A stretch of DNA of 64,000 nt, taken from assembly GCA_018401875.1 (NCBI GenBank), contig JAGYJZ010000012.1, forward strand, positions 1 to 64,000, in the 5' to 3' direction. Position 1 is the first letter of the stretch. Every line of letters starts with the position of its first letter. Of this stretch, positions 1 through 64,000 are shown piece by piece. The position numbers and the translations under genes are program-made. Below the pieces are notes generated by a model that was not told the origin of the DNA, searched no databases, and saw nothing but the letters and a program-made list of their open reading frames with translations. The stretch is from Salibacteraceae bacterium. GTDB taxonomy: Bacteria > Bacteroidota > Bacteroidia > Flavobacteriales_G > Salibacteraceae.

Positions 1-1067
1 CTGGTTCTATTGATACCGTTACACTAGGTACTGTAAATATTACTGGTAACTCGGAATTAGTGGCTTGGACAAGCATGCCTAATGGCAACGTAGATACCAT
101 AAACAGCAACGATACTGCTAGCCGCGCAATTGATTCAGTAATAACCATCAACCTTGATCTTGGTCCTGATAAGCCTGTTTGCTCTGGCTCTTTTACAATA
201 CTTGAAAACCTAGGTTCAACGCAAGTATTCAATACTTACTCTTGGAGCAATGGAAGTGCTTCACCAACAATTATCACCAACACGCCTGGCACTTACAGTG
301 TTACTGTTACCCTCGCGCAGTGTTTGGCCGCTGATCAAATTGTAGTTACAGCTGGTGAAACCCCTGTTGTAGACCTAGGTCCAGACTCTACGTATTGTGC
401 GAATGACTTTGTACTTGACGCAGGTGGAGACGGTGCCATCTTTGTGTGGTCTGACGGAAACAACACTCAATTAAACACCGTTACCACATCAGGAAATTAC
501 AGTGTCACTGTTACCAGTGACGATGGATGCGTAACCGTTGACGACATCAACCTGACCCTATTGGATGTTCCAGCTGTTGACCTTGGTGAGGATTTCAAAT
601 TGTGTATCCCCTTCAACCAAACCCGACTGTTAACTGCAGGAAATACCTTCTCTTCTTACTTATGGAGCACTGGAGCAACCACATCAAACATCGTGGTGGG
701 TAATGGTGTTACCACAGCAGGACTTGAAACCTACTCGGTTACCGTAACAGCTAACAATGGCTGTGAAGGAAGTGATGCGATTGTAGCGGAATATTCGCTT
801 TGTGTCGGTTTGGATGAAACCCAAGAAAATGCAGGTGTTAGCCTCTTCCCTAACCCAGCCAACGAGTTGGTGACGTTTGCGGCTTCAAGTTCAACGATTT
901 CTGAAGTGCAACTTTTCGACCTTACAGGAAAACTCATTCACAATCAAAAACTAGCTAACTCAGCGAATAGACTAGATTTGAATGTTTCATCGTTTGCCGT
1001 GGGAACATACATCGTAAAAGTGATCACCGATGAAGAAACTGTTCTTCGAAGATTGATTGTACAATAG
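1..1067 (+). CDS. T9SS type A sorting-domain cell-surface protein, C-terminal part (5' truncated by window)
   Basis: The reading frame is open from base 3, so the gene starts upstream of the window and at least 354 C-terminal residues are seen. The visible part holds three or four Ig/PKD-like repeats of about 85 residues, each with the pattern 'YxWSxG...TxYSVTVT' and 'VDLGxD', as in many Bacteroidota adhesins. The last ~75 residues are a type A T9SS sorting domain: LFPNPANE, then a beta-rich part with FDLTGKL and GTYIVKV, ending in RRLIVQ. The protein is therefore expected to be exported by the Sec system and then anchored or released through T9SS. A rho-independent terminator follows directly. 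The function of the N-terminal part cannot be judged. Confidence 0.85.
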   Translation, partial: GSIDTVTLGTVNITGNSELVAWTSMPNGNVDTINSNDTASRAIDSVITINLDLGPDKPVCSGSFTILENLGSTQVFNTYSWSNGSASPTIITNTPGTYSVTVTLAQCLAADQIVVTAGETPVVDLGPDSTYCANDFVLDAGGDGAIFVWSDGNNTQLNTVTTSGNYSVTVTSDDGCVTVDDINLTLLDVPAVDLGEDFKLCIPFNQTRLLTAGNTFSSYLWSTGATTSNIVVGNGVTTAGLETYSVTVTANNGCEGSDAIVAEYSLCVGLDETQENAGVSLFPNPANELVTFAASSSTISEVQLFDLTGKLIHNQKLANSANRLDLNVSSFAVGTYIVKVITDEETVLRRLIVQ

Positions 1068-1088
1068 ATTACCTACTAACTATTTTGA

Positions 1089-1126
1089 GAAGGCTCTTAT
1101 TGAAAGATAAGGGCCTTTTCTTTTTG
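1089..1126 (+). terminator. Rho-independent terminator after the T9SS protein
   Basis: An 11-bp stem (aaggctcttat / ataagggcctt, one G-T pair) with a short loop is followed by a T-rich run (ttttcttttt). It lies 22 bases after the stop codon at 1067. Confidence 0.85.
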
Positions 1127-1161
1127 TAACTAGTATCACACGCATTCAAATTCGTTTCAAA

Positions 1162-1169
1162 TAACTTTG
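1162..1169 (+). promoter_or_regulatory. Bacteroidota -7 promoter element (TAACTTTG)
   Basis: Exact match to TAnnTTTG, ending only 4 bases before the ATG at 1174. No TTG is seen at the usual -33 distance. If used, transcription would start at or next to the start codon. Confidence 0.5.
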
Positions 1170-1173
1170 AACC

Positions 1174-2772
1174 ATGAAATCAACCCTCACCCTAGCCCTG
1201 CTAATGAGTATTGCAGTCTCAGCAATTGCACAATCATTCAACTATAGCCTTTTTCTTGAGCCATTGCCTATCGAAAACCTCGATGGCACACATTCGTATG
1301 CTTTTGGCCAACACGATGGTAAATGGTTGATTATGGGGGGACGAAAGGACGGTATTCACGCCCGGCAACCCTTCAATGCCTTTCCTGCCGCGCAAAACAA
1401 CAATGAAATGATGGTTATCGATCCTGAAAGTGGTCAGGTATGGTCAGCAAACCTTGGAAGCTTGCCTGTCCCTTTGCTCGAGCAATTGCAATCGACCAAC
1501 ATGTGTTTTCATCAATTGGAAGATACACTCTACATCGCTGGTGGCTATGCTTTCAGCAATTCCGCTGCCGATCACATCACTTTTCCATATTTGACGACTG
1601 TCATTGTAAGTCAGACCATTGATGCCATCATCAACAATACAGCTTATTCAGGATTTATTAAACAGACCATGGACTCACGTATGGCGGTGACAGGCGGACA
1701 CTTGGCTTTCATGAACGACCAGTTTATACTTGTTGGCGGGCACCGATTTGACGGACGCTATAACCCAATGGGGCACAACACCTTCGTGCAAACCTACACC
1801 AATGCCATTCGGAAGTTTGGCGTAAACAATTCGGGAAATACTCCGGCCATCTCATCCTTTTCCGAAATTGTGGATGCCGTAAATTTGCACCGAAGAGACT
1901 ACAACCTCATTCCTCAGATATTTCCTGACGGCACCGCGGGTTACTCCATTTCATCGGGCGTTTTTCAAGTCAATGTTGATTTACCCTATTTGTATCCTGT
2001 AGATATTCACAGCAATGGCATCGCAGCGCAAACTTCATTTAATCAATACCTTTCAAATTACCACTCAGCCGTTGCCACGCTTTACGACACCACCAATAGC
2101 ATCAACCACAGCATATTTTTTGGTGGCATGAGCAGGCATTATTATGCCAATGGTGCACTCATTCAAGACGATCAAGTGCCCTTTGTAAAAACAATTTCAC
2201 GCGTAAGCAGAGACGCAAACAACGCGCTTACTGAATACAACTTACCCATCGAGATGCCAAACTACCAAGGTGCCGGTTCCGAATTCTTTCCAGTAGAATC
2301 GTTATTAATGGATGCGCACGAGGTAATCGCCATTGCCGAGACAAGTGCCGACTCTATCATGATCGGTTACATTTATGGCGGAATTAAATCAGAAACAACA
2401 AACCCTTTTACAGCCAACACCACTGCCCAAACCGCAGCAGATGAATCTGTGTTTAAAGTTTGGCTTATTCCTTCGGGAACTGTTGGCACCAAAGCCGTAA
2501 GTTCTTCACATGGCTTTGATGTGGAAGTATTCCCCAATCCTTCACATGGCGCTGTACGTGCCAAGATCACCGCCCCGTCATCAGGCGAAGGTTCTATTTT
2601 AGTGGTAGATTCTCGTGGAAACTTAGTCCATGATTTGCTCATCAATCGCATCAACGAAGGAGAAAATGAGGTCGGGATTTTTGAAGCCGGAATATTAGCC
2701 AGTGGCGTTTATATTTTCACCTTTTCGCTCGATGATCAGTTTTTTGACCAATGCCGTGTGGTGATTAAATAG
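1174..2772 (+). CDS. Kelch-like beta-propeller protein with T9SS type A sorting domain
   Basis: 532 residues. Residues 1-19 form a signal peptide ending in AIAQ. The body has Kelch/galactose-oxidase-like blades, for example 'KWLIMGGRKDGIH', 'DTLYIAGGYAFSN', 'QFILVGGHRFDGRYN' and 'HSIFFGGMSRHYY', which suggests a secreted beta-propeller. The last ~80 residues are a T9SS type A sorting domain (VEVFPNPSHG ... GVYIFTFSLDDQ ... CRVVIK). The propeller may bind ligand or act as an enzyme, but no catalytic residues can be assigned from the sequence. It stands alone between a terminator and the NfeD gene 86 bases downstream. Confidence 0.85.
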   Translation: MKSTLTLALLMSIAVSAIAQSFNYSLFLEPLPIENLDGTHSYAFGQHDGKWLIMGGRKDGIHARQPFNAFPAAQNNNEMMVIDPESGQVWSANLGSLPVPLLEQLQSTNMCFHQLEDTLYIAGGYAFSNSAADHITFPYLTTVIVSQTIDAIINNTAYSGFIKQTMDSRMAVTGGHLAFMNDQFILVGGHRFDGRYNPMGHNTFVQTYTNAIRKFGVNNSGNTPAISSFSEIVDAVNLHRRDYNLIPQIFPDGTAGYSISSGVFQVNVDLPYLYPVDIHSNGIAAQTSFNQYLSNYHSAVATLYDTTNSINHSIFFGGMSRHYYANGALIQDDQVPFVKTISRVSRDANNALTEYNLPIEMPNYQGAGSEFFPVESLLMDAHEVIAIAETSADSIMIGYIYGGIKSETTNPFTANTTAQTAADESVFKVWLIPSGTVGTKAVSSSHGFDVEVFPNPSHGAVRAKITAPSSGEGSILVVDSRGNLVHDLLINRINEGENEVGIFEAGILASGVYIFTFSLDDQFFDQCRVVIK

Positions 2773-2858
2773 CTCTTATTTTGAGAGAAACCGGGCAGCA
2801 GCGAAACTATTTCTCTGATTGCTTGTCTGATTGCGTAAATCAGAACTACATTTATCGC

Positions 2859-4202
2859 ATGATGAAAAAACTTCTCCTCCTTTCTTCTTTTCTGTGCCTC
2901 GCGCTTGCCGTGATCGCTCAAGACAGCGTGAAGCCGATCAAGGTTTACCAGTTTGAAATCAAGGAAGAAATTGCAGCTCCTGTATGGCGCACCACGAAAC
3001 TGGCCATCGAAGAAGCGCATGACATCGGAGCAGACTTAATCTTCATCCACATGAACACCTATGGAGGTGCAGTGGACGCTGCTGATTCCATTCGAACCAA
3101 AATTCTACAGTCGAAAATACCTGTGTACGTGCTTATTCAAAACAATGCAGCATCCGCTGGCGCGCTCATTGCCATTGCCTGCGATAGTATTTTCATGCAG
3201 CCAGGATCTACCATTGGTGCGGCCACGGTGGTTAACCAAACCGGAGAAGCTGTGCCCGATAAATACCAAAGCTACATGCGCAAAAAAATGCGCGCCACCG
3301 CTGAAGAAAATGGTCGCGACCCCGACATTGCTGAGGGAATGGTTGATCCAGATAAAGAAATTGAAGGGGTGAGTGAAAAAGGAAAGGTGATCACCCTTAC
3401 CGTTACCGAAGCCATTGCATTGGGTTTTTGCGATGGTGAATTCAACACCATGGATGAAGTATTGGCCCATACAGGCGTTGGCGAATACACCGTGGTGAAG
3501 CAACGCCTCTCCTCTACCGATAAAATCATTGGTTGGCTGATCAATCCAGCCATCAGCGGAGTGTTGATTTTGGTGATTTTTGGTGGAATCTATTTCGAAC
3601 TGCAATCGCCCGGACTGGGTTTTCCAATTGTGGCTGCTCTAGCCGCAGCGGTGCTTTACTTCGCTCCACTCTACCTTGAAGGACTGGCCGAAAATTGGGA
3701 AATCCTTGTTTTTATTGCTGGATTGATCTTGATTGCCATAGAACTCTTTGTCGTTCCCGGCTTTGGCGTAGCGGGAATCGCTGGAATCGCACTCACCATA
3801 ACAGCGTTGGCGCTTGCCATGGTGGGCAACGTAGGCTTTGATTTTAGACCCGTTGAAATGAGCATCTTGGTGCGGTCATTTCTCATTTCCGTCATTGCTT
3901 CAACCGTGTCGGTGGTGGGGTCCATTCTTTTGGCTGTCAAATTATTTCAAACCAACGCATTTTCGAGTTTGGTGCTGCAAACGTCACAAAACAAATCAGA
4001 GGGCTACACCAGCGCCAGCAAAGAAAATTCAGATATTATTGGAAGTGTGGGTGTTGCATACACCGATATGATGCCGAGTGGAAAAATCGAAATCAACGAT
4101 CGAATTTATGACGCAGCCAGTGAAACAGGATTCATTGAAAAAGGTCAAAAAGTGCGGGTAACCGACTATACGGCTTCAAATTTGAAAGTTAGATTGCTGT
4201 GA
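2859..4202 (+). CDS. NfeD family membrane serine protease (ClpP-class, NfeD1b-like)
   Basis: 447 residues from the ATG at 2859 (a second ATG follows at 2862). The first ~20 residues are a signal peptide. Residues ~25-230 form a ClpP/SppA-like protease domain with the MNTYGG oxyanion segment and the nucleophile segment NNAASAGALIA; the expected Ser is in SAGA. Several hydrophobic helices follow (about residues 235-370, e.g. ISGVLILVIFGGIYF and VFIAGLILIAIELFVVPGFG). The C-terminal ~65 residues fit the NfeD OB-fold (GSVGVAYTDMMPSG ... GQKVRVTDY). Known members cleave hydrophobic stomatin-like C-termini. No stomatin/SPFH partner gene lies next to it here. The longer frame from 2781 is less likely because it would bury the signal peptide. 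Confidence 0.9.
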   Translation: MMKKLLLLSSFLCLALAVIAQDSVKPIKVYQFEIKEEIAAPVWRTTKLAIEEAHDIGADLIFIHMNTYGGAVDAADSIRTKILQSKIPVYVLIQNNAASAGALIAIACDSIFMQPGSTIGAATVVNQTGEAVPDKYQSYMRKKMRATAEENGRDPDIAEGMVDPDKEIEGVSEKGKVITLTVTEAIALGFCDGEFNTMDEVLAHTGVGEYTVVKQRLSSTDKIIGWLINPAISGVLILVIFGGIYFELQSPGLGFPIVAALAAAVLYFAPLYLEGLAENWEILVFIAGLILIAIELFVVPGFGVAGIAGIALTITALALAMVGNVGFDFRPVEMSILVRSFLISVIASTVSVVGSILLAVKLFQTNAFSSLVLQTSQNKSEGYTSASKENSDIIGSVGVAYTDMMPSGKIEINDRIYDAASETGFIEKGQKVRVTDYTASNLKVRLL

Positions 4203-4230
4203 TGCCAACTATTTTTCTCAATATCGCAGA

Positions 4231-5064
4231 ATGATTCGCAGCATCCTATGGATATTCATTGTGCTTCTCTTCTCCACCAGCAATAGCGTTGCACAAAGCA
4301 AGTATGCACAAAAAGTGGATAAGTATTTATCTACTGGCGATACCGCAAAAGCTTTGAAAAAGCTGAATAAATTCATCGCCAAAAAACCCGAATCAACAGA
4401 CCTTTATCTAAAACGGGCAAAGCTCAAAATGGAGCGTGGCGATTACGACCCCGCCATGGTTGACCTCAACAGCGTTTGCAGTTTAAACCGCATTTGTGGC
4501 GAGGCAGAATACTTGAAAGGACTCGTGCGGTTTAAGCAACACGACTACAATGGGGCAATAGCTCACCTCAGTGAATACACAAAAATGAAAGACCACGCGC
4601 CCGCCTGGTTTTACTTGGCACTATCGCACATGTGGCTGCAGAATTATCCGCTGGCGATCAACGGGTTTCAAAAATCGATTGATATAGATGGCAACCAGCC
4701 CCTCGCCTATTACAACGCAGGATTGGCAAGTTTCTACAGCGATAATTTCGCCAATGCCGACCTACTTTTTGCGAAGGCACTAGAACTAACACCAAACGAT
4801 AGCGACATAAAAATTGCGCGGGCCAATGCGCTGATGCAACTCAAAAAATTCGCTGAAAGCAACACCCTTCTTCGCGAGGTTGGCATGGAAGACAAAAACT
4901 ACCGCATCGCCTTATTCAATATTGGCGTAAACTATTTCAGCCTCAACGAAAAAGACCTGGCGTGCGATTACTGGGTTCAAGCCAAAGAATTAGGCCACCT
5001 GCAAGCCGAAGACGCTACTGAGCGCCACTGCGAGAAGAGATTAGGAAGAGTAAAAAAGTGGTAA
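4231..5064 (+). CDS. Secreted TPR-repeat protein
   Basis: 277 residues. Residues 1-22 look like a signal peptide ending in SVAQ. The remainder is about six tetratricopeptide repeats, for example 'AKALKKLNKFIAKKPESTDLYLKRAKL', with A/Y/G/A positions spaced by 34. It has no C-terminal sorting domain, so it is probably periplasmic and binds protein partners. It follows nfeD by 28 bases on the same strand and its 3' end overlaps the convergent symporter gene by 50 bases. The specific partner is unknown. Confidence 0.75.
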   Translation: MIRSILWIFIVLLFSTSNSVAQSKYAQKVDKYLSTGDTAKALKKLNKFIAKKPESTDLYLKRAKLKMERGDYDPAMVDLNSVCSLNRICGEAEYLKGLVRFKQHDYNGAIAHLSEYTKMKDHAPAWFYLALSHMWLQNYPLAINGFQKSIDIDGNQPLAYYNAGLASFYSDNFANADLLFAKALELTPNDSDIKIARANALMQLKKFAESNTLLREVGMEDKNYRIALFNIGVNYFSLNEKDLACDYWVQAKELGHLQAEDATERHCEKRLGRVKKW

Positions 5065-6469
5065 GCACACCGTTGATGAGCAACAGCTCAAATCCTATGC
5101 TGTATCCATTAAACCACGATTCGCTATTTTGCTGCAAGACGTAGCAAGCCAGAGGAGCTATAATTGCCACCAACGGCACCCACGAATCTTTCACTGCGCG
5201 TTTCGTAAACAAACCAAAGGCGTACAAGCCAAGCAAAGGACCGTACGTGTAGCCTGCGACTTTAAAAAGCTCAGAAATCACGCTGTCGTCATTCACTGAT
5301 TTAAAGATCATGATTACGACAAACAGCAGCAACGAAAATCCAATATGAACCGCTTTGCGCACGTTTTTATCACTCGGTTTGTCTACCGTGCCCATGCCCA
5401 AGAAATCTACACAAAATGAAGTGGTGAGCGCAGTAAGCGCACTATCGGCACTGGAATATGCGGCAGCTACCAAGCCCACGATAAAAAGTACGCCTGCCAA
5501 CGAGCCCAACTCACCGCCCAAAGCCAGCGCGGGATATAGTTTATCTCCGGCAATATTCATATCAAAATCAATGTGTGCAGCATACAAATAAAGCATGGCA
5601 CCCAACGACAGAAAGAGCAAATTGGCACCAATCAGTACCACGCTAAACCAAAACATGTTTTTCTGTGCCTCGCCAATATTCTTACAACTCAAGTTTTTCT
5701 GCATCATATCTTGATCGAGGCCTGTCATGCTGATGGTGATGAACATACCAGCGAGAAACTGCTTCACAAAATGCTTGCTGTCATTCCAATCGTCTAGAAA
5801 AAACCACTGCGAGTAATTCGAATTGGAAATGGCTGTCGTCATTTCGCCAAAGCCCCAATCCATCGAATCTTTGATGACAAAAATGGTAACGATCACAGCA
5901 AGTAGCATCGAAGCCGTTTGCAATGTGTCTGTCCAAATAATGGTTTTTATACCGCTTCGAAAAGTGTAGACCCAAATAAGCAACACCGCTACCAACACGG
6001 CCAACCAAAATGGCAGATTCATCGGTTCAAACACCGCTATGTGCAATGCTATAGCCACAAGGTATAAGCGGAATGACGCGCCAATCACGCGCGAAAGCAG
6101 AAAGTAAAACGCCCCGGTTTTATAACTCCAAAACCCAAAGCGCTGTTCGAGGTAGCCGTAAATTGAGGTGAGGTTTAGCCTGTAATACAGCGGCATCAAA
6201 ACGGTGGCAATCACCAAGTAGCCCGCCATATAGCCCATCACCATTTGCATGTAGCTAAACTGGCTTGTTGCCACCCAACCCGGCACCGAAATAAAGGTGA
6301 CACCGCTCAGCGAAGCTCCGATCATTCCAAAGGCTACAACAAACCATGGCGACTGCTTCTTCCCAGAAAAAAAGGCGGCATTAGAATCGTCTTTCCCTGT
6401 GAGAAAAGAAATCAAGATCAACAGTGCGAAGTAGGCACCTATGATTGCGATAACGGTGATAGCCGACAT
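5015..6469 (-). CDS. Sodium:solute symporter family protein (SSS)
   Basis: 484 residues with about 13 hydrophobic helices. Typical family features are an N-terminal helix starting 'AIIGAYFALLILISFLTG', the 'FVVAFGMIGASLSGVTFISVPGW' segment after helix 1, and the 'LTALTTSFCVDFLG' segment in the second half. SSS proteins use the inward sodium gradient to import sugars, amino acids, vitamins or carboxylates. The substrate cannot be told from sequence. The start ATG at 6469 faces the inverted repeat and the metal cluster; the 3' end overlaps the TPR gene convergently. Confidence 0.9.
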   Translation of the reverse strand: MSAITVIAIIGAYFALLILISFLTGKDDSNAAFFSGKKQSPWFVVAFGMIGASLSGVTFISVPGWVATSQFSYMQMVMGYMAGYLVIATVLMPLYYRLNLTSIYGYLEQRFGFWSYKTGAFYFLLSRVIGASFRLYLVAIALHIAVFEPMNLPFWLAVLVAVLLIWVYTFRSGIKTIIWTDTLQTASMLLAVIVTIFVIKDSMDWGFGEMTTAISNSNYSQWFFLDDWNDSKHFVKQFLAGMFITISMTGLDQDMMQKNLSCKNIGEAQKNMFWFSVVLIGANLLFLSLGAMLYLYAAHIDFDMNIAGDKLYPALALGGELGSLAGVLFIVGLVAAAYSSADSALTALTTSFCVDFLGMGTVDKPSDKNVRKAVHIGFSLLLFVVIMIFKSVNDDSVISELFKVAGYTYGPLLGLYAFGLFTKRAVKDSWVPLVAIIAPLACYVLQQNSESWFNGYSIGFELLLINGVLTTFLLFLISSRSGAQ

Positions 6470-6562
6470 GCGTGCAAAGTTGAATCGACTTCCTTAAAGT
6501 GATAACACAGCGGTGAATAGTTTTGAACAGAGGAAGATTAGCGTTGCGCGCTGGATGGATGA

Positions 6563-6608
6563 TTTGTGGCTCATGGTTCATTCCATCTCTCGAACCATGA
6601 ACCACAAA
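6563..6608. repeat. 17-bp inverted repeat between the symporter and metal-cluster genes
   Basis: Left arm 6563-6579 (tttgtggctcatggttc) and right arm 6592-6608 are reverse complements except for one position, with a 12-base loop. No T-run follows on either side, so it is not a standard terminator. It lies between the divergent starts at 6469 and 6693, where an operator or a structured leader RNA would be expected. Confidence 0.7.
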
Positions 6609-6673
6609 CTTTCAACTTTTATTAGCCAAAACGTTTTCGACAACGATAAAGAGCAAACTAAATCGAAGATTTG

Positions 6674-6681
6674 TAAATTTG
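6674..6681 (+). promoter_or_regulatory. Candidate -7 promoter element (TAAATTTG) of the metal-type cluster
   Basis: Exact match to TAnnTTTG, 11 bases before the ATG at 6693. No convincing -33 TTG is present. Confidence 0.35.
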
Positions 6682-6692
6682 CTGGAATCTGC

Positions 6693-7037
6693 ATGAAAAT
6701 TTTAACGTACTTAATCACCTTAACGGTAATCATTCTCTCGCTAAAACCAGCAATAGATGCTATTCCGTTTTTATCAGAGAAACAACAAACCTTTTGCAGC
6801 AGTGCCGCGTGCAAACCAATATTCGACAATCAAGATTCAGATAAAGAAAGTGACAAAGAAGAAAATGGAATGTGCAATCCATTTCAAGCTTGCGGTTCGT
6901 GTCTTTTAATTTGTGTAACCACACCATTTGTTTTGACACCACAATCAAATTTTTCAACTGAAGAATTCTTCGGATACCAATCATTTTTCACTTCTCAATT
7001 GATTTCTGACTTTTGGCAACCGCCAAAATTTGTTTAA
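6693..7037 (+). CDS. Small Cys-containing membrane-anchored protein (DUF6660-like)
   Basis: 114 residues from the ATG at 6693. A longer frame reaches back to 6513 but runs through the inverted repeat and gives no signal peptide at its start, so the internal ATG is preferred; it begins 'MKILTYLITLTVIILSLKPAID', a signal or anchor helix. The mature part has five Cys residues, including the cluster CNPFQACGSCLLIC, and an acidic stretch DSDKESDKEE. Small proteins of this shape sit beside heavy-metal TonB receptors in many Flavobacteriia, and the neighbours here fit that picture. The DUF6660 assignment is from memory of family features and is tentative. Function unknown; metal binding is an inference from the cysteines. 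Confidence 0.65.
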   Translation: MKILTYLITLTVIILSLKPAIDAIPFLSEKQQTFCSSAACKPIFDNQDSDKESDKEENGMCNPFQACGSCLLICVTTPFVLTPQSNFSTEEFFGYQSFFTSQLISDFWQPPKFV

Positions 7038-7108
7038 CAACATATTCGACCGTTCAAAAGAACTGTGTTCTAGGTTCACTGATAGTTAAACGATTTAAAA
7101 TCAGAAAA

Positions 7109-7456
7109 ATGAAATTTTTAAATATTTTCTTTTTGGCGACCACCTTTTTTTTAGCCGCAACAGAAGCCACTTTCGCTCAATCCATAACGGAAAAAGAACA
7201 GGTGCACGATGCGCCAAAAACAATTACCACCAAGGTAAAAGGAATTACCTGCTCAACAGACTTGAAAATGATTTCAGCAAACGTTAATAAGTTGAAAGGA
7301 GTTAGAAATTGCAAAGCAGGCAAAACAGGCCCTGCAACAACATTTGAAATTGCCTACGATCCGGCTTTGATAACAGAGCAGGAAATTTATTCGGCAATAC
7401 AAAACACAGGCAGTTGCGAAAATCCTGACGATAGACCATATAAGGTGAAACAGTAA
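7109..7456 (+). CDS. Secreted HMA-like (heavy-metal-associated fold) protein with a degenerate CxxC
   Basis: 115 residues from the ATG at 7109; residues 1-23 are a signal peptide ending TFAQ. The mature protein has the ferredoxin-like HMA pattern: 'TKVKGITCSTDLKMISANVNKLKGV' then 'FEIAYDPALITEQEIYSAIQNTG'. Classical copper chaperones have GMTCxxC; here the second Cys is replaced (TCSTD), leaving Cys in the loop plus isolated Cys at 'RNCKAG' and 'GSCENP'. It lies 71 bases after the Cys-rich small gene and 63 bases before a TonB receptor, so a periplasmic metal-handling role is likely. The metal is not identifiable. Confidence 0.75.
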   Translation: MKFLNIFFLATTFFLAATEATFAQSITEKEQVHDAPKTITTKVKGITCSTDLKMISANVNKLKGVRNCKAGKTGPATTFEIAYDPALITEQEIYSAIQNTGSCENPDDRPYKVKQ

Positions 7457-7519
7457 GTGTTTAAAGGGTGAAATGTAAAGCGACTACACGTTGCCTTTTC
7501 ACAAAATCAAATTGAGACA

Positions 7520-9745
7520 ATGAAGTACTATGTATTCATGGTTGGTTTACTGTTTCCATATGCTCTGATTTCGCAAAGTATCTTAGGAAAAGTAACCAAC
7601 GAAAATAACGAAGCACTTGTTGGTGCGAGCGTATATTGGGTCAATACCACCATTGGCATAACGTCAGGCGTTAAAGGCGAGTTTGAACTATCAACAAAAG
7701 AAGTTTCACCAAAACAGCTTGTTGCAAGCTATGTTGGTCATACTTCCGATACAATTGAAGTTAATGAGCAAACTTTTATCGTCTTCAAACTAAAAGAATC
7801 ACAAACGCTGAATGAAACAGTGATAAAGGCTCAGCGTGATGGGGTAATTATTTCAAACCTCAATCCAATCAAAACTGAACAAATCACACAAACTGAATTA
7901 GGGAAAGCAGCTTGTTGTGATTTAGCAGGATGTTTCGAGACCCAGACCACCGTTCAACCTCAAACAACCAACGTTGTAACAAACTCAAAAGAACTTCGCA
8001 TTCTTGGGCTTTCAGGTGTATACAATCAAATTTTGATTGATGGTTTCCCAATGATTCAGGGCTTGACTTATACTTATGGCATTAGCAGCATTCCTGGGAC
8101 ATTGGTGAATAACATTTATGTTTCGAAAGGTGCAAACAGCGTCCTTCAGGGCTTTGAGAGTATTAGCGGACAGATAAATATAGAAACAAAAGAACCTGAC
8201 CAAACCGATAAACTTTTTCTAAACGCATACATCAACAGCTTTTCTGAAAAGCACATTAACGCCAACTATGCGGTAAAAAAAGGAAAATGGAGCAACCTCA
8301 CCTCTGTTCATTCGGTGCAACCAGCGAACGAATTTGACAGGGACGGTGATGATTTTCTTGACTTACCAAAACTAACCAGATACATGGTTTCCAATAAATT
8401 GAAGTATGGTAATGACAAAGATTGGGGCTGGAATAGCCGGATAGGCTTGCGCTATTTAAAAGAGCATCGCATAGGTGGTCAAACATTTTTCAATTCAGAT
8501 ACTGACAAAGGAAGTACAGAAGTTTATGGACAGACCGTAAATATCAATCAGCCTGAACTGTCGACAAAAACAGGCTATCGCCTAAACGACCAACACAATT
8601 TTGTGCTGTTTGCATCAGGTTTTCATCAAAATCAAGAATCTTATTTCGGAACCGTAAAATACGATGCCAATCAAACCAATTTTTACGGTAATCTGCAATA
8701 CGAATTGAACTATGCCAAAAATTCATTAAAAACAGGTTTCAGTTTTCGCCATTTGAATTTGGATGAAAACATTGCTTTCACAGAAAATTCATTGAACAGG
8801 ACTTACTCAGGTAATTATTTAAGGCAAGAAAACATAGCAGGAGTATTTGCAGAAAATACGTTGAAATTGCTTAACGATAAGTTGACTTGGATTGCAGGAA
8901 TTCGTGCCGATAATCACAATCAATTTGGAACAATAGTAACACCAAGAACACTTCTGAAATATGACATTACACCAAACACCACTATTCGAGCAAATATTGG
9001 ATCAGGCTGGCGAACGGTAAACCTATTTAGTGAAAATATCGGCCTATTGGTGAGCTCACGAGACATCATTTTCGCAGAGCAACTCGAACCTGAAAAAGCA
9101 CTTAATTCAGGAATTAATTTTACACAGAAATTTAATGGTGAAAATGTTTCAGGATTTTTCAGTGCTGACTATTACCGCACTGATTTTCAAAACCAAATAT
9201 TTCCTGATTACGACACAGATCCAAGGAAGGCAATCATTGAAAACTTCAAAGGAAAAAGTGTGAGCAATACGTTTCAGGCAGAAGTATATCTTAGTTTTTG
9301 GCGGCAATATGAATTTAAAACAGGCTACAGCTTTTTAGATGTATATCGCGATATTAACGGACAGAAGGTGCTTTTGCCTTTCAACCCGAGACATAAAGTA
9401 GTTACGACTTTAGGGTACAAACCAATTTCGGACAAATTTCATATTGATATGAACATCCATTGGTATGGTCAGCAGCGATTGCCAAACACACAAAGCAATC
9501 CATCTGAATTTCAACGACCTTACTTTTCGGAAAATTATATCCTTGTAAACGCTCAGTTTACCTACAACCTAAAGCGATTCGAATTGTATGCAGGCTGCGA
9601 GAATATTTTTGACTTCAGACAAGAGCGTCCGATTATAGGTTGGCAAGATCCCTTTGGACAGTTTTTTGACACCAGCTCAGTTTGGGGACCAACTCGCGGA
9701 AGAGAATTATACGTAGGTGTTAGATTTAAAATTCCAGGTGAATAA
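7520..9745 (+). CDS. TonB-dependent outer-membrane receptor, probable metal (chelate) uptake
   Basis: 741 residues. Signal peptide 1-19; carboxypeptidase-regulatory-like domain ~20-95 (ILGKVTNENNEALVGASVYW); plug domain ~100-225 with 'LRILGLSGVYNQILIDGFPMIQG' and 'VSKGANSVLQGFESISGQINIETK'; beta-barrel to the end, last strand 'ELYVGVRFKIPGE'. The plug holds three Cys (132, 133, 138) just before the conserved part, a feature shared with the second receptor in this window. It is the last gene of the co-directional run after the Cys-rich and HMA-like genes, so its cargo is likely a transition metal or its complex. Import needs TonB-ExbB-ExbD, which are not in the window. Confidence 0.88.
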   Translation: MKYYVFMVGLLFPYALISQSILGKVTNENNEALVGASVYWVNTTIGITSGVKGEFELSTKEVSPKQLVASYVGHTSDTIEVNEQTFIVFKLKESQTLNETVIKAQRDGVIISNLNPIKTEQITQTELGKAACCDLAGCFETQTTVQPQTTNVVTNSKELRILGLSGVYNQILIDGFPMIQGLTYTYGISSIPGTLVNNIYVSKGANSVLQGFESISGQINIETKEPDQTDKLFLNAYINSFSEKHINANYAVKKGKWSNLTSVHSVQPANEFDRDGDDFLDLPKLTRYMVSNKLKYGNDKDWGWNSRIGLRYLKEHRIGGQTFFNSDTDKGSTEVYGQTVNINQPELSTKTGYRLNDQHNFVLFASGFHQNQESYFGTVKYDANQTNFYGNLQYELNYAKNSLKTGFSFRHLNLDENIAFTENSLNRTYSGNYLRQENIAGVFAENTLKLLNDKLTWIAGIRADNHNQFGTIVTPRTLLKYDITPNTTIRANIGSGWRTVNLFSENIGLLVSSRDIIFAEQLEPEKALNSGINFTQKFNGENVSGFFSADYYRTDFQNQIFPDYDTDPRKAIIENFKGKSVSNTFQAEVYLSFWRQYEFKTGYSFLDVYRDINGQKVLLPFNPRHKVVTTLGYKPISDKFHIDMNIHWYGQQRLPNTQSNPSEFQRPYFSENYILVNAQFTYNLKRFELYAGCENIFDFRQERPIIGWQDPFGQFFDTSSVWGPTRGRELYVGVRFKIPGE

Positions 9746-10630
9746 GTCAGCATCTAAACACATACATTCCAATTAATTGCGCATTTATTGTTTGTTTTTG
9801 GCGTTCGTATACTTGCATTTTACACCAGCCGAAACACCAACCAAAAATTACAAAGAAGTATGTCTTTGCCAACACTAAAAAAAGCCAATGGCCAACATTT
9901 TGGATAAGCATTAGCTAGCGAAATGGTAAAACCTGCCTTACCGTCAGGCGGTTCAAGGTCGATGCATTTAATAAACTTTTGTGGAGGAGGACACGCAATC
10001 GCCTTTGAATCCATGTCTGCGCATCTAGGCGCTTCTGTTCTTTTACTTTGACCGCACGCCCACCCCTCTTCGTTTCTACCATTCCACGATTCGTCTCATT
10101 CCCTCACAAAAATGGACTCGCCACCTCTGGAAAGTCCATCTATAGCGAACGTGGCATGCGCAACGCTGGCCTTAGCGGACATTGATCCTAGCAATCCAGA
10201 TAGCTATCGGGATTGCGGTGCGGAGCGCGCTGGTTTCTAGCATCTTTTCTACCGCCTTGCGTATTGGCGAAGTGAAGCTTTGGCATGTTCCACCCTCATA
10301 CATTTATAGGGACGCCAATTATTGAAGACTGGCAGTAAAACAAATAAAACCCAAGTGGGGAAATTGCAGCATTGAAAAAAGAAGAATTAATCGCTTACCA
10401 GTAGGCACCGGAGAATGGACATACTAACATATAGACCGCGCATTTGGCAAGCATCCAGAATACTTTCGGAACCTAAAACACACAAGCCACCGCACAGACT
10501 AAAGCTGAACGTCAACGTATGTCTGCCCCACGCACAAACAGGACAGAACTCCGAAATTCCGTCTTACCTTAGCAAAGCCGTTCGAGCATTGAAAAAAGAC
10601 GAAAGGCAATGCACATAACAGGAATCTACC
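9746..10630. other. 885-base stretch without a convincing gene
   Basis: Only short frames without recognisable motifs are found on either strand (for example 64 codons at 9820-10014 minus and 67 codons at 10415-10618 plus). The stretch contains a 24-bp palindrome (10192-10215) and the phrase gcattgaaaaaaga twice (near 10370 and 10586). It looks like decayed or imported DNA leading up to the Kunitz gene. No tRNA, terminator or promoter of good quality was seen. Confidence 0.5.
10192..10215. repeat. 24-bp near-perfect palindrome centred on gatagctatc
   Basis: The two 12-base halves are reverse complements with one mismatch (core gatagctatc, flanks caatcc / ggattg). Palindromes with the core CCCGATAGCTATCGGG are familiar as dispersed intergenic repeats in Bacteroidota genomes; whether it is repeated here needs the whole genome. 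Confidence 0.6.
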
Positions 10631-10882
10631 ATGAAAAATACCTTGGCTTCTTTCATCCTTCCGTTCATCATCCTGCTGTTGGTGGTGCAAGTAGAGCAAG
10701 ACAGTGTAAAACCAGATAGATGCACCTTGGTGCCAGACGCTGGTCACTGCAGGGCCGCTTTCCCGAAATTTTACTTTGAAAAAAATGAAAAAAAGTGCAA
10801 GCAGTTTATATGGGGCGGTTGTGGTGGAGTGGTTCCTTTTAACACCCTAGAAGAATGTGAACAGCAGTGTGAATGTGAATGA
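10631..10882 (+). CDS. Secreted Kunitz/BPTI-type serine protease inhibitor
   Basis: 83 residues: a hydrophobic signal peptide (about 1-20) followed by one Kunitz domain. The six Cys are at 31, 40, 56, 64, 76 and 80; their spacing 9/16/8/12/4 compares with 9/16/8/13/4 in bovine pancreatic trypsin inhibitor (BPTI). Aligned hallmarks are 'PDAGHCRA' (P1 residue Arg41, predicting trypsin-like targets), 'FYF' for the Tyr21-Phe22-Tyr23 strand, 'FIWGGCGG' for FVYGGC, and 'FNTLEECEQQC' for the C-terminal helix. The conserved Asn43 of BPTI and one residue are missing between the fourth and fifth Cys (GCGGVVPF). A seventh Cys (82) follows the domain. The gene stands alone with its own terminator, between unassigned DNA and a repeat array near tRNA-Ser. 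The target protease is unknown. Confidence 0.88.
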   Translation: MKNTLASFILPFIILLLVVQVEQDSVKPDRCTLVPDAGHCRAAFPKFYFEKNEKKCKQFIWGGCGGVVPFNTLEECEQQCECE

Positions 10883-10890
10883 CATTTGAC

Positions 10891-11230
10891 TTCAGCACTG
10901 CAAATCAACCATCGCTGGTGCGATGGTTTTTTTTTAAGACCTTTCTGCGCTTGAACTTCGTTCAGACTGGAATTATTCAGGATTATTCCCTAAGGGAATG
11001 ATCCCTGTTGGGGGAGGTTCAGAACTGCAAATCAACCATCGCTTATGCGCTGGTGTTTTGTTTTAAGACCTTTCTGCGCTTGAACTTCGTTCAGACTGGA
11101 ATTATTCAGGATTATTCCCTGAGGGAATGATCCCTGTTGGGGGGAGGCTTAGAACTGCAAATCAACCATCGCTTATGCGCTGGTGTTTTGTTTTAAGACC
11201 TTTCTGCGCTTGAACTTCGTTCAGACTGGA
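10891..11230. repeat. Tandem array of a ~127-130-bp hairpin-rich unit, about 2.6 copies
   Basis: Unit 1 is 10891-11017, unit 2 is 11018-11147 and a partial unit 3 is 11148-11230. Copies are nearly identical apart from a few substitutions and small indels. Each full unit contains a potential hairpin accatcgc/gcgatggt (intact as a terminator in unit 1, one mismatch in unit 2), tgaac-ttc-gttca, and an 11-bp stem with a 3-base loop (10980-11004 and 11109-11133; ggattattccc / gggaatgatcc). There is no coding frame through the units. Confidence 0.9.
10908..10935 (+). terminator. Rho-independent terminator of the Kunitz gene
   Basis: Perfect 8-bp stem accatcgc / gcgatggt with a 4-base loop followed by a run of nine T. 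It lies inside the first tandem-repeat unit, 26 bases after the stop codon. Confidence 0.85.
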
Positions 11231-11247
11231 AAGGTCTTAAAACAAAA
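11186..11247. repeat. 18-19-bp inverted repeat closing the tandem array
   Basis: Left arm 11186-11203 (ttttgttttaagaccttt) lies in the third repeat unit; its perfect reverse complement is at 11230-11247, just outside the array. One more C-G pair extends the stem inward. The right arm exists only once, so an inverted fragment of the unit appears to mark the end of the array. Confidence 0.85.
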
Positions 11248-11276
11248 ATGGCCCTTCCGGGCCATTGATTTTTGTT
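11247..11276 (-). terminator. Terminator of tRNA-Ser (possibly bidirectional)
   Basis: Stem aatggccc (11247-11254) / gggccatt (11259-11266) with a 4-base loop. On the minus strand, downstream of the tRNA, it is followed by tttttgtttt; on the plus strand by gatttttg. Confidence 0.8.
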
Positions 11277-11279
11277 CTG

Positions 11280-11364
11280 CGGAGAGTGAGGGATTCGAAC
11301 CCCCGGACCCGTGAAGATCAATAGTTTTCAAGACTACCGCATTCGACCACTCTGCCAACTCTCC
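11280..11364 (-). tRNA. tRNA-Ser, anticodon TGA
   Basis: 85 bases. On the minus strand the acceptor stem GGAGAGT pairs with ACTCTCC, followed by the Ser discriminator G. A D-arm, the anticodon loop CTTGAAA (anticodon TGA), a long variable arm typical of class II tRNAs, and the T-loop GGTTCGAATCC are all present. CCA is not encoded. Confidence 0.95.
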
Positions 11365-11368
11365 GCTG

Positions 11369-11396
11369 CAAAAGTAAAAATGTATTGGTTTATCAA
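11369..11396 (-). promoter_or_regulatory. Promoter of tRNA-Ser (TTG-N17-TACTTTTG)
   Basis: On the minus strand a -33 TTG (11394-11396) is followed after 17 bases by TACTTTTG (11369-11376), an exact TAnnTTTG, ending 4 bases before the tRNA 5' end. Confidence 0.75.
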
Positions 11397-11789
11397 TGAG
11401 TATCGCTGCACATTCATCATTTCAGGGCATTAAGCAATTGATATACAATAGCTAAAAATTAAAAGGATAAGGCATTTTGATCGGTTTTCTCAATACAAAT
11501 CACCCCCACTGCACATCAAAAATGTCAGATTGTTTCATTTGTCCCATCCAAGTCAACCTTTTAAGCAGCCTTCTGCATCCTAACATTGCATTCTGCGATG
11601 ATTGAAACACTCAGTGAAAGAAACCAATCGCTCCTTCAACACGATTTAAACATGGAATGATCCAAATGAAGCGCGACACACCTAAACACAAATCACTGAT
11701 AATCAACCATCAAATTGATAGAACCAACTTGTAAGTGCAGCATTGTTTAAAAAGTTGACTTCTAAGCTCTTCAATCTAGGAAAGATACT
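11397..11789. other. Intergenic region between tRNA-Ser and rpmG, no gene seen
   Basis: About 390 AT-rich bases with stops in all frames. rpmB (L28), which often precedes rpmG in this phylum, is not present here. No hairpin or repeat of note was seen. Confidence 0.5.
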
Positions 11790-11797
11790 TATTTTTG
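11790..11797 (+). promoter_or_regulatory. -7 promoter element (TATTTTTG) of the rpmG operon
   Basis: Exact TAnnTTTG, 27 bases before the rpmG ATG; the nearest clear TTG upstream is too far for a -33 element. Confidence 0.55.
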
Positions 11798-11824
11798 CAC
11801 CCCTATTTTACAAAGACAGTAATC

Positions 11825-12007
11825 ATGGCAAAGAAAGGAAACAGAGTTCAGGTAATTCTTGAGTGCACAGAGCACAAGGAAAGTGGTAAGCCAGGGACGT
11901 CTCGTTACATCACCACCAAGAACAGAAAGAACACTCCTGATAGAATTGAGATTAAGAAGTACAATCCAATCCTACGCAGGGTAACGGTTCACAAAGAGAT
12001 TAAGTAA
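11825..12007 (+). CDS. rpmG: 50S ribosomal protein L33
   Basis: 60 residues beginning [18 protein letters not shown] and ending VHKEIK, the usual L33 length and pattern ([24 protein letters not shown]). It has one Cys and so is of the zinc-free type. The ATG at 11825 is preferred over an in-frame upstream start because MAKK is the conserved L33 N-terminus. It heads the run rpmG-DUF4295-ftsY-rimO. Confidence 0.96.
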
Positions 12008-12027
12008 AACCATAAAAGCATTGAGCC

Positions 12028-12183
12028 ATGGCTAAGAAAACAGTAGCAGGATTAAGAAAGCAAGGAGCAAAGGATTTTACCAAAGTAATTAAGATGGTGA
12101 AGTCAGACAAAACCGGAAATTATAGCATTCGTGAAGAAGTGATGCCAAAGGATTTGGTAGATGATTTCTTGAAGTCTAATTAA
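12028..12183 (+). CDS. DUF4295 family small protein
   Basis: 51 residues (MAKKTVAGLRKQGAKDFTK ... VDDFLKSN), basic. This family of about 50 residues is found in Bacteroidota, almost always between rpmG and ftsY, exactly as here (20 bases after rpmG). The position with L33 suggests a ribosome-associated role, but no function is established. A terminator follows. Confidence 0.93.
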   Translation: MAKKTVAGLRKQGAKDFTKVIKMVKSDKTGNYSIREEVMPKDLVDDFLKSN

Positions 12184-12203
12184 TTGATCCTAAATGATAT
12201 TTT

Positions 12204-12243
12204 GAAAGCTTCTTTCTTCTGAAGAAAGAGGCTTTCTTTGTTT
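12204..12243 (+). terminator. Terminator after DUF4295
   Basis: Near-perfect 16-bp inverted repeat (12204-12236) with a minimal loop and one T-G pair, followed by tttgttt. It probably separates rpmG-DUF4295 from ftsY at least partly. Confidence 0.75.
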
Positions 12244-12263
12244 AAATCAATCAAGCATTCAGA

Positions 12264-13226
12264 ATGGCACTATTCGGCTTATTTAAATCGAAAAAGGAAA
12301 CCCTCGACAAAGGACTTGAGAAAACCCGAGAAAGTGTTTTTTCTAAATTGTCGCGTGCCGTGGTTGGCAAGTCGAAGGTTGACGATGAAGTGCTCGACAA
12401 CCTCGAAGAAGTGCTGGTGACATCTGACGTAGGGGTTTCAACTACGCTGAAAATCATCGAACGGATTGAAAACCGCGTTTCAAAAGACAAATACGTCAAC
12501 GCTGCCGAACTGAACGACATCCTGCGGGAAGAGATTTCGCTGTTGTTGGAGGAAAACAAAGCCGGTGAGGTAAAGAATTTTGAAGAAGACCTGAACAAAA
12601 AACCATACGTCATCATGGTTGTTGGCGTGAATGGCGTTGGAAAAACAACCACCATCGGCAAGCTTTCGCATCAATTCGCCAAAGCAGGTAAAAAAGTAGT
12701 GATCGGTGCTGCCGACACCTTCAGAGCAGCCGCCATAGACCAACTCAGAGTGTGGGGCGAAAGGGCAAATGTGCCAGTAATCGCGCAGCAAATGGGCTCA
12801 GATCCGGCTAGCGTGGCTTTTGACACACTAGAATCGGCCATGAAAACAGGTGCTGACGTGGTGATTATCGACACCGCTGGACGTCTTCACAACAAAGTAG
12901 GCCTGATGAACGAGCTCACCAAAATAAAGCGCGTAATGCAAAAGGTAGTGGCCGATGCACCGCACGAAATACTTTTGGTGCTGGACGCCTCAACTGGGCA
13001 AAACGCCTTCGAACAAGCGAAACAATTCACGGCAGCCACAGAAGTAAATGCCTTGGCCTTGACAAAACTTGACGGCACTGCAAAAGGTGGCGTGGTAATC
13101 GGCATCAGCGATCAATTTAAGATCCCTGTGAAGTACATTGGCGTGGGTGAGAAAATCGAGGACCTCCAACTGTTCGACCGCAGGGCCTTCGTTGATTCGC
13201 TTTTCGGATCAGAAAAATCAAACTAA
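12264..13226 (+). CDS. ftsY: Signal recognition particle receptor FtsY
   Basis: 320 residues. N domain ~1-105; G domain with P-loop GVNGVGKTTTIGKL at ~120, DTFRAAA at ~153, DTAGRL at ~204 and TKLDGTAKGG near 265. The N-terminal acidic A domain is nearly absent, as is usual in Bacteroidota. The protein receives SRP-ribosome complexes at the inner membrane and hydrolyses GTP to hand nascent membrane proteins to SecYEG. rimO starts 3 bases downstream, so the two are co-transcribed. Confidence 0.97.
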   Translation: MALFGLFKSKKETLDKGLEKTRESVFSKLSRAVVGKSKVDDEVLDNLEEVLVTSDVGVSTTLKIIERIENRVSKDKYVNAAELNDILREEISLLLEENKAGEVKNFEEDLNKKPYVIMVVGVNGVGKTTTIGKLSHQFAKAGKKVVIGAADTFRAAAIDQLRVWGERANVPVIAQQMGSDPASVAFDTLESAMKTGADVVIIDTAGRLHNKVGLMNELTKIKRVMQKVVADAPHEILLVLDASTGQNAFEQAKQFTAATEVNALALTKLDGTAKGGVVIGISDQFKIPVKYIGVGEKIEDLQLFDRRAFVDSLFGSEKSN

Positions 13227-13229
13227 TTC

Positions 13230-14558
13230 ATGCGCACAAAAGGAAAAAGATCAGAAAAGATCAATGTTGTAACCCTCGGTTGCTCCAAGAACATCTACGA
13301 TTCAGAAGTGCTGATGGCGCAGCTTAAAGCCAATGATTTTTCCGTTGAACACGAAAGTGAAAAGGAAGATTTCAACACTGTAATCATCAATACGTGCGGA
13401 TTTATCGACAACGCAAAAGAAGAATCCATCAATACGATTCTTCAGTTCTCTGAAGCCAAGAAAAAAGGCTGGGTTGAAAAAGTGATTGTCACCGGTTGCC
13501 TTTCTGAGCGCTACCGAGAAGACCTTGAAAAAGACATCCCTGAAGTAGACGCTTGGTTTGGAACACGCGAATTACCACGGTTATTAAAAACACTCAAGGC
13601 CGACTACAAGCATGAATTGGTGGGCGAACGTTTTCTCACTACGCCAATCCACTACGCCTACTTAAAAATCAGCGAAGGATGTGACAGGCCGTGCGCGTTT
13701 TGTGCGATTCCTTTGATGCGCGGAAAACACATCTCTACGCCTATCGATGCATTGGTGAAACAAGCTAAATCATTGGCTGCGCAAGGCACAAAAGAATTGA
13801 TTCTCATCGCGCAAGATTCTACCTATTACGGACTCGACATTTACGGAAAGCGAAACCTCGCTGAATTGATGAAAGCGCTGAGTGAGGTGGAAGGCATCGA
13901 TTGGATCAGACTACATTATGCGTATCCAGCCGGATTCCCAATGGACGCCATCGAAGAAATGGCGCGGAATCCAAAAATTTGCAACTACCTCGATATTCCG
14001 TTGCAGCACATCAACGATACCATGCTCAAGCTCATGCGCAGAGGCACTACGCGCGAAAAAACAGACCGCATTTTAGCTGAAATGCGCCAAGTGAATCCAG
14101 AAATGGCCATCCGAACGACACTCATTACAGGATTTCCAGGCGAAACAGATGCGCATTTCAGAGAAATGTACGATTGGGTGGCTTCCACAAAATTTGATCG
14201 GTTGGGTGTTTTCACCTACAGCCATGAAGAAAACACACACGCCTTTCAGTTTGAAGACGATGTTCCTGCCGAAATAAAACAAGAACGCGCCAATGCAATT
14301 ATGAAACTGCAGGAAGAAATCAGCTTCGAACGCAACCAAGCACGCATCGGAACACACGAAAAAGTACTGATTGATCGCAAAGAAGGTGGCTTCTTTATCG
14401 GCCGAACGCAATACGACTCGCCTGAAGTAGACAACGAAGTAGTGATCGATGCGAGTGAGCAATACCTCAGAATGGGCGACTTTGTGGAAGTGAAAATTAC
14501 GGGCAACACGGCCTTCGATCTTGAAGCAGAAGTTATTCGTGATGTGAAATCAGTTTGA
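13230..14558 (+). CDS. rimO: Ribosomal protein S12 methylthiotransferase RimO
   Basis: 442 residues. N-terminal MTTase domain with Cys in 'VTLGCSKNIYDSEV', 'INTCGFIDNAKEE' and 'VTGCLSERY'; radical-SAM domain with 'CDRPCAFCAIPLMRGKHIS' (the CxxxCxxC cluster ligands); C-terminal TRAM domain (~375-440). The enzyme adds a methylthio group to the conserved Asp of ribosomal protein S12. It follows ftsY by 3 bases. Confidence 0.97.
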   Translation: MRTKGKRSEKINVVTLGCSKNIYDSEVLMAQLKANDFSVEHESEKEDFNTVIINTCGFIDNAKEESINTILQFSEAKKKGWVEKVIVTGCLSERYREDLEKDIPEVDAWFGTRELPRLLKTLKADYKHELVGERFLTTPIHYAYLKISEGCDRPCAFCAIPLMRGKHISTPIDALVKQAKSLAAQGTKELILIAQDSTYYGLDIYGKRNLAELMKALSEVEGIDWIRLHYAYPAGFPMDAIEEMARNPKICNYLDIPLQHINDTMLKLMRRGTTREKTDRILAEMRQVNPEMAIRTTLITGFPGETDAHFREMYDWVASTKFDRLGVFTYSHEENTHAFQFEDDVPAEIKQERANAIMKLQEEISFERNQARIGTHEKVLIDRKEGGFFIGRTQYDSPEVDNEVVIDASEQYLRMGDFVEVKITGNTAFDLEAEVIRDVKSV

Positions 14559-14620
14559 AGTTCTTTACTTTGAACCAATCACGGGAATCAAAACATAAAT
14601 AGCGCATAAAAAACATCGAT

Positions 14621-16198
14621 TTGCACCTGCACACCACGCTTCAACCAAACCTTCCATCACTCATTGCCGATTATTTTGAACGAAAGGCATCGCTTAAGCC
14701 ATTGTATTCTTTTGCTCCCAGTGTTGAAGGTATCATTGAAGCATCTGCACAAAGGGAATCCTTTCCAAGCGATAGAGTAACATTGGTGAAGCAGCTGCAG
14801 CAGCAAGCGCAACAATCTAGATTCACTACAAAAACGACACACGAGCAGATCGATCGATTGCAATCTAAAAAAGTGTTCACCATTACCACAGGCCATCAAT
14901 TATGCATTTATGGCGGTCCCATGTTCTTTCTTTACAAGATTGCCTCGGCCATCAAAACATGTCAAATCTTAGAGGAAAAAGGAGTTAAAGCCGTGCCTGT
15001 GTATTGGATGGCATCAGAGGATCACGACTTTGAAGAAGTGAACCACATTTTCTATCACACGCAAAAAGTTGAATGGAACGCTGAGGCACGAGGCCCCGTT
15101 GGTCGATTGAAGCTTAAAGGATTAGAAGCGTTCAAGAAACAATTGGCAGAATTGATGGGCAATGATCCTTTGAGGCACGACACGCTGCACGTGATGGATC
15201 AAATTTTCGCACCAAGCAAAACCCTCGCTGAGGCGCTGCGCGACCTTGTTTATTGGTTGTTTGCCGACAGAGGCATCATTGTGTTAGACGCGGATGATCG
15301 GGTGTTGAAGAAACTTTTTACGGGTGTGGTGAAGGATGAACTTTCTGCGGCTCCGTCTTTTGCTGCGGTGAATTCTGCTACAGACACCTTGATTGAACTT
15401 GGTTATTCAGGACAAGTAACTCCGCGAGAAATCAATTTGTTTTGGATGCAAGACGGCTACAGAGAACGCATTGAAAAAACGGATGATGGTTTCGCCACCG
15501 TTGACGGGAAGTTTTCATGGAGTGCAGTAGAAATGATGAATCAAGCAGCAGAAAATCCGGAGTGCTTCAGTCCGAATGTGGTTTTGCGTCCCGTTTACCA
15601 AGAATTGATTCTGCCCAATTTGGCCTACATCGGTGGGCCAGGCGAATTGAGTTATTGGCTGCAACTGAAGCCTGTGTTTGATCATTTCAAACTATTCTAT
15701 CCTGCGGTATTACTCAGAGACATGGCCATTGTACTCGATGTGAAATCAGTAAAACGACTCGAGCAACTCGACCTTCAACTCGATGACCTTAACGCACCGT
15801 TTGATGAGAATTTTACGGCATTGGTGAGAAAAGGCGGTTCGCACGAGCATTTGGTGGAAAACGAAGCGAAAAAAGTAGAAGAAATACTGGGCCGAATTGC
15901 TGATTCGATTGATGCGTTTGACCCATCCCTTAAAGGAAGCGCAGAAACCGAAAAAACACGCATACTAAAACGACTCACCGTTCTTCAGAAGAAAGTGTTG
16001 CGCAGCGACAGAAGAAACAGCGAGGTGATGGAAAGACGGCTTACAGAACTTTATAACGACATAAAGCCATTGAACGCACCGCAAGAGCGAATTGAGAATT
16101 GGTTGCGGTTCACAACAGCACAATCAAAGGTTGAATTCATTGATTCGCTGCTCGCATCCTTCAATCCTTTTCAGCAAAGGATAAAGGTCTTCGAATAA
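14621..16198 (+). CDS. bshC: Putative cysteine ligase BshC (bacillithiol biosynthesis)
   Basis: 525 residues, usual family length. Recognised by 'SFAPSVEGI' near residue 30, 'TITTGHQLCIYGGPMFFLYKIASAIK' (~88-112), 'YWMASEDHDFEEVNH', and 'LPNLAYIGGPGELSYWLQLK' (~330). The C-terminal third is coiled-coil-like. BshC adds Cys to GlcN-malate, the last step of bacillithiol synthesis; bshA and bshB are not in this window. No ATG is available at the N-terminus: the frame has TTG at 14621 and is closed upstream by TAG at 14600, so a non-ATG start is needed. Confidence 0.93.
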   Translation: MHLHTTLQPNLPSLIADYFERKASLKPLYSFAPSVEGIIEASAQRESFPSDRVTLVKQLQQQAQQSRFTTKTTHEQIDRLQSKKVFTITTGHQLCIYGGPMFFLYKIASAIKTCQILEEKGVKAVPVYWMASEDHDFEEVNHIFYHTQKVEWNAEARGPVGRLKLKGLEAFKKQLAELMGNDPLRHDTLHVMDQIFAPSKTLAEALRDLVYWLFADRGIIVLDADDRVLKKLFTGVVKDELSAAPSFAAVNSATDTLIELGYSGQVTPREINLFWMQDGYRERIEKTDDGFATVDGKFSWSAVEMMNQAAENPECFSPNVVLRPVYQELILPNLAYIGGPGELSYWLQLKPVFDHFKLFYPAVLLRDMAIVLDVKSVKRLEQLDLQLDDLNAPFDENFTALVRKGGSHEHLVENEAKKVEEILGRIADSIDAFDPSLKGSAETEKTRILKRLTVLQKKVLRSDRRNSEVMERRLTELYNDIKPLNAPQERIENWLRFTTAQSKVEFIDSLLASFNPFQQRIKVFE

Positions 16199-16207
16199 AA
16201 TATTTTT

Positions 16208-16222
16208 CTACATTAAATGTAG
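16208..16222. promoter_or_regulatory. 15-bp palindrome upstream of the YceI gene (candidate operator)
   Basis: CTACATTAAATGTAG is a perfect palindrome around one central base. It ends 14 bases before the -7 box at 16237, so a protein bound here would cover the -33 region. Confidence 0.55.
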
Positions 16223-16236
16223 GTACATCTTTTTTG

Positions 16237-16244
16237 TACATTTG
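16237..16244 (+). promoter_or_regulatory. -7 promoter element (TACATTTG) of the YceI gene
   Basis: Exact TAnnTTTG, 18 bases before the ATG at 16263. Confidence 0.6.
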
Positions 16245-16262
16245 CACAAATAATCTAAAAAA

Positions 16263-16901
16263 ATGAAAAAGAATCTATTATTTATTACTGCTATTTCTGT
16301 GTCTGTTGCTCTAGCATCATGCGCTGGTGGTGGAGAAACTGCTACTGAAGAAACAGCTACAACGGAAGAAGTTCCTGCTGTTGAAACAATCAATTGGACT
16401 GTTAACCCTGCTGCATCTAACATTCGTTGGGAAGGTGGTACTGCTGGTGCTCAAGTTTATTCTCACTTCGGATCTATCGCTGTTCAAGAAGGAATGGTTG
16501 TAACTGAAGGCGGGACAATTGTAAACGGCAAGTTTGTGATCGACATGACTACCATTACTCCGCAAGACGAAAACTACGGTAAGGAAAATCCAGCTGAAAA
16601 GCTTGTAGGTCACTTGGCCAGCGATGATTTCTTCGGTATTGAAACGTATCCAACTGCAAACTTTGTAGTAAAGTCGGTAAACGAGAACACTGTAACGGGT
16701 GATTTGACAATCAAAGGAAAAACGCACGAAGAAACAATCAACCTTGAGAACGTTGCGGTGAACGGAGATGAAATGACTGCAACAGGTACATTGGTATTTG
16801 ACCGTCAAAAATATGACGTTGCTTGGGCTCATTACCTAAAAGACGTTGTTCTTTCTGACGACATCACATTGAACATTACCCTTTCAGCAACGAAAGGATA
16901 A
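16263..16901 (+). CDS. YceI family lipoprotein (lipocalin-like isoprenoid-binding fold)
   Basis: 212 residues. Lipoprotein signal with lipobox LASC, Cys19; then a Glu/Thr-rich linker and a YceI domain from ~43 to the end ('WTVNPAASNIRWEGGTAG', 'GGTIVNGKFVIDMTTI', 'HLASDDFFGIETYPTANF', 'VTGDLTIKGKTHEETI'). YceI proteins bind polyisoprenoid or amide-type lipids in the periplasm. The gene is monocistronic, with its own promoter, a palindrome upstream and a strong terminator. Its codons look optimised (many GCT, GAA, AAC), suggesting high expression. Confidence 0.92.
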   Translation: MKKNLLFITAISVSVALASCAGGGETATEETATTEEVPAVETINWTVNPAASNIRWEGGTAGAQVYSHFGSIAVQEGMVVTEGGTIVNGKFVIDMTTITPQDENYGKENPAEKLVGHLASDDFFGIETYPTANFVVKSVNENTVTGDLTIKGKTHEETINLENVAVNGDEMTATGTLVFDRQKYDVAWAHYLKDVVLSDDITLNITLSATKG

Positions 16902-16925
16902 TTCATCGTTAGATGGATCAATTTT

Positions 16926-16954
16926 AAGTCCCGCCAAGGCGGGACTTTTTTTTG
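16926..16954 (+). terminator. Terminator of the YceI gene
   Basis: Perfect 10-bp stem aagtcccgcc / ggcgggactt with a 2-base loop and eight T. Confidence 0.92.
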
Positions 16955-16978
16955 CGTTAAACTCCTGCTTTGGATTGC

Positions 16979-16986
16979 TATATTTG
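16979..16986 (+). promoter_or_regulatory. -7 promoter element (TATATTTG) of the THX gene
   Basis: Exact TAnnTTTG, 21 bases before the ATG at 17008; a TTG lies 24 bases further upstream (16952-16954), slightly far for the -33 element. Confidence 0.6.
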
Positions 16987-17007
16987 TGCATAACCAATTC
17001 GAAAATT

Positions 17008-17292
17008 ATGGGTAAAGGAGATAAAAAAACAGCGAAAGGTAAACGAATTGCAGGAAGCTATGGAAAGAAGAGAAAGCGCGCGAAGGCAAAGCCAGCGATT
17101 TCAACCCCAAAGAAAAAGACAGTAGCCAAGAAGACTGAAACAAAAAAGCCAGTAGAAAAGAAAACTACCGCTGCAGCAGCTAAAAAAGCACCAGCAAAAT
17201 CAACTACAACAAAGGCAGCCACGGCTAAAACTACCGCCACCAAGAAAGCACCAGCTAAAAAGACCACAGCGAAGAAAGCTGAGGATAAATAG
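17008..17292 (+). CDS. 30S ribosomal protein THX with a Lys/Ala-rich histone H1-like tail
   Basis: 94 residues from the ATG at 17008. Residues 1-24 (MGKGDKKTAKGKRIAGSYGK...) match the THX/S31e-type peptide of about 25-30 residues that sits in the head of the 30S subunit. Residues ~25-94 are a low-complexity tail made of K, A, T and P, with repeats such as 'KKAPAK' and 'KKTTAKK', like bacterial histone H1-like proteins. The tail might bind rRNA or DNA; this is an inference. An in-frame upstream start at 16975 lies inside the promoter and is not used. Confidence 0.85.
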   Translation: MGKGDKKTAKGKRIAGSYGKKRKRAKAKPAISTPKKKTVAKKTETKKPVEKKTTAAAAKKAPAKSTTTKAATAKTTATKKAPAKKTTAKKAEDK

Positions 17293-17305
17293 ATTTTACA
17301 ATCCT

Positions 17306-17938
17306 TTAAGGGAAGAGCCTTTTGAATTTCCAAGCATTTTCAAAGGGCTCATATTTTATCCGGTCGTGAAGGCGGCTAGCCCTGCCTTGCCAAAACTCAA
17401 AAGCATTGGGTTGCAAAATGAAACCACCCCAAAATTCGGGTCGTGGCACTGAACTGCCTTCAAACTTTAGAGTGAACTCCTCTACCCGTTTTTTCAGTTC
17501 ATCGCGCGTTGTCATTTTATCGCTTTGTGAACTTGCCCAGGCACCGATTTGACTTTCACGGGGTCGTGAGGCAAAATAAGCATCACTCTCTGCTGCTGAT
17601 AGTTTGGTAACGGTGCCTTCTACCCTTACTTGCCGCTCGACCCATGGCCAGAAAAAATTTACTGCAGCGTTGGGGTTTTGGCGAAGATCACTCGCCTTTT
17701 TGCTGGTGTAGTTTGAATAAAAAATGATCCCTCGCTGGTCGAGTTTACGAATCAGCACTACCCTACTCGATGGTTTGCCTTCAGCGCTTACTGTGGTAAG
17801 TGTCATCGCATTCGCGTCTTCGGTTTCAAGCAGCGCTTCTCTCAACCAAGCTTCGAGCATATCAATCGGATTATCGAGACAATCCGCTTCTTCCAGCACG
17901 TGCTTCACATAGTCTTTTCTCACTGCTTCGTAACTCAT
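17306..17938 (-). CDS. pdxH: Pyridoxamine 5'-phosphate oxidase
   Basis: 210 residues, normal length. FMN/PLP-binding motifs 'SSRVVLIRKLDQRGIIFYSNYTS', 'NFFWPWVERQVRVEG', 'RPRESQIGAWASSQS', and the C-terminal 'EFWQGRASRLHDRI ... WKFKRLFP'. The enzyme oxidises PNP or PMP to pyridoxal phosphate with FMN and oxygen. It stands alone on the minus strand, facing the THX gene. Confidence 0.97.
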   Translation of the reverse strand: MSYEAVRKDYVKHVLEEADCLDNPIDMLEAWLREALLETEDANAMTLTTVSAEGKPSSRVVLIRKLDQRGIIFYSNYTSKKASDLRQNPNAAVNFFWPWVERQVRVEGTVTKLSAAESDAYFASRPRESQIGAWASSQSDKMTTRDELKKRVEEFTLKFEGSSVPRPEFWGGFILQPNAFEFWQGRASRLHDRIKYEPFENAWKFKRLFP

Positions 17939-18081
17939 TTCATCGCGATTTTGACAAAGGTAAAGATGTGAACCTGCTAATGACCCAGCAAAATTGAATT
18001 AAATGCAGTTGAAGATTAAATCAATATTTCGAACAATACTTGTTTTATAATCAAACGTCTTCTATTTTGCAGGCGAAACAA

Positions 18082-18696
18082 ATGTTTAAACCAGACAACA
18101 TAGAGAATGAGTTTTTCCTGAAGCTGGGCTTTAGTTTTTCGCCATCTGAATTGGCCAAAGGTAAGATCCTGATTTCAGAACCATTTTTGGGCGATCCAAA
18201 CTTTAGTCGATCGGTAATTTTGTTGCTCGAATATTCTGATGACGAAGGGGCAATAGGCTTCGTGTTAAACAAACCCACCGACCTGTTGATGTCAGATATG
18301 ATAGACGATTATCCTGCTAATTCTTTTCGTTTTCACTACGGTGGCCCCGTGAAACCCGAGAATGTTTTTTTTCTTCATTCATTGGGTACTGTCATTAGCA
18401 ATTCTCAATACATCATGCCCGGACTGTGGTGGGGAGGCGATTTTGACGAGATTACAGCCTTGATCAAATCAGGAACGATCTCTGACCACGAAGTGAAATT
18501 TTTCGGTGGATATTCTGGGTGGTCGGCATCACAGCTTCAAGAGGAACTTTTAGAACGCAGTTGGATTTTGAGTTCAATGTCGATTTTAGAGATCTTAAAA
18601 GAAGACACGGAAGACATGTGGCGTGAAAGTCTCAAATCATTGGGTAAGAAATTCTCCATTATGGCTGATTTCCCTGAAGATCCCGCACTGAACTGA
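18082..18696 (+). CDS. YqgE/AlgH family protein (UPF0301)
   Basis: 204 residues from the ATG at 18082. The family pattern is clear: 'LAKGKILISEPFLGDPNFSRSVILLLEY', 'GAIGFVLNKPTD', 'FHYGGPVKPENVFFLHSL', 'KFFGGYSGWSASQLQEEL'. These soluble proteins have no established biochemical activity. The 3' end overlaps the convergent aminotransferase gene by 38 bases. Confidence 0.93.
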   Translation: MFKPDNIENEFFLKLGFSFSPSELAKGKILISEPFLGDPNFSRSVILLLEYSDDEGAIGFVLNKPTDLLMSDMIDDYPANSFRFHYGGPVKPENVFFLHSLGTVISNSQYIMPGLWWGGDFDEITALIKSGTISDHEVKFFGGYSGWSASQLQEELLERSWILSSMSILEILKEDTEDMWRESLKSLGKKFSIMADFPEDPALN

Positions 18697-19495
18697 GGAT
18701 AAGCTCGTTTAATTTCCCCTTCACCCCTTCGATCAGCACGTCATCGCCAAAACTATGTTCACGGGTAATCAATTTCGAAATACCCGAAATGCTGTTGGAT
18801 GAATACCATCCGTCAACGCGCTGAATATCATCAGCAGTTAAGCATCTTTCTCGACACAAGTTATTTTTAAGCAGCACTTGGCGCACAATTCCTTCAAGAC
18901 ATCCTGAGTTGAGAAGCGGAGTAAAAAGCTGCCCACCGATAGCCGCATAGATATTACCACTCACCGATTCGCACACTTCATTCCGTTCATTGAAGACGAT
19001 AAGGTCGTCAAGAGATCGCTCTTGTGCCTCTAAAGCTGCCAACACGTGCGCATGCTTGCCGATCAGTTTGTGGTTTCCTGCTGTGATTGCGGGCATCAAT
19101 AGCGTTGATACTTCAGCGCGCTTATCGGCAGCTTCGTTGAAGGGGTTTTTAGAAAGCGTCTCAATATTCAAGTGCATACTAGAACCGTTGCTGCCAGGCA
19201 AATACTTACCGCTGCCATCTCGCACTATGGTCAACCGAGCCCTCAAAAACGGAGCGTTTTGCTCTTTTGAAACCTCCATAATAGCATCTAAAAGCACTTC
19301 AAATGAAAAATCTTGCAGGATGCGTAAGTAATTCAACGACCGGCTAATCCTATCCACTCGTTCATTCCAAAACGCAGGAACTGCATCAATCACCAACATG
19401 GTTTCGAAAAAACCATCACCATAAAGAAACCCGCGATTACTGGCTTCAATGTGTTTGACGCTCTGAAAACGATTATTTCGAAAAACAAAATTCAT
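18659..19495 (-). CDS. Aminotransferase class IV (4-amino-4-deoxychorismate lyase-like)
   Basis: 278 residues. Fold-type IV PLP enzyme marks: 'SNRGFLYGDGFFETMLV' at ~20, the PLP lysine within 'KLIGKHAHVLAALEAQ' near 145, and 'NEVCESVSGNIYA' near 175. Subfamily is uncertain: PabC (folate branch) fits the length, while branched-chain or D-amino acid aminotransferases are possible. It is two bases downstream of the rhomboid gene on the same strand, in the run nnr-rhomboid-aminotransferase. Confidence 0.85.
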   Translation of the reverse strand: MNFVFRNNRFQSVKHIEASNRGFLYGDGFFETMLVIDAVPAFWNERVDRISRSLNYLRILQDFSFEVLLDAIMEVSKEQNAPFLRARLTIVRDGSGKYLPGSNGSSMHLNIETLSKNPFNEAADKRAEVSTLLMPAITAGNHKLIGKHAHVLAALEAQERSLDDLIVFNERNEVCESVSGNIYAAIGGQLFTPLLNSGCLEGIVRQVLLKNNLCRERCLTADDIQRVDGWYSSNSISGISKLITREHSFGDDVLIEGVKGKLNELILSSVRDLQGNQP

Positions 19496-19497
19496 GG

Positions 19498-20097
19498 CTA
19501 CTGAAAAAAGCGCAGCAACAGTTCAGGTTTTAGAATAAACGTGAAGAGTAATCCGAATACCGCACCAAAATAATGGGCTGAGTGCGCTACGTTGCTTTTG
19601 CTATTCTTATCCAAGTAGTATTCGAGTGCCAAATAAAGCAGCCCGAATATCCATGCAGGAATGCGGAAGGGAATGAGAAACAATCCCAAAGGTGCCATGG
19701 GTTCCATTAAAATGAATGCGTAAACAATTGCACTCACTGCGCCTGAAGCACCAACGGCATGATAGTTATAATTCGTCCTGTTTCGGGCATAGCCTGGAAT
19801 GGTGCTGAACAGTATTCCACCCAAGTAAAGGAGGCAGAAATAGACAATCCATCGCGGACCAAAAAACAATTCAAAATACGACTCGACCATTTTACCAAAC
19901 TGGTAAAAGACAAACATATTCACCACCAAATGGCCCCAATCAGCGTGCAAAAATGCATGGGTCAAAAACCTATACCACTGCTTGTTCCTATCGATCATGA
20001 AGGGCTGGAAATCGAGCTTGTAAAACAATTCGCGGTTATTAAGTGCCGAAGCACTTATCAAACCTGTTGCAATTAAAATGACGAGGGTAATGCTCAT
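19498..20097 (-). CDS. Rhomboid family intramembrane serine protease
   Basis: 199 residues with six hydrophobic helices. Key motifs: 'WYRFLTHAFLHADWGHLVVNMFVFYQFG' (the HxxxN region), the nucleophile in 'VGASGAVSAI', and the catalytic His in 'AHSAHYFGAVFG' of the last helix. Rhomboids cut substrates inside or near the membrane. The gene is tightly packed with nnr (one base apart) and the aminotransferase gene. Confidence 0.93.
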   Translation of the reverse strand: MSITLVILIATGLISASALNNRELFYKLDFQPFMIDRNKQWYRFLTHAFLHADWGHLVVNMFVFYQFGKMVESYFELFFGPRWIVYFCLLYLGGILFSTIPGYARNRTNYNYHAVGASGAVSAIVYAFILMEPMAPLGLFLIPFRIPAWIFGLLYLALEYYLDKNSKSNVAHSAHYFGAVFGLLFTFILKPELLLRFFQ

Positions 20098-20098
20098 G

Positions 20099-21610
20099 TT
20101 AGAATTTGAATGCTTTTACCATGGCTGCACCAAGATGGGCCGTGATATCTGATGCGATGACAGATGCTTGGCCTTGCGCCTTTGAAGCCAGGTCGCCTGC
20201 TAAGCCATGCACATATACCGCGGCAACGGCCGCTACAAGTGGGTCGTTTACATAAGAGGTGAATCCTGTAATGATTCCTGTGAGCACATCGCCACTGCCA
20301 GCGGTAGCCATTCCCGGATTTCCAGTTGAATTAAAAAACACGCGTCCATCCGATGATGCGATCGCAGTATTGGCGCCTTTTAAAACGATGATCACTTTGT
20401 ATTTCATGGCCATTTCACGGAGCAATTTGATTCGCTCGTAACTGTTTCTTGAAGCCCCAAACATCCGTTCAAATTCACGAACATGAGGTGTTAAAATAGT
20501 GTCATGCGGAAGCGCCTTGAGGTAATCCTTGCTTTCAGACAAAATGTTCAGTGCATCGGCATCCAATACGATTCGCACCTTCGTTTTATCAAGCAATATG
20601 CGAAGCATTCGTTTTGTCTTTTTGGCCGTTCCTATTCCAGGGCCACAACCTATAGATGAATACCCTGAAAGGTTCGGCACTTCTCCTAAAAAGTGATCAT
20701 AGTCATCAACGGTGCACATCGCCTCTGGCACAGATATTTGCATGATCGAATAGCCCACATGAGGCAAGTAAGTGGTCAACCTTCCAACACCGCTGCGCAA
20801 GGCGGCCTGAGCAGCGAGAATGGCTGCCCCCATTTTGCCGTGACTTCCTGCCATGATCAAGGCATGACCAAAGTTGCCTTTATGATCAAACTTCTTGCGC
20901 TCAAATAGTGATCGAAACTCATCAATGGCATCAACAAAGATTAAATCACTTTTTTCAGAAGCTAAAAAATTTGGATCTAAGCCAATGTCTAATACCTTCC
21001 AAATACCCAAATACTCCTCATTTTCAGGAATGAAAAAAGCCAATTTTGGCGATTGAAAAGTAAGCGTGTGCGATGCTAAAATCACCGGACTTGTTTGTTG
21101 TGTGAACTCGTCAGAAAACAAACCTGAAGGCATGTCGATGGAAACTACATCCGCGATACTCGCGTTGATTTGCTCGATGCAAAGCTCTGCCAATCCATCA
21201 ACATTCCTATTTAAACCTGATCCGAAAAGACCATCAATGATTACCGTGTTACTCGAAATTTCTGGGAATTGACTTTCCTCAAGAATGTAGTTTACTTCAT
21301 ATCCAAGTTCTTTTAATCGATCTAAATTTATTTGCAGATCTTCTGAAAATCGCTCAGAATAGCGCACGATGTATGTTTTTACCGAATAGCCCCGATCGAG
21401 CAGTTTACGTGCCATTACCAGCGCATCACCGCCATTATTGCCCACGCCCGAAATAACAACAACAGGCCTATTGACATCGTACTTAGAAATAAACCACTCC
21501 ACGCATTTTCCTGCGGCTCGCTCCATTAAGTCAACCGAAGGAATTGACTCTTTCTGAATCGTTAAGCGGTCTGCTTCTCTTATTTGGTTGGATGAAAATA
21601 TTTTTAGCAT
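20099..21610 (-). CDS. nnr: Bifunctional NAD(P)H-hydrate epimerase / ADP-dependent NAD(P)H-hydrate dehydratase
   Basis: 503 residues from the ATG at 21610 (a TTG three codons upstream is less likely). N-terminal YjeF epimerase domain (~1-210) with 'ISGVGNNGGDALVMARKL'; C-terminal ribokinase-like dehydratase domain (~225-503) with 'GHALIMAGSHGKMGAAILAAQAAL', 'LTPHVREFERM' and 'NPGMATAGSGDVLTGIITGF'. It repairs the hydrated forms of NADH and NADPH. A TAnnTTTG box lies 6 bases before the start. Confidence 0.96.
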   Translation of the reverse strand: MLKIFSSNQIREADRLTIQKESIPSVDLMERAAGKCVEWFISKYDVNRPVVVISGVGNNGGDALVMARKLLDRGYSVKTYIVRYSERFSEDLQINLDRLKELGYEVNYILEESQFPEISSNTVIIDGLFGSGLNRNVDGLAELCIEQINASIADVVSIDMPSGLFSDEFTQQTSPVILASHTLTFQSPKLAFFIPENEEYLGIWKVLDIGLDPNFLASEKSDLIFVDAIDEFRSLFERKKFDHKGNFGHALIMAGSHGKMGAAILAAQAALRSGVGRLTTYLPHVGYSIMQISVPEAMCTVDDYDHFLGEVPNLSGYSSIGCGPGIGTAKKTKRMLRILLDKTKVRIVLDADALNILSESKDYLKALPHDTILTPHVREFERMFGASRNSYERIKLLREMAMKYKVIIVLKGANTAIASSDGRVFFNSTGNPGMATAGSGDVLTGIITGFTSYVNDPLVAAVAAVYVHGLAGDLASKAQGQASVIASDITAHLGAAMVKAFKF

Positions 21611-21616
21611 CGATAG

Positions 21617-21624
21617 CAAATGTA
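21617..21624 (-). promoter_or_regulatory. -7 promoter element (TACATTTG) of nnr
   Basis: Exact TAnnTTTG on the minus strand, 6 bases before the ATG at 21610; no -33 TTG at the usual distance. Confidence 0.5.
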
Positions 21625-21645
21625 CCTCAAGGTAAGATAAATGCT

Positions 21646-21888
21646 TTACGGACGATTGTCGAAAAACTGAAAATGCTCTATGATGTCTAAACCATAGGCC
21701 ATTAATCTATCATGATTAAAGAGAACGGGGTAAATAAAAACCTTTTCAGGAGGAGTATCGCCTTCGTTATCAATATTAATAATCAGGCACTCAATCGACT
21801 TGCGCTGCAAATAATCGATCACATTCTCGCATTGCACACAATGGTTAGAAACGTAAAGAATGTACCTTTTATCTGTTGGCCTCTGCAT
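21646..21888 (-). CDS. Small glutaredoxin/thioredoxin-like protein with CxxC
   Basis: 80 residues: 'YILYVSNHCVQCENVIDYLQRKSIECLIINID' gives a beta-alpha-beta start with the CVQC motif at the helix N-terminus, then 'EKVFIYPVLFNHDRLMAYGLDI', where 'YPVLF' stands for the usual cis-Pro 'TVP' segment. This fits the glutaredoxin/NrdH-like fold. A role as thiol-disulphide reductant is likely; the partner is not known. It lies between the PorE-like gene and nnr on the same strand. Confidence 0.75.
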   Translation of the reverse strand: MQRPTDKRYILYVSNHCVQCENVIDYLQRKSIECLIINIDNEGDTPPEKVFIYPVLFNHDRLMAYGLDIIEHFQFFDNRP

Positions 21889-21908
21889 TTAAAAACTACC
21901 AAGCGAAG

Positions 21909-23501
21909 CTATTTTGCGATGAGTTTCAGGTCCCGCTCAATTTCTGGCTGGAATGAACTTTTACCCAAAATTTTCACCTCAAACGACACCGGCTCGAACC
22001 CAGGTGAATCAACAAACACCTCGAACTCTCCTGGAGGTAAAATGATGACATATCGGAGTGAATTTGGGTTGGGTGTGTAAATACCAAACAATCCACCGTT
22101 GTTAAGGTAGGTCACTGTTATTTCGGCTGACAATACTTCAAACTGTGGTTCAGCGCTGGTAATTTCTCCGCGCAGGACACTGTATTCACTTTCCACCTCA
22201 TTGATGGTAACGCGATAGATGTCATAGTCGCCATACCCATCTTCGCGCAAGGCTGACATGTAGCCGTACCTGCCTGATCGTGAAATACGAAAGTTCATGT
22301 CGTCATCAACAGAATTGATGGGGTAACCTAAGTTTCTAGGGTTTACGAAGCGCAATGAATCAAGATTCCATTTGGCTTTAAAAATATCGTAGCCCCCCAT
22401 TGAAAAATGACCTTTTGAGCTGAAGTATAAAAACTCTCCGTCAGGAGATAGGTTAGGAAAGTCTTCATCGCGCTCGGTATTAACATCCGGGCCTGCATTG
22501 AAAGGAACAACCCATTTTCCATTAGGTAGTTTTTTAATAATCCAGATATCTGTTCCTCCATAGCCATTTGGTCTGTCACTTACGAAGTAAATGGAATTGC
22601 CATCGAGCGAATATGAAGCCGCGATCTCTCTGTACTTGCTATTTACTTTCTGATCTAGAGGCTTAATGTTAGAAAGTTTACCATCCTGAAAATCGCCCGA
22701 TAAAATATCGCCACTCACACCTTCTTCACCTTTCATGAGAAGAATTTGGGAACCGTCTCCTGACATACCAACGATCACTTCGCTTTCTGCAGGGTCATTG
22801 GTTGCACCCGGCATTGGAATTCCATCTTGATATTCTCCATTCTTCACTTCAGAAAAATAAATGTTGGAAGCGTAGGTTCCGTTTGGAATAATCTCACTTC
22901 CGTCATCGCGCTTTGACGTGTACACTACGAAGCGCTCATCATTGGTTACAAAAGGGAAATAATCAGGGAACGGACTGTTGATGTGTTCACCCAAGTTCTC
23001 AAAGGTGCAATCCTTGGGAAATTTCATCAACTCGTAGGCATTCTCACAATATTCAATTTCTATCTGCGCTTCTTCCACTGAAAATTCAGAGCCCATGTCG
23101 TGAAATTCGATGAACTTATTGAACATGTCGATAGCACGGTCAAATTGATGATCCACTTGGTAGGCTTTTCCCATAAGGTAATACACCGTGGAGGCTTCTT
23201 CATCATAGAAAACGACCTTTTCGAAATACGGTATCGCTTTGATTTGATTAAAATCGGAATTCAAATAGCACAATCCTGTGTTGAAGTTATATTTCAAATC
23301 TTCCGGACTTTCTTCTAACAAGACTAAATATTCATCTAAAGCAGCTTTATAATTTTCATCAAAGAAAAATTGATCAGCCTTCGTCTCATCCCCAGCAGCA
23401 GGTGATTCATCCGAAGCCACACTAACTGGAGTATCCTGAGAGAAAATTGCAGGTGCAACTAACAGGCTCAAGATGAGTAGTAATAAAAGGTTTTTCATCA
23501 T
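21909..23501 (-). CDS. TPR-PD40-carboxypeptidase-like protein (PorE-like, without OmpA domain)
   Basis: 530 residues from the first of two ATGs at 23501. Signal peptide ~1-21; TPR region ~35-150; WD40-like PD40 propeller ~170-430 with repeated 'SYSLDGNSIYFVSDRPNGYGGTDIWI' and 'NLSPDGEFLYFSSKGHFSMGGYDIF'; C-terminal carboxypeptidase-regulatory-like beta domain ~440-525. This is the order of the T9SS component PorE and related OmpA-family proteins, but the peptidoglycan-binding OmpA domain that normally follows is missing: the frame stops at 'RDLKLIAK'. A scaffold role at the outer membrane is an inference. Confidence 0.8.
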   Translation of the reverse strand: MMKNLLLLLILSLLVAPAIFSQDTPVSVASDESPAAGDETKADQFFFDENYKAALDEYLVLLEESPEDLKYNFNTGLCYLNSDFNQIKAIPYFEKVVFYDEEASTVYYLMGKAYQVDHQFDRAIDMFNKFIEFHDMGSEFSVEEAQIEIEYCENAYELMKFPKDCTFENLGEHINSPFPDYFPFVTNDERFVVYTSKRDDGSEIIPNGTYASNIYFSEVKNGEYQDGIPMPGATNDPAESEVIVGMSGDGSQILLMKGEEGVSGDILSGDFQDGKLSNIKPLDQKVNSKYREIAASYSLDGNSIYFVSDRPNGYGGTDIWIIKKLPNGKWVVPFNAGPDVNTERDEDFPNLSPDGEFLYFSSKGHFSMGGYDIFKAKWNLDSLRFVNPRNLGYPINSVDDDMNFRISRSGRYGYMSALREDGYGDYDIYRVTINEVESEYSVLRGEITSAEPQFEVLSAEITVTYLNNGGLFGIYTPNPNSLRYVIILPPGEFEVFVDSPGFEPVSFEVKILGKSSFQPEIERDLKLIAK

Positions 23502-23516
23502 ACGATTTTGGAATGC

Positions 23517-23524
23517 CAAATTTA
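23517..23524 (-). promoter_or_regulatory. -7 promoter element (TAAATTTG) of the PorE-like gene
   Basis: Exact TAnnTTTG on the minus strand, 15 bases before the ATG at 23501. Confidence 0.5.
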
Positions 23525-23552
23525 ACAATGCGCTGCAAAGGTGACACGTTTT

Positions 23553-23978
23553 TTATGAACTATGATCAGCAATAATGCACCATTTGTTATTTATCTTGCG
23601 CAAGACCAGTGTAAATCGGCCTTGCAATGTGTCTGAAACCCTCGTTAACCGCCACTCACCCGTGGCAAATGCCGATTCATTTGAAAGTAACTGAACATCC
23701 AAATCATTGAACTGCAACGCGCCCATGTCGGCCTTGCTGGGATAAGATTTTTGATACCGCGCCAATGTTTGATTCCATCCTCTATTGATCTTTGTACCAC
23801 CCGTGAAAATCAGCAAGTCACTTTTCCAATAGCCTTTCATGTAGCCTTCGATATCGCCTCGATTCCACGATTCTACCTGTTGGTTTAAAACGCTGTGAAT
23901 TTCAAGCATATCTTTCTCTTCGTGGGTACACGAAGAGCATAAAAAAAGGATGAAAAAGATATAACTATAGGTGGACAT
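23553..23978 (-). CDS. NTF2/SnoaL-like (DUF4440-type) lipoprotein
   Basis: 141 residues from the ATG at 23978 (the longer frame to 23990 begins with TTG). Lipobox in 'FLCSSC' gives a lipoprotein with Cys about 17. The domain runs 'LEIHSVLNQQVESWNRGDIEGYMKGYW', 'FTGGTKINRGWNQTLARYQKSYP', 'LLSNESAFATGEWRLTRVSDTLQGRFTLVLRKINNKWCIIADHSS', the pattern of DUF4440/SnoaL-like cone-shaped folds. The substrate is unknown. The start overlaps the DUF2452 gene by 14 bases, so the two are probably translationally linked. Confidence 0.8.
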   Translation of the reverse strand: MSTYSYIFFILFLCSSCTHEEKDMLEIHSVLNQQVESWNRGDIEGYMKGYWKSDLLIFTGGTKINRGWNQTLARYQKSYPSKADMGALQFNDLDVQLLSNESAFATGEWRLTRVSDTLQGRFTLVLRKINNKWCIIADHSS

Positions 23979-24414
23979 CAGTATTTTCAATTTCCCATGT
24001 ATGATCGCCCATCAACCGTATCGCACTCAGGTGTTCCCAATCAGGTTTCCGGCTTCCCCAATCGCTTTCTGACAGCATACTCACTTGGTAACGACCGTCT
24101 TCTTTACGATAAAGATGGTAGGTGTTTCCAATAATCGGTTGAAATGAAATTTTAGCCTCGTATATTTTCTCTGAAAGTGATTTCCTCAACTCAATTGCCT
24201 CTACTTGCTTTGCCAGTAAAGTGATTTGTTCTTTTATTTGAAGTAATTGACGGTCTGTTTGCTCATACATTGCCGAAAGCGACCTGCCTTTTATCTTTCC
24301 TTGATCTTCAGGTTTAATTATCGCACTACCAACATGGTGGGCATATTCGAGTAAGCCGGGCGTATTCGTTATTTTATCAGGATCGATGGGGTTTACAAAT
24401 TCTTTTTCCTCCAT
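23965..24414 (-). CDS. DUF2452 domain protein
   Basis: 149 residues, soluble, no signal peptide. Recognised by 'NPIDPDKITNTPGLLEYAHHVGSAIIKPEDQGKIKGRSL', a central helix 'AMYEQTDRQLLQIKEQITLLAKQVEAI', and 'ISFQPIIGNTYHLY' followed by 'GDHTWE'. The family is widespread in Bacteroidota without a known function. It is followed by the SnoaL-like lipoprotein gene with overlap. Confidence 0.85.
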   Translation of the reverse strand: MEEKEFVNPIDPDKITNTPGLLEYAHHVGSAIIKPEDQGKIKGRSLSAMYEQTDRQLLQIKEQITLLAKQVEAIELRKSLSEKIYEAKISFQPIIGNTYHLYRKEDGRYQVSMLSESDWGSRKPDWEHLSAIRLMGDHTWEIENTDVHL

Positions 24415-24446
24415 GAACAGACAAACAAGTGCTTGGCTTTTTATGT

Positions 24447-27400
24447 TTAGCGGATCAGCGAGAATGTGCCAGTCACTTCTTTTTCTTCTCCGTTAGAAGT
24501 CACATAGCGGATTACATACACATACGTTGTGTTGGGTGCATAGGTATTGCTGTTGGGCATTATTCCATCCCACGCTGCATCCATGTCATCGGATGAAAAC
24601 ATCTTCTCACCCCAACGATTAAACACCTCAAGTTCGAAAGACTTACCCTCATTGAAGCCTTCCACCGTCCAAACATCATTGATACCATCGCCATTAGGGG
24701 TAAATCCATTTGGAATGTAGAGCGTAGTGACGGGATCGACTATGAGTCGCCAATTTTTATCGTTTGAACTTTTTCCTGGTTCATTCCAACTCGGACTAAA
24801 AGCGGTGTCAGGGCAATTAAAGGTGTTCCAAGCCACTTGATAAACGGGATACTTTCCAGAATTAATGTAGGTATGACTCGGGGCGAAATCGTCTGAATTA
24901 TTACCATCGCCAAAATTCCAAAACCACCGCACTCCGTTGGCTGATGTATTAATAAATTGAACGAAAGGATCGAACTTATTGACTGTTTGTTGGCGCATTT
25001 TAAATGAGGCCGTTGGCTTTGGTAGAACCACCAAAGGCAATTGATATTTGAGGGTTGCGTCACAGCCAAGCTCGCTCACCGCACGCAATGCAATGCGATG
25101 AAATGTCGGAATCACCGTATCGTTGTGGATGATAATGGTCGCAGCAAATTCATTTGAAACCAAAGAATCATTCAAAAACCACTCGTAGCTCAATATTCCC
25201 GAATTGATAAACGATAAATTATCAGTCGAAACTTTCAATGGCGCGCAACCCTCGATTGGGTCTAGAATAAAGTCAACCGATGGCGTTTCAGGAATAGTGA
25301 TTTCTTTTGTGATTTGGTCTTCACAACCCTTATTTGATACTGCGATCAATTCAACCTGATATGCTCCTGCATTTAAGAACACTTCTTCGGGATGCTCAGT
25401 AGAAGATGTGTTTCCATTACCGAAGTCCCAATCGGTAAATTCAATGTTTCCATTGGCCACTCGTGACGTATTTTGAAAGCTTGAAGAATCACCTGAACAC
25501 GCTAGCTCAAAGGTAAAATTAGCGGTGGGAAGTGGGAAGATCGATGCTGTATTTGTAGCGAAAGAAGTGCATCCATAATTGCTCCATGTAGTAAACCTGA
25601 CGTTTATGTTTTCGGGTGAGTTTGTTTCAAAAACGGCATTTTGGGTGGTTACTGTGTCTAAGGTGTTAAACACCCATTCCCAAGCCACAATTTGGTCGCC
25701 ACCAGGTGTTGTTTGCGGTATTGAAGATTGGTCATTAAACGGCAGAGGATCGCCCTCGCACACGTTGTTTTGCCAACCGAATGCTGTGATTGGCGAAGGG
25801 TAAACGCGAACGTACTTATGAACCGAGTCTTCGCACCCAAAATTAGACTGAACTGTGAATGTTACTTTGTATTCGCCTGGCATTACATAATCGTGGTCTA
25901 CATTGGCTGACAGTGACGACTGACCATCTCCAAATTGCCACTGATAGCTGCTCAAGTTACCACTGGTATTGAACGACCCATCTTCAAAACTGGTGAGTTC
26001 ATTATCGCACGCAGAGTCGGCAGAGAAATTCGCAACAGGCAGGTGATACACTTGAATTGTTTTAAGCATGGAATCAACGCAGCCACTGTCTGAAACAACC
26101 TTCAGTTTTACGGTTTGAGCACCGGGAGCCAAAAACAAATGCGATGGACCAGGAAATGGCGCATTTGAGTTAGAAAAGTTGTCGATACTGCCATCACCAA
26201 AGTTCCATATCCATGTGGCCAAATTTCCTAAATCAACAGAAGAGCTATCATCAAATGCGGTTGCCACATTAAAACACACACCATCGGCAAAGAAGTTTGA
26301 TTCAGGAATTGGATGAACCGAGATATTCTTAACAATAGAATCTCTGCAGCCATCTTGATCATAGACTTTTAATTCTATCGGATAAGTTCCCCAGACGCTA
26401 AACGAATGACTAGCCGAATCTGTCGTATAATCACTTACCCCATTGGCATTAACGTCCCATTCATAAGAAGAAATTGGCGCTGCGGCTGGCGTTGAATTAT
26501 CATTGAGTATGACCGCGCTTCCTTCACAGGCATTTTCAAACGTAAAATCAACATTTGGCGGATCTTGTACCGACACCAACGCTTCAACGGTATCAATACA
26601 CCCAGTATTTGTTTCAATGATCAATTCTACCGTGTAGGTGCCAGACGCTGCATAGGTATAGCTCGGATCCTGAACCGTATCGGTGCCAGTGGCATCTCCC
26701 ATGTCCCACTGCCAGGAGACAACATTCCCCATGGGCACATTTGAACTGTCAGTCAAGTTTACCGGATCACCGAGACATCCTAAGGTTGAACCAAAAGCTG
26801 CTGTTGGCGGAGAATGAATGAAGATGTACTTGTTACTCGTATCCGTGCAACCGTTAATATCTGTAGCAATCAGACTGACCAAAAAGGTATCAGCTGTGTT
26901 GTACAAATGAGATGGATTTGTATCTGTGGAGGTGGTGCCATCTCCAAAATCCCAATAAAAATTAACCAGGTTACTGAAGGCATTGGCGCCAGCGCAACCA
27001 CTTGTATCGGTAAAAAAGAAGTTGGCCGTATCTCCTAAGCACACATCTTGACTTTCTATTTGATAATCAACATAGAGCTCATAGTTGAAGTTTAAATAGC
27101 GTGCGAAGGCTTGTGAATAGTTATAAAACCCAAACAAACCAGGCTCAAAGCAGCCAGGCTCATCGAAAATCGTGTCGTTGTCAATCATAATGACTGCTCG
27201 AGTTGGGGTGTAAAGCAATTCAAAGTTGTAATACGCGTTCGTCACCCAACCATTGATCGCGCTGTAGTCTGTTTGCAATACATCAAATGTCGGAGAAGGT
27301 GTATGAACCCAAAAACTGGGAAAAACGCTGGCATTATTATAATTAAATGTTCCATTTACATGGTTTAGAGAATACCCTTCTTGGGCTATCCATCCTAAAT

Positions 27401-27803
27401 AGTTTTGGGTGTTCTTTTTCCAATCGAAGAGGTAATACTCATGGTTCATAGCGCTATTAAACGCTGGCCCCCAAGCAAATCCATTGGTTTCTTGGAATCC
27501 AAACACGAAACCTACGTAGTCATCATCCACAAAATCCTCCACGCGAAATGTGCCTGTTATACGGACATTAATTAGTGTATCGGGACCAACATTCATGGTT
27601 GGGAAATTCAAATTAGCACCTGAAAGCAACTCAGTATTCGCGGCTTGCACCGTCCATATGCTATTAAACGCTCCTGTAGCTGTCCAGTTGGTAAAGTTGA
27701 CAGATTGCACACATTGCGCGTGAATAAAAAGTGATTGCAAAGTGAATATGCAGAGGATTGATATGTGGGTTAGAATCTTCAATTTGGCGTGACGAATATA
27801 CAT
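24447..27803 (-). CDS. Large PKD-domain adhesin with T9SS type B (gliding-associated) C-terminal domain
   Basis: 1118 residues. Signal peptide ~1-29; N-terminal ~30-245 resembles an L-type lectin/concanavalin domain ('VGFVFGFQETNGFAWGPAF', 'WVTNAYYNFELLYTPTRAVIMIDND'); then about eight PKD repeats with 'WDFGDGTTSTDTNPSHLY' patterns; C-terminal ~90 residues 'IPNGFTPNGDGINDVW ... VFNRWGEKMFSS ... AWDG ... YVYVIRY' are the type B sorting domain. The product should be surface exposed and may bind polysaccharide through the lectin-like part. It stands upstream of DUF2452 on the same strand. Confidence 0.92.
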   Translation of the reverse strand: MYIRHAKLKILTHISILCIFTLQSLFIHAQCVQSVNFTNWTATGAFNSIWTVQAANTELLSGANLNFPTMNVGPDTLINVRITGTFRVEDFVDDDYVGFVFGFQETNGFAWGPAFNSAMNHEYYLFDWKKNTQNYLGWIAQEGYSLNHVNGTFNYNNASVFPSFWVHTPSPTFDVLQTDYSAINGWVTNAYYNFELLYTPTRAVIMIDNDTIFDEPGCFEPGLFGFYNYSQAFARYLNFNYELYVDYQIESQDVCLGDTANFFFTDTSGCAGANAFSNLVNFYWDFGDGTTSTDTNPSHLYNTADTFLVSLIATDINGCTDTSNKYIFIHSPPTAAFGSTLGCLGDPVNLTDSSNVPMGNVVSWQWDMGDATGTDTVQDPSYTYAASGTYTVELIIETNTGCIDTVEALVSVQDPPNVDFTFENACEGSAVILNDNSTPAAAPISSYEWDVNANGVSDYTTDSASHSFSVWGTYPIELKVYDQDGCRDSIVKNISVHPIPESNFFADGVCFNVATAFDDSSSVDLGNLATWIWNFGDGSIDNFSNSNAPFPGPSHLFLAPGAQTVKLKVVSDSGCVDSMLKTIQVYHLPVANFSADSACDNELTSFEDGSFNTSGNLSSYQWQFGDGQSSLSANVDHDYVMPGEYKVTFTVQSNFGCEDSVHKYVRVYPSPITAFGWQNNVCEGDPLPFNDQSSIPQTTPGGDQIVAWEWVFNTLDTVTTQNAVFETNSPENINVRFTTWSNYGCTSFATNTASIFPLPTANFTFELACSGDSSSFQNTSRVANGNIEFTDWDFGNGNTSSTEHPEEVFLNAGAYQVELIAVSNKGCEDQITKEITIPETPSVDFILDPIEGCAPLKVSTDNLSFINSGILSYEWFLNDSLVSNEFAATIIIHNDTVIPTFHRIALRAVSELGCDATLKYQLPLVVLPKPTASFKMRQQTVNKFDPFVQFINTSANGVRWFWNFGDGNNSDDFAPSHTYINSGKYPVYQVAWNTFNCPDTAFSPSWNEPGKSSNDKNWRLIVDPVTTLYIPNGFTPNGDGINDVWTVEGFNEGKSFELEVFNRWGEKMFSSDDMDAAWDGIMPNSNTYAPNTTYVYVIRYVTSNGEEKEVTGTFSLIR

Positions 27804-27871
27804 TTCACATGCTATAAAAACGCACGCATCTGCAATTGGTTGGCATAAAACAGGAATTAGTCGAAGAAATT

Positions 27872-29293
27872 TTACAATCCGTACTTATCAATGAGGTAAA
27901 CCAACGCTGCGATCGAAGCCGTGCCCAATTCTAACTCTCTCTTATTCACAGTATCAAATGTATCATTGGCGCTGTGGTGGTGATCAAAGTAGCGTTGACT
28001 GTCTGGCACAAATCCAATCAGCACATTGTTTTCGGTTTTTAACGGACCAACATCAGCACCTGCACCACCTTCTTCAACCTGATGTATGCCGTATTCATCT
28101 AGCAACTCCTTCCAAGATTGAATTTTCTGAATTTGGGATTGATTCCCCTCTACATGGAAACCGCGCGGAGTAAATCCACCGCGGTCTGACTCTATGGCCG
28201 CAATGTGTTCTTCTTTGCCTGATTGAGCATATTCACTATAGGCTGTGGCACCGCGCAAACCATTCTCCTCGTTCATAAAAAACACAACCCGCACGGTATG
28301 TTTCGGTTGGTAGTTTATTTTTTGCAGAAGTTCGAGAACGCCCAGCGATTGCATCACTCCTGCCCCATCGTCATGCGCCCCGTCTCCAACGTCCCAACTG
28401 TCTAAATGTCCACCAACCAAGATCGCTTTTTCGGGATGTTCCGTTCCTTTTATCTCACCAATTACGTTAAATGACTCTTTATCGTCAAGCGTTTTACACA
28501 TCATCAGCATCATCACTTTTACGTCATTGCCAACGCTGAGTAATTTCGATAGTGTTTCAGCGTCTTGAGTGCTAACAGCCGCTGCTGGAATCTTTGTAAT
28601 TCCATCCTCATATTTCATGCTTCCTGTATGCGGAAAATCGTCAATCCGAAGGTTAAGCGACCGCACCAAAACACCTACTGCTCCATACTTTGCGGCCTCC
28701 ACTGCTCCGCCCCAACGATGCATCACACAATGTCCGTAGCTGTGAAACGTGTAGAGATTTTCTGGATTCATCTCCTCATTGAAAAACACGATCTTTCCTT
28801 TTACGCCTTCCTCACCGAGTTGCTTGAGTTCGTCCCACGTTTTCACTTCAACCACATCAGCCACTAATCCATCATCGCCCGTTGCGATTGAACCGCCCAA
28901 CGCCAAAATACTGAGTTCGTCTTTCTGCCCGTCCTCTGAAACGTAATACGACAATTCCTTTGCACCGCGTTTCCACACAGGCACCATGAGTGATTGTTTC
29001 CATGGATTCAAACCAAGGTCATTCATCAGGTCGAACGAATACTCCACCGCTTCATCCGCTTGAAGCGAACCGCTCAATCGATGACCGATGTTTCTACACA
29101 TGTCACCAAGCCACGGATACACGTTACTCTCGGTAAGAGCCAACCGGAAAATTTCTGCTATTTCAAGGCTGTCCGAAGCAAACTGCTCATTCACTGAACC
29201 AAAAGAACGCTTGGCATCGTCTTGTCCTATTGCGTGTGAAAAAATTAAAACCGAGCCTAGAATGGCAAAGACAAATGGTTGAGTTCTCTTCAT
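27872..29293 (-). CDS. M28 family zinc metallopeptidase (carboxypeptidase Q-like), secreted
   Basis: 473 residues. Signal peptide ~1-23. A PA domain is inserted around 135-260. The M28 catalytic core has the zinc ligands: 'LVGGHLDSWDVGDGAHDDGAGV' (His and Asp), 'MNEENGLRGATAYSEY' (Glu general base and ligand), 'AAIESDRGGFTP' (Asp), and a late His in 'YFDHHHSANDTFD'. Related enzymes release dipeptides or N-terminal residues from peptides. No T9SS tail is present, so it is probably periplasmic. Confidence 0.92.
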   Translation of the reverse strand: MKRTQPFVFAILGSVLIFSHAIGQDDAKRSFGSVNEQFASDSLEIAEIFRLALTESNVYPWLGDMCRNIGHRLSGSLQADEAVEYSFDLMNDLGLNPWKQSLMVPVWKRGAKELSYYVSEDGQKDELSILALGGSIATGDDGLVADVVEVKTWDELKQLGEEGVKGKIVFFNEEMNPENLYTFHSYGHCVMHRWGGAVEAAKYGAVGVLVRSLNLRIDDFPHTGSMKYEDGITKIPAAAVSTQDAETLSKLLSVGNDVKVMMLMMCKTLDDKESFNVIGEIKGTEHPEKAILVGGHLDSWDVGDGAHDDGAGVMQSLGVLELLQKINYQPKHTVRVVFFMNEENGLRGATAYSEYAQSGKEEHIAAIESDRGGFTPRGFHVEGNQSQIQKIQSWKELLDEYGIHQVEEGGAGADVGPLKTENNVLIGFVPDSQRYFDHHHSANDTFDTVNKRELELGTASIAALVYLIDKYGL

Positions 29294-29297
29294 CAGC

Positions 29298-29305
29298 CAA
29301 AAATA
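29298..29305 (-). promoter_or_regulatory. -7 promoter element (TATTTTTG) of the M28 peptidase gene
   Basis: Exact TAnnTTTG on the minus strand, ending 4 bases before the ATG at 29293. Confidence 0.5.
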
Positions 29306-29327
29306 TTGCGCTTATCTTAAATACAGC

Positions 29328-30134
29328 TTATTGCTTGACGATTCTGTGCTGAACCGTTTTGCCATCAATAACCAAAATGGCGTTGTAAATTCCATTTTCT
29401 AGGCCTTGAAGATTTAAATCAGCCTGATTCGCATTCACTTGGAATGAATTTACCAGCGAGCCATGCATCGAGTAGATTCTCACACTTTCAATGTTCTTAT
29501 CCGATTGGATGGTGATGTTTTCAGAAGCAGGATTCGGGAAAATGTCGATGGTCGTGTTAATTTCCCCGATCGACAAGAGGTTCAATGCTTTTTCTACTTC
29601 GTCTTGGCCGTAAGCATTGTACGCAATCAATTTGATGAAATAAATCTCATCTGTAGCATAGGTGTGGCATATCTCGGATACATTCGATGCGTTGGTAGTG
29701 CCATCGCCAAACAACCAAAATAAAGTTTCTGCGCGCGCTGAAGTGCTCGTGAAACAAATTTCGGTGGTACTCCAGTCCCAATAGAAATCAGCTACGGGAG
29801 CCAAACATGAATCTACGGTTAAACTTGCAGAAGAAGATGTGGCGCTATCGCCATTCTGATCTACTACCAGGCAATAAAACGCATTGCTATTGAATTGAAT
29901 CACAGAATCGCACAGTTGCAGAGTAGCCATATTTCCAACAAGCGACATTTGACCTGCCGAGTCTTCCATTATCCAAGCATACGATAACCCATCACCTACC
30001 GCACTCACTGAAAAGTTGGCGCAAGAATCGACACAAACAGTTGTGTTTTGTGGATTTTGAGTGATCACCGGCTGCGCAAACACAGCTGATATTGAGAAAA
30101 TAAACGATGTAAAAGCGAGTAAATTTTTATTCAT
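29328..30134 (-). CDS. Ig/PKD-like protein with T9SS type A sorting domain
   Basis: 268 residues. Signal peptide ~1-20 ending VFAQ; an Ig-like domain (~22-110, with 'ITQNPQNTTVCVDSCANFSVSAVGDGLSYAW'); a PKD domain (~115-190, 'TLFWLFGDGTTNASNVSEICHTY'); a C-terminal sorting domain (~195-268, 'IDIFPNPASENITIQSDKNIESVRIY ... GIYNAILVIDGKTVQHRIVKQ'). The product is a small surface or secreted protein of unknown ligand. It is on the same strand as the M28 gene, 34 bases upstream of that gene's promoter region. Confidence 0.88.
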   Translation of the reverse strand: MNKNLLAFTSFIFSISAVFAQPVITQNPQNTTVCVDSCANFSVSAVGDGLSYAWIMEDSAGQMSLVGNMATLQLCDSVIQFNSNAFYCLVVDQNGDSATSSSASLTVDSCLAPVADFYWDWSTTEICFTSTSARAETLFWLFGDGTTNASNVSEICHTYATDEIYFIKLIAYNAYGQDEVEKALNLLSIGEINTTIDIFPNPASENITIQSDKNIESVRIYSMHGSLVNSFQVNANQADLNLQGLENGIYNAILVIDGKTVQHRIVKQ

Positions 30135-30191
30135 CGGAGCGATTTATAGGTTGTAAATTTAACACCTAGACGCAAATTTTGGGTATGGTGG

Positions 30192-32480
30192 CTAATTTTT
30201 CGTTTTAGGATCAACTGTTAGGCGTATTCCCAAAAACACTTCACGCCCGTGCAAAGGCGCATAGGCGTAGGATGTATCGAAAAACGGACTAAAGCCTGGA
30301 TTCGTACCTGGATCATTAATCCCTACCAATGGCGAATATGATTGTATGAAATCAAATAAATTTTGCACTCCACCATAGCATTCAAAACGCTTCATTTTTC
30401 GAAACTGCTTGGTCAATTGTATATTTTGAATGATGAACGGTGCAGAGACCGTAGGTCTTGACTCGCTCAATAGTTCACCCGCCTGATTCAATTCAAACAC
30501 TTCAGGCAAACTCATCGGACCCGCAGCGTTTGCTGTGTAAGATAGGTCAAGGCGAGCCTTTTTAAAGCGGTAGTTAAGGCTAAACATCCCACTCCACAGC
30601 GGAGCGTATTGAAGCGGTGTAAGCTCAAACGCGCCACTTTCATCAACGGTCTGAAGTTCAGACTTATTCACATTGATGCCGATGTTGTAAGCCAATGGAA
30701 TGCTGAACTGTTGACTGAATGACAACGCAACACCATAACTCTGCGCCCAATCGGGGGAATTGGAATAAATTATTTTTCCGGGCGTGTCGTAGTTGGGGGT
30801 GATTTTATTATTGAAACGCGTGTAATACACATCCACATCAAAGCTTCCCGAAGTGCCGAACCATGCGTGTGTATGATTAAAATTAGAAGATACGTTCCAA
30901 GAGCGCTCTGGATTCAATTCTTCTACAATTTCAACTTGACGCTGCCCCGTAATGAATGCGTGATCTTCGGTGAACAAGTTCACAATTTTAAATCCCGTTC
31001 CTGCACTCATTCTGAGGTCGGTCCATTGGTTGAGCTTGTATTTTGCCCCCACACGAGGCGAAGGAATAAATCCGTGACGGTGGTAATGGTCAAGTCTAAT
31101 TCCACCCAAGATCACAAGCCGATCATTTAAATCGAGTTCGTCCTCAGCAAATATACCCGGTATGTATTGAAGCGCCTCGCCATTTCCTGAGCCAGGGTCA
31201 GTAGCCACTGTATTATCGTCATAAAATTCAACTCTGTTGGTCAAGCCGATATTCAAAGCGTGCTTCTTCTTCTTGAACTGCCAGATAAAATTAGAAAATG
31301 CTATTCCTTGCTTGGCGGTGTAGCGATCAGCCCCGTAATAACTATCTTGATCGTGCCAACTCAGCGAATAATCGATGCGCAAGTTTGTCTCAGTGGGCAA
31401 TTCATAGGTTCCAAAAACTTCTGCGCGCAGCGTATAAATGCTTTCACCATACACCGCATCACTTCCCCTCAGCTGCTGGTATGCTCGATCTTTAAAAAAA
31501 TCTTCGACTCCATTTCTGCGGTCTTCATAATAGAGTTTAGAAGCTATCGTGAACTTGCGGTAATCCTTGCGTTTCAAGGTCCATTTAGAGAACAAACTCA
31601 CGCGATCCATTCCAGCAATGTCACCAAAGTTGTCTCCATTGTCATCGATAAAATTATTCATATGAGCGATGTTAAAACCGGTAAGTGCGCGCCAACTGCC
31701 CAATTGATTGCTAAAGGAAGCATTTCCAAACATTTCACCGTGCGAGCTTCCCATCACATCAAACGAAGCCAACGGTTCAAACTCCGGATCTTTCGTGATG
31801 ATATTTAACACACCCGCAATGGCTTCGGAGCCATAAAGCGTTGAACTTGGGCCTTTCACCACCTCAATGCGCTCGATCATCTGAATTGGTATGCCATTCA
31901 ACCCGTAAACTGCAGCAAGGCTGCCGTAAATAGGGCTTCCATCCATCAAAACTGCTGAGTAATTCCCTGGCAAACCATTGATGCTGATACTGTTGGTCAT
32001 ACACACTCCGCACGCAACAACTTCCTGAACCCCATTGATTAACTTTAGGCCTTGCATCAAATTGGTGACAGGAATATTACCGAGCATGCGATCAGAGCTA
32101 ATCACCTCCACCTTGATTGGAGAAGCTTTTACAAAGGTCTCTTTCATGGTGCCGGTAACCACTATTTCATTCAAACCGAGCATATCATCTTCAAGAATAA
32201 TTTCACCCAACGAAGTGCTAAGTTTGGCTGGATTGATGGAGATTATCTTGCTTTGATACCCAAGACTGGATACGCGCAAATTCTTTGCGTTTGACGGAAT
32301 TGAGTCGAGGATGAATGCTCCAAATTCGTTTGCCATTGTACCTATTTGACTTACTTCGATGGCCACCTGAACAAACGGTATTGCTTCGCCATCGTCATTC
32401 ACTGCGCGTCCACTCACTTGTGAAACGCAAACCTGTATATGAAATACGAAGATGAAACCGATAGAAAAAAAGAATTTCAT
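30192..32480 (-). CDS. TonB-dependent receptor of a DtxR-linked metal uptake locus
   Basis: 762 residues. Signal peptide ~1-21; carboxypeptidase-regulatory-like domain ~22-98; plug ~105-235 with 'ISINGLPGNYSAVLMDGSPIYGSL' and 'VVKGPSSTLYGSEAIAGVLNIITK'; 22-strand barrel to the end (last strand 'EVFLGIRLTVDP'). The plug carries Cys157 and Cys160 (ACGVC) just before the conserved segment. The gene is divergent from a DtxR/MntR regulator and a ZIP transporter, with a palindromic operator between, so it likely imports Mn, Fe, Zn or a chelate under that regulator. It is paralogous to the receptor at 7520-9745. Confidence 0.9.
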   Translation of the reverse strand: MKFFFSIGFIFVFHIQVCVSQVSGRAVNDDGEAIPFVQVAIEVSQIGTMANEFGAFILDSIPSNAKNLRVSSLGYQSKIISINPAKLSTSLGEIILEDDMLGLNEIVVTGTMKETFVKASPIKVEVISSDRMLGNIPVTNLMQGLKLINGVQEVVACGVCMTNSISINGLPGNYSAVLMDGSPIYGSLAAVYGLNGIPIQMIERIEVVKGPSSTLYGSEAIAGVLNIITKDPEFEPLASFDVMGSSHGEMFGNASFSNQLGSWRALTGFNIAHMNNFIDDNGDNFGDIAGMDRVSLFSKWTLKRKDYRKFTIASKLYYEDRRNGVEDFFKDRAYQQLRGSDAVYGESIYTLRAEVFGTYELPTETNLRIDYSLSWHDQDSYYGADRYTAKQGIAFSNFIWQFKKKKHALNIGLTNRVEFYDDNTVATDPGSGNGEALQYIPGIFAEDELDLNDRLVILGGIRLDHYHRHGFIPSPRVGAKYKLNQWTDLRMSAGTGFKIVNLFTEDHAFITGQRQVEIVEELNPERSWNVSSNFNHTHAWFGTSGSFDVDVYYTRFNNKITPNYDTPGKIIYSNSPDWAQSYGVALSFSQQFSIPLAYNIGINVNKSELQTVDESGAFELTPLQYAPLWSGMFSLNYRFKKARLDLSYTANAAGPMSLPEVFELNQAGELLSESRPTVSAPFIIQNIQLTKQFRKMKRFECYGGVQNLFDFIQSYSPLVGINDPGTNPGFSPFFDTSYAYAPLHGREVFLGIRLTVDPKTKN

Positions 32481-32484
32481 GACG

Positions 32485-32492
32485 CAAATCTA
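32485..32492 (-). promoter_or_regulatory. -7 promoter element (TAGATTTG) of the TonB receptor gene
   Basis: Exact TAnnTTTG on the minus strand, ending 4 bases before the ATG at 32480. The palindrome at 32501 starts 8 bases upstream of it. Confidence 0.55.
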
Positions 32493-32500
32493 AAAGTATT

Positions 32501-32516
32501 TTTAGACTAGTCTAAA
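32501..32516. promoter_or_regulatory. Probable DtxR/MntR-family operator (16-bp perfect palindrome)
   Basis: TTTAGACTAGTCTAAA is a perfect palindrome with the TTTAG-N6-CTAAA arrangement typical of DtxR/IdeR/MntR boxes. It lies between the divergent receptor and regulator genes and covers the -33 region of the receptor promoter. Confidence 0.75.
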
Positions 32517-32546
32517 TTTAATTTTATAACAATAAAATAATCAATT

Positions 32547-32554
32547 TATATTTG
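32547..32554 (+). promoter_or_regulatory. -7 promoter element (TATATTTG) of the DtxR-type regulator gene
   Basis: Exact TAnnTTTG, ending 7 bases before the ATG at 32562; the operator lies 30 bases upstream. Confidence 0.55.
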
Positions 32555-32561
32555 CCGAAGT

Positions 32562-33221
32562 ATGGCATCATTTACCGTAGAAAACTACCTGAAGGCAATA
32601 TACCAGCTCAACAGAAACAACGAGGCTGGTGTTTCAACCAATGCCTTGGCCGAACATTTGGGCACCAAGGCCGCGACCGTTACCGAAATGCTGAAGAAGC
32701 TAAACGACCAAAAGCTGGTGCACTATAAAAAATATCAGGCCACTTCATTGACAGAAACAGGCAAACAAATTGCGCTGAACATCATTAGAAAGCATCGAAT
32801 GTGGGAGGTGTTTCTCGTTGAAAAGCTCGACTTTAAGTGGGACGAGGTGCACGATATGGCCGAAGAGCTCGAGCACATCGAGTCGAATGAATTAATTGAC
32901 CGACTCGAGCAATTTTTAGACAATCCAAAATTTGATCCACACGGTGATCCGATTCCAAATAAGCACGGTGAAGTAGAGAGAAGGGATCAGATTCTACTTA
33001 CGGAACTTGAAGTTGGTCAGAAAGGATATGTGACAGGTGTAAAAGACAGCTCCAAAGAATTCCTGCAATACCTCGATACACAGAACATCGAATTGGGTCA
33101 TGAGATAGAAGTGAAAGAAATTTTTGAGTACGACAAGTCGCGTGTGCTCGTGGTTGACGGAATTGAAACCACATTTAGCCAACAAGTTTGTAAAAACCTA
33201 TACATCAATATTAGATCATAA
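32562..33221 (+). CDS. DtxR/MntR-family metal-dependent transcriptional repressor
   Basis: 219 residues. N-terminal winged helix ('TVENYLKAIYQLNRNNEAGVSTNALAEHLG', 'AATVTEMLKKLNDQKLVHYKKYQATSLTETGKQIALNIIRKHRMWEVFLVEKL'), metal-binding/dimerisation domain ('DEVHDMAEELEHIESNELIDRLEQFL ... FDPHGDPIP', with the HxxxEELEH pattern and DPHG), and a C-terminal FeoA/SH3-like domain (~150-219). These proteins bind Mn(II) or Fe(II) and then DNA. The stop codon overlaps the ZIP start (TAATG), so both are translated together. Confidence 0.94.
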   Translation: MASFTVENYLKAIYQLNRNNEAGVSTNALAEHLGTKAATVTEMLKKLNDQKLVHYKKYQATSLTETGKQIALNIIRKHRMWEVFLVEKLDFKWDEVHDMAEELEHIESNELIDRLEQFLDNPKFDPHGDPIPNKHGEVERRDQILLTELEVGQKGYVTGVKDSSKEFLQYLDTQNIELGHEIEVKEIFEYDKSRVLVVDGIETTFSQQVCKNLYINIRS

Positions 33222-34042
33222 TGGAAGCACTTCTCGAATTCATGAGTAGTCTTGACCCCGTTTTGGCGGCCTTTATCGCCACGATTTTCACGTGGCTGAT
33301 GACAGCAGCTGGTGCCTCTTTGGTGTTTTTGTTTAAAGAAATGAAGCGCGCGTGGCTCGATGGCATGCTCGGGTTCACGGGCGGTGTGATGATCGCTGCC
33401 AGCTTTTGGTCGTTGTTGGCGCCTTCCATCGAAATGGCCGAAAACCAAGGCCAAATCGCATGGGTTCCAGCAGCCGTTGGATTTGCAGCAGGAGCATTGT
33501 TCTTGTTTGCACTCGATCGACTGATGCCACACTTGCACATCAACTTTAAACGCGAAGAAGCTGAAGGTCCGGAGACCAACTTGCACAAAACCACGCTGCT
33601 GGTGTTGGCTATTACGCTGCACAACATTCCTGAAGGTTTGGCGGTAGGCGTTTTATTTGGCGGTGTAGCTGCAGGAATTGACGGTGCGAGTATCGGAGCC
33701 GCTGTGGCACTGGCCATTGGAATTGGAATTCAAAACTTTCCAGAAGGGTTAGCCGTGTCTATGCCATTGAGAAGGCAAGGTGTTTCTCGTGGTCGCTCGT
33801 TTTGGTACGGCCAGTTAAGTGCCATTGTTGAACCTGTAGCTGGAGTAGTAGGCGCAGCAGCAGTGTTATTTTTTGAGCCCATCTTGCCTTATGCGCTGGC
33901 CTTTGCAGCTGGAGCGATGATTTACGTTGTAATCGAAGAAGTGGTGCCTGAAACTCAACTCGATAAGTACACCGACATCTCAACGCTAGGATTTATCGGA
34001 GGATTTTTGGTGATGATGATCTTAGACGTTGCGCTGGGTTAA
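33221..34042 (+). CDS. ZIP family divalent metal transporter (GufA/ZupT-like)
   Basis: 273 residues, eight hydrophobic helices. Metal-site motifs in helices 4 and 5: 'ITLHNIPEGLAVGVLFGG' and 'GIGIQNFPEGLAVSMPLRR'. The loop between helices 3 and 4 is short with His ('LMPHLHINFKREEAEG'). ZIP proteins carry Zn, Fe or Mn across the inner membrane into the cytoplasm. The start overlaps the regulator stop codon by one base, which together with the divergent TonB receptor gives a complete outer-plus-inner-membrane import route. Confidence 0.94.
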   Translation: MEALLEFMSSLDPVLAAFIATIFTWLMTAAGASLVFLFKEMKRAWLDGMLGFTGGVMIAASFWSLLAPSIEMAENQGQIAWVPAAVGFAAGALFLFALDRLMPHLHINFKREEAEGPETNLHKTTLLVLAITLHNIPEGLAVGVLFGGVAAGIDGASIGAAVALAIGIGIQNFPEGLAVSMPLRRQGVSRGRSFWYGQLSAIVEPVAGVVGAAAVLFFEPILPYALAFAAGAMIYVVIEEVVPETQLDKYTDISTLGFIGGFLVMMILDVALG

Positions 34043-34044
34043 AG

Positions 34045-34590
34045 CTACTCACCTATTCCGCAGTCTTTTGGGTCTTCACCAAACGGCACAAACACCATGG
34101 CTGCTGAATTCAAGCAATAACGCAATCCTGTTGGTGGCGGACCATCGTTAAAAACGTGTCCTAAATGACTTCCACTTTTGCTATCTAGAATTTCAATTCG
34201 ACTCATCCCGTGCGCCTTGTCTTCGCGGTAGATGATGGCATCTTTATCAATTGGTTCGAAAAATGAAGGCCAACCGCAGCCAGAGTCGAACTTAGCATCA
34301 GATAAAAATAGCGGCTGACCTGAGGCCAAACTGTAGTATGTTCCCGCTTCCTTTGAATTCCAATATTTTCCGCTGTAGGCGCGCTCAGTGCCTTGCTGAC
34401 GAAGGATGTAATACGATTCCTCGGGTAATTTTTCCTTCCATTCTTGGTCACTCAATTCCATTTCTAATGGCACCTTCTCTCCAGAATTGTAAATTTTTTC
34501 AATCAGCTCGTTTCCCTTCATTTGTTCTTTGCTTTGGCCACATGCAATCAATGATATGGCGAGTAATGCTATGCTAAAAAGTGATTTCAT
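34045..34590 (-). CDS. msrB: Peptide-methionine (R)-S-oxide reductase, lipoprotein form
   Basis: 181 residues from the ATG at 34590. Lipobox 'LIACG' (Cys about 14). MsrB core: 'ERAYSGKYWNSKEAGTYY', 'FDSGCGWPSFFEPI', 'DSKSGSHLGHVFNDGP', 'RYCLNSAAM', with the catalytic Cys in RYCLNS and a resolving Cys in SGCGWP. The two CxxC zinc motifs of many MsrB are absent. It repairs oxidised methionine in envelope proteins. It ends 3 bases from the convergent ZIP gene and is the last gene of the dapA operon. Confidence 0.95.
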   Translation of the reverse strand: MKSLFSIALLAISLIACGQSKEQMKGNELIEKIYNSGEKVPLEMELSDQEWKEKLPEESYYILRQQGTERAYSGKYWNSKEAGTYYSLASGQPLFLSDAKFDSGCGWPSFFEPIDKDAIIYREDKAHGMSRIEILDSKSGSHLGHVFNDGPPPTGLRYCLNSAAMVFVPFGEDPKDCGIGE

Positions 34591-34629
34591 TTTTTTTGTA
34601 ATAACCGTTTGATGCAACGAATTGTTTAA

Positions 34630-35259
34630 TCAATTCAGTATCCTCTGAAGATCACTTCCTTTAATCCTTACGACATTTTCTGGCAGCATGAAGTAGGTTT
34701 GATCGATCGGTTCATGCTTTATTTCCCGCGCAAAAAGGGTCATTGAAATTCCATTCTTAACAATCGAATATTCTAACGGCAAATATTTTAACCCACTGAG
34801 GTCTGCCTGCAGGTGATTTTGGAATTTCGCATCAACCCAAGCATCCACATGCTGACCATCGGCCGATTGTAAAAACATTTTTTGGCCTTGAACTCCCGCA
34901 AGTTCTTTCCGCTCTTCCATCTCAACCACACGGTATTTAATCGACTTATTTTCAATTGGTTCAACCATCAGTACGTTACGATCCATGAAATGAAATATCT
35001 GGTAAATCGAATCTATGCTTGATCGATGAATTTGAAGCAATTCTCCGGCAAGCGCGCTTTGCTGAATTATTCTCACGTTATGTCCTTTAATGATCATCAC
35101 CACTTGTTGCGGTAAAGATTGCTCTACGCTTTCCATACCATCTGGAAATGAATTATAAGTAACGTCATAAATGATGCGGCCTTCAAATGCTTTTTGTGCT
35201 GAAGATGTTAAACTCCATAAGCCAAGTGCAATCGATATAACGACAACCTTAGTCAACAA
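34630..35259 (-). CDS. Secreted GLPGLI/DUF4412-like protein
   Basis: 209 residues. N-terminal signal peptide ('VVVISIALGLWSLTSSAQ'); then 'FEGRIIYDVTY', 'VVMIIKGHNVRII', 'IYQIFHFMDRNVLMVEP' and 'LPLEYSIVKNGISMTLFAREI', a beta-rich pattern like DUF4412 or GLPGLI family periplasmic proteins. No ATG is available near the start; TTG at 35259 (or the next TTG) is used, overlapping the dapA stop by 11 bases. Function unknown. Confidence 0.7.
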   Translation of the reverse strand: MLTKVVVISIALGLWSLTSSAQKAFEGRIIYDVTYNSFPDGMESVEQSLPQQVVMIIKGHNVRIIQQSALAGELLQIHRSSIDSIYQIFHFMDRNVLMVEPIENKSIKYRVVEMEERKELAGVQGQKMFLQSADGQHVDAWVDAKFQNHLQADLSGLKYLPLEYSIVKNGISMTLFAREIKHEPIDQTYFMLPENVVRIKGSDLQRILN

Positions 35260-36139
35260 CCGTGTTCTTTATCTGATCGATGGAGTCGCTCAATTTCTGG
35301 TATAATGGTTTACTCACTGGCGCCAATGGCAGTCTCACATGCTGCTCCATGATTCCTAAGATTTCGAGGGCTGCTTTCACTCCACCTGGATTTCCTTCTT
35401 CAAACAACATGTAAATAAAATCGACCAGCAAGTAATGATATGCTCGCGCTTTGTTGTAATCTCCGATAAAGCACGCTTTTGAGATGGCTGAAAATTCCTT
35501 TGGAAAAACATTGGCCACGACAGAAATAATACCATCGCCCCCCAATGACATGTGCGGAACCACGAGCGGGTCGTCACCACTTAAGACCAAAAATTTAGAC
35601 GGTTTGCGTTTGATGATTGCGCCTACTTGATCGAGGTTTCCAGAAGCCTCTTTCATGGCAATGATATTGGGATGTTCTGCCAATTCGAGGGTTGTTGACG
35701 ACAGCATATTCGAAGCTGTTCTGCCAGGAACGTTATACAGAATGATCGGTAAAGGACTGGCATCGGCCAGTGCCTCGTAATGTGCGATGATTCCGTTTTG
35801 TGTAGGCTTATTGTAATATGGACTGGCTGAAAGAATGGCATCCACTCCTTTCAGGTCAATATTTTCAAACCCTTCAATCAAGGCCCGTGTATTGTTGCCA
35901 CCATGACCAAAAACGATTGGTAACCGACCTTCGTTCACATCGATCACACAGTCGAGCACTTCTTGTTTTTCGCTTTGTGTAAGAGTTGCCGATTCTCCCG
36001 TTGTGCCTTGCACCACGAGGTAGTCAACACCGCCTTCAACTAAATGATTGGTGAGTTTTTCGAAGGCTGGAAAATCAACCTCACCGGTTGCTTTAAATGG
36101 AGTGACCATCGCCACACCTGTTCCTCTAAAATCTGTCAT
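35249..36139 (-). CDS. dapA: 4-hydroxy-tetrahydrodipicolinate synthase
   Basis: 296 residues, normal length. Key parts: 'GVAMVTPFKATGEVDF', 'VQGTTGESATLT' (active-site Thr pair), 'IILYNVPGRTAS' (Tyr), and the Schiff-base Lys in 'IIAMKEASGNLDQ'. It condenses pyruvate with aspartate semialdehyde on the lysine/diaminopimelate path. The start overlaps the upstream DUF6913-like gene by 4 bases (ATGA). Confidence 0.97.
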   Translation of the reverse strand: MTDFRGTGVAMVTPFKATGEVDFPAFEKLTNHLVEGGVDYLVVQGTTGESATLTQSEKQEVLDCVIDVNEGRLPIVFGHGGNNTRALIEGFENIDLKGVDAILSASPYYNKPTQNGIIAHYEALADASPLPIILYNVPGRTASNMLSSTTLELAEHPNIIAMKEASGNLDQVGAIIKRKPSKFLVLSGDDPLVVPHMSLGGDGIISVVANVFPKEFSAISKACFIGDYNKARAYHYLLVDFIYMLFEEGNPGGVKAALEILGIMEQHVRLPLAPVSKPLYQKLSDSIDQIKNTVVD

Positions 36140-36678
36140 GCTGCTTTTGTTTTGTTAAAATTGAAAATGTACTGATCGATATGGTGAATTAGTTTTTGAA
36201 TGTCTTTTTCATCCTTCAGGTCGATCATAAAATCGAGCAGGTATGTTCGCTCTTCGCTGTGCGACCCCGCCTTCCATTTGGCATTGAGTTTTGATACTAA
36301 CACATCGCAAGCCATCGTTTTCCCCAACGACAGGTCAATCAGCACTTCGTAGTCCTTGCGCAAGGCTTTGGTCAACTCAGAATTAATGATTTTTCCGAAA
36401 GGATTGAAACTAGATTTGGTATAATGCACGGCATTTTCCTTTGAAGTGTATGCCTCAAGTGATTTCTTAGTTGGGAAATACACGTAGAAATCAACCACTT
36501 TTATCCCTCTTTCTCTGAGTTCACGCACATAATTGAGTACGTGCTTAAACGAATCTCCGTCATCGTAATTTGCAACAACGGCAACGTTCATGATTAAATT
36601 TCCGTGCACCAAGCACGAGCTGCGATCGCTTTCTTTACTTTTCTTTCGAAGCAGGTATTTTACAATGGGTTTAATCAC
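36136..36678 (-). CDS. DUF6913-like protein in the dapA operon
   Basis: 180 residues, soluble. Begins 'MIKPIVKYLLRKKSK', then 'NVAVVANYDDGDSFKHVLNYVRELRERGIKVVDFYVYF', 'FNPFGKIINSELTKALRKDYEVLIDLSLG', and C-terminal 'LLDFMIDLKDEKDIQKLIHHIDQYIF'. Flavobacterial relatives sit directly upstream of dapA, as here. The alpha/beta pattern suggests a Rossmann-type fold; no function is known. The DUF number is from memory. Confidence 0.75.
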   Translation of the reverse strand: MIKPIVKYLLRKKSKESDRSSCLVHGNLIMNVAVVANYDDGDSFKHVLNYVRELRERGIKVVDFYVYFPTKKSLEAYTSKENAVHYTKSSFNPFGKIINSELTKALRKDYEVLIDLSLGKTMACDVLVSKLNAKWKAGSHSEERTYLLDFMIDLKDEKDIQKLIHHIDQYIFNFNKTKAA

Positions 36679-36692
36679 AGATTCAAAAGTAA

Positions 36693-37586
36693 TTATCGAA
36701 TGTTCTGAGGCTCGGGTGGGTCGTTATAAATTCTGTCTTTGGTGCCTGCCTTTAACTCCACATTTTCGACAAACACCCACTTTCTTTTCCTCCACTCAAA
36801 TGCGTCAAACTCCAATACTGGAATATAAAATTCGTACAGGCCTTCGAGGTCAGGCTGCATCGGAACGAGGTGGTTGAAAACAATGCGTTTGCGTTTCGCA
36901 TCGTAGTTCATCGAAACGCTGGCATCAGCCTTATACTCGATGATGAAACGCTTAATTTTAGACTCGTATGGGTAGTCGAAAATGTCATCGCCAAATTTCA
37001 GTCCTCGTTTCGTGATGGTCATCACATCGATTACTTTCAGGGATGAGTATTGGTCTTTTCCGTCCCAACCGAGCAACATGTAGGCTCTTTTGCGCTTCTT
37101 GCGACCTGATGCCTTTGACGGTATGATCTTATAATACAGCGCACCGTACCAATCTTTCTCACTGAAAATTTTACGGTACTCGCCTTCCAAGTCTCGGTAG
37201 CCGCGCTTTAACTCAATCACCTTGTTGATGTTTTCCTTCTTATCGAAATATTGAACGAAGCAGTAATATCGATTTGTTTGGTCGTCAAAAGGTAAGTTCC
37301 AATTGACCATCCTAAAGTAGCCATCACCACTGCGCATGTCGCCAATCATAGGAATGGTATCGAAATCTGTAATAAAACTATTAGGGTGGTTCAGTGCATC
37401 GCGCATGAACATCAAGAATTCAGCGTTCGCTTGAATTCGATCCTTATCATTTTCAGCATCGAGAACCTTTTGTCGCAGTTCGACCAATTGTTTCAACTTG
37501 GCCTTCATGCTCATTTCTTGGCCATCTTCAGCGCTAAGGAAAAAGCTGGAAAACAATAAACAGCAGAGTAAAATTCGAGTAATCAT
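36693..37586 (-). CDS. Secreted protein of unknown function
   Basis: 297 residues. Signal peptide ~1-19 ('MITRILLCCLLFSSFFLS'). The mature part is beta-rich with basic segments ('KASGRKKRKRAYMLLGWDGKDQYSSLKVIDV', 'FVQYFDKKENINKVIELKRGYRD', 'LEGLYEFYIPVLEFDAFEWRKRKWVFVENVEL'). Homologues in Flavobacteriales are annotated only as hypothetical. It ends 14 bases before the DUF6913-like gene and is probably the first gene of the dapA operon. Confidence 0.75.
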   Translation of the reverse strand: MITRILLCCLLFSSFFLSAEDGQEMSMKAKLKQLVELRQKVLDAENDKDRIQANAEFLMFMRDALNHPNSFITDFDTIPMIGDMRSGDGYFRMVNWNLPFDDQTNRYYCFVQYFDKKENINKVIELKRGYRDLEGEYRKIFSEKDWYGALYYKIIPSKASGRKKRKRAYMLLGWDGKDQYSSLKVIDVMTITKRGLKFGDDIFDYPYESKIKRFIIEYKADASVSMNYDAKRKRIVFNHLVPMQPDLEGLYEFYIPVLEFDAFEWRKRKWVFVENVELKAGTKDRIYNDPPEPQNIR

Positions 37587-37647
37587 CGATACGAAGATTG
37601 ATGGATTATTCGCTCAAAAAACGGGGATATCAGAAAGTAATTGACGT

Positions 37648-37995
37648 TTAGAGGTGGAGAAACTCTTTCTTGCTCAATAATTGCTCTTCTGACTCACGAA
37701 AATCCGGGTCATCAATGCAGCAATCAACCGGGCAAACAGCTGCGCACTGCGGCTCATCATGGAAGCCAACACACTCAGTGCATTTATCAGTAACGATATA
37801 ATAAACGTCCATCGACTTTGGCTCGTTTTCATCATCAGCTTCTGCTTCTGTTCCATTCCTACCTGCAACGTGACCTGTCAAGCCTGTTCCGTCAGAGAAC
37901 CTCCACTCCATTCCGCCTTCGTAAATAGCATTATTAGGACATTCTGGCTCACAAGCTCCGCAGTTGATGCATTCGTCAGTAATCATTATCGCCAT
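37648..37995 (-). CDS. 2[4Fe-4S] ferredoxin, dicluster-binding protein
   Basis: 115 residues. First cluster motif '[12 protein letters not shown]' near the N-terminus, second '[22 protein letters not shown]'. A ~45-residue acidic insert separates the two ('[19 protein letters not shown]'), as in the YfhL-like ferredoxins. It is an electron carrier; the partner is unknown. It has its own promoter and stands divergent from the hemoglobin gene. Confidence 0.95.
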
Positions 37996-38023
37996 GACCG
38001 CAATTCGTTTTTTGATTCGATGG

Positions 38024-38031
38024 CAAATGTA
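38024..38031 (-). promoter_or_regulatory. -7 promoter element (TACATTTG) of the ferredoxin gene
   Basis: Exact TAnnTTTG on the minus strand, 28 bases before the ATG at 37995. Confidence 0.55.
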
Positions 38032-38090
38032 ACACGATGAAATGTGATATGTTTAAAGATCTTTGTTCGGTTTTAAATAAATAATCGACC

Positions 38091-38459
38091 GTGAGCGACA
38101 TCCAAACCCGAGAAGACATCGAGCTATTGATTCAAGCCTTTTACACAAAGGCAATGAAGGATGAAACAATAGGTCATTTCTTTACTGAAGTGGTGCATTT
38201 AGATTTGGAGGAGCACTTGCCCACGATGTATGACTTTTGGGAAATGGTATTGTTTGACTCGAACGGCTACAAAGGAAACCCCATGAAAGTGCATCAGACG
38301 CTTTCCGCGAAAAGCCCACTTAAAAAAATGCATTTCCAAACGTGGATTCGTTTGTTCAACGAAACGGTTGATGCTCATTTTTTGGGTGTTAAGGCCGAGT
38401 ATGCAAAATCGAGGGCGCTATCGATGGCGCATATGATCGAGATAAAAACTCATCAATGA
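38091..38459 (+). CDS. Group III truncated hemoglobin
   Basis: 122 residues with a GTG start at 38091. Truncated-globin pattern: 'DIELLIQAFYTKAMKDETIGHFF', 'LDLEEHLPTMYDFWEMVLF', 'MKVHQTLSAKSPLKKMHFQTWIRLFNETVDAHF' (proximal His in KVHQ, plus the HFxxW helix). Group III members bind haem and handle oxygen or NO in microaerobic bacteria. It is not in an obvious operon. Confidence 0.9.
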   Translation: MSDIQTREDIELLIQAFYTKAMKDETIGHFFTEVVHLDLEEHLPTMYDFWEMVLFDSNGYKGNPMKVHQTLSAKSPLKKMHFQTWIRLFNETVDAHFLGVKAEYAKSRALSMAHMIEIKTHQ

Positions 38460-38613
38460 GCACTGGCCAACCGTTGCGGTCAAAGCCGAATATTAAGTAG
38501 ATATCAAATTTATGGCCTTTCTCGATGAAGTTTTGATTACACTATTGTGAAAGAACACGAGGGCTGATTCTTGCTGTTTGATTGTCGCTTTCTTCGCACA
38601 AAAGGTAATCACC

Positions 38614-39690
38614 ATGGATCGCAACATAAGCGTGCTAAGAAAGATCATCGTTCCTGCAAATTTCAGAAATCGGCTCTATTTTAGTTTTGGCAGCATTTTG
38701 CTAATTATCCTCATTGCAGTTGCCACCGCAGTGAACTTTGCCGATAAAATTCTTGAATTGGGTGAATTGCGTGATGCTACCGTTTCAACTCAAATTCAGG
38801 TGTACGAAATGTTTGAACGCGACCAGCGGTTCATCCAAAACAACACGATCAACTTATATTATTATAGGACTGGACAAAGTCAATTTTTAGACAAAAGAGA
38901 CTAGGACAAACGAAAACTTGACGCCTCGTTTTTAAGCGTACAGACTGCTGCATCCAGCGTCCAGATTCCTGTGCTGAAACTGTCAATGATTTCAGAAGAG
39001 TTAAGCGATTATCACAAAGTGTTTGCAGAATTATCGAGAAAGCAACTGGCCCGTGGGTTCAAAGATTTTGGAAAAGAAGGACAAATGAGGCATTACGTGC
39101 ACCTGCTCATGGAAAACTCTAAGCTGCTTTCACAATCAGATTTGCTTATGTTAAGGCGACACGAGAAAGACTTTTTCCTCCGATTCGACATGAGTTATGT
39201 GAATGCACACAACGAGCTTTCAGCAAGCATGCTGGCAGAACTTGATCGATCAACAGCCCCTCTCGCTAAAAATGATTCAAAATTATTGAGCGCATATGTA
39301 GAAATGTTTAATGAAATAGTGGCGCTGGATGTGGCTATGGGAAGAGACTTTTCTAGTGGGCTGAGTCAATCAATGTACGCCAAGCAAAGCAGCATAAAGC
39401 AGAACTTATTCATCGCTTCGAATCGGATTTTTAAGGCCATTCAAGCGCAACAAGAAGATTCTTTGCAAAACATTTTCAATGTGCTCATGGCCGCTTTAGG
39501 AATTACCATCATTCTTATTTATTTCATGGTAAGGTCTATAAGCAGACCAATAGAAGAGATTGCACAACGGGTAAGAAACAAACGCAAACTCGCTCAACCT
39601 CAGATTTCGTCAAAGAAATTTTCCTCTGAATTAAGAGCAGTAGCCAGAAAGCTCAACCGCGATCAGTTGAAGTCTGAAGTTACACGTTAA
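38614..39690 (+). pseudogene. HAMP-type sensor/chemoreceptor-like membrane protein, broken by an in-frame stop and truncated
   Basis: One reading frame runs from the ATG at 38614 to 39690, interrupted by a single TAG at 38902-38904 (context 'DKRD stop DKRKLDAS'). The 358-codon frame encodes helix TM1 (~26-47), a long helical sensor region with the 'LMLRRHEKDFFLR' segment typical of HBM-like domains in chemoreceptors and sensor kinases, TM2 ('VLMAALGITIILIYFMVRSI'), and the start of a HAMP helix ('SRPIEEIAQRVRNKRKLAQ'). It then ends after ~40 residues, with no kinase, cyclase or MCP signalling domain. Either a pseudogene or a sequencing error at the TAG; the missing output domain argues for decay. 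Confidence 0.75.
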
Positions 39691-40777
39691 ACCTAAAGTG
39701 CATCACATCGCCATCCTTCACAACGTACTCTTTTCCTTCGATGTGGAGTTTTCCGGCATCTTTCACGGCACTTTCTGATTTGTAATGGATGTAATCATCA
39801 TAACCGATTACTTCAGCGCGAATGAATCCTTTTTCAAAATCACTGTGAATAACACCTGCTGCTTGAGGTGCTTTAAAGCCTTCAAGAATGGTCCAAGCGC
39901 GCACTTCTTTTACACCTGCCGTAAAGTAGGTTTGAAGTTTGAGCAATCGATAAGCGCTTTTGATCAATTTTGATACTCCAGCCTCTTTCAAACCGAGGTC
40001 TTCTAAAAACATTTCACGTTCTTCAAAGGTATCCAATGAAGCAATGTCTGCCTCAATTCCAACGCCCAACACCAACACTTCTGCATTTTCATCCTTTACG
40101 GCTTCTTTCACTAATTCAACCAATGCGTTACCGTCTACAACTGATGCTTCATCAACGTTGCACACATACATTACAGGTTTATCGGTAAGCAAATAAAGGT
40201 CCGAAGTCAGTTCGCGCTCTTTCTCATCTACGTCAGCTGAGCGGGCCGACTTACCCATTTCGAGGTGCACGCGGTATTTCTCATAAATATCAAAAAGCTT
40301 CTTTGAGTCTTTATCGCCTACTTGGGCTTGTTTTCTGATTTTATCAGCGCGTTTCTGCAGGGTTTCCAAGTCTTTTAATTGCAGCTCCATGTCGATCACT
40401 TCCTTATCTCTCACAGGATTCACACTGCCGTCAACGTGCACAATATTTCCATCTTCGAAGCAACGCAATACGTGGATTATGGCATCGCACTCACGGATAT
40501 TCCCCAAGAATTGGTTGCCCAACCCTTCGCCTTTGCTGGCTCCTTTTACTAAACCTGCAATGTCAACGATTTCTATTGTTGTAGGAAGAATACGCTCTGG
40601 CTTCACCAATTCGGCCAATTTATTGAGTCGCTCGTCTGGAACAGTAATCGTTCCGACATTCGGTTCGATGGTACAAAAGGGAAAGTTTGCTGCTTGCGCT
40701 TTCGCATTGCTCAAGCAATTGAAGAGGGTTGACTTACCAACATTAGGAAGTCCAACAATACCGCACTTTAAAGCCAT
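39680..40777 (-). CDS. ychF: Redox-regulated ATPase YchF (OLA1-like GTPase family)
   Basis: 365 residues. G1 'GLPNVGKSTLFNCL' at the N-terminus, 'PFCTIEPNVGTITVPDERL', G3 'DIAGLVKGASKGEGLGNQFL', NVDE in the G4 position ('VCNVDEAS', giving ATP preference), and a C-terminal TGS domain ending 'VKDGDVMHFRFNV'. It binds ribosomes and takes part in stress responses. The 3' end overlaps the broken sensor gene by 11 bases. Confidence 0.97.
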   Translation of the reverse strand: MALKCGIVGLPNVGKSTLFNCLSNAKAQAANFPFCTIEPNVGTITVPDERLNKLAELVKPERILPTTIEIVDIAGLVKGASKGEGLGNQFLGNIRECDAIIHVLRCFEDGNIVHVDGSVNPVRDKEVIDMELQLKDLETLQKRADKIRKQAQVGDKDSKKLFDIYEKYRVHLEMGKSARSADVDEKERELTSDLYLLTDKPVMYVCNVDEASVVDGNALVELVKEAVKDENAEVLVLGVGIEADIASLDTFEEREMFLEDLGLKEAGVSKLIKSAYRLLKLQTYFTAGVKEVRAWTILEGFKAPQAAGVIHSDFEKGFIRAEVIGYDDYIHYKSESAVKDAGKLHIEGKEYVVKDGDVMHFRFNV

Positions 40778-40797
40778 TTCTTTTTCAATTTGGGCGG

Positions 40798-40805
40798 CAA
40801 ATGTA
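40798..40805 (-). promoter_or_regulatory. -7 promoter element (TACATTTG) of ychF
   Basis: Exact TAnnTTTG on the minus strand, 20 bases before the ATG at 40777, just beyond the stop of the upstream T9SS gene. Confidence 0.5.
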
Positions 40806-40814
40806 GGTTAAAAC

Positions 40815-43800
40815 TTAGCGTAAAACAGTTACGTTATCCTTTACCTTCACCACGGGAACATCGGTGCACACAGTCTTACCTTCAAACAGGTAGAAATAGG
40901 TTCCCTGCTCGACAGGATCGCCTGCAGGCGTGCGACCATCCCAATTGTGATTGATATATTCTGAACTGAAAAGTAACGATCCCCAACGATTATACACATA
41001 CAAATGATAATCAGTGATAAGGCTTGGGTCAGCTATTTTCAATCCTAAGTCGTCATTAATCCCATCGCCATTCGGGGTAATAACATTGGGCACCATAATC
41101 AGCGAATCGAGATTAAAACGTTCAAATGCAACGTGGATTTCCTCTACTTTCTCGCAACCGGCATTGAACATTGATGCACTAACAACTCCTGAATCAATGA
41201 CGATAATAGAAGATGTTGTATCACCAGTACTCCATCGAACTGATGACCATACTGAATCCACTTGAATCTTTGTAGTTTGTCCATTACAAATCACTTGATC
41301 ACCGCCAAGACTAAAATTTGGCGCGTTGCCGAACCTCACCTCAACTGAATCTGTTTGGCTGCAAAAATCGCTGGCGACTGTCACTACATAAACGCCTCCT
41401 TCACGCACGGTAATTGACCTGGTTGAATCACTGGTATTCCAGGCGTAGGCAAAACCAATTTCACCGGGCGCATCAATTGACGCACTGTCGATATCGCAAA
41501 AAAGATACTCAGTCACTTCAAAGTTAAACCTCTGCAAATCAATATTAACTGTATCGGTATCCGAACAAAATTGGCTTTCCACAATTACCCAATACGAGCC
41601 GGATGAGTCGATTGTAATGGTTGAAGTAGAGTCGCCTGTACTCCACAAATAGGAGACAAGAGAAGGATCAAAGGCAGAGAGTTGAACTGGTTCACAAATT
41701 ACAGTGTCAGGACCAGCATTTGCCAAAGTAGCTGAAAGAATCACGTCTATCGTGTCTGTGGTTGAGCAAAAACCATTGTCGAGCACCACCCAATAAACCC
41801 CGCCATTTGAGACTGTTATACTTTGAACGGTATCGCCCGTAGACCATAAGGTATTTCCTCCATCATTAGAAACGGTTATGGTGTAGGTAGAGTCGCACAC
41901 TATGGTATCATTGGAACTGAAATTTGTGTAGGACGCCCATACTCTGATCGTATCGCTGTAGGTGCAAAATTCATTGCTCGCGGTAAGAATGTATGTTCCA
42001 GAAGAATCGATGGAAATATTTTGCGTGGTTTCGCCATTATTCCACAGGAATGTTAATGCATCTTGGGGACCGCTAATCAATAAACCCGGCTGGCAAATAC
42101 CCGTATCGGCTGGCAGTTGAAACTCATAAGGTGGAAAAATTTCAACGTCTAAAGTATCTGTAAAAACTCCGCAAGCATTTTCTATTTCCACCCAGTATTC
42201 TCCGCTTTCAGTTACGGTGATGGATTGGGTGCTTTCACCCGTTGACCATGTGTATTGAGCGAATGGACTATCGGTGCTCAGGTCAAGTTCTGTTATGCAA
42301 AAGACGGTATCCATCAGAATATTTATCTCCGCAGAATCATAAACAACAACCACTAAACTGGCTGTATCACTCAGCACGCAGCCCACGGTATCAAAAATAA
42401 CATACTTCACCTCGTAAGTGCCGGGATCTGTGAATTCATGCGTTGGAGTTGGAACATTGGCTGTATCACCATCGCCAAAATCCCAAAAGTGACTCAATCC
42501 AGCGCTTCCAAAATTGGTGAAATCAACAGTAAACGGAGCACATCCAGTGCTATTAGGCGCCACTTGCGCATTGGCAACTGCCGCTTGTATTTCAAAGTCT
42601 ATTTTAAATACAGTCAAGTCATATGTACCTCCATTCTGGTTTCCTGACCAAGCATTTCCAGTGAGCGGAAAAAAGCCATTCGAACAAGTAGCTTGATATA
42701 CAGCTCCTCGCTTATCAAACCTACTCGTTCCGCCATCTACATGCGATCCACCGTTTCCATAATAAGAACCAAAAACGATCGTATCCGCTTCTGGCGCAAG
42801 CGCCATTAAATAAAACCCTCCCTGAGTGGATTGCACAGCATCCAACGTATCCACCATTCCTGGACCATTACCAGCGGCATAAATATTTTTGCAGTTGTCA
42901 ACCAAGAAGGCCGATTGGGCTAAATCTGAGAAGGTTGAAGTCCAGTACAAGCTGTCTAATTCTTTCGTGTATTTACGGATGAATGACCCTGATGATGGAC
43001 CGTCATATTTATTCGAATCAGCTTCAATCACATTCGAGGATCCTAGAATGTAAATATCACCCGATCGATCAATCTGCAAGAAAAAGCCTTTATCATCTCC
43101 ATTGGAGTCTGACTCAACCAGAGTGCTTTGCAAAATTGTTTCACCGTGTTGGTCAAATCGGGTAATGAAGGCGTCATGAGGCCCGAAGTTCCATGTCTCA
43201 TCATGCGCACCAGCAGTTGTCGGGAAACCCATTCCAGCAGTTGCACCCACCACATAAACACTATTATCTTTTGCAGGCTTGAGATTGAATGCTGCATCAT
43301 TAGCGCTTGTTCCCAAATAAGTACTAAATATGAGCTGACTCAAATTATAATTTAGCTTGGTAACAACAGCGTCTTGCAAACTGTCTCTTTGCATTTGGTA
43401 AGCGTTGTTAGAAACTGGAAATGAGTCACTGCTCGATGTGCTAGCTACATATACATTACTGTATAAATCACACACCACTTCACCCTTAAAGCTGCCGTAG
43501 GGCGCAGAAACAACATTATTACCATCCGATCCTTCTCCACCGAGGTATGAAGAACCAACCAATTGATCTCCGCTGTCTGAGAGAACCGTTATGCAGATGT
43601 CCCAACTTCCATTGTAGGTTGTATCAAAAGCTGTTTCAGAAACAGGGTAATCGGGAGACATCGTTCTGCCATAGACGATCACATCGTTGAATCCGTTGAC
43701 CACAATACTGTGCACATATTCTTGATCTGAACCACCGATATACGTGCTCCACAACATGTTACTTCCATCTTCATTCAATTTAGACAAACCGATATCCACA

Positions 43801-44732
43801 CTTCCGGCAATATTCATTTGAAAAGAACCTGTATCCGTTGGATATGCCCCAAATGGCCGACCACCTCCGTAAATATTACCGAACTGATCGAATGTTGCGG
43901 AATGGCCAAAAACAGAACCTGTGGCTCCAATATTGGTGGAAGCAACCACCACAGGATCGATAAACAACGACCGCGTTTGATCATAGGCGCCCACGTTAAA
44001 AAATACAGTATTTCCTTTAAGTTCGAAGGTGCATTCTACCTCAACATTTTGCCCATCAATAATTTGATATGCATACGGTTTCTGTTCTTCAACTGTCAAA
44101 TTGGGAAGTTCTATGGCCAACTTATCATCTTGCAGCGAAAGCCTGCGCACTGCATCATATTCAATATAAACCTGATTGGGATTTGTAAATTGATTTACTT
44201 CAAACGTATATTTCAAATTTCCTCGTTCGAGTGTCCAATGCAAATCGATTCCCTCAGCAATTTGGGTATAATTAATTTGATCAAACACACCTACCCTCGA
44301 AGCCCATTTTGAGCGATCATTACCGAGGTAATAATTGACGTAATCGTTATGCTTTCCGAGATGTTTAATTTGATCGCTGATTCCAAATCGCATGGAATAA
44401 GCATGACCGTTAACCAACACTTCAGGTGCATGATCATGCATCAACTCCACTGCCTCTAAAAATTCTTCTTCTTCAATCAAGGCAATCACCACTTGATCGT
44501 GCTTGAACCAAGCTGTCCCATTGGCCAAAGCGTATTTTGAAACGACTTCATCATCCCATTGTCCCTTATTTTGAATAAAGCCAAGGGATTGGGCGAAGTT
44601 CACGTTTGCGTAGAGCAAAAAAGAAACGAAAAAGACACTAATTTTCAGCATTTGACTCATTAGTCGAAATTTCAATTTTTCGTTCATATTCAACAAGGTA
44701 TGGTTATGCAACTTCTCAAAAGTTTTAAACAT
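40815..44732 (-). CDS. Giant SBBP-repeat/PKD surface protein with T9SS type B C-terminal domain
   Basis: About 1305 residues from the ATG at 44732 (internal ATGs nearer the signal peptide, e.g. 44687, are possible; the frame reaches a TTG at 44747). Signal peptide '...LKISVFFVSFLLYANVNFAQ'. N-terminal region starts 'SLGFIQNKGQWDDEVVSKY' (DUF7948-like), followed by SBBP-type repeats ('FSTYLGTSANDAAFNLKPAKDNSVYVVGAT'), one PKD domain ('HFWDFGDGDTANVPTPTHEF'), six or seven Ig-like repeats with 'YLWSTGDSTSTITIDSSGSYWV', and a type B sorting domain ('VPNVITPNGDGINDDLG ... VYNRWGSLLFSS ... WDGR'). It is presumably surface exposed; its ligand is unknown. Confidence 0.92.
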   Translation of the reverse strand: MFKTFEKLHNHTLLNMNEKLKFRLMSQMLKISVFFVSFLLYANVNFAQSLGFIQNKGQWDDEVVSKYALANGTAWFKHDQVVIALIEEEEFLEAVELMHDHAPEVLVNGHAYSMRFGISDQIKHLGKHNDYVNYYLGNDRSKWASRVGVFDQINYTQIAEGIDLHWTLERGNLKYTFEVNQFTNPNQVYIEYDAVRRLSLQDDKLAIELPNLTVEEQKPYAYQIIDGQNVEVECTFELKGNTVFFNVGAYDQTRSLFIDPVVVASTNIGATGSVFGHSATFDQFGNIYGGGRPFGAYPTDTGSFQMNIAGSVDIGLSKLNEDGSNMLWSTYIGGSDQEYVHSIVVNGFNDVIVYGRTMSPDYPVSETAFDTTYNGSWDICITVLSDSGDQLVGSSYLGGEGSDGNNVVSAPYGSFKGEVVCDLYSNVYVASTSSSDSFPVSNNAYQMQRDSLQDAVVTKLNYNLSQLIFSTYLGTSANDAAFNLKPAKDNSVYVVGATAGMGFPTTAGAHDETWNFGPHDAFITRFDQHGETILQSTLVESDSNGDDKGFFLQIDRSGDIYILGSSNVIEADSNKYDGPSSGSFIRKYTKELDSLYWTSTFSDLAQSAFLVDNCKNIYAAGNGPGMVDTLDAVQSTQGGFYLMALAPEADTIVFGSYYGNGGSHVDGGTSRFDKRGAVYQATCSNGFFPLTGNAWSGNQNGGTYDLTVFKIDFEIQAAVANAQVAPNSTGCAPFTVDFTNFGSAGLSHFWDFGDGDTANVPTPTHEFTDPGTYEVKYVIFDTVGCVLSDTASLVVVVYDSAEINILMDTVFCITELDLSTDSPFAQYTWSTGESTQSITVTESGEYWVEIENACGVFTDTLDVEIFPPYEFQLPADTGICQPGLLISGPQDALTFLWNNGETTQNISIDSSGTYILTASNEFCTYSDTIRVWASYTNFSSNDTIVCDSTYTITVSNDGGNTLWSTGDTVQSITVSNGGVYWVVLDNGFCSTTDTIDVILSATLANAGPDTVICEPVQLSAFDPSLVSYLWSTGDSTSTITIDSSGSYWVIVESQFCSDTDTVNIDLQRFNFEVTEYLFCDIDSASIDAPGEIGFAYAWNTSDSTRSITVREGGVYVVTVASDFCSQTDSVEVRFGNAPNFSLGGDQVICNGQTTKIQVDSVWSSVRWSTGDTTSSIIVIDSGVVSASMFNAGCEKVEEIHVAFERFNLDSLIMVPNVITPNGDGINDDLGLKIADPSLITDYHLYVYNRWGSLLFSSEYINHNWDGRTPAGDPVEQGTYFYLFEGKTVCTDVPVVKVKDNVTVLR

Positions 44733-44785
44733 TCGTTTTCTGCCCAAGCAAGGCCTTCTATTTTCGCTGCCTGAAGCAAATATAT

Positions 44786-45631
44786 ATGGCAGAGCTAGAC
44801 TTCCTCACGAAACGTTCATCACAAGTAAGACGCGATATTTTGAGAATGGTGCACTCGTGCTCGAGCGGGCATCCCGGAGGGTCGCTTGGTTGTGCTGATT
44901 TTTTTGTCGCATTGTATGGCGAAATCATGCACTATGACCCGAAAAAATTTGAAATGAATGGAAGCAATGAAGACTTATTTTTCCTATCAAATGGTCATAT
45001 TAGCCCGGTGTGGTATTCCGCATTGGCTCGCTTTGGATATTTTCCAATTGAAGAACTGGGCACATTCAGAAAAATCGACTCTCGATTGCAAGGTCATCCA
45101 ACAACTGCTGAGCATTTACCAGGAATCAGAATGGCGTCTGGCTCTTTAGGACAAGGATTAAGTGTGGCCATTGGAGCGGCTTTAGCGAAAAAACTCAACA
45201 ATGATGACCGAATCGTTTACACCCTGCATGGCGATGGTGAATTGCAAGAAGGTCAAATTTGGGAAGCGGCCATGTATGCTCCACACCACAAAGTAGATAA
45301 CCTAATCGCCACCATCGATTTCAACAACAGGCAGATAGATGGCGATGTAGAAGAAGTGCTCTCCTTGGGCAACTTAAAGGCGAAATGGGAAGCATTTGGA
45401 TGGAAAGTACTCGAAACGGATGGCAATGACATGAACACGATCGTTGGCACCTTGAAAACAGCCAAAGCAATGACCGGAAAAGGCACGCCCATCGTAATCA
45501 TTATGAAAACCGAAATGGGCAAGGGAGTGGACTTTATGATGGGAAGCCACAAATGGCATGGAGTGGCTCCAAATGACGAACAATTGGCCGATGCTTTAAG
45601 TCAACTCGCTGAAACCGAAGGTGATTATTAA
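44786..45631 (+). CDS. Transketolase, N-terminal subunit (TPP-binding)
   Basis: 281 residues. Thiamine-pyrophosphate domain: 'MVHSCSSGHPGGSLGCADFFVALYG', 'LSNGHISPVWYSALARFG', 'ASGSLGQGLSVAIGAALAKKL', 'LHGDGELQEGQIWEAAMYA' (GDGE...N motif ending in 'ATIDFNNRQIDG'). This is the first half of a split transketolase; the second half is encoded at 47037-47993, with a VWA protein gene between. Acts in the pentose phosphate pathway. Confidence 0.96.
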   Translation: MAELDFLTKRSSQVRRDILRMVHSCSSGHPGGSLGCADFFVALYGEIMHYDPKKFEMNGSNEDLFFLSNGHISPVWYSALARFGYFPIEELGTFRKIDSRLQGHPTTAEHLPGIRMASGSLGQGLSVAIGAALAKKLNNDDRIVYTLHGDGELQEGQIWEAAMYAPHHKVDNLIATIDFNNRQIDGDVEEVLSLGNLKAKWEAFGWKVLETDGNDMNTIVGTLKTAKAMTGKGTPIVIIMKTEMGKGVDFMMGSHKWHGVAPNDEQLADALSQLAETEGDY

Positions 45632-45647
45632 TCTCACTTTCAAAACA

Positions 45648-47030
45648 ATGAAAATGCGCATTTATTTATTTAAGGTCGTTTTGTTGAGTTTTATGTGTTT
45701 GAGTTTGCAGGCTCAGCAAGAACAACCTTTGACGCGCATACTCTTCATCTTCGATGCCTCCAACAGCATGAATGGCGTTTGGGAGAACAAACCAAAAATT
45801 GACGTTGCAACCAAACTGCTTTCAGATGCGCTTGACTCATTGGCAAACATTGAACACCTTGAGCTTGCCCTTCGCGTTTATGGCCATGAGAAATACTACC
45901 AAAAAGGACAAGACTGCGATGACACCAAACTGCTGGTTCCATTTGGAACGCGAAATGCCATCCGCATGAAAAATGAGCTTAGGCAGCTCAAACCAAAAGG
46001 AACTACGCCCATTGCGGCAACGCTAGAAAAGGCCGCTGATGACTTTCCACCTTGTCCGCGGTCAAAATGCCGAAACATCATCATCTTAATCACCGATGGC
46101 ATTGAAGAGTGCAATGGCGATCCTTGCGCTGTATCGCTAGCCCTCCAAAAAAGAAATATCGTTCTCAAACCTTTTGTAATCGGGGTGGGCTTAAACGTTG
46201 AATTCAGAGAAGCATTTGAATGCGTGGGCACCTATTTTGATGCAGCCGATCAAAAGAAATTTAGATCTGCACTTGATATTGTAATCTCACAAGCTTTAAA
46301 CAATACCACAGCGCAGGTCAACCTGCTCGATTTTGCTGGAAATGCCACAGAAACCAATGTTAACATGACGTTTTACGAGCAACATGAAGGATCAATGGTG
46401 CACAATTTTGTGCATACCATGAACAGCCGAGGAAATCCAGATACATTGGCACTGGAACCAGTGCACATGTACCGCATCGTAGCGCACACCATTCCACCCA
46501 GGGAAAAAGATAGCGTTATAATCACCGCAGGGAAACATACCATTATTGGAATTCCTACTCCTCAGGGCGACCTTACCTTTAAAATGCAAGGCGTAAATCC
46601 AGAGAACAATCAATTGCCCGTTATTGTGCGTGAAGCAGGGTCGATGAACACCCTGAATGTGCAGCTTTTCTCAGAAAAACAGAAATACATTGTAGGGAAA
46701 TACGACCTTGAAATTTTGACCGTTCCGCGCACCTACATTGAAGATGTAGATATTTCTCAAAGCCATACAACGACCATTGAAATTCCGCAACCCGGTATCG
46801 TTTCATTTACAAAGTTGGGCTACGGTTATGGCAGTGTATATCAGGTTAAAAACAATGAAATGCAGCTCGTTGCAACGTTGGACTTGATCAAAGAACGCGA
46901 AACGTTAAGCTTGCAACCGGGCGACTACATTGCCGTATTCAGACCAAAGCAAGCGAGAGAAAGCATTTTTACCGTAGAAAAGAGTTTTAAAGTAACATCA
47001 GGAGCTTCCGTTGCCGTGAAGTTTAACTAA
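45648..47030 (+). CDS. Secreted von Willebrand factor A-domain protein between the transketolase halves
   Basis: 460 residues from the ATG at 45648. Signal peptide ~1-22 ('LSFMCLSLQAQ'). VWA domain ~30-225 with the full MIDAS: D36-A-S38-N-S40, a Thr in 'KGTTPIAATL', and Asp in 'LITDGIEEC'. Several Cys pairs lie in the VWA domain ('CPRSKCRN', 'ECNGDPC'). The second half (~230-460) is beta-rich with 'LDFAGNATETNVNMTFYE' and repeated carboxypeptidase-regulatory-like segments. No sorting domain, so probably periplasmic. It starts 16 bases after the transketolase N gene and ends 6 bases before the C gene. Confidence 0.88.
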   Translation: MKMRIYLFKVVLLSFMCLSLQAQQEQPLTRILFIFDASNSMNGVWENKPKIDVATKLLSDALDSLANIEHLELALRVYGHEKYYQKGQDCDDTKLLVPFGTRNAIRMKNELRQLKPKGTTPIAATLEKAADDFPPCPRSKCRNIIILITDGIEECNGDPCAVSLALQKRNIVLKPFVIGVGLNVEFREAFECVGTYFDAADQKKFRSALDIVISQALNNTTAQVNLLDFAGNATETNVNMTFYEQHEGSMVHNFVHTMNSRGNPDTLALEPVHMYRIVAHTIPPREKDSVIITAGKHTIIGIPTPQGDLTFKMQGVNPENNQLPVIVREAGSMNTLNVQLFSEKQKYIVGKYDLEILTVPRTYIEDVDISQSHTTTIEIPQPGIVSFTKLGYGYGSVYQVKNNEMQLVATLDLIKERETLSLQPGDYIAVFRPKQARESIFTVEKSFKVTSGASVAVKFN

Positions 47031-47036
47031 TATATT

Positions 47037-47993
47037 ATGAGCATACACGATTTAAACTCAACAGAAAAGAAGGACACACGAAGTGGATTTGGCGATGCAT
47101 TGCACGAGTTGGGTAAAGAAGACGAACGCGTTGTGGCGTTGTGTGCCGACCTCACCGGTTCGTTAAAAATGAATGCCTTTGCCGATGATTTTCCTGATCG
47201 GTTTTTTCAAACAGGAATTGCGGAAGCGAATATGATGGGCATGGCAGCAGGACTGAGCATCGGAAACAAAATTCCTTTCACTGGAACATTCGCCAACTTC
47301 AGCACCGGCAGGGTATATGACCAAATTCGGCAGTCGATCGCTTATTCGCAGAAAAATGTAAAAATCTGTGCCTCACACGCAGGGCTTACCTTAGGTGAAG
47401 ACGGAGCAACGCATCAAATTTTAGAAGATATCGGGTTGATGAGAATGCTTCCCAACATGACGGTAATCAATCCTTGCGATTACAACCAAACATTTGCAGC
47501 CACAAAAGCCATCAAAGATTTTGAGGGCCCAGTTTACTTGCGCTTTGGACGTCCAAGTTGGCCAATATTTGCCTCAAAAACCTCGTTCGAAATTGGAAAA
47601 GCATGGAAAATAAATGACGGAAAAGATGTGACAATCATCGCCACCGGACACATGGTGTGGTATGCGGTTTTGGCCGCAAAAGAACTCGAGAAACTAGGAA
47701 TCACTGTTGATTTACTCAACATCCACACCATTAAGCCTATTGACGAAGATGCTATTTTAACATCCGTATACAAAACAGGGTGTGTGGTAACGGCTGAAGA
47801 GCACAATCGCTTTGGCGGTTTAGGCGAAGCAGTGGCACAAGTTACGAGCACTAATCACCCTGTTCCTCAAGAGTTTGTGGCAGTAAACGACAGCTTCGGT
47901 GAAAGCGGCACGCCCACTGACCTTCTGAAAAAATACGGGCTCGATGTAAGCGACATCGTAAAGGCAGCCCAAAAAGTGGTCGGACGAAAGTGA
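47037..47993 (+). CDS. Transketolase, C-terminal subunit
   Basis: 318 residues. Pyrimidine-binding domain with '[41 protein letters not shown]' (catalytic Glu in GIAEANM), '[16 protein letters not shown]', and the C-terminal transketolase domain with '[38 protein letters not shown]'. Pairs with the product of 44786-45631. Tight spacing (6 bases after the VWA gene) indicates a single operon. Confidence 0.96.
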
Positions 47994-48041
47994 TCGAACG
48001 AGCTGTTGATTACCTTTCGACCAACTTATTGATTTGAAGCA

Positions 48042-49214
48042 ATGGCATTTTCAGAACACTTGGCGCAAACCAGTCCTTTCCCTTTGGGAATTGAAATAGC
48101 ACGCGCTGAAGGATGTTACATCTTCGACACAAGTGGAAAACGCTATCTAGACTTGATTTCAGGCATTGCGGTCACCAATATCGGACATCGACATCCGCAT
48201 GTAATTGAACGTATTTATTCTCAATTAGACCTTTACCTTCATGTGATTCCGTTTGGAGAATTTTCTCAAGCTCCACAAAACAAATTGGCTGACAAGCTGG
48301 CTTCCCTCCTGCCCGACTCGCTCAATTGCAGCTACTTCGTCAATAGCGGAACCGAAGCCAATGAGGCTGCCCTGAAATTGGCAAAACGCGCGACCGGAAG
48401 GCATGAAATTGTGGCGATGAAACGCAGTTATCACGGAGGAACACACGGTTCGCTGAGTGTGAGCGGGAATGAAGTAAAAAAGCAACAATTCAGGCCTTTT
48501 GTACCAGGCACAACATTCATCGATTTCAACGATGCCAGTCAATTGCGTCACATCAATAAAAAAACTGCAGCAGTAATCGTAGAGCCTGTGCAAGGCGATG
48601 CCGGTGTGCGCATTCCTGATGCTGACTACTTGAAAATTCTGCGCGAGAAATGCACTGAAGTAGGCGCACTTTTAATTTTTGACGAGATTCAAACTGGAAT
48701 GGGGCGCACAGGATCACTATTTGCTTTTGAGCAATTTAATGTCGTACCAGATATTCTCACCTTGGCCAAAGCCTTTGGCGGAGGCATGCCAATCGGAGCT
48801 TTTATCAGCTCAAAGAAACTCATGGATTTGCTCACGCACGATCCGATTCTGGGCCATATCACCACGTTTGGAGGTCATCCCGTGTGCTGCGCAGCAGCAT
48901 TAGCCAACCTTGAAGTGCTCACTGAGAAAGAATCGTGGCTCGCAGGAGTGCACGACAAAGGAAAACTGTTTGTGCAGCTTCTTCAGCACGATCGCATCAA
49001 AGAAATACGACAGATCGGATTGATGATGGCCGTTGAGCTAAATACTCCCGAAGAAGTGGACCGTGTAATTGAAAACCTTTTGGAAGCGGGCATTATTGGA
49101 TTTTATTTCTTGAGTACTCGAAATGCCTTCCGCCTTGCCCCGCCACTGTGCATCACAACAGATGAAATCAAATGGGCTTGTGAGCGTATTATTGAAGCCC
49201 TCGATGAATTATGA
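48042..49214 (+). CDS. Class III aminotransferase (acetylornithine/succinyldiaminopimelate type)
   Basis: 390 residues. PLP motifs: 'FVNSGTEANEAALKLAKRATGR', 'RSYHGGTHGSLSVSG', 'LLIFDEIQTGMGRTGSLFAFEQF', and the Schiff-base Lys in 'ILTLAKAFGGGMPIGAF'. The subfamily is close to acetylornithine or N-succinyl-diaminopimelate aminotransferase, but the substrate cannot be fixed from sequence. Lies 48 bases after the transketolase C gene. Confidence 0.9.
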   Translation: MAFSEHLAQTSPFPLGIEIARAEGCYIFDTSGKRYLDLISGIAVTNIGHRHPHVIERIYSQLDLYLHVIPFGEFSQAPQNKLADKLASLLPDSLNCSYFVNSGTEANEAALKLAKRATGRHEIVAMKRSYHGGTHGSLSVSGNEVKKQQFRPFVPGTTFIDFNDASQLRHINKKTAAVIVEPVQGDAGVRIPDADYLKILREKCTEVGALLIFDEIQTGMGRTGSLFAFEQFNVVPDILTLAKAFGGGMPIGAFISSKKLMDLLTHDPILGHITTFGGHPVCCAAALANLEVLTEKESWLAGVHDKGKLFVQLLQHDRIKEIRQIGLMMAVELNTPEEVDRVIENLLEAGIIGFYFLSTRNAFRLAPPLCITTDEIKWACERIIEALDEL

Positions 49215-49858
49215 GGTGGGTAATTTTGACAATTGCAGTCTGCGCTTCGCTTGACGCATTGACTCAAGAAAACGTACTTCCCATTTCTAGCGTTGAGACA
49301 TTCCGACACCATTCCATCGACTCGCTTTTAGTCCATTGTAAGATTGATCAGTCTGTATTTGATGTTCAGCATAGCGTTGAAACAATAACTGAAACAAAAC
49401 ATGGTGTTTCTGCCTTATTTATTAAATCAAGCGCTGCGTGGGAATTTCCATTTTTCAACCCCTCACCCGGTCATCGTATTCAAATGGAAGAGGTAGAGTC
49501 GTATGATGTGAACCTCGATGGAGTGTATGATTTGATTGTTACATTGAGCCATCATTCCGCGCAAAGTACAGTCGCTGAAAACTTCCGAGAAACAGTGCGC
49601 ACAAAGCACATTCTTGACACGGTGCATTCGACTATCCTGCTCAACGACACCACCTTTATTGAACGAACAAACTTGCCCTTACTAGCTGATCAATCCGATC
49701 TTGATTCACTCGCTATGACGTGCAATTGCCTGATACACGTTTTTGAAGGGAAAATTGTCTTTATGCCGTGTCTCGGAAAGAAATGTGAAAGGACTAGTGC
49801 AACAGAAGAAAGGGTCTATTTGTGGAATGGAACCGCATTTACACTGGAGGCACACTAA
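49211..49858 (+). CDS. Secreted protein of unknown function with an FG-GAP-like calcium-type motif
   Basis: 215 residues, start overlapping the aminotransferase stop by 4 bases (ATGA). N-terminal signal peptide ('VILTIAVCASLDALTQ'). One 'YDVNLDGVYDLIVTL' segment (DxNxDGxxD) resembles FG-GAP/EF-hand-like calcium loops. Three Cys near the C-terminus ('TCNCLIHVFEG', 'CLGKKCERT'). No homologue recognised. Its 3' end overlaps the convergent SRAP gene by 4 bases. Confidence 0.65.
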   Translation: MRWVILTIAVCASLDALTQENVLPISSVETFRHHSIDSLLVHCKIDQSVFDVQHSVETITETKHGVSALFIKSSAAWEFPFFNPSPGHRIQMEEVESYDVNLDGVYDLIVTLSHHSAQSTVAENFRETVRTKHILDTVHSTILLNDTTFIERTNLPLLADQSDLDSLAMTCNCLIHVFEGKIVFMPCLGKKCERTSATEERVYLWNGTAFTLEAH

Positions 49859-50661
49859 TCTTCGAACAACCTGCGCTGGCGCGATTGAGTGGCTCCCATA
49901 CCTTGCAAGTTGAGCGAAGCATATAATTCGTAATCGTATTCTTTAAAAATACGTTCACCAACCGGTTTGAGCAGGTGTAAACTATTGTTTTTCGGACTTT
50001 TAATCTCTGCTGATATCGGATAGGCATTCATTCGCTCACCATTCATGGGTTTCAAAAGTGCCGTGATTTCATTTAATTCGGCCGATGAATCTAGCCACGT
50101 GGCTTCGTCTTGTTGATGAAGCACGATGGGCGACCGATGGTGTTTGATGTTAGCTGTTACACGATTTGCTGGACCTGTTATTATGGCAAATGATTTCGTG
50201 ATTTCGCCCGATGATTGATCGACCCATTCATCCCAAATGCCCGCAAACGCAAATGGTCTTTCACCATTACGCATGTATACACAATGCGGCTTACTGAGCT
50301 TTTCAATCGTAGGTCCTTCGATAAAAGCATCGGCTATAACCAAGCAGCGCTTAGAGCGGATGGATGCGCGAAACATGGGTTTTGAAATGATGCCTTTTGC
50401 ACCGTTGTATTGGGGGTCGTCATCGCGATTGTGATCACCTTCAGACCGCGCATTGATCACATACATTTTTTTCTTTGCCCATGCTGGCGTAAAACCAAAC
50501 ATAAACATGTTTAATTCCTTCGGCTGCATGTTGGTGATTACAGGTGCGAATTGACCTGCGGAAATATTGGCATTCGGAGTGATTTCAAGTCCATTGGATG
50601 AAACACCAAATCGCTTTTCGATCTCTTGAACCTTGGTTATTGAAACGTATCTACCGCACAT
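49855..50661 (-). CDS. SOS response-associated peptidase (SRAP/HMCES/YedK family)
   Basis: 268 residues. The catalytic Cys2 ('MCGRYVS'), the DNA-abasic-site-binding motif 'NARSEG', the Glu-containing 'CLVIADAFIEG', and the late His in 'IKHHRSPIVL' are all present. SRAP proteins form a covalent crosslink with abasic sites in single-stranded DNA to protect them. The usual 'GFYEW' is replaced by 'AFIEG', keeping the Glu. Monocistronic. Confidence 0.93.
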   Translation of the reverse strand: MCGRYVSITKVQEIEKRFGVSSNGLEITPNANISAGQFAPVITNMQPKELNMFMFGFTPAWAKKKMYVINARSEGDHNRDDDPQYNGAKGIISKPMFRASIRSKRCLVIADAFIEGPTIEKLSKPHCVYMRNGERPFAFAGIWDEWVDQSSGEITKSFAIITGPANRVTANIKHHRSPIVLHQQDEATWLDSSAELNEITALLKPMNGERMNAYPISAEIKSPKNNSLHLLKPVGERIFKEYDYELYASLNLQGMGATQSRQRRLFED

Positions 50662-50692
50662 ACTTACAAAGGTGCACTTCTTTATAAGGCAT

Positions 50693-50725
50693 AAAAAAGC
50701 CCCGTAAAATTTTCACTTTATGGGG
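50693..50725 (-). terminator. Terminator of the 44-residue gene
   Basis: On the minus strand: stem ccccataaa / tttacgggg (one G-T pair) followed by c and six T. It lies between the small gene and the SRAP start. Confidence 0.75.
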
Positions 50726-50753
50726 ACCTGTATATTCCTTAAAGGTTGACTTG

Positions 50754-50888
50754 CTAATCGTCAAAATCCTCCGTTTCTAAAAATTTCTTCCAATTCTTAC
50801 TCAACTGCTTGTTTACGTCTACTTTCTTAATCTTGAATTCCCGCTCAAAGCTGGATCGCTGACGATCCTTCGGCTGCATTTTTCTCAT
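50754..50888 (-). CDS. Small charged protein, 44 residues, unknown function
   Basis: Reads MRKMQPKDRQRSSFEREF... and ends NWKKFLETEDFDD: a basic N-terminal half and acidic end, predicted helical. It has its own terminator (50693-50725) and lies in an otherwise empty gap between SRAP and DUF6580 genes. Similar-sized basic proteins in Flavobacteria are unannotated. The coding call rests on length, charge pattern and the terminator, so it is moderate. Confidence 0.55.
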   Translation of the reverse strand: MRKMQPKDRQRSSFEREFKIKKVDVNKQLSKNWKKFLETEDFDD

Positions 50889-51011
50889 AACCTAAAATGA
50901 ATAGTTTCACAAAAGATAATTTGTACGAATTAAAGTGTTACAGATTTTTCAATCGAATACATAGTTAATAAAAACAATAACAGAATATTCAATGGTTGAA
51001 AAAAAATTTGA

Positions 51012-51044
51012 TCAAAAAAAATGCTCCTCAAAAAGGAGCATTGC
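51012..51044 (-). terminator. Terminator of the DUF6580-like gene
   Basis: On the minus strand a perfect 9-bp stem aatgctcct / aggagcatt with a 5-base loop, followed by a run of six or more T. Confidence 0.88.
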
Positions 51045-51063
51045 CATTATTGTAATAAGGAAT

Positions 51064-51621
51064 TTATTTGGTTTCTGCTTTGTTGGCTATCAACTGCGCT
51101 TTAAACAATCGTTCATAAATCAAGAATAGAGCTACAGAATATACCAAGTCACCAGCCAAGGTGTTTTGAAAAAACGGAATGGCAGCGGCATAGCATGCTA
51201 TGAGGCCGTCAAACGTATTGGGATACATTGTGCCGGCCACCCACACTCCAAAATTGGATACCGCAAAAAAGATGATAGAAGCGAGCAGACTTCCGCCAAG
51301 CATTCTTCCAATGGTAACCTTTGAAAGCACCTTCGTTCCTACCGCGTAAATCAGCACAATACTTCCGTAAATGAAAAACGCTCCTTCCGTAAAAAAGGTA
51401 AAACTCCCTGAGGAGTAAACTAGATTATTGAGCAACAAATCGCTAAACATCCAAGCAATCATCGTAACCAAAAGCCCTACTCCTTTTTTACCCAAATAAG
51501 CAGACCCGAATAACGCCATCGCGCCTAGGGGAGCAAAATTCATTGGATGCGGAATTAATCTCGTAAGTGCTGCAGCGACAATTATGCCCAGCAGGACGAT
51601 AGTTTTCTTATTCATTTGCAT
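51064..51621 (-). CDS. DUF6580-like putative transporter, inner-membrane protein
   Basis: 185 residues, five or six hydrophobic helices. 'AALTRLIPHPMNFAPLGAMALFGSAYLGKKG' and 'WMFSDLLLNNL' match a small Bacteroidota membrane family resembling ECF-type S components ('APLGAMALFGSA'). The family number is from memory. Substrate unknown; no riboswitch is visible in the 50-base leader. Own terminator. Confidence 0.75.
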   Translation of the reverse strand: MQMNKKTIVLLGIIVAAALTRLIPHPMNFAPLGAMALFGSAYLGKKGVGLLVTMIAWMFSDLLLNNLVYSSGSFTFFTEGAFFIYGSIVLIYAVGTKVLSKVTIGRMLGGSLLASIIFFAVSNFGVWVAGTMYPNTFDGLIACYAAAIPFFQNTLAGDLVYSVALFLIYERLFKAQLIANKAETK

Positions 51622-51703
51622 GCTGCGAAAATAGCCATCGTATTGAAAAGATCATTCAAGAAGTAGATGCATTTTGTTTCCTTTGAAACAAGGATCACAC
51701 ATC

Positions 51704-52363
51704 ATGTATTCAGACGAACTACTCAAGACACTTCAAATTCATGCTTCCGAAGAAAAACGCAAAGGGATGGAAGCCTATATGAGGAATCAATTCACCTTCA
51801 TCGGTGTGCCATCAGAATTGAGAAAAGAACTCTTAAAAAACCACATCAAAGTGCACGGCTTGCCGGAAGGTGATGATTTTGAACGCGTCATCAAAACACT
51901 TTGGATGGCCGATCAGCGCGAGTTAAATTATTGCGCTCAAGAATTGGTTATGCGCAAAAAATGGTTCAAAAAAGAAGAATCACTTTCGCTTATAGAATGG
52001 ATGATCACCCATAGATCATGGTGGGATACCGTTGATTTTAATGCCGCGACCATTGCAGGCGCTTACTTTATTGAATTCAAGCACAAATCAGAATCCATGG
52101 CCATGAGGTGGAATCGATCGCCCGATATGTGGCTTATTCGTGCTTCCCTTTTATTCCAGTTGAAATACAATGAAAAAGTAAATCTGAATTTGATGACCGA
52201 ATTGATCGTTCCGCATTTAGGTTCAGATGAATTTTTTATTCAAAAAGCAATTGGATGGGCGTTACGTCAGGTCTCAAAAACCTATCCAACCTACGCGAGG
52301 CAATTTATCACTGCACACAAATTAAAGCCAGTGAGCCAGCGCGAAGCGATAAAGTACGTGTGA
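51704..52363 (+). CDS. DNA alkylation repair protein AlkD-like
   Basis: 219 residues from the ATG at 51704. All-helical HEAT-like. Catalytic region 'MITHRSWWDTVDF' (Trp and Asp of the AlkD active site) and 'KAIGWALRQVSKTYP' (third conserved Trp) are present. Members excise bulky or cationic N3-/N7-alkylpurines. Monocistronic; divergent from the DUF6580-like gene. Confidence 0.95.
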   Translation: MYSDELLKTLQIHASEEKRKGMEAYMRNQFTFIGVPSELRKELLKNHIKVHGLPEGDDFERVIKTLWMADQRELNYCAQELVMRKKWFKKEESLSLIEWMITHRSWWDTVDFNAATIAGAYFIEFKHKSESMAMRWNRSPDMWLIRASLLFQLKYNEKVNLNLMTELIVPHLGSDEFFIQKAIGWALRQVSKTYPTYARQFITAHKLKPVSQREAIKYV

Positions 52364-52370
52364 TTAAAGT

Positions 52371-52661
52371 TTAAATCGCGCTGAGCAAACCACTGGAATC
52401 AGCCATCGTTAAAATAGTGGCCCAATTGCCGACATCAGGATTTGACCTTCTCCACCAACGCGTCCACATCGTTAGTATAAGCTTGTCACTTTCCTAAATG
52501 GTATCAAAAGCGTTGATATCGAGTGCCCTTCCATAATCTACATGCACATCCAACGTAGGATCAGCATTAAAATATTCATTATGCAGTGTATTGGATTCTG
52601 TTTGCCCTATGCCAAAGATCAAAAAAACTACCGATAAAATGGATTGGTTGATTGTTTTCAT
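52371..52661 (-). pseudogene. Remnant of a secreted-protein gene
   Basis: From the ATG at 52661 a frame encodes a signal peptide ('SVVFLIFGIGQT') and continues to a TAG at 52494-52496 (55 residues, ending 'ALDINAFDTI'). The same frame runs on for 40 more codons to 52371 without other stops. Looks like a gene fragment broken by a nonsense mutation. Not identified; low confidence that it was ever a full gene. Confidence 0.35.
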
Positions 52662-52828
52662 AACTTCTTTCATTCAATGCTATAACATGAGCATAAATAC
52701 TGATTTTCAATATTTTATACTTATGAGGCTCGGCATTAATTAAACTGATTTTAAACAGAAAAACCAGCGTAAATTACGAACGTGTACAAGATGTGGATAG
52801 AAATGAAGATCTAAGGCTGATTTAGCTA

Positions 52829-52857
52829 TTGTCATTCTATCTGCTTGTTTATTTTTG
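52829..52857 (+). promoter_or_regulatory. Promoter of the TerB-ABC gene (TTG-N18-TATTTTTG)
   Basis: TTG at 52829-52831 and TATTTTTG at 52850-52857, spacing 18, both matching the Bacteroidota consensus; start codon 35 bases downstream. Confidence 0.7.
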
Positions 52858-52892
52858 ACGCTCAAGCCTATTTGGCCAATTAGACAGAATAA

Positions 52893-55800
52893 ATGAGTGA
52901 GAAGCTTCTAAAAGCGTTGATGCAGCTGTTTGCTATTATAGCTGACGTTGACGAACTTAACAATAAAAGTAGAATCGTAGTTGAGCACTTCCTTAAGCAA
53001 AGGTTGGCGCAAGATCAAGTTGCAATCTACCTCGGTCATTACGATGAATATTTAGAGACCCACCATAAGGTTTCCACCAAAAAAGAAGGAAAGCGAAAGA
53101 AGACTTCGTTGAACTCAGTGAAGGTTTTGAAGATCTGTACTCAGATTAATGGTGAATTAGAGCAGCGACAAAAGATTTTCGTGCTTCTGCGTTTGGTTGA
53201 GTACATCAATACAGACAAAAATCCTACTGACCAAGAGTTGGAATTTGTTGACACTGTTTCAGATGTGTTTAACATTCCGGGCGAAGAACTCGAAGACATC
53301 AAAAAGTTTGTCATTTGCTCTGAATCTACTGCTGAAGACTCAGAGAAACTTTTGATTATTAATGCCAAAGAAGATTTAACAGGGAGAACAAAAAACAAGC
53401 ACATCCAGCACGACACTTTATCGGGGTCGCTGTTGATCTTGTCGGTTGAAAGCGTGAGCATGTATGCCCTCAAATTTTTTGGCGATGATGAATTGCTGCT
53501 GAATGGACAAATTATAGATCCAGAAAGGGTTTATATCTTGACACAGGGCTCGTCCATCAGAAGCTCAAAGGTTAGCCCGATATACTACAGCGACATTATC
53601 AGTAGATTCTTAAGCGATAAAAGTGTAAGCAAAATCATTTTTACTTCGGATGATATCACGTATCGTTTTAAAGGCGGTTCCATTGGGTTACACCCATTAA
53701 GCTTTAGCGAAGAGTCGGGCAAACTGATAGGAATTATGGGCGCCAGTGGCTCAGGAAAATCAACATTGCTCAACATCCTCAACGGAAACTACACACCCTA
53801 TTCTGGAGCAGTAACGATAAACGGAAACGACATTCACCACAGCCGTGGAGATGTAAGTGGGATGATCGGTTACATTTCACAAGACGACCTTTTAATTGAA
53901 GAGCTAACGGTGTATCAGAACCTTTTCCTCAACGCCAAATTGTGCTTCGATGGACTGAGCGATGAAGCCATAGGCGAGCGTGTAGACAAAACGCTGATTG
54001 CTCTTGGCTTGTATGACATTAAAGACATCGAGGTGGGAAGCCCGATGAATAAAAAAATCAGCGGTGGCCAACGAAAGCGACTCAACTGTGGGTTGGAATT
54101 AATCCGCGAGCCTTCGGTGCTGTTTGTTGACGAACCAACGTCAGGACTTTCATCGCGGGATTCAGAAAACATCATGGACTTGCTCAAAGAACTTGCCTTG
54201 AAAGGCAAGTTGATCTTTGTTGTTATCCACCAGCCATCGTCAGAGATTTTTAAGATGTTTGACAAGCTGATGATCATGGACACCGGTGGATATCCGATTT
54301 ACTTCGGTAATCCATTAGATGCCATTGTTTATTTCAAAAGTGAGGTTCAAGCCATCAATCAATCAGAGAGTGAGTGCGCTCGATGCGGTAATGTTAATCC
54401 AGAACAAATCTTCAACATCATCGAAGCGAAAGTGGTAGATGAATATGGAAACCTTACGGAAAAACGAAAAACTTCACCGAAAGAATGGAATGAAATTTTC
54501 AAGCAGAAATTCGATGAGGAACTCAATAAAGAAACTCCTGAATTGCCCGAGGTTGAGTTCAAAACTCCGAATTTTTTCAATCAGTTTAAGGTATTTGTGA
54601 CGCGCGATGTCTTGTCAAAAATCACCAACAAGCAATACCTCGCCATCAACCTGTTGGAAGCACCTCTGCTCGGCTTTATCCTAAGTTATTTCTTGCGCTA
54701 CATCATGATCGGAGAGCATGATGCAAAGGAGTATATCTTCTACGAAAACGACAACCTTATCGTATATATGTTTATGGCCATCATTGTGGCTTTGTTTTTA
54801 GGCCTCACCGTAAGTGCTGAAGAGATTTTTAAGGACCAAAAAATTCGCAAGCGCGAATCATTTCTAAACCTGAGTAAAGGCAGCTACTTGATTTCTAAGA
54901 TTGTCATTATGTTTTTACTGTCGGGTATCCAGATGTTTATGTTCATCATTTTAGGGAATTTCATTTTGGGCATTGACGGCATGTTGTGGGATTATTGGTT
55001 GATTCTATTCTCTACCGCTTGCTTCGCCAATATGCTTGGATTGAATATTTCTGCGAGTTTCAATTCGGCTGTTACCATATATATCATCATTCCATTTCTC
55101 ATTATCCCACAAATCCTTTTCAGTGGAGTATTGGTGAAATTTGAGAAATTGAATCCCGTGATTACCTCGCAGAGTATTGTACCATTAATTGGAGAGGTAA
55201 TGGCTTCGCGCTGGGCGTTTGAGGCCTTGGCTGTAAATCAGTTTATAACCAACGATTACGAAAAACTATTCTACCAGTTTGACCAACAAATGAGTGATGC
55301 CAACTTCAAAAAGAACTTCTGGATTCCAGAAATGAAGGCAAAAATTGGAACGTTTAAAGAATACTTAAGAAACAAGGAAAGTGCTAGCGCTGAAGAGCTT
55401 GAATCAGAATTCAAAACGGTTCGCAACGAGGTGAGTAAAGAAAACAAAATCAATGATGCTATTGCTTTTGACGAATTGGATCAGTTTACATTGGAAGGTG
55501 TGAATGAAGAATTACTCGATGATTTTTCTACCTACCTCACTACCCTCAACAAATTGTATGTAAGGCAGTGGAACTACAACAGCGATGAAAAAGACCGGGT
55601 AATTCGAGAACACCAAAAAACAGACGAAGAAAAAGCAGCGTTCAACGACCTTCGAAACGACTTCGAAAACGAATCTTTGAGCGATCTGGTTACAAATAAA
55701 AATGAGTTTAATCAGATTACTGAATACGATGGCGAACTCATTCAACGTGCGGATCCTGTATTCAACATTCCTGATGGATTTAGATCTCATTTCTACGCGC

Positions 55801-55961
55801 CCAAGAAGCTTGTGTTTGGTAAATACTACAGTACCAAACAAGTAAACATCGTGGTACTGTGGTTGATGTCATTAGGCCTAGCGATAAGCTTGTACTTTGA
55901 CGGCTTGAAAAAACTTCTTAATATCTTCTCTGAAGTGAAAATCTTCAGTAAGAAGAAATAA
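52893..55961 (+). CDS. TerB-like / ABC ATPase / ABC-2 permease fusion (ABCG-type half-transporter)
   Basis: 1022 residues. N-terminal ~1-140 resembles a TerB-like helical domain ('LMQLFAIIADVDELNNKSRIVVEHFLKQRL', 'RLVEYINTDKNPTDQELEFVDTV'). ABC ATPase ~250-500: Walker A 'GASGSGKST' near 283, signature 'SGGQRKRL' near 390, Walker B 'VLFVDEPTSG' near 410, H-loop 'VIHQPSSE'. Then an ABC-2-type permease (~575-800) with several helices, a ~190-residue hydrophilic insertion (~790-990) and a final helix. The ATPase-then-permease order is that of ABCG/white exporters. Export substrate unknown. Possibly acts as a homodimer. Confidence 0.88.
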   Translation: MSEKLLKALMQLFAIIADVDELNNKSRIVVEHFLKQRLAQDQVAIYLGHYDEYLETHHKVSTKKEGKRKKTSLNSVKVLKICTQINGELEQRQKIFVLLRLVEYINTDKNPTDQELEFVDTVSDVFNIPGEELEDIKKFVICSESTAEDSEKLLIINAKEDLTGRTKNKHIQHDTLSGSLLILSVESVSMYALKFFGDDELLLNGQIIDPERVYILTQGSSIRSSKVSPIYYSDIISRFLSDKSVSKIIFTSDDITYRFKGGSIGLHPLSFSEESGKLIGIMGASGSGKSTLLNILNGNYTPYSGAVTINGNDIHHSRGDVSGMIGYISQDDLLIEELTVYQNLFLNAKLCFDGLSDEAIGERVDKTLIALGLYDIKDIEVGSPMNKKISGGQRKRLNCGLELIREPSVLFVDEPTSGLSSRDSENIMDLLKELALKGKLIFVVIHQPSSEIFKMFDKLMIMDTGGYPIYFGNPLDAIVYFKSEVQAINQSESECARCGNVNPEQIFNIIEAKVVDEYGNLTEKRKTSPKEWNEIFKQKFDEELNKETPELPEVEFKTPNFFNQFKVFVTRDVLSKITNKQYLAINLLEAPLLGFILSYFLRYIMIGEHDAKEYIFYENDNLIVYMFMAIIVALFLGLTVSAEEIFKDQKIRKRESFLNLSKGSYLISKIVIMFLLSGIQMFMFIILGNFILGIDGMLWDYWLILFSTACFANMLGLNISASFNSAVTIYIIIPFLIIPQILFSGVLVKFEKLNPVITSQSIVPLIGEVMASRWAFEALAVNQFITNDYEKLFYQFDQQMSDANFKKNFWIPEMKAKIGTFKEYLRNKESASAEELESEFKTVRNEVSKENKINDAIAFDELDQFTLEGVNEELLDDFSTYLTTLNKLYVRQWNYNSDEKDRVIREHQKTDEEKAAFNDLRNDFENESLSDLVTNKNEFNQITEYDGELIQRADPVFNIPDGFRSHFYAPKKLVFGKYYSTKQVNIVVLWLMSLGLAISLYFDGLKKLLNIFSEVKIFSKKK

Positions 55962-56039
55962 TGATTATCGTCATTAGGGACTTTTAACGCACCTTAAACA
56001 TAACGGGTTCCTTATCTTCATTGCATAAAATCAAGAATC

Positions 56040-56342
56040 ATGAAATGGGACATTCAAACAGTCGGATTCAACGCAAAGGATGAGTTGATGGAGACTACCA
56101 AAGAACAGGTTTTAGGCCTCGAAAAATTTTACACTCCGATCATTGGTGCTGAGGTTTATTTGCGCCTCGAATACGATGAAAACCAAGAAAATAAAAAAGT
56201 ACAACTAAAGCTAAATATTCCTGGAGAGGATGTTTTTGCAGAGCACCAATCAGATACGTTTGAGTTTTCATTGCGCGAAGCCATCGACAAAGTGAAACGT
56301 CAATTACTCAAGAAGAAAGAGCTCGAACGGGCACACCGTTAA
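56040..56342 (+). CDS. hpf: Ribosome hibernation-promoting factor, short form (HPF/RaiA)
   Basis: 100 residues. Pattern of the family: 'NAKDELMETTKEQVLGLEKFY', 'AEVYLRLEYDENQENKKVQLKLNIPGEDVFAEHQSDTFEFSLREAIDKVKRQLLKKK'. These proteins bind the 30S A/P sites and silence ribosomes in stationary phase. Ends in a bidirectional terminator. Confidence 0.95.
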   Translation: MKWDIQTVGFNAKDELMETTKEQVLGLEKFYTPIIGAEVYLRLEYDENQENKKVQLKLNIPGEDVFAEHQSDTFEFSLREAIDKVKRQLLKKKELERAHR

Positions 56343-56346
56343 AACT

Positions 56347-56379
56347 AAAAAGCCCCACGTTAAAACGTGGGGCTTTTTA
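56347..56379. terminator. Bidirectional terminator between hpf and fabI
   Basis: Perfect 12-bp stem aaagccccacgt (56349-56360) / acgtggggcttt (56365-56376) with a 4-base loop, T-runs on both strands; serves the convergent hpf and fabI genes. Confidence 0.92.
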
Positions 56380-56398
56380 ATTCTCATTCATTGTGCAC

Positions 56399-57202
56399 TT
56401 AACTCCACTTGTCCATAACCTTTGAAGAAATTCCTGTGGTAGAATATCCGCCATCATGGAAAAGGTTTTGCATAGTCACATAGCGTGTTAGATCGCTAAA
56501 CATCGCTACACAGTAGTTAGCACAAGCATCGGCATCGGCATTGCCCAATGGCGACATATCGTGCGCAAAATCGAAGAACTTGTCAAACCCTGCTATTCCA
56601 CTTCCCGCTGAAGTAACTGTTGGCGATTGAGAAATGGTATTCACCCTTACCTTATTCTTCACTCCAAAATGATAGCCGAAGCTTCGTGCGATCGACTCAA
56701 GCACTGCTTTCGCGTCAGCCATATCTCCATAAAACGGATAAGCTTCTTGCGCGGCTATGTATGACAATGCTAAGATTGAACCCCAGTCGTTCATTGCATC
56801 TTTACTATATGCCGTTTGAAGCACTTTATGGAAAGAAAGTCCTGAAATATCCAAGGTCTTTAAAAACCAATCGTGATTGAGGTCGGTGTAGGTTTTATCC
56901 TTGCGCACATTTGGAGACATGCCGATGGAATGCAGCACAAAATCCAGCTTTCCGAATCGCTCTGTTGCCGTGTCAAACAATTTCCCTAAGTCTTCCATGC
57001 TAGTTGCATCGGCAGGCACAACAATGGTATTGCACTTTTCGGCCAACTCATTGATTTTACCCATACGCATTGCTACAGGTGCATTACTCAACACAAACTC
57101 TCCGCCTTGTTCGTGTACCTTTTCAGCCACCTTCCATGCGATAGATCGCTCGTCAAGTGCGCCAAATATTATCCCTTTCTTGTTTTGAAGTAATTTGCTC
57201 AT
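56399..57202 (-). CDS. fabI: Enoyl-[acyl-carrier-protein] reductase (NADH), FabI
   Basis: 267 residues. SDR fold with 'KKGIIFGALDERSIAWKVA' (NAD binding), 'FVLHSIGMSPNVRKDKTYTDL', and the YxxMxxxK active site in 'PFYGDMADAKAVLESIARSF', followed by 'RVNTISQSPTVTSAGSGI'. It reduces enoyl-ACP in each cycle of fatty-acid elongation. A ribosome-binding-like GGAAGAG precedes the start. Confidence 0.97.
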   Translation of the reverse strand: MSKLLQNKKGIIFGALDERSIAWKVAEKVHEQGGEFVLSNAPVAMRMGKINELAEKCNTIVVPADATSMEDLGKLFDTATERFGKLDFVLHSIGMSPNVRKDKTYTDLNHDWFLKTLDISGLSFHKVLQTAYSKDAMNDWGSILALSYIAAQEAYPFYGDMADAKAVLESIARSFGYHFGVKNKVRVNTISQSPTVTSAGSGIAGFDKFFDFAHDMSPLGNADADACANYCVAMFSDLTRYVTMQNLFHDGGYSTTGISSKVMDKWS

Positions 57203-57253
57203 GTTTCTCTTCCTAGATTAGTTAGTGCGTAAAAATAGTATTGTTCGTTTAAG

Positions 57254-58912
57254 TCAGTTTTCTTGAAGTAAATTTCTTGCACTATCGAGTGCGGCATCGG
57301 TTAATCGATGGCCTGAAAACATCGCAGCAATCTCTTTGATTCGTTCCTCTTCTGTCAATCTCTCTAAGTGTGAAACAACCGTTTGGTTCTCTTCGGTTTT
57401 CTGGATCTTAAAATGGTGCAGGCCTTTTGCAGCAACACCAGGCAAATGTGTAACTGCTAGTATTTGTGTGTTTGCGCTAATTTTTCGCATTAACGAACCA
57501 ATCTGCTTCGCCACTTCCCCACTAACGCCTGTATCGATTTCATCAAAAATGAGTGTGGGCGTTTGATCATTAGCGGCTAAAATGCTTTTCAAGCCGAGCA
57601 TAAGTCTGCTGACCTCTCCACCTGAAGCACTTTCGCGAAGTGGTACCAAATTATTGCTTCCATTGGCGTCAAACAGCATATCGATGGCATCGCTTCCGTT
57701 CGAACCCAATTCTTTTGACACGCCCAACTCAACTTTTACGGTGGCTTTTGCCATACCCAACTGTCGCACGCTTTCCGTTAATCCTGCCTCAAACTGCTTC
57801 AAGACTTTTTTACGGCTCTTTGAAAGTACATCAGCTTTCGACAAAACGTCTTGCTCAGCCAACAGCAGTTTTTGTTTCGTTTCTTCCAATTCTGAATCAT
57901 ACGAAGCGATACCTTCCAATTTAATGCGATACTCTTCACGAATATCGATGAGCTGCAACACCGTTTCTGCACTGTGTTTGTGCATCAATTTATTATAGAG
58001 GTCTAACCGATCGCGCACTTGCTCTAATCTCAGTGGATTCCACTCGACCGTCTGCTGCACGCGGTTACATTCAGCGATTATGTCTTCCATCTCGATGAAC
58101 GAAGAGTTCATCCGCTCAAACAACTCTTGAAGCTTGGCACTGAATGATTTCACACTTCGCAATTCACTTAAGGCAGTTCTGATTGCAGAAAGTGCGCTGT
58201 CTTGCTCTCCATCTATCGCACCTTGAACAGCAGAAAGCGAACGTTGAATATCTTCTGCGTGCTCCAATTCACTCAATTCATCGCACAAGGTCGAAAACTC
58301 TTCCTCATTCAATGCAATGGCCGTAAGTTCTTCGAATTGGAAAGTGAAATAATCTTCATCTTTTCGCACCTGAATTGCTGCATCTTTCAGCTGGATGAGC
58401 TGCTTTTCAAGGGCTCTGTAGCTCATAAATGATTGCTCGTATGCTGTGATCTCAAGCGCGTTTTGCGCAAAGCTATCGAGCTGCTTCATCTGGTATGAAG
58501 GAGTTTGTAAGGAGATGTTCTCTTGCTGTCCGTGCAAATCAACCAAGGAAATGGAGATTTCTTTTAGCAATGAAATGCTCACGGGAGTATCATTGATGAA
58601 CCCCCGGCTTCTTCCTGAACGCGTGATTTCACGCCTCAAAATAAGCTCATCCCACACATCCAACCCGTTGGTTTTGAGAAACGTATTCACTCCATCGCTA
58701 TCATAATCAAAAGATGCTTCAATAGCACACTTCTCTTCTCCTTTTCTGATGCTGTTAAAATTGGCGCGACTTCCGAGCACCAAACCAAGTGCTTCGAGTA
58801 AAATTGACTTTCCTGCGCCTGTTTCGCCCGTAATAACTGTAAAGCCACTATCAAACTGAACTTCAGTTCGAGCAATCAATGCATAATTTGTAATGTGAAG
58901 ATGCTTGAGCAT
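57254..58912 (-). CDS. recN: DNA repair protein RecN
   Basis: 552 residues, normal length. SMC-like ATPase: Walker A 'GETGAGKSILLEALGLVLG' at ~30, long coiled coil ~150-360, then 'ASGGEVSRLMLGLKS' and 'IFDEIDTGVSGEVAKQIG'. It organises double-strand break ends for recombination. Its promoter-like TAnnTTTG is at 58931. Confidence 0.97.
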   Translation of the reverse strand: MLKHLHITNYALIARTEVQFDSGFTVITGETGAGKSILLEALGLVLGSRANFNSIRKGEEKCAIEASFDYDSDGVNTFLKTNGLDVWDELILRREITRSGRSRGFINDTPVSISLLKEISISLVDLHGQQENISLQTPSYQMKQLDSFAQNALEITAYEQSFMSYRALEKQLIQLKDAAIQVRKDEDYFTFQFEELTAIALNEEEFSTLCDELSELEHAEDIQRSLSAVQGAIDGEQDSALSAIRTALSELRSVKSFSAKLQELFERMNSSFIEMEDIIAECNRVQQTVEWNPLRLEQVRDRLDLYNKLMHKHSAETVLQLIDIREEYRIKLEGIASYDSELEETKQKLLLAEQDVLSKADVLSKSRKKVLKQFEAGLTESVRQLGMAKATVKVELGVSKELGSNGSDAIDMLFDANGSNNLVPLRESASGGEVSRLMLGLKSILAANDQTPTLIFDEIDTGVSGEVAKQIGSLMRKISANTQILAVTHLPGVAAKGLHHFKIQKTEENQTVVSHLERLTEEERIKEIAAMFSGHRLTDAALDSARNLLQEN

Positions 58913-58930
58913 GGCTTGGTAGAATTACTT

Positions 58931-58938
58931 CAAAACTA
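58931..58938 (-). promoter_or_regulatory. -7 promoter element (TAGTTTTG) of recN
   Basis: Exact TAnnTTTG on the minus strand, 18 bases before the ATG at 58912. No SOS-like box seen. Confidence 0.5.
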
Positions 58939-59177
58939 TAACCATTGCGATGAAATGCATCCAAATGCAGATAATTTTGCAAACAGATTATGAGGCATTT
59001 GTACGGCTGCCAAAAATTCAAGGCCATAAATTAAATAGGAAATACATCATTTTAACAACGAAACAATGAAAACGAAAAGTCCACTGCGAAGAAGTGGAGA
59101 AACCAGTCTAAGGTAAACTCATGACCAAAGGGTGCTTGGATGCAATGAAAGATTGTGAGAAAATATAGTTTGGATGA

Positions 59178-59780
59178 CTAAATCGCCCCTGCTTCAATCA
59201 AGTAAATAATGCTTTCGATTTCAGCATCTTCGCCATACGGGTCGTACCTGCTTTTTAAATCTTGACCAAACATTTTAGATAGTCCTTGCCAAAAAAATGC
59301 GGTAATATTTCCGCGAAATTCTTGCACGATTTCATACGAGGAATTTCCTGTTTCGCGGTCGATGAGTTTCACTAAAATACGACCTTGTGTGGTGGTCATA
59401 TCGCGAATATCATCGTCAAATTCGGCCTTCAGCTCCTTTTCAATCAGTTTGAAGTATTTCTTTCGCTGGCGCTCTGTTTCCACCGAATCGAGCTGAACTT
59501 GATATTTGTCGAGTAAACTTCCAGCAAGCTTCGCATAGGGATAAACCTTTTTTACGTTGCGCTTGAGCCGTTCCCATTTCCGTCTATCAAAATCGTTCTT
59601 GAAACGCTTCTCTTCAACAATTGTGACTGACGGCAGGTAGCGCATCGGAAAGGTATCTCCATCGATTACTTCAGCCACCATGATTATCCCTTTCGCCCCG
59701 TCACCTTGCGCATACGACAGCTGCAACGCACCGAGCATGAAGCACACGAATAAAAATAGGATATGTCGACTGAAGACCAT
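59178..59780 (-). CDS. DUF4294 domain protein, secreted
   Basis: 200 residues. Signal peptide ~1-24 ('LFLFVCFMLGALQLSYAQ'). Domain: 'GDTFPMRYLPSVTIVEEKRFKNDFDRRKWERLKRNVKKVYPYAKLAG', 'FDDDIRDMTTTQGRILVKLIDRETGNSSYEIVQEFRGNITAFFWQGLSKMFGQDLKSRYDP', typical of this Bacteroidota family, which has no known role. Monocistronic between recN and accC. Confidence 0.9.
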   Translation of the reverse strand: MVFSRHILFLFVCFMLGALQLSYAQGDGAKGIIMVAEVIDGDTFPMRYLPSVTIVEEKRFKNDFDRRKWERLKRNVKKVYPYAKLAGSLLDKYQVQLDSVETERQRKKYFKLIEKELKAEFDDDIRDMTTTQGRILVKLIDRETGNSSYEIVQEFRGNITAFFWQGLSKMFGQDLKSRYDPYGEDAEIESIIYLIEAGAI

Positions 59781-59833
59781 TAGATTATGTGAATTTCGAA
59801 GGCCATACCAAAGTATACAAAAGTCAGATCAGT

Positions 59834-61321
59834 CTACTTGCGGTTTATTTTCCACAAAGAGGGACTTCGCTGGTGCTCTCTTTCATTGGTTCTTTCTGAC
59901 GATCTGGAATTTGTCATCAAAGCAGAACCGATAAAAGCGGCCAATGCTTCTTCATTTTCAAGTTGAGGCTCATCGAGGTATTCAGGCTTAAAGTGATCCG
60001 TAACGAAGTGCGTATCAAAATTTCCTGAAACAAATGCCTCATGGTTGATGGCAAAACGGCAAAACTCCAATGTTGTTGCAACGCCAGATATTTCATACTC
60101 ATCAATAGCACGTGTCATTCTATCGATCGCAGATTTCCGATCTTCTGCAAAGGTCACCAACTTGGCAATCATCGGATCGTAATAGATGGGGATGCTCATG
60201 CCTTCTTCAAAACCATCGTCAACGCGCACTCCAGGTCCTTGAGGTCTTCTGTAGGTCTGCAATTTTCCGATATCGGGCAAGAAGTTGTTCCGTGGATCTT
60301 CAGCGTAAACGCGCACTTCTAATGCGTGTCCTCTTATTTGAAGGTCTTCTTGCTTAAAGCCGAGCTTTTCTCCGCGCGCGACAAGAATTTGTTGCTTAAC
60401 CAAATCAATGCCCGTAATCATTTCAGTAACAGGATGCTCAACTTGGAGTCGCGTATTCATCTCCAAAAAGAAGAAGTTCATTTTATCATCGACTAAAAAC
60501 TCGACTGTGCCGGCACCTTTGTAATTGCACCCTTTTGCCAAACTCACAGCACATTCGCCCATTTCCTTGCGCATTTGAGGCGTTAAAATTGACGCGGGTG
60601 CCTCTTCGATTACTTTTTGGTGTCTGCGTTGTATGCTGCATTCGCGGTCGAATAGATACACACAATTGCCATGTTTATCGGCCAATACTTGCACTTCGAT
60701 GTGGCGCGGAGATGTTACGTACCGCTCGATAAAAACACTCGGGTCACCGAATGCTGATCGCGCTTCGTTCATTGCCAACTGCAATTCTTCATCGATGGAT
60801 TCTTCGTTGTAAACGGCCCGCATTCCTTTTCCACCACCGCCAGCCGAGGCTTTGATAAGCAACGGAAAACCCACTTTGCGTGCTACAGCTTTCGCTTCTT
60901 CGAGGTCATTTACAGCGCCATCAGAACCTGGAACCAATGGAACGCCTTGCTTGAGCGCTGTTTCTTTCGCAGCTAGCTTATCGCCCATCACTTCCATTGA
61001 ATGCGCTGAAGGACCGATTAATTCAATTCCTTCTTCTTCCAATCTGCGCGCAAAAGCAGCGTTTTCCGATAGAAAACCATATCCAGGATGCACTCCATCA
61101 GCTCCTGCTTTTTTAGCTGCATCGATAATTTTATCAATCACCAAATACGACTGTGATGATGATGGTGGCCCAATGCAATAGGCTTCATCAGCAAACCGAA
61201 CAAACAGCGCGTTTCTATCCGCTTCAGAATAAACAGCTACTGTTTTAATACCCATTTCTCGGCATGTTCGCATAATTCGCAATGCGATTTCACCTCTATT
61301 TGCAACTAATACTTTTTTCAT
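59834..61321 (-). CDS. accC: Acetyl-CoA carboxylase biotin carboxylase subunit
   Basis: 495 residues. ATP-grasp domain motifs: 'MKKVLVANRGEIALRIMRTCRE', 'KASAGGGGKGMRAV', 'FLEMNTRLQVEHPVTEMITGIDLV', and the C-terminal biotin-carboxylase domain ('ALEVRVYAEDPRNNFLPDIGKLQTY'). Longer than the usual ~450 residues by a low-similarity tail ('ALMTNSRSSERTNEREHQRS'). No accB next to it; it may instead serve an acyl-CoA carboxylase. The start overlaps the upstream barrel-protein gene by 4 bases (ATGA). Confidence 0.95.
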   Translation of the reverse strand: MKKVLVANRGEIALRIMRTCREMGIKTVAVYSEADRNALFVRFADEAYCIGPPSSSQSYLVIDKIIDAAKKAGADGVHPGYGFLSENAAFARRLEEEGIELIGPSAHSMEVMGDKLAAKETALKQGVPLVPGSDGAVNDLEEAKAVARKVGFPLLIKASAGGGGKGMRAVYNEESIDEELQLAMNEARSAFGDPSVFIERYVTSPRHIEVQVLADKHGNCVYLFDRECSIQRRHQKVIEEAPASILTPQMRKEMGECAVSLAKGCNYKGAGTVEFLVDDKMNFFFLEMNTRLQVEHPVTEMITGIDLVKQQILVARGEKLGFKQEDLQIRGHALEVRVYAEDPRNNFLPDIGKLQTYRRPQGPGVRVDDGFEEGMSIPIYYDPMIAKLVTFAEDRKSAIDRMTRAIDEYEISGVATTLEFCRFAINHEAFVSGNFDTHFVTDHFKPEYLDEPQLENEEALAAFIGSALMTNSRSSERTNEREHQRSPSLWKINRK

Positions 61322-62118
61322 TTTCCTAATCTAAATGAGAAACTAAAACGATTGTAGGTGTTTCCAAAAACGCGCTGCTCGTTTCCCAAAGAAGAGAAAT
61401 AAATAACACGTGTTGGATTCACACCCATCGTATAATACAAAGTCATGCGACCGAATCGAAGTCCGAATCGACCTACCACAGATGTCCAACTCAAAAGGCC
61501 TTTATACTCGCTTCGTTCGTATTCTTCGAATATATTCATGACCAAGGGCGCTGTTATGTAGTTTATACCTCCGGCAAAACTCACCCCTAATGCCTTGGTG
61601 TTTTCAATGGTGGCACCCTGAAAAAAGTTGAATGACAGTAAAGCGCCTACTTCACCGTTCAACGCACCCAAATTTGATGTTCGTTCTTTCGAAAAAACGC
61701 CTGTATTAATATCGTTAGTGGTTATAGGTTCAGTTGAATAACTAATAGACGATGGTGTTCTGAGATCAACGGTAGAAAAGCCTAACGTAAATGGCACATC
61801 AAACGATAAGGAGAAATTTGACCCCACTTCAACCAACCTAAGCTGTGGTTCATAGCCCATCGTAAAGATGCTGTAGACACGATTAAATACCGGTTGAGGA
61901 TAAGATACTCCTGACGAAACTAAATTGTATTCAGCCTTTAATGGCGACTTTGCAAAATGCGTGAGAAACGAAAAACCAAACTCGTGCCGCATGCTTGAAT
62001 TGAGGTTATTGACATCAAAAAAATAAACCGATTTTGACGACTGATTGTCTTGCGATTTAGCTTTAAAACCGACACTAATTAAGACTGTGACAATGAATAA
62101 GACTGTTTTGAAATTCAT
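61318..62118 (-). CDS. Predicted outer-membrane beta-barrel protein
   Basis: 266 residues. Signal peptide ~1-22 ('LFIVTVLISVGFKAKSQ'). Alternating beta-strands with many Gly and aromatic residues to the C-terminal end ('RVIYFSSLGNEQRVFGNTYNRFSFSFRLGK') suggest a small outer-membrane barrel. Overlaps the upstream lipoprotein gene and the downstream accC gene by 4 bases each. Function unknown. Confidence 0.65.
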   Translation of the reverse strand: MNFKTVLFIVTVLISVGFKAKSQDNQSSKSVYFFDVNNLNSSMRHEFGFSFLTHFAKSPLKAEYNLVSSGVSYPQPVFNRVYSIFTMGYEPQLRLVEVGSNFSLSFDVPFTLGFSTVDLRTPSSISYSTEPITTNDINTGVFSKERTSNLGALNGEVGALLSFNFFQGATIENTKALGVSFAGGINYITAPLVMNIFEEYERSEYKGLLSWTSVVGRFGLRFGRMTLYYTMGVNPTRVIYFSSLGNEQRVFGNTYNRFSFSFRLGK

Positions 62119-63305
62119 TCTTGGTAATACGCTAACAATTGATTGAGGTAACTGCTTACTGCTCGGGTTTCAATATCGTAAACGAACAAGCCGTTGTTGG
62201 TTCCAATAAACACTGTATTTCCGTAAATATCCATGTCTTGAACCAAGCTGCTATTGGTGAGCTCATTTCCTGACTCGATGACCATAACATCGCAGTCGCC
62301 CGATACTGCGTTATACGAAATTATATATCCCAACGCATAAATTGACTGGTTTGGTTGGCCTGAAGCGCTGTATGCGTAAAGTCGAACTACATTTTCATTC
62401 CAATCGACCAACTTGATAATTCCTCTTGAAAATTCTGGCATAGCACAACTAGCCTCTATTTGGAAACTTTGCACTTCGTTCTCATTAATTTTGGTAGTGA
62501 GGATATTTTGCAATGGTGAGTTAAAATCAGGAATTTTATCGAATCCAAATACGGTTCCGTCTGAGCTTAAGTAAGGCTGATAGATCGTTTTAAATTTAAA
62601 CGTATTTCCCACTTTACCCAATAGAGTGAATTGTGTGTTTGCCTTGGAAATATTGGTTACCAAAAATTGAGGATTGGTTGCGATGATCAAATCGCCTTGC
62701 GGAGTAAAGACGCTGTTGGGGGCTGCTACATTTTCACTTTTGATAATCATATCGGTCTGAAATTCCTCCCAAGTATTGTTTTCATTGCCAATAAATTTAT
62801 AGATACCAATGAATAAATCAGTTGAAAACCCGCTGGATGGTCCGGCCCAAAACTCTTTATAAAAGCCAATTCTATAGAGCTCGCCATTATTGGAAAGTGT
62901 GTATGAAAAGTAGTTTGACGTTGAGATATTAAACTGCGATCGATCGGTATGAATTTTTAATCGTTTGTTTCTATCGAAGGTTAAAAAAATCGAATCTTGA
63001 ATCACCCAAAACGTTTCTGTAGCGCCTGTATAAAGCACCTCTGAATTAGGCCAATCTATAAAACTCAATTCAGGAAACCGCGAGGCATCAAATATCACTT
63101 GCTGTTTCTCATCGCCATAGAGCAACAAAACGCCTTCGTCTGTTGCAATAAATGCAGCTTTCTCTTGGTCAAAGCATTCTACTTTCCTCACAAAAGACTG
63201 CACCAAATCAGGGAGCTCAAATGGTTTTAATACTACTTCTTTTACACACGACCCCAAAACCAAAAGAGTGAAAATCGTAAAAGTTATGTACTTCAATCTA
63301 TTCAT
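62115..63305 (-). CDS. Propeller-like lipoprotein of unknown function
   Basis: 396 residues. Lipobox 'LLVLGSC' (Cys20). The body has strand-rich segments spaced like a beta-propeller ('AAFIATDEGVLLLYGDEKQQVIFDASRF', 'DMDIYGNTVFIGTNNGLFVYDIETRAVSSY'), the latter like two-component-regulator propeller repeats. Follows the serine protease gene with 8 bases overlap. Partner or substrate unknown. Confidence 0.6.
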   Translation of the reverse strand: MNRLKYITFTIFTLLVLGSCVKEVVLKPFELPDLVQSFVRKVECFDQEKAAFIATDEGVLLLYGDEKQQVIFDASRFPELSFIDWPNSEVLYTGATETFWVIQDSIFLTFDRNKRLKIHTDRSQFNISTSNYFSYTLSNNGELYRIGFYKEFWAGPSSGFSTDLFIGIYKFIGNENNTWEEFQTDMIIKSENVAAPNSVFTPQGDLIIATNPQFLVTNISKANTQFTLLGKVGNTFKFKTIYQPYLSSDGTVFGFDKIPDFNSPLQNILTTKINENEVQSFQIEASCAMPEFSRGIIKLVDWNENVVRLYAYSASGQPNQSIYALGYIISYNAVSGDCDVMVIESGNELTNSSLVQDMDIYGNTVFIGTNNGLFVYDIETRAVSSYLNQLLAYYQE

Positions 63306-64000
63306 ACTTAAGTCCTAAGACGTTGTATAAGTACCTTGCGTCAATGGCGAATCCGAGTCCTTCAACCCCTTCATCGATTAATTTAGCGTTGATGATTCCA
63401 ACGATCTCACCGTTCATATTGATGAGTGGACTTCCGGAATTTCCGGGACTAATTTTGGTGTCGGTTTGAAGAATTTTCACTCCATCATTGGATCTTTTAC
63501 CACTGATAATTCCTTTGCTGACACTCTGACCCAATTCTTTAAATCCGGGTGCACCTACCACAAATACTTCATCACCTTGCCTTACATTCTCATCGTCTTT
63601 AGCAATTGGCAACGCTGTTAGCCCTCCCGCACGCACTTTAATCAATGCCAAGTCGTACTTTTCTGATGAAGTAATAATATCTCCCGGCAAGATGATTCCA
63701 TTGGCAAACTGCACATCGATGTATTTTGCTTTTTCTATGACGTGATGATTAGTTACGATGTAGCCATTTGCGCTCACCACTACTCCACTTCCGTGACCTC
63801 GATCATCGATAATCACCGTTACGCTTGCGTTGGTTGACAAGGCAACTAAATCTGCAAAGACGTCCATTTTTTCGAGCTGCACGAATGGAATTTTCACTTC
63901 TTCATCGAACAAAATTTCATCCTCAAACAGGTCGCTCTGCACAACCTTTTCTGATTGAATATGGGTTGAAACGCTGTCTTCGTCTAACTCTTCAGTTTTA
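63298..64000 (-). CDS. Trypsin-like serine protease, S1C (DegP/HtrA) type, truncated by window end
   Basis: The frame is open to base 64000, so the N-terminus lies beyond the window; at least 233 residues are seen (an internal GTG at 63942 is not needed). Catalytic triad: His in 'YIVTNHHVIEKA', Asp in 'EKYDLALIKV', Ser in 'KISPGNSGSPLINMNG'. No PDZ domain follows: it ends ~20 residues after 'GLGFAIDARYLYNVLGLKYE'. Acidic N-terminal visible part ('EELDEDSVSTHIQ'). First visible gene of the overlapping operon with the lipoprotein, barrel protein and accC. Confidence 0.9.
   Translation of the reverse strand, partial: KTEELDEDSVSTHIQSEKVVQSDLFEDEILFDEEVKIPFVQLEKMDVFADLVALSTNASVTVIIDDRGHGSGVVVSANGYIVTNHHVIEKAKYIDVQFANGIILPGDIITSSEKYDLALIKVRAGGLTALPIAKDDENVRQGDEVFVVGAPGFKELGQSVSKGIISGKRSNDGVKILQTDTKISPGNSGSPLINMNGEIVGIINAKLIDEGVEGLGFAIDARYLYNVLGLKYE

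Follow-up and report, generated by a model that had tools for sequence, protein, structure and literature searches.

A single-domain Kunitz/BPTI protein with an Arg P1 residue in a Salibacteraceae genome and its lipoprotein relatives in the Bacteroidota

The Kunitz/BPTI inhibitors, among them TFPI, boophilin, SmCI, APPI, and BPTI, are regarded as essentially an animal family. The traits that these animal proteins share with the product of the gene described here (ORF 10631-10882) are (i) the six-Cys framework, (ii) Gly12, (iii) Arg or Lys at P1, (iv) the GGC motif, and (v) a C-terminal helix. In contrast to them, the bacterial protein has one residue fewer from Cys4 to Cys5 and VVPF in place of NxNxF, lacks Asn43, carries Trp at position 35, and consists of a single domain with a bacterial export sequence. 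The gene lies in a window of 64,000 nucleotides that opens contig C4 of a Salibacteraceae genome (2.62 Mb in 36 contigs, 82% complete).

Kunitz domains in bacterial genomes are already known (PMC11511053), and the Pfam model finds bacterial ones easily. F6W77_19310, a protein with five Kunitz domains, is assigned to Acinetobacter baumannii; one of the domains, KABP1, inhibits factors Xa and XIa as a recombinant protein, and its P1 Arg has been proposed to be decisive (PMC11511053). Like ORF 10631-10882, it comes from a bacterial assembly and has Arg at P1; however, its five tandem domains are described as of the classical animal type, whereas the present protein has one domain of a Bacteroidota clade. 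By analogy, KABP1 may serve as a precedent for activity of Kunitz domains from bacterial assemblies. No account of a Bacteroidota Kunitz lipoprotein family turned up in the open-access papers searched. The novelty of ORF 10631-10882 lies in the bacterial architecture of a known domain, and inhibition is a prediction. The best overall explanation, with a probability of roughly 0.7, is an exported bacterial Kunitz domain whose Arg-P1 loop would inhibit a trypsin-like serine protease.

Kunitz membership and modelled fold

The encoded protein (MKNTLASFILPFIILLLVVQVEQDSVKPDRCTLVPDAGHCRAAFPKFYFEKNEKKCKQFIWGGCGGVVPFNTLEECEQQCECE) has exactly the coordinates and 83-residue translation given in an earlier note on this DNA, which had proposed a secreted Kunitz inhibitor (Table 1). 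Reading the translation also recovers the Arg after Cys2 (P1) and the motifs FYF, FIWGGC, and EECEQQC listed there, as well as the Cys-to-Cys distances of 9/16/8/12/4. The count of six Cys has to be corrected to seven, the extra one being Cys82 in the C-terminal ECE.

Table 1. Features of the Kunitz locus and the DegP/trypsin-like gene, in window positions
Feature	Positions	Strand	Remarks
Kunitz-domain gene	10631..10882	+	83 aa, ATG to TGA
Hydrophobic N-terminal export sequence, aa 1-25	10631..10705	+	Neither lipobox nor evident signal peptidase I site
Kunitz/BPTI domain (PF00014), aa 30-81	10718..10873	+	
P1 residue Arg41 (BPTI position 15)	10751..10753	+	Codon AGG
GGCGGVVPF loop	10814..10840	+	One residue shorter than in animal Kunitz, no Asn43; clade-wide
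Cys82	10874..10876	+	Extra C-terminal Cys without N-terminal partner
130-bp tandem array	10891..11231	.	2.6 copies; first copy holds the terminator
Intrinsic terminator	10907..10935	+	Perfect 9-bp stem and run of T; directly follows the stop codon
tRNA-Ser(TGA)	11279..11364	-	3' end faces the Kunitz gene; edge of genus-variable region
DegP/trypsin-like gene	63298..63942		One of two in the genome

In a Pfam search, the protein matches all 53 positions of the PF00014 profile with an E value of 1.1e-13 and 51.6 bits, against a curated gathering score of 21 bits. Among PDB entries, phmmer matches 110 distinct sequences with E values of at most 0.01 (best 1e-22), headed by SmCI, TFPI, and boophilin; the match is far above chance. 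NCBIfam has no model for this protein. The AlphaFold (AF2) model, built from 16 bacterial sequences, has a domain pLDDT of ~92 and displays the BPTI fold, a beta hairpin (strands at 44-50 and 55-61) followed by a C-terminal helix (73-80). Foldseek matches it to solved inhibitor-class Kunitz structures with E values down to 4e-6, mostly at an rmsd of 1.2-1.5 Å over ~54 residues, and with target TM-scores of ~0.8-0.88 on single-domain targets. All six framework Cys align with those of solved Kunitz structures, and by homology the disulphides are expected to be 1-6, 2-4, and 3-5.

Asn43, which is typical of but not strictly defining for Kunitz domains, is absent. Among the Foldseek matches is 1nag, a crevice-forming BPTI mutant entry from a series that includes N43G; because this solved structure is matched by the model, absence of Asn43 need not disrupt the fold. 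Both the Kunitz membership and the BPTI-like fold proposed earlier are borne out by the profile score and the structure prediction, and the assignment of ORF 10631-10882 as a genuine bacterial Kunitz domain (PF00014, MEROPS I2 type) is well supported.

Two Bacteroidota clades and the reactive-site loop

Kunitz relatives of ORF 10631-10882 occur in its genus, family, and class. PF00014 scores above its cutoff in 10 of the 35 family genomes, in 31 of 395 genomes sampled from the class, and in 6 of 395 genomes from the phylum, as opposed to none of 14 control genomes. The class-level sample contains two bacterial clades. Clade A (L003-L009, L011-L016, and L020-L022) includes ORF 10631-10882, and nearly all of its members have the Cys spacing 9/16/8/12/3-4 and the motif GGCxGxVPF, with one residue fewer in L022. 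Almost all of the clade shares the one-residue deletion and the missing Asn43, so that the description of this protein as a divergent variant was misplaced. Whole-protein identities to clade A relatives are 30-53%, with up to 67% in the domain; however, the relatives carry a lipobox Cys and mostly other P1 residues, often Glu. The only much longer architecture seen is that of L016 (genome G354), in which the Kunitz domain is C-terminal in a 177-residue lipoprotein.

Clade B (L010, L017, L018, and L023-L041) likewise exceeds the PF00014 cutoff, with 22-36 bits. Unlike ORF 10631-10882, its members are lipoproteins with a lipobox, a spacing of mostly 10/16/8/11/3 (9/16/8/11/3 in L039), the motif YSGCxxxGF, an extra tail Cys pair, and mostly Gln at P1. 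The tail pair is present in all members aligned, and the clade is common in the same class as clade A. The predicted clade B structure is of poor quality (pLDDT 66) and gives no Foldseek match under 0.001, so the fold is assigned from the profile score. The closest relative pair has a dN of 0.020 and a dS of 0.346 (dN/dS ~0.06), and the Kunitz family is therefore constrained: single-domain Kunitz lipoproteins form a Bacteroidota clade on which purifying selection acts.

Across the 16 clade A domains, Gly12, Cys14, Gly36, Gly37, and Cys38 do not vary, and 15 have Ala at P1'. The columns of greatest variability include P1 (Glu in 8, Leu, Arg, and Lys in 2 each, Tyr and Asn in 1 each), P3, and position 39. 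A fixed scaffold with a variable P1 is the pattern expected if the loop were tuned to different serine proteases, and the hypervariable P1 suggests that each lineage may be tuned to its own. Non-loop sites 6, 26, and 8 vary as much as the loop sites, and drift at surface sites would also raise the variability of the loop. After export, the domain would fold with its three disulphides, and the exposed loop G-H-C-R-A-A-F, with Arg as its P1 residue, would insert into the active site of a serine protease of the trypsin-like kind, blocking the enzyme as a tight, substrate-like inhibitor. The Arg P1 is what leads to the prediction of trypsin-like targets for ORF 10631-10882.

The trypsin-family matches in the source genome are only two, both HtrA/DegP-like by length and domain match, and such genes are found in almost all 35 family genomes, with or without Kunitz. 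An external target is therefore likelier than one of the cell's own. Among the same 35 genomes, the presence of Kunitz shows no association with that of trypsin-family genes, and clustering of neighbours across genera yields no conserved partner gene pointing to a protease target. Some animal Kunitz proteins have lost inhibition, and the domain could instead be a disulphide-stabilised binding module for adhesion or for binding a receptor or channel. The lack of a conserved protease neighbour would suit such a role, as would a P1 of Glu in half of clade A and Gln in most of clade B, both unusual for classical trypsin inhibitors. Nevertheless, Glu could suit Glu-specific proteases, ORF 10631-10882 itself has Arg, the variability includes P1, P3, and position 39, and the canonical loop scaffold is kept (Gly12, Cys14, small P1', Gly36/37, Cys38), which makes a pure binding module unlikely.

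N-terminus and cellular location

All 38 bacterial Kunitz relatives read are lipoproteins, each with a lipobox Cys ending its signal sequence. No Cys, and hence no lipobox, lies within residues 1-30 of the ORF 10631-10882 protein. In an alignment that is ungapped in this region against L011 and L014, Val21 replaces the lipobox Cys and Ser25 replaces the second Cys, which the relatives have four residues further on. The signal peptide noted earlier stands as a hydrophobic core; a signal peptidase I site is absent between residues 14 and 30 by the simple (-3,-1) rule, which was applied in place of SignalP. Pfam finds no type IX secretion C-terminal sorting domain within the 83 residues. The earlier description of the protein as secreted is thereby weakened: because lipobox and (-3,-1) site are both missing, the product would be released or, alternatively, stay tethered by an uncleaved N-terminal helix.

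The relatives' second N-terminal Cys tends to be found in proteins that also have a Cys directly behind Cys6 (Fisher p 4e-4 on automatic calls, in which the discordant rows L025 and L026 are missed lipoboxes and actually concordant), and this suggests that a fourth disulphide may join their two tails. ORF 10631-10882 keeps only the C-terminal half of this pair, Cys82, which the loss of both N-terminal Cys leaves unpaired, a possible hint of recent change or decay.

Some relatives, L006 and L009 among them, carry C-N-K-D-D, which fits C-X-K-(D/E)2, a surface-export signal described for Capnocytophaga (PMC5080379); other relatives do not fit it. On their lipid anchors, the relatives' domains probably shield the cell surface from proteases, which would come from competitors, predators, or the surroundings. 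An alternative specific to ORF 10631-10882 is that the uncleaved helix keeps the domain at the periplasm or inner membrane, where it would restrain the cell's own HtrA/DegP-like or incoming serine proteases. This alternative draws on the missing lipobox and cleavage site and on the two DegP/trypsin-like genes, one of them within the window, but is improbable, given that genomes lacking Kunitz carry DegP-like genes just as often and that the relatives have lipoprotein anchors, some with surface-export-like motifs.

Genomic context and gene movement

The tRNA and repeat array that had been noted beside the gene are both confirmed. To the right of the Kunitz gene are tRNA-Ser(TGA), FtsY, RimO, and BshC. 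The order tRNA-Ser to FtsY is the same in 8 of 9 genus relatives, the ninth having no tRNA in the piece compared. To the left of the tRNA, the Kunitz gene and its neighbouring TonB receptor are absent from the DNA compared in these relatives (at least 3 kb in most). Assembly contamination by a eukaryote would account for a domain typical of animals; it is refuted by the conserved bacterial context on the same contig, the lack of introns, and homologues across many further Bacteroidota genomes, in part at stable positions, and retains a negligible probability.

The 3' end of a tRNA is a classical integration position. The search for a further copy of the tRNA-Ser 3' end within the window finds none, and an att site is therefore not shown. 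In genome G006, a partial copy of this end (GGCGGAGAGTGAGAGATTACTTTGG...) lies in L076, ~150 bp left of tRNA-Ser, a possible remnant of integration at the same tRNA. The array stretch (10891-11247) includes a perfect 19-nt inverted arm at 11229-11247, and GGGGGAGGTTCAGA-like blocks also occur left of tRNA-Ser in G006 and partly in G011. Rfam near-matches in the array fall below gathering scores and are taken as chance. Near the left end of the window (60-2769), one protein has a Por secretion-tail domain and another a sub-threshold match to it; this suggests a type IX secretion system in the organism.

Upstream of the gene, ~870 bp (9746-10630) lack any long ORF, and their plus-strand translations in three frames (stops read as X) match no Pfam family; this region, higher in G+C than the adjoining TonB gene, is possibly a decayed gene. 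It could also point to decay of ORF 10631-10882 itself, as a functionless gene that lost its lipobox and tail Cys after moving beside tRNA-Ser, a reading that the absent signal peptidase I site and the orphan Cys82 would fit as well. Such decay is not likely, however, in an intact ORF that keeps 13 of the 13 invariant columns of clade A, its hydrophobic export segment, and a terminator directly after the stop codon.

By domain identity, L011 (Chitinophagales bacterium 65-1) and L012 (Paludibacteraceae) come closest, each at 67%, against 52-56% for same-genus copies and 47% for the best animal domain compared. In a weak and little-resolved tree of 52 columns (the domain has ~50 residues), in which alternatives are not rejected, ORF 10631-10882 and L011 form a pair with support of 90/94, and clade A one group with 92/92. 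The animal domains in the tree came from the PDB phmmer search, except BPTI and APPI, whose sequences were entered by hand. Trees that place ORF 10631-10882 with its genus relatives fare worse but are not rejected (p 0.07 with all six, 0.31 with three). A single animal clade is likewise not rejected (AU p 0.52), and for this reason the direction of animal-bacteria transfer is not readable from the tree.

In four genus relatives (G006, G007, G009, and G011), the Kunitz gene lies between what we take, from sequence recognition, to be mfd and a GH3-like glycosidase gene. The same junction is present on contig C8 of the source genome, with mfd 94% identical and no Kunitz gene; its flanking alignments are 115 bp apart versus 412 in G011. 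The copy beside tRNA-Ser is the sole Kunitz gene in this 82% complete genome. The simplest reading is loss at the old mfd/GH3 site and gain beside tRNA-Ser from another Bacteroidota lineage, although relocation with divergence may be an alternative; acquisition or relocation within the Bacteroidota is the best reading overall. The mobility proposed in the earlier note is supported, with a source that looks to be within the Bacteroidota and not an animal (67% versus <=47%). Carriage by phage or plasmid is not supported, as phage records, plasmids, and viral contigs hold no Kunitz homologue.

A broader scenario joins widespread, surface-anchored Kunitz lipoproteins in two Bacteroidota clades, whose P1 would be in an arms race with predator or competitor proteases, to a switch of ORF 10631-10882 from anchored to released Arg-P1 inhibitor by lipobox loss and a horizontal move into a tRNA-Ser hotspot. 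This scenario is tentative and on balance somewhat doubtful. A family with its own loop deletion, tail Cys pair, and variable P1 would provide a model for a bacterial protease-inhibitor arms race. Bacterial Kunitz lipoproteins would also supply new small scaffolds for inhibitor design, and the family would test which way Kunitz domains moved between the domains of life.

Follow-up and report, generated by a model that had tools for sequence, protein, structure and literature searches.

The tandem array between the Kunitz gene and the tRNA-Ser gene in the window (the whole 64 kb stretch of DNA analysed here) belongs to an element that is real, structured, anchored to a tRNA gene and shared across the phylum. 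In our view, the most consistent interpretation is that the array is a local, amplified instance of a gene-less mini-island at tRNA 3′ ends, a reading to which we give a probability of about 0.52. The architecture and its conservation, the tRNA linkage, the displaced tRNA ends, the anatomy of the array and the evident copying of an array between two tRNA-Ser loci are documented below.

We infer that the element is mobile, that an enzyme recombines it and that arrays arise by amplification, as follows. A gene-less element of about 165–190 bp, found directly 3′ of tRNA genes in the phylum, would insert at the T-arm of the tRNA gene. It would bring a tRNA 3′ end of its own, together with a terminator, so that the tRNA would stay functional, and the original 3′ end and terminator would be pushed to the far side of the element, as with full-size tRNA-targeted islands. 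One strand would form a cloverleaf in which arm 1 is the tRNA terminator, the long arm 2 is the palindrome and a third arm follows; this cloverleaf, a box and a hairpin that mimics the T-arm would probably be the features by which a recombinase or transposase acting in trans recognises it. Repeated copying of the half from palindrome to core would yield the tandem array, and the outermost copy in the window would have been recruited to terminate the convergent Kunitz gene.

Anatomy of the array in the window

TRF reports a single tandem array in the window (10891-11231, period 130, 2.6 copies, 95% matches), with copies that start at 10891, 11018 and 11148 and are thus spaced by 127 and 130 nt. 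These are the near-identical units, the last one partial, that the earlier note had described between the two genes. Its other anatomical claims also hold: there are two copies of the 11-bp stem and its 3-base loop (10980-11004, loop TAA; 11109-11133, loop TGA), one pair of the stem being T.G; the first unit provides the terminator of the Kunitz gene on the + strand, a perfect hairpin at 10907-10928 followed by a T-run; and in the other two units the terminator stem is mismatched (ACCATCGC TTAT GCGCTGGT). No ORF of at least 60 aa is listed between 10883 and 11794, which rules out the copies as coding sequence. An assembly artefact is unlikely, because the copies differ from one another and similar arrays are present in the single-contig genome G023. 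The Kunitz/BPTI-domain protein looks secreted, its host is a bacterium, and it has matches in ten of the 60 genomes searched, its own counted.

The unit boundaries first proposed run across the biological unit, and the array is only part of the feature; the link to the tRNA and a 19-bp inverted repeat had been overlooked. The third unit extends into this perfect repeat (11186-11204 / 11229-11247). The other arm is supplied by the tRNA-Ser gene, which is convergent, and is the distal side of that gene's terminator. A search of the window for inverted repeats (at least 16 bp, seed 11, distance up to 160) returned five. Only in this one do long perfect arms enclose a 24-nt centre; the remaining four comprise a simple terminator, two palindromes that overlap and an 88% pair. 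Read along the tRNA-Ser strand, the tRNA is followed by its terminator (T), an apex hairpin (HP2), an inverted terminator copy (T′), a C-rich box and a T-arm-like core hairpin (Table 1). The array units repeat the half after T, from HP2 to the core, and T itself is single.

Table 1. The tRNA-Ser element, its tandem copies and the neighbouring gene
Feature	Position	Strand	Basis
tRNA-Ser (anticodon TGA), anchor of the element	11279-11364	-	ARAGORN; Rfam RF00005, 58.6 bits
T, intrinsic terminator of the tRNA and 5′ strand of the long arm	11229-11278	-	Sequence, fold
Hairpin of T, cloverleaf arm 1	11247-11266	-	Fold
5′ strand of the long arm, within T	11229-11247	-	Inverted-repeat search, fold
HP2, apex hairpin of the palindrome (tRNA strand: CTGAAC GAA GTTCAAG)	11205-11228	-	Sequence, fold
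T′, inverted copy of T	11154-11204	-	11186-11204 is 100% complementary to 11229-11247
Arm 3 hairpin, inside T′	11165-11184	-	Fold
C-rich box (GGGGGGAGGCTTAGA on +), conserved beside tRNA-Ser elements	11139-11153	-	Comparison
Core hairpin, copy B, T-arm-like, 11-bp stem, 3-nt loop	11109-11133	-	Covariance model R1, 11109-11153, 64.8 bits
Second tandem unit, without T: copies of HP2 and T′	11024-11108	-	Sequence, TRF
Second unit: core hairpin (10980-11004, copy A) and box (11010-11023)	10980-11023	-	Covariance model R1, 62.5 bits
Outermost unit, without core: copies of HP2 and T′	10891-10979	-	Sequence
Outermost T′ in + orientation, a perfect hairpin with T-run that terminates the Kunitz gene	10907-10935	+	Sequence
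Convergent Kunitz/BPTI-domain gene, neighbour outside the element	10631-10882	+	Pfam PF00014, E 1.1e-13

In all 12 arrays measured, among them L229, which amounts to two complete elements, the similarity between repeats sets in 67-111 nt past the tRNA; this is 3′ of T and never within it. The measurement missed the window array, probably on account of an indel between the copies there; reading of the sequence puts the left edge about 47 nt behind the tRNA, past the terminator hairpin.

Fold and transcription

The first 174 nt of the window element, folded as DNA, form a closed three-armed cloverleaf followed by the core hairpin (z -9.86), and no shuffled sequence folds equally well; as RNA the z score is -8.75. 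For comparison, 42 elements were selected by the core motif among tRNA 3′ flanks, and 40 of them were used in the tests below, L201 and L230 being left out because the architecture is absent by eye. The mean fold z scores against shuffles are -6.17 for the sense strand and -5.87 for the antisense strand. A strict cloverleaf with fixed arm sizes is formed by 20 of the 40 elements and by 1 of 1200 shuffles, a contrast that is somewhat favourable since the size limits were chosen once the sizes from a looser run were known; under the looser criterion the figures are 20/40 and 109/800. The strict cloverleaf also occurs in 6/164 other tRNA flanks, all six of which read as elements with variant cores. 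When T was compared with the reverse complements of the T′ sequences, its own T′ ranked best in 23 of the 42 elements and among the top three in 32.

Mismatches in the helices, counted on the tRNA strand in the 40 elements, differ between the parts. In the arm 1 hairpin (HP1) there are 11 G.T, no A.C and one other, so that arm 1 behaves like a transcribed terminator. The core helix has no G.T, five A.C and one other and therefore pairs better on the opposite strand. The spanning helices have 17 G.T, nine A.C and 34 others.

An intrinsic terminator is found on the sense strand in 38/40 elements (shuffled 1.6) and on the antisense strand in 12/40 (shuffled 3.5), a share too small for a bidirectional terminator as the general design. 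These figures bear on the explanation that the element is a vertically inherited functional structure, which selection would have retained as a convergent double terminator or an insulator, or else as a structured RNA, with the arrays as neutral expansions. The terminator counts, the conserved fold, the G.T bias of HP1 expected of a transcribed terminator and the outermost copy, which by its sequence terminates the Kunitz gene, all agree with it. We nevertheless consider it quite improbable: the same test gives no antisense terminator in 28/40 elements, transcription on the tRNA strand should, from the position of T, stop before T′ is made and the structure is complete, and the patchy orthologous loci and displaced tRNA ends described below are left unexplained. 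The units may or may not be small structured RNAs, as was suggested. Both strands do fold far better than shuffles, but T precedes the complete structure, and an Rfam cmscan of the window array and of 20 element loci gave no match above a gathering score other than tRNA.

Occurrence in the genome and the phylum

Searched as a whole unit against its genome, the array is confined to one locus, and the idea of a dispersed REP-like repeat did not survive. The broader proposal of a mobile or amplified intergenic element pointed in the right direction: what recurs in the genome is not the unit but an architecture that includes a short conserved core and is found beside tRNA 3′ ends. The weak matches of the unit led to this core in further arrays. 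A covariance model of the core (R1, built from 11 sequences) has six matches in its own genome at three loci, each 3′ of a tRNA-Ser (TGA in the window, GGA on C31 and GCT on C33); with E<=0.05 as the limit it also matches 32 of 60 relatives, often weakly. Reading of the 3′ flanks of all 26 tRNA matches in the genome showed the palindrome 3′ of three Ser tRNAs and of Arg-TCT, Arg-ACG, His and Asp tRNAs, and duplicated tRNA 3′ ends were read in the same genome 3′ of Val-GAC, Met, Leu-CAA and Leu-GAG. A long inverted repeat like that of the element lies in 21/166 tRNA flanks from six genomes at an arbitrary score cut.

Of 204 flanks, part of which had been fetched on account of core matches, 42 have the core 95-185 nt 3′ of the tRNA; six other positions gave 2-17 of about 200, and reversed and complemented control patterns gave none. 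Across 395 genomes of the phylum, which the gene content of the window suggests to be the Bacteroidota, a pattern of tRNA T-loop, 140-170 nt and GATCAC..GTAATC has 17 matches in 11 genomes, and its reversed control has none. By eye, 15 of the 17 have the standard architecture (two of these are the C31 and C33 loci); L230 is a variant and L236 looks like a chance match in coding sequence. The matches span at least seven families, two of them being outside the class of the window, and the C-rich box and GATCA/TAATC recur across families. Exact-word scans were not useful (no match in viral contigs; an 18-mer in five genomes), and a scan of viral contigs for box plus core gave no match. One core-like hairpin with a box (L078, G005:C43, 1370-1445) lies right behind the terminator of a protein gene, with no tRNA there.

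Orthologous tRNA-Ser(TGA) loci

The tRNA-Ser(TGA) gene was located in 11 of the 13 genomes of the genus, and the presence of the element was judged by reading 520 nt of 3′ flank. Complete elements are present in G000, G001, G006 and G011. G005 has the palindrome, and its contig ends within the box; in G007 palindrome and box are present and the core is missing. The element is absent from the 520 nt read in G003, G004, G009, G010 and G012. Seven of the loci have a common upstream neighbour, three with the element and four without. The downstream gene, too, is common to G006, which has the element, and G010, which lacks it (67% over 437 aa). The G010 locus may be a degraded relic and not an untouched empty site, since the downstream gene lies 186 nt from the tRNA there, compared with 213 nt in G006. 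Because the terminator of the element-free G010 locus resembles T of the window, T may be native at the window locus.

Displaced tRNA ends and signs of insertion

In 8 of the 40 elements the core continues into the last 16 nt of its own tRNA (at least 13/16 matches), against 0 of 1080 comparisons with other isotypes. Local alignment, for which L052 was added to the set, finds a displaced 3′ end of the element's own tRNA in 11 of 41 elements and none above the control threshold in the other 30; the window copy itself shows no displaced fragment. At one tRNA-Pro (L229) two complete elements lie in tandem with differing T and T′, and a full tRNA 3′ end comes after each. T is unrelated to D, the terminator region past the displaced end, in 9 of the 11 cases; in the other two (L051, Arg; L067, Ser) T and D are nearly identical. 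Since the displaced tRNA end is intact and the adjoining terminator is nevertheless unrelated, the sequences suggest that T came with the element.

One alternative is local template switching, without a mobile element, that would produce an A-A′-A rearrangement. A fork would snap back at the palindrome past the terminator and copy T as T′, a second switch at the T-arm palindrome would copy the tRNA end forward, quasi-palindrome correction would keep T and T′ alike, and slippage would expand the array. T′ does repeat the local T in inverted orientation; in 16/40 elements, with p<=0.1, the 3′ strand of the tRNA T-stem has its reverse complement in the 5′ arm of the core; the near identity of T and D in L051 and L067 is as expected of local duplication; and the resemblance of the window's T to the G010 terminator fits as well. 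Against this, T and D are unrelated in the 9/11 cases despite a mostly intact displaced end, no inverted acceptor stem lies between T′ and core, and the box, which by eye is plausible as a degenerate copy of the tRNA acceptor, failed as such against other isotypes and is not detectably tRNA-derived. Nor does local copying lead one to expect that box and GATCA/TAATC recur across families. We regard template switching as a serious rival that may hold for part of the cases, and as unlikely overall.

The arrays on C31 and C33 share about 91% identity over 184 nt, the unit junction included, and their tRNA bodies differ; on this comparison the array has evidently been copied between the two tRNA-Ser loci, by transposition or by gene conversion. 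Gene conversion could account for this copying; an insertion event was not itself seen.

Other repeats were noted beside tRNA genes. At tRNA-Met (L106) the 3′ flank contains degenerate tandem copies of the tRNA 3′ half with a 104-bp unit and a perfect hairpin in place of the anticodon arm, and related T-loop hairpins occur at tRNA-Leu(caa) (L114) and tRNA-Met (L103). An 83-bp tandem repeat 3′ of tRNA-Val(gac) (L101) ends in intact tRNA 3′ ends, lacks the terminator palindrome and is perhaps a stripped-down relative of the element.

Search for an enzyme

Pfam profile searches of five genomes tied no recombinase or transposase to the element. Phage_integrase matches in these genomes are few and, on our reading, mostly Xer-like. 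Y1_Tnp (PF01797) has four matches in G000, one each in G009 and G013, two in G023 and none in G006, which has elements; the Y2_Tnp (IS91-type) profile has no match in any control genome and so is uninformative. In two IMG/VR contigs the element lies beyond an orphan (displaced) tRNA 3′ end. One of these has phage-like ORFs near the element, and the other has a 587-aa ORF that has no Pfam match and reads like a tyrosine recombinase.

These contigs are relevant to the explanation that the elements are scars of full-size tyrosine-integrase islands, which lost their genes and left att sites that were then amplified. The orphan tRNA ends would fit it, as would a 410-aa integrase-like ORF, accompanied by GTACCAAAATG-type iterons, near the 3′ end of tRNA-Ser(TGA) in G004 (L256, 1856-3085). 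We judge it very unlikely, since independent deletions would not yield one design of cloverleaf, box and spacing in many families and since both viral contigs have the element on the far side of the displaced tRNA end.

In G000, the genome of the window, an integron-integrase-type tyrosine recombinase (NF040815 above cut-off, TIGR02249 below) is encoded about 1.2 kb behind tRNA-Leu(gag) (L244, G000:C5:42000-58000, 2627-13400). Small ORFs take up some 8 kb after it, and the repeats among them include CGTTATGGGC / GCCCATAAC; the region is possibly an integron cassette array. As a partner of the element this integrase was rejected, as the repeats there are of another kind and no link was seen.

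A more specific form of the mini-island reading, which we put forward tentatively and hold to be doubtful, is that such gene-less elements form a new mobile class that parasitises tRNA genes. A cloverleaf of single-stranded DNA (or RNA) that ends in a T-arm mimic would be joined by an enzyme into the T-arm of a tRNA gene, the target would be picked through the arm complementary to the T-stem, and the arrays would be by-products.

Comparison with known systems

No such element was found in Rfam or among the titles returned by literature searches, which covered mostly open-access papers. The tyrT repeats (rtT RNA) of E. coli, tandem repeats right behind a tRNA gene, are alike in position. They are known from a single locus in enterobacteria and are not known to have an inverted terminator copy or a cloverleaf, and in these respects they would differ from the element. 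Integron attC arrays are tandem imperfect palindromes that fold as single strands, and by this general definition the element is similar; it differs in that its units have no cassette ORFs of at least 60 aa and no attC core-site pair was seen. A MITE would be expected to carry terminal inverted repeats and the target-site duplication of a known transposase; the element has an inner palindrome and a tRNA-end duplication, and a parent transposon was not seen.

REP and REPIN sequences are 20-40 bp palindromes with a GTAG or CGTC tag at one end (PMC3733652). Like the element, they are short extragenic palindromes that are sometimes in tandem and are possibly moved in trans (PMC3733652). The element differs from them in being few-copy, tied to tRNA 3′ ends, longer and folded into a closed three-armed structure. 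Direct reading found no conserved GTAG or CGTC tag in the window copies or in 23 aligned cores, and instead of many dispersed copies there are six core matches at three loci, all tRNA-Ser. A genome with REP or REPIN sequences would be expected to encode a RAYT (Y1 transposase); the Y1_Tnp matches given above range from none in G006 to four in G000.

There are further parallels with tRNA-targeted integrative islands, in which the tRNA is kept intact by an element-borne 3′ end, a displaced 3′ fragment lies at the far end, the T-loop/T-stem region is used and tandem occupants occur (PMC4383910). The combination of an intact tRNA and a displaced 3′ fragment is found here too (8/40 and 11/41, as above), though it is unseen in the window copy. 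The element differs from these islands in its size of about 0.17 kb, its lack of a gene or integrase and its cloverleaf fold. Islander discards candidates that are under 2 kb or lack an integrase (PMC4383910). With the core 95-185 nt from the tRNA, and with no ORF of at least 60 aa in the window array, such elements fall to these filters, and so Islander would not list them.

If the mini-island reading is true, the array in the window represents a type of mobile element that island finders filter out and that has no entry in RNA libraries. It would account for a class of tandem repeats and tRNA fragments that flank tRNA genes, and the orthologous tRNA-Ser genes with and without the element would be concrete loci at which insertion or amplification might be caught.
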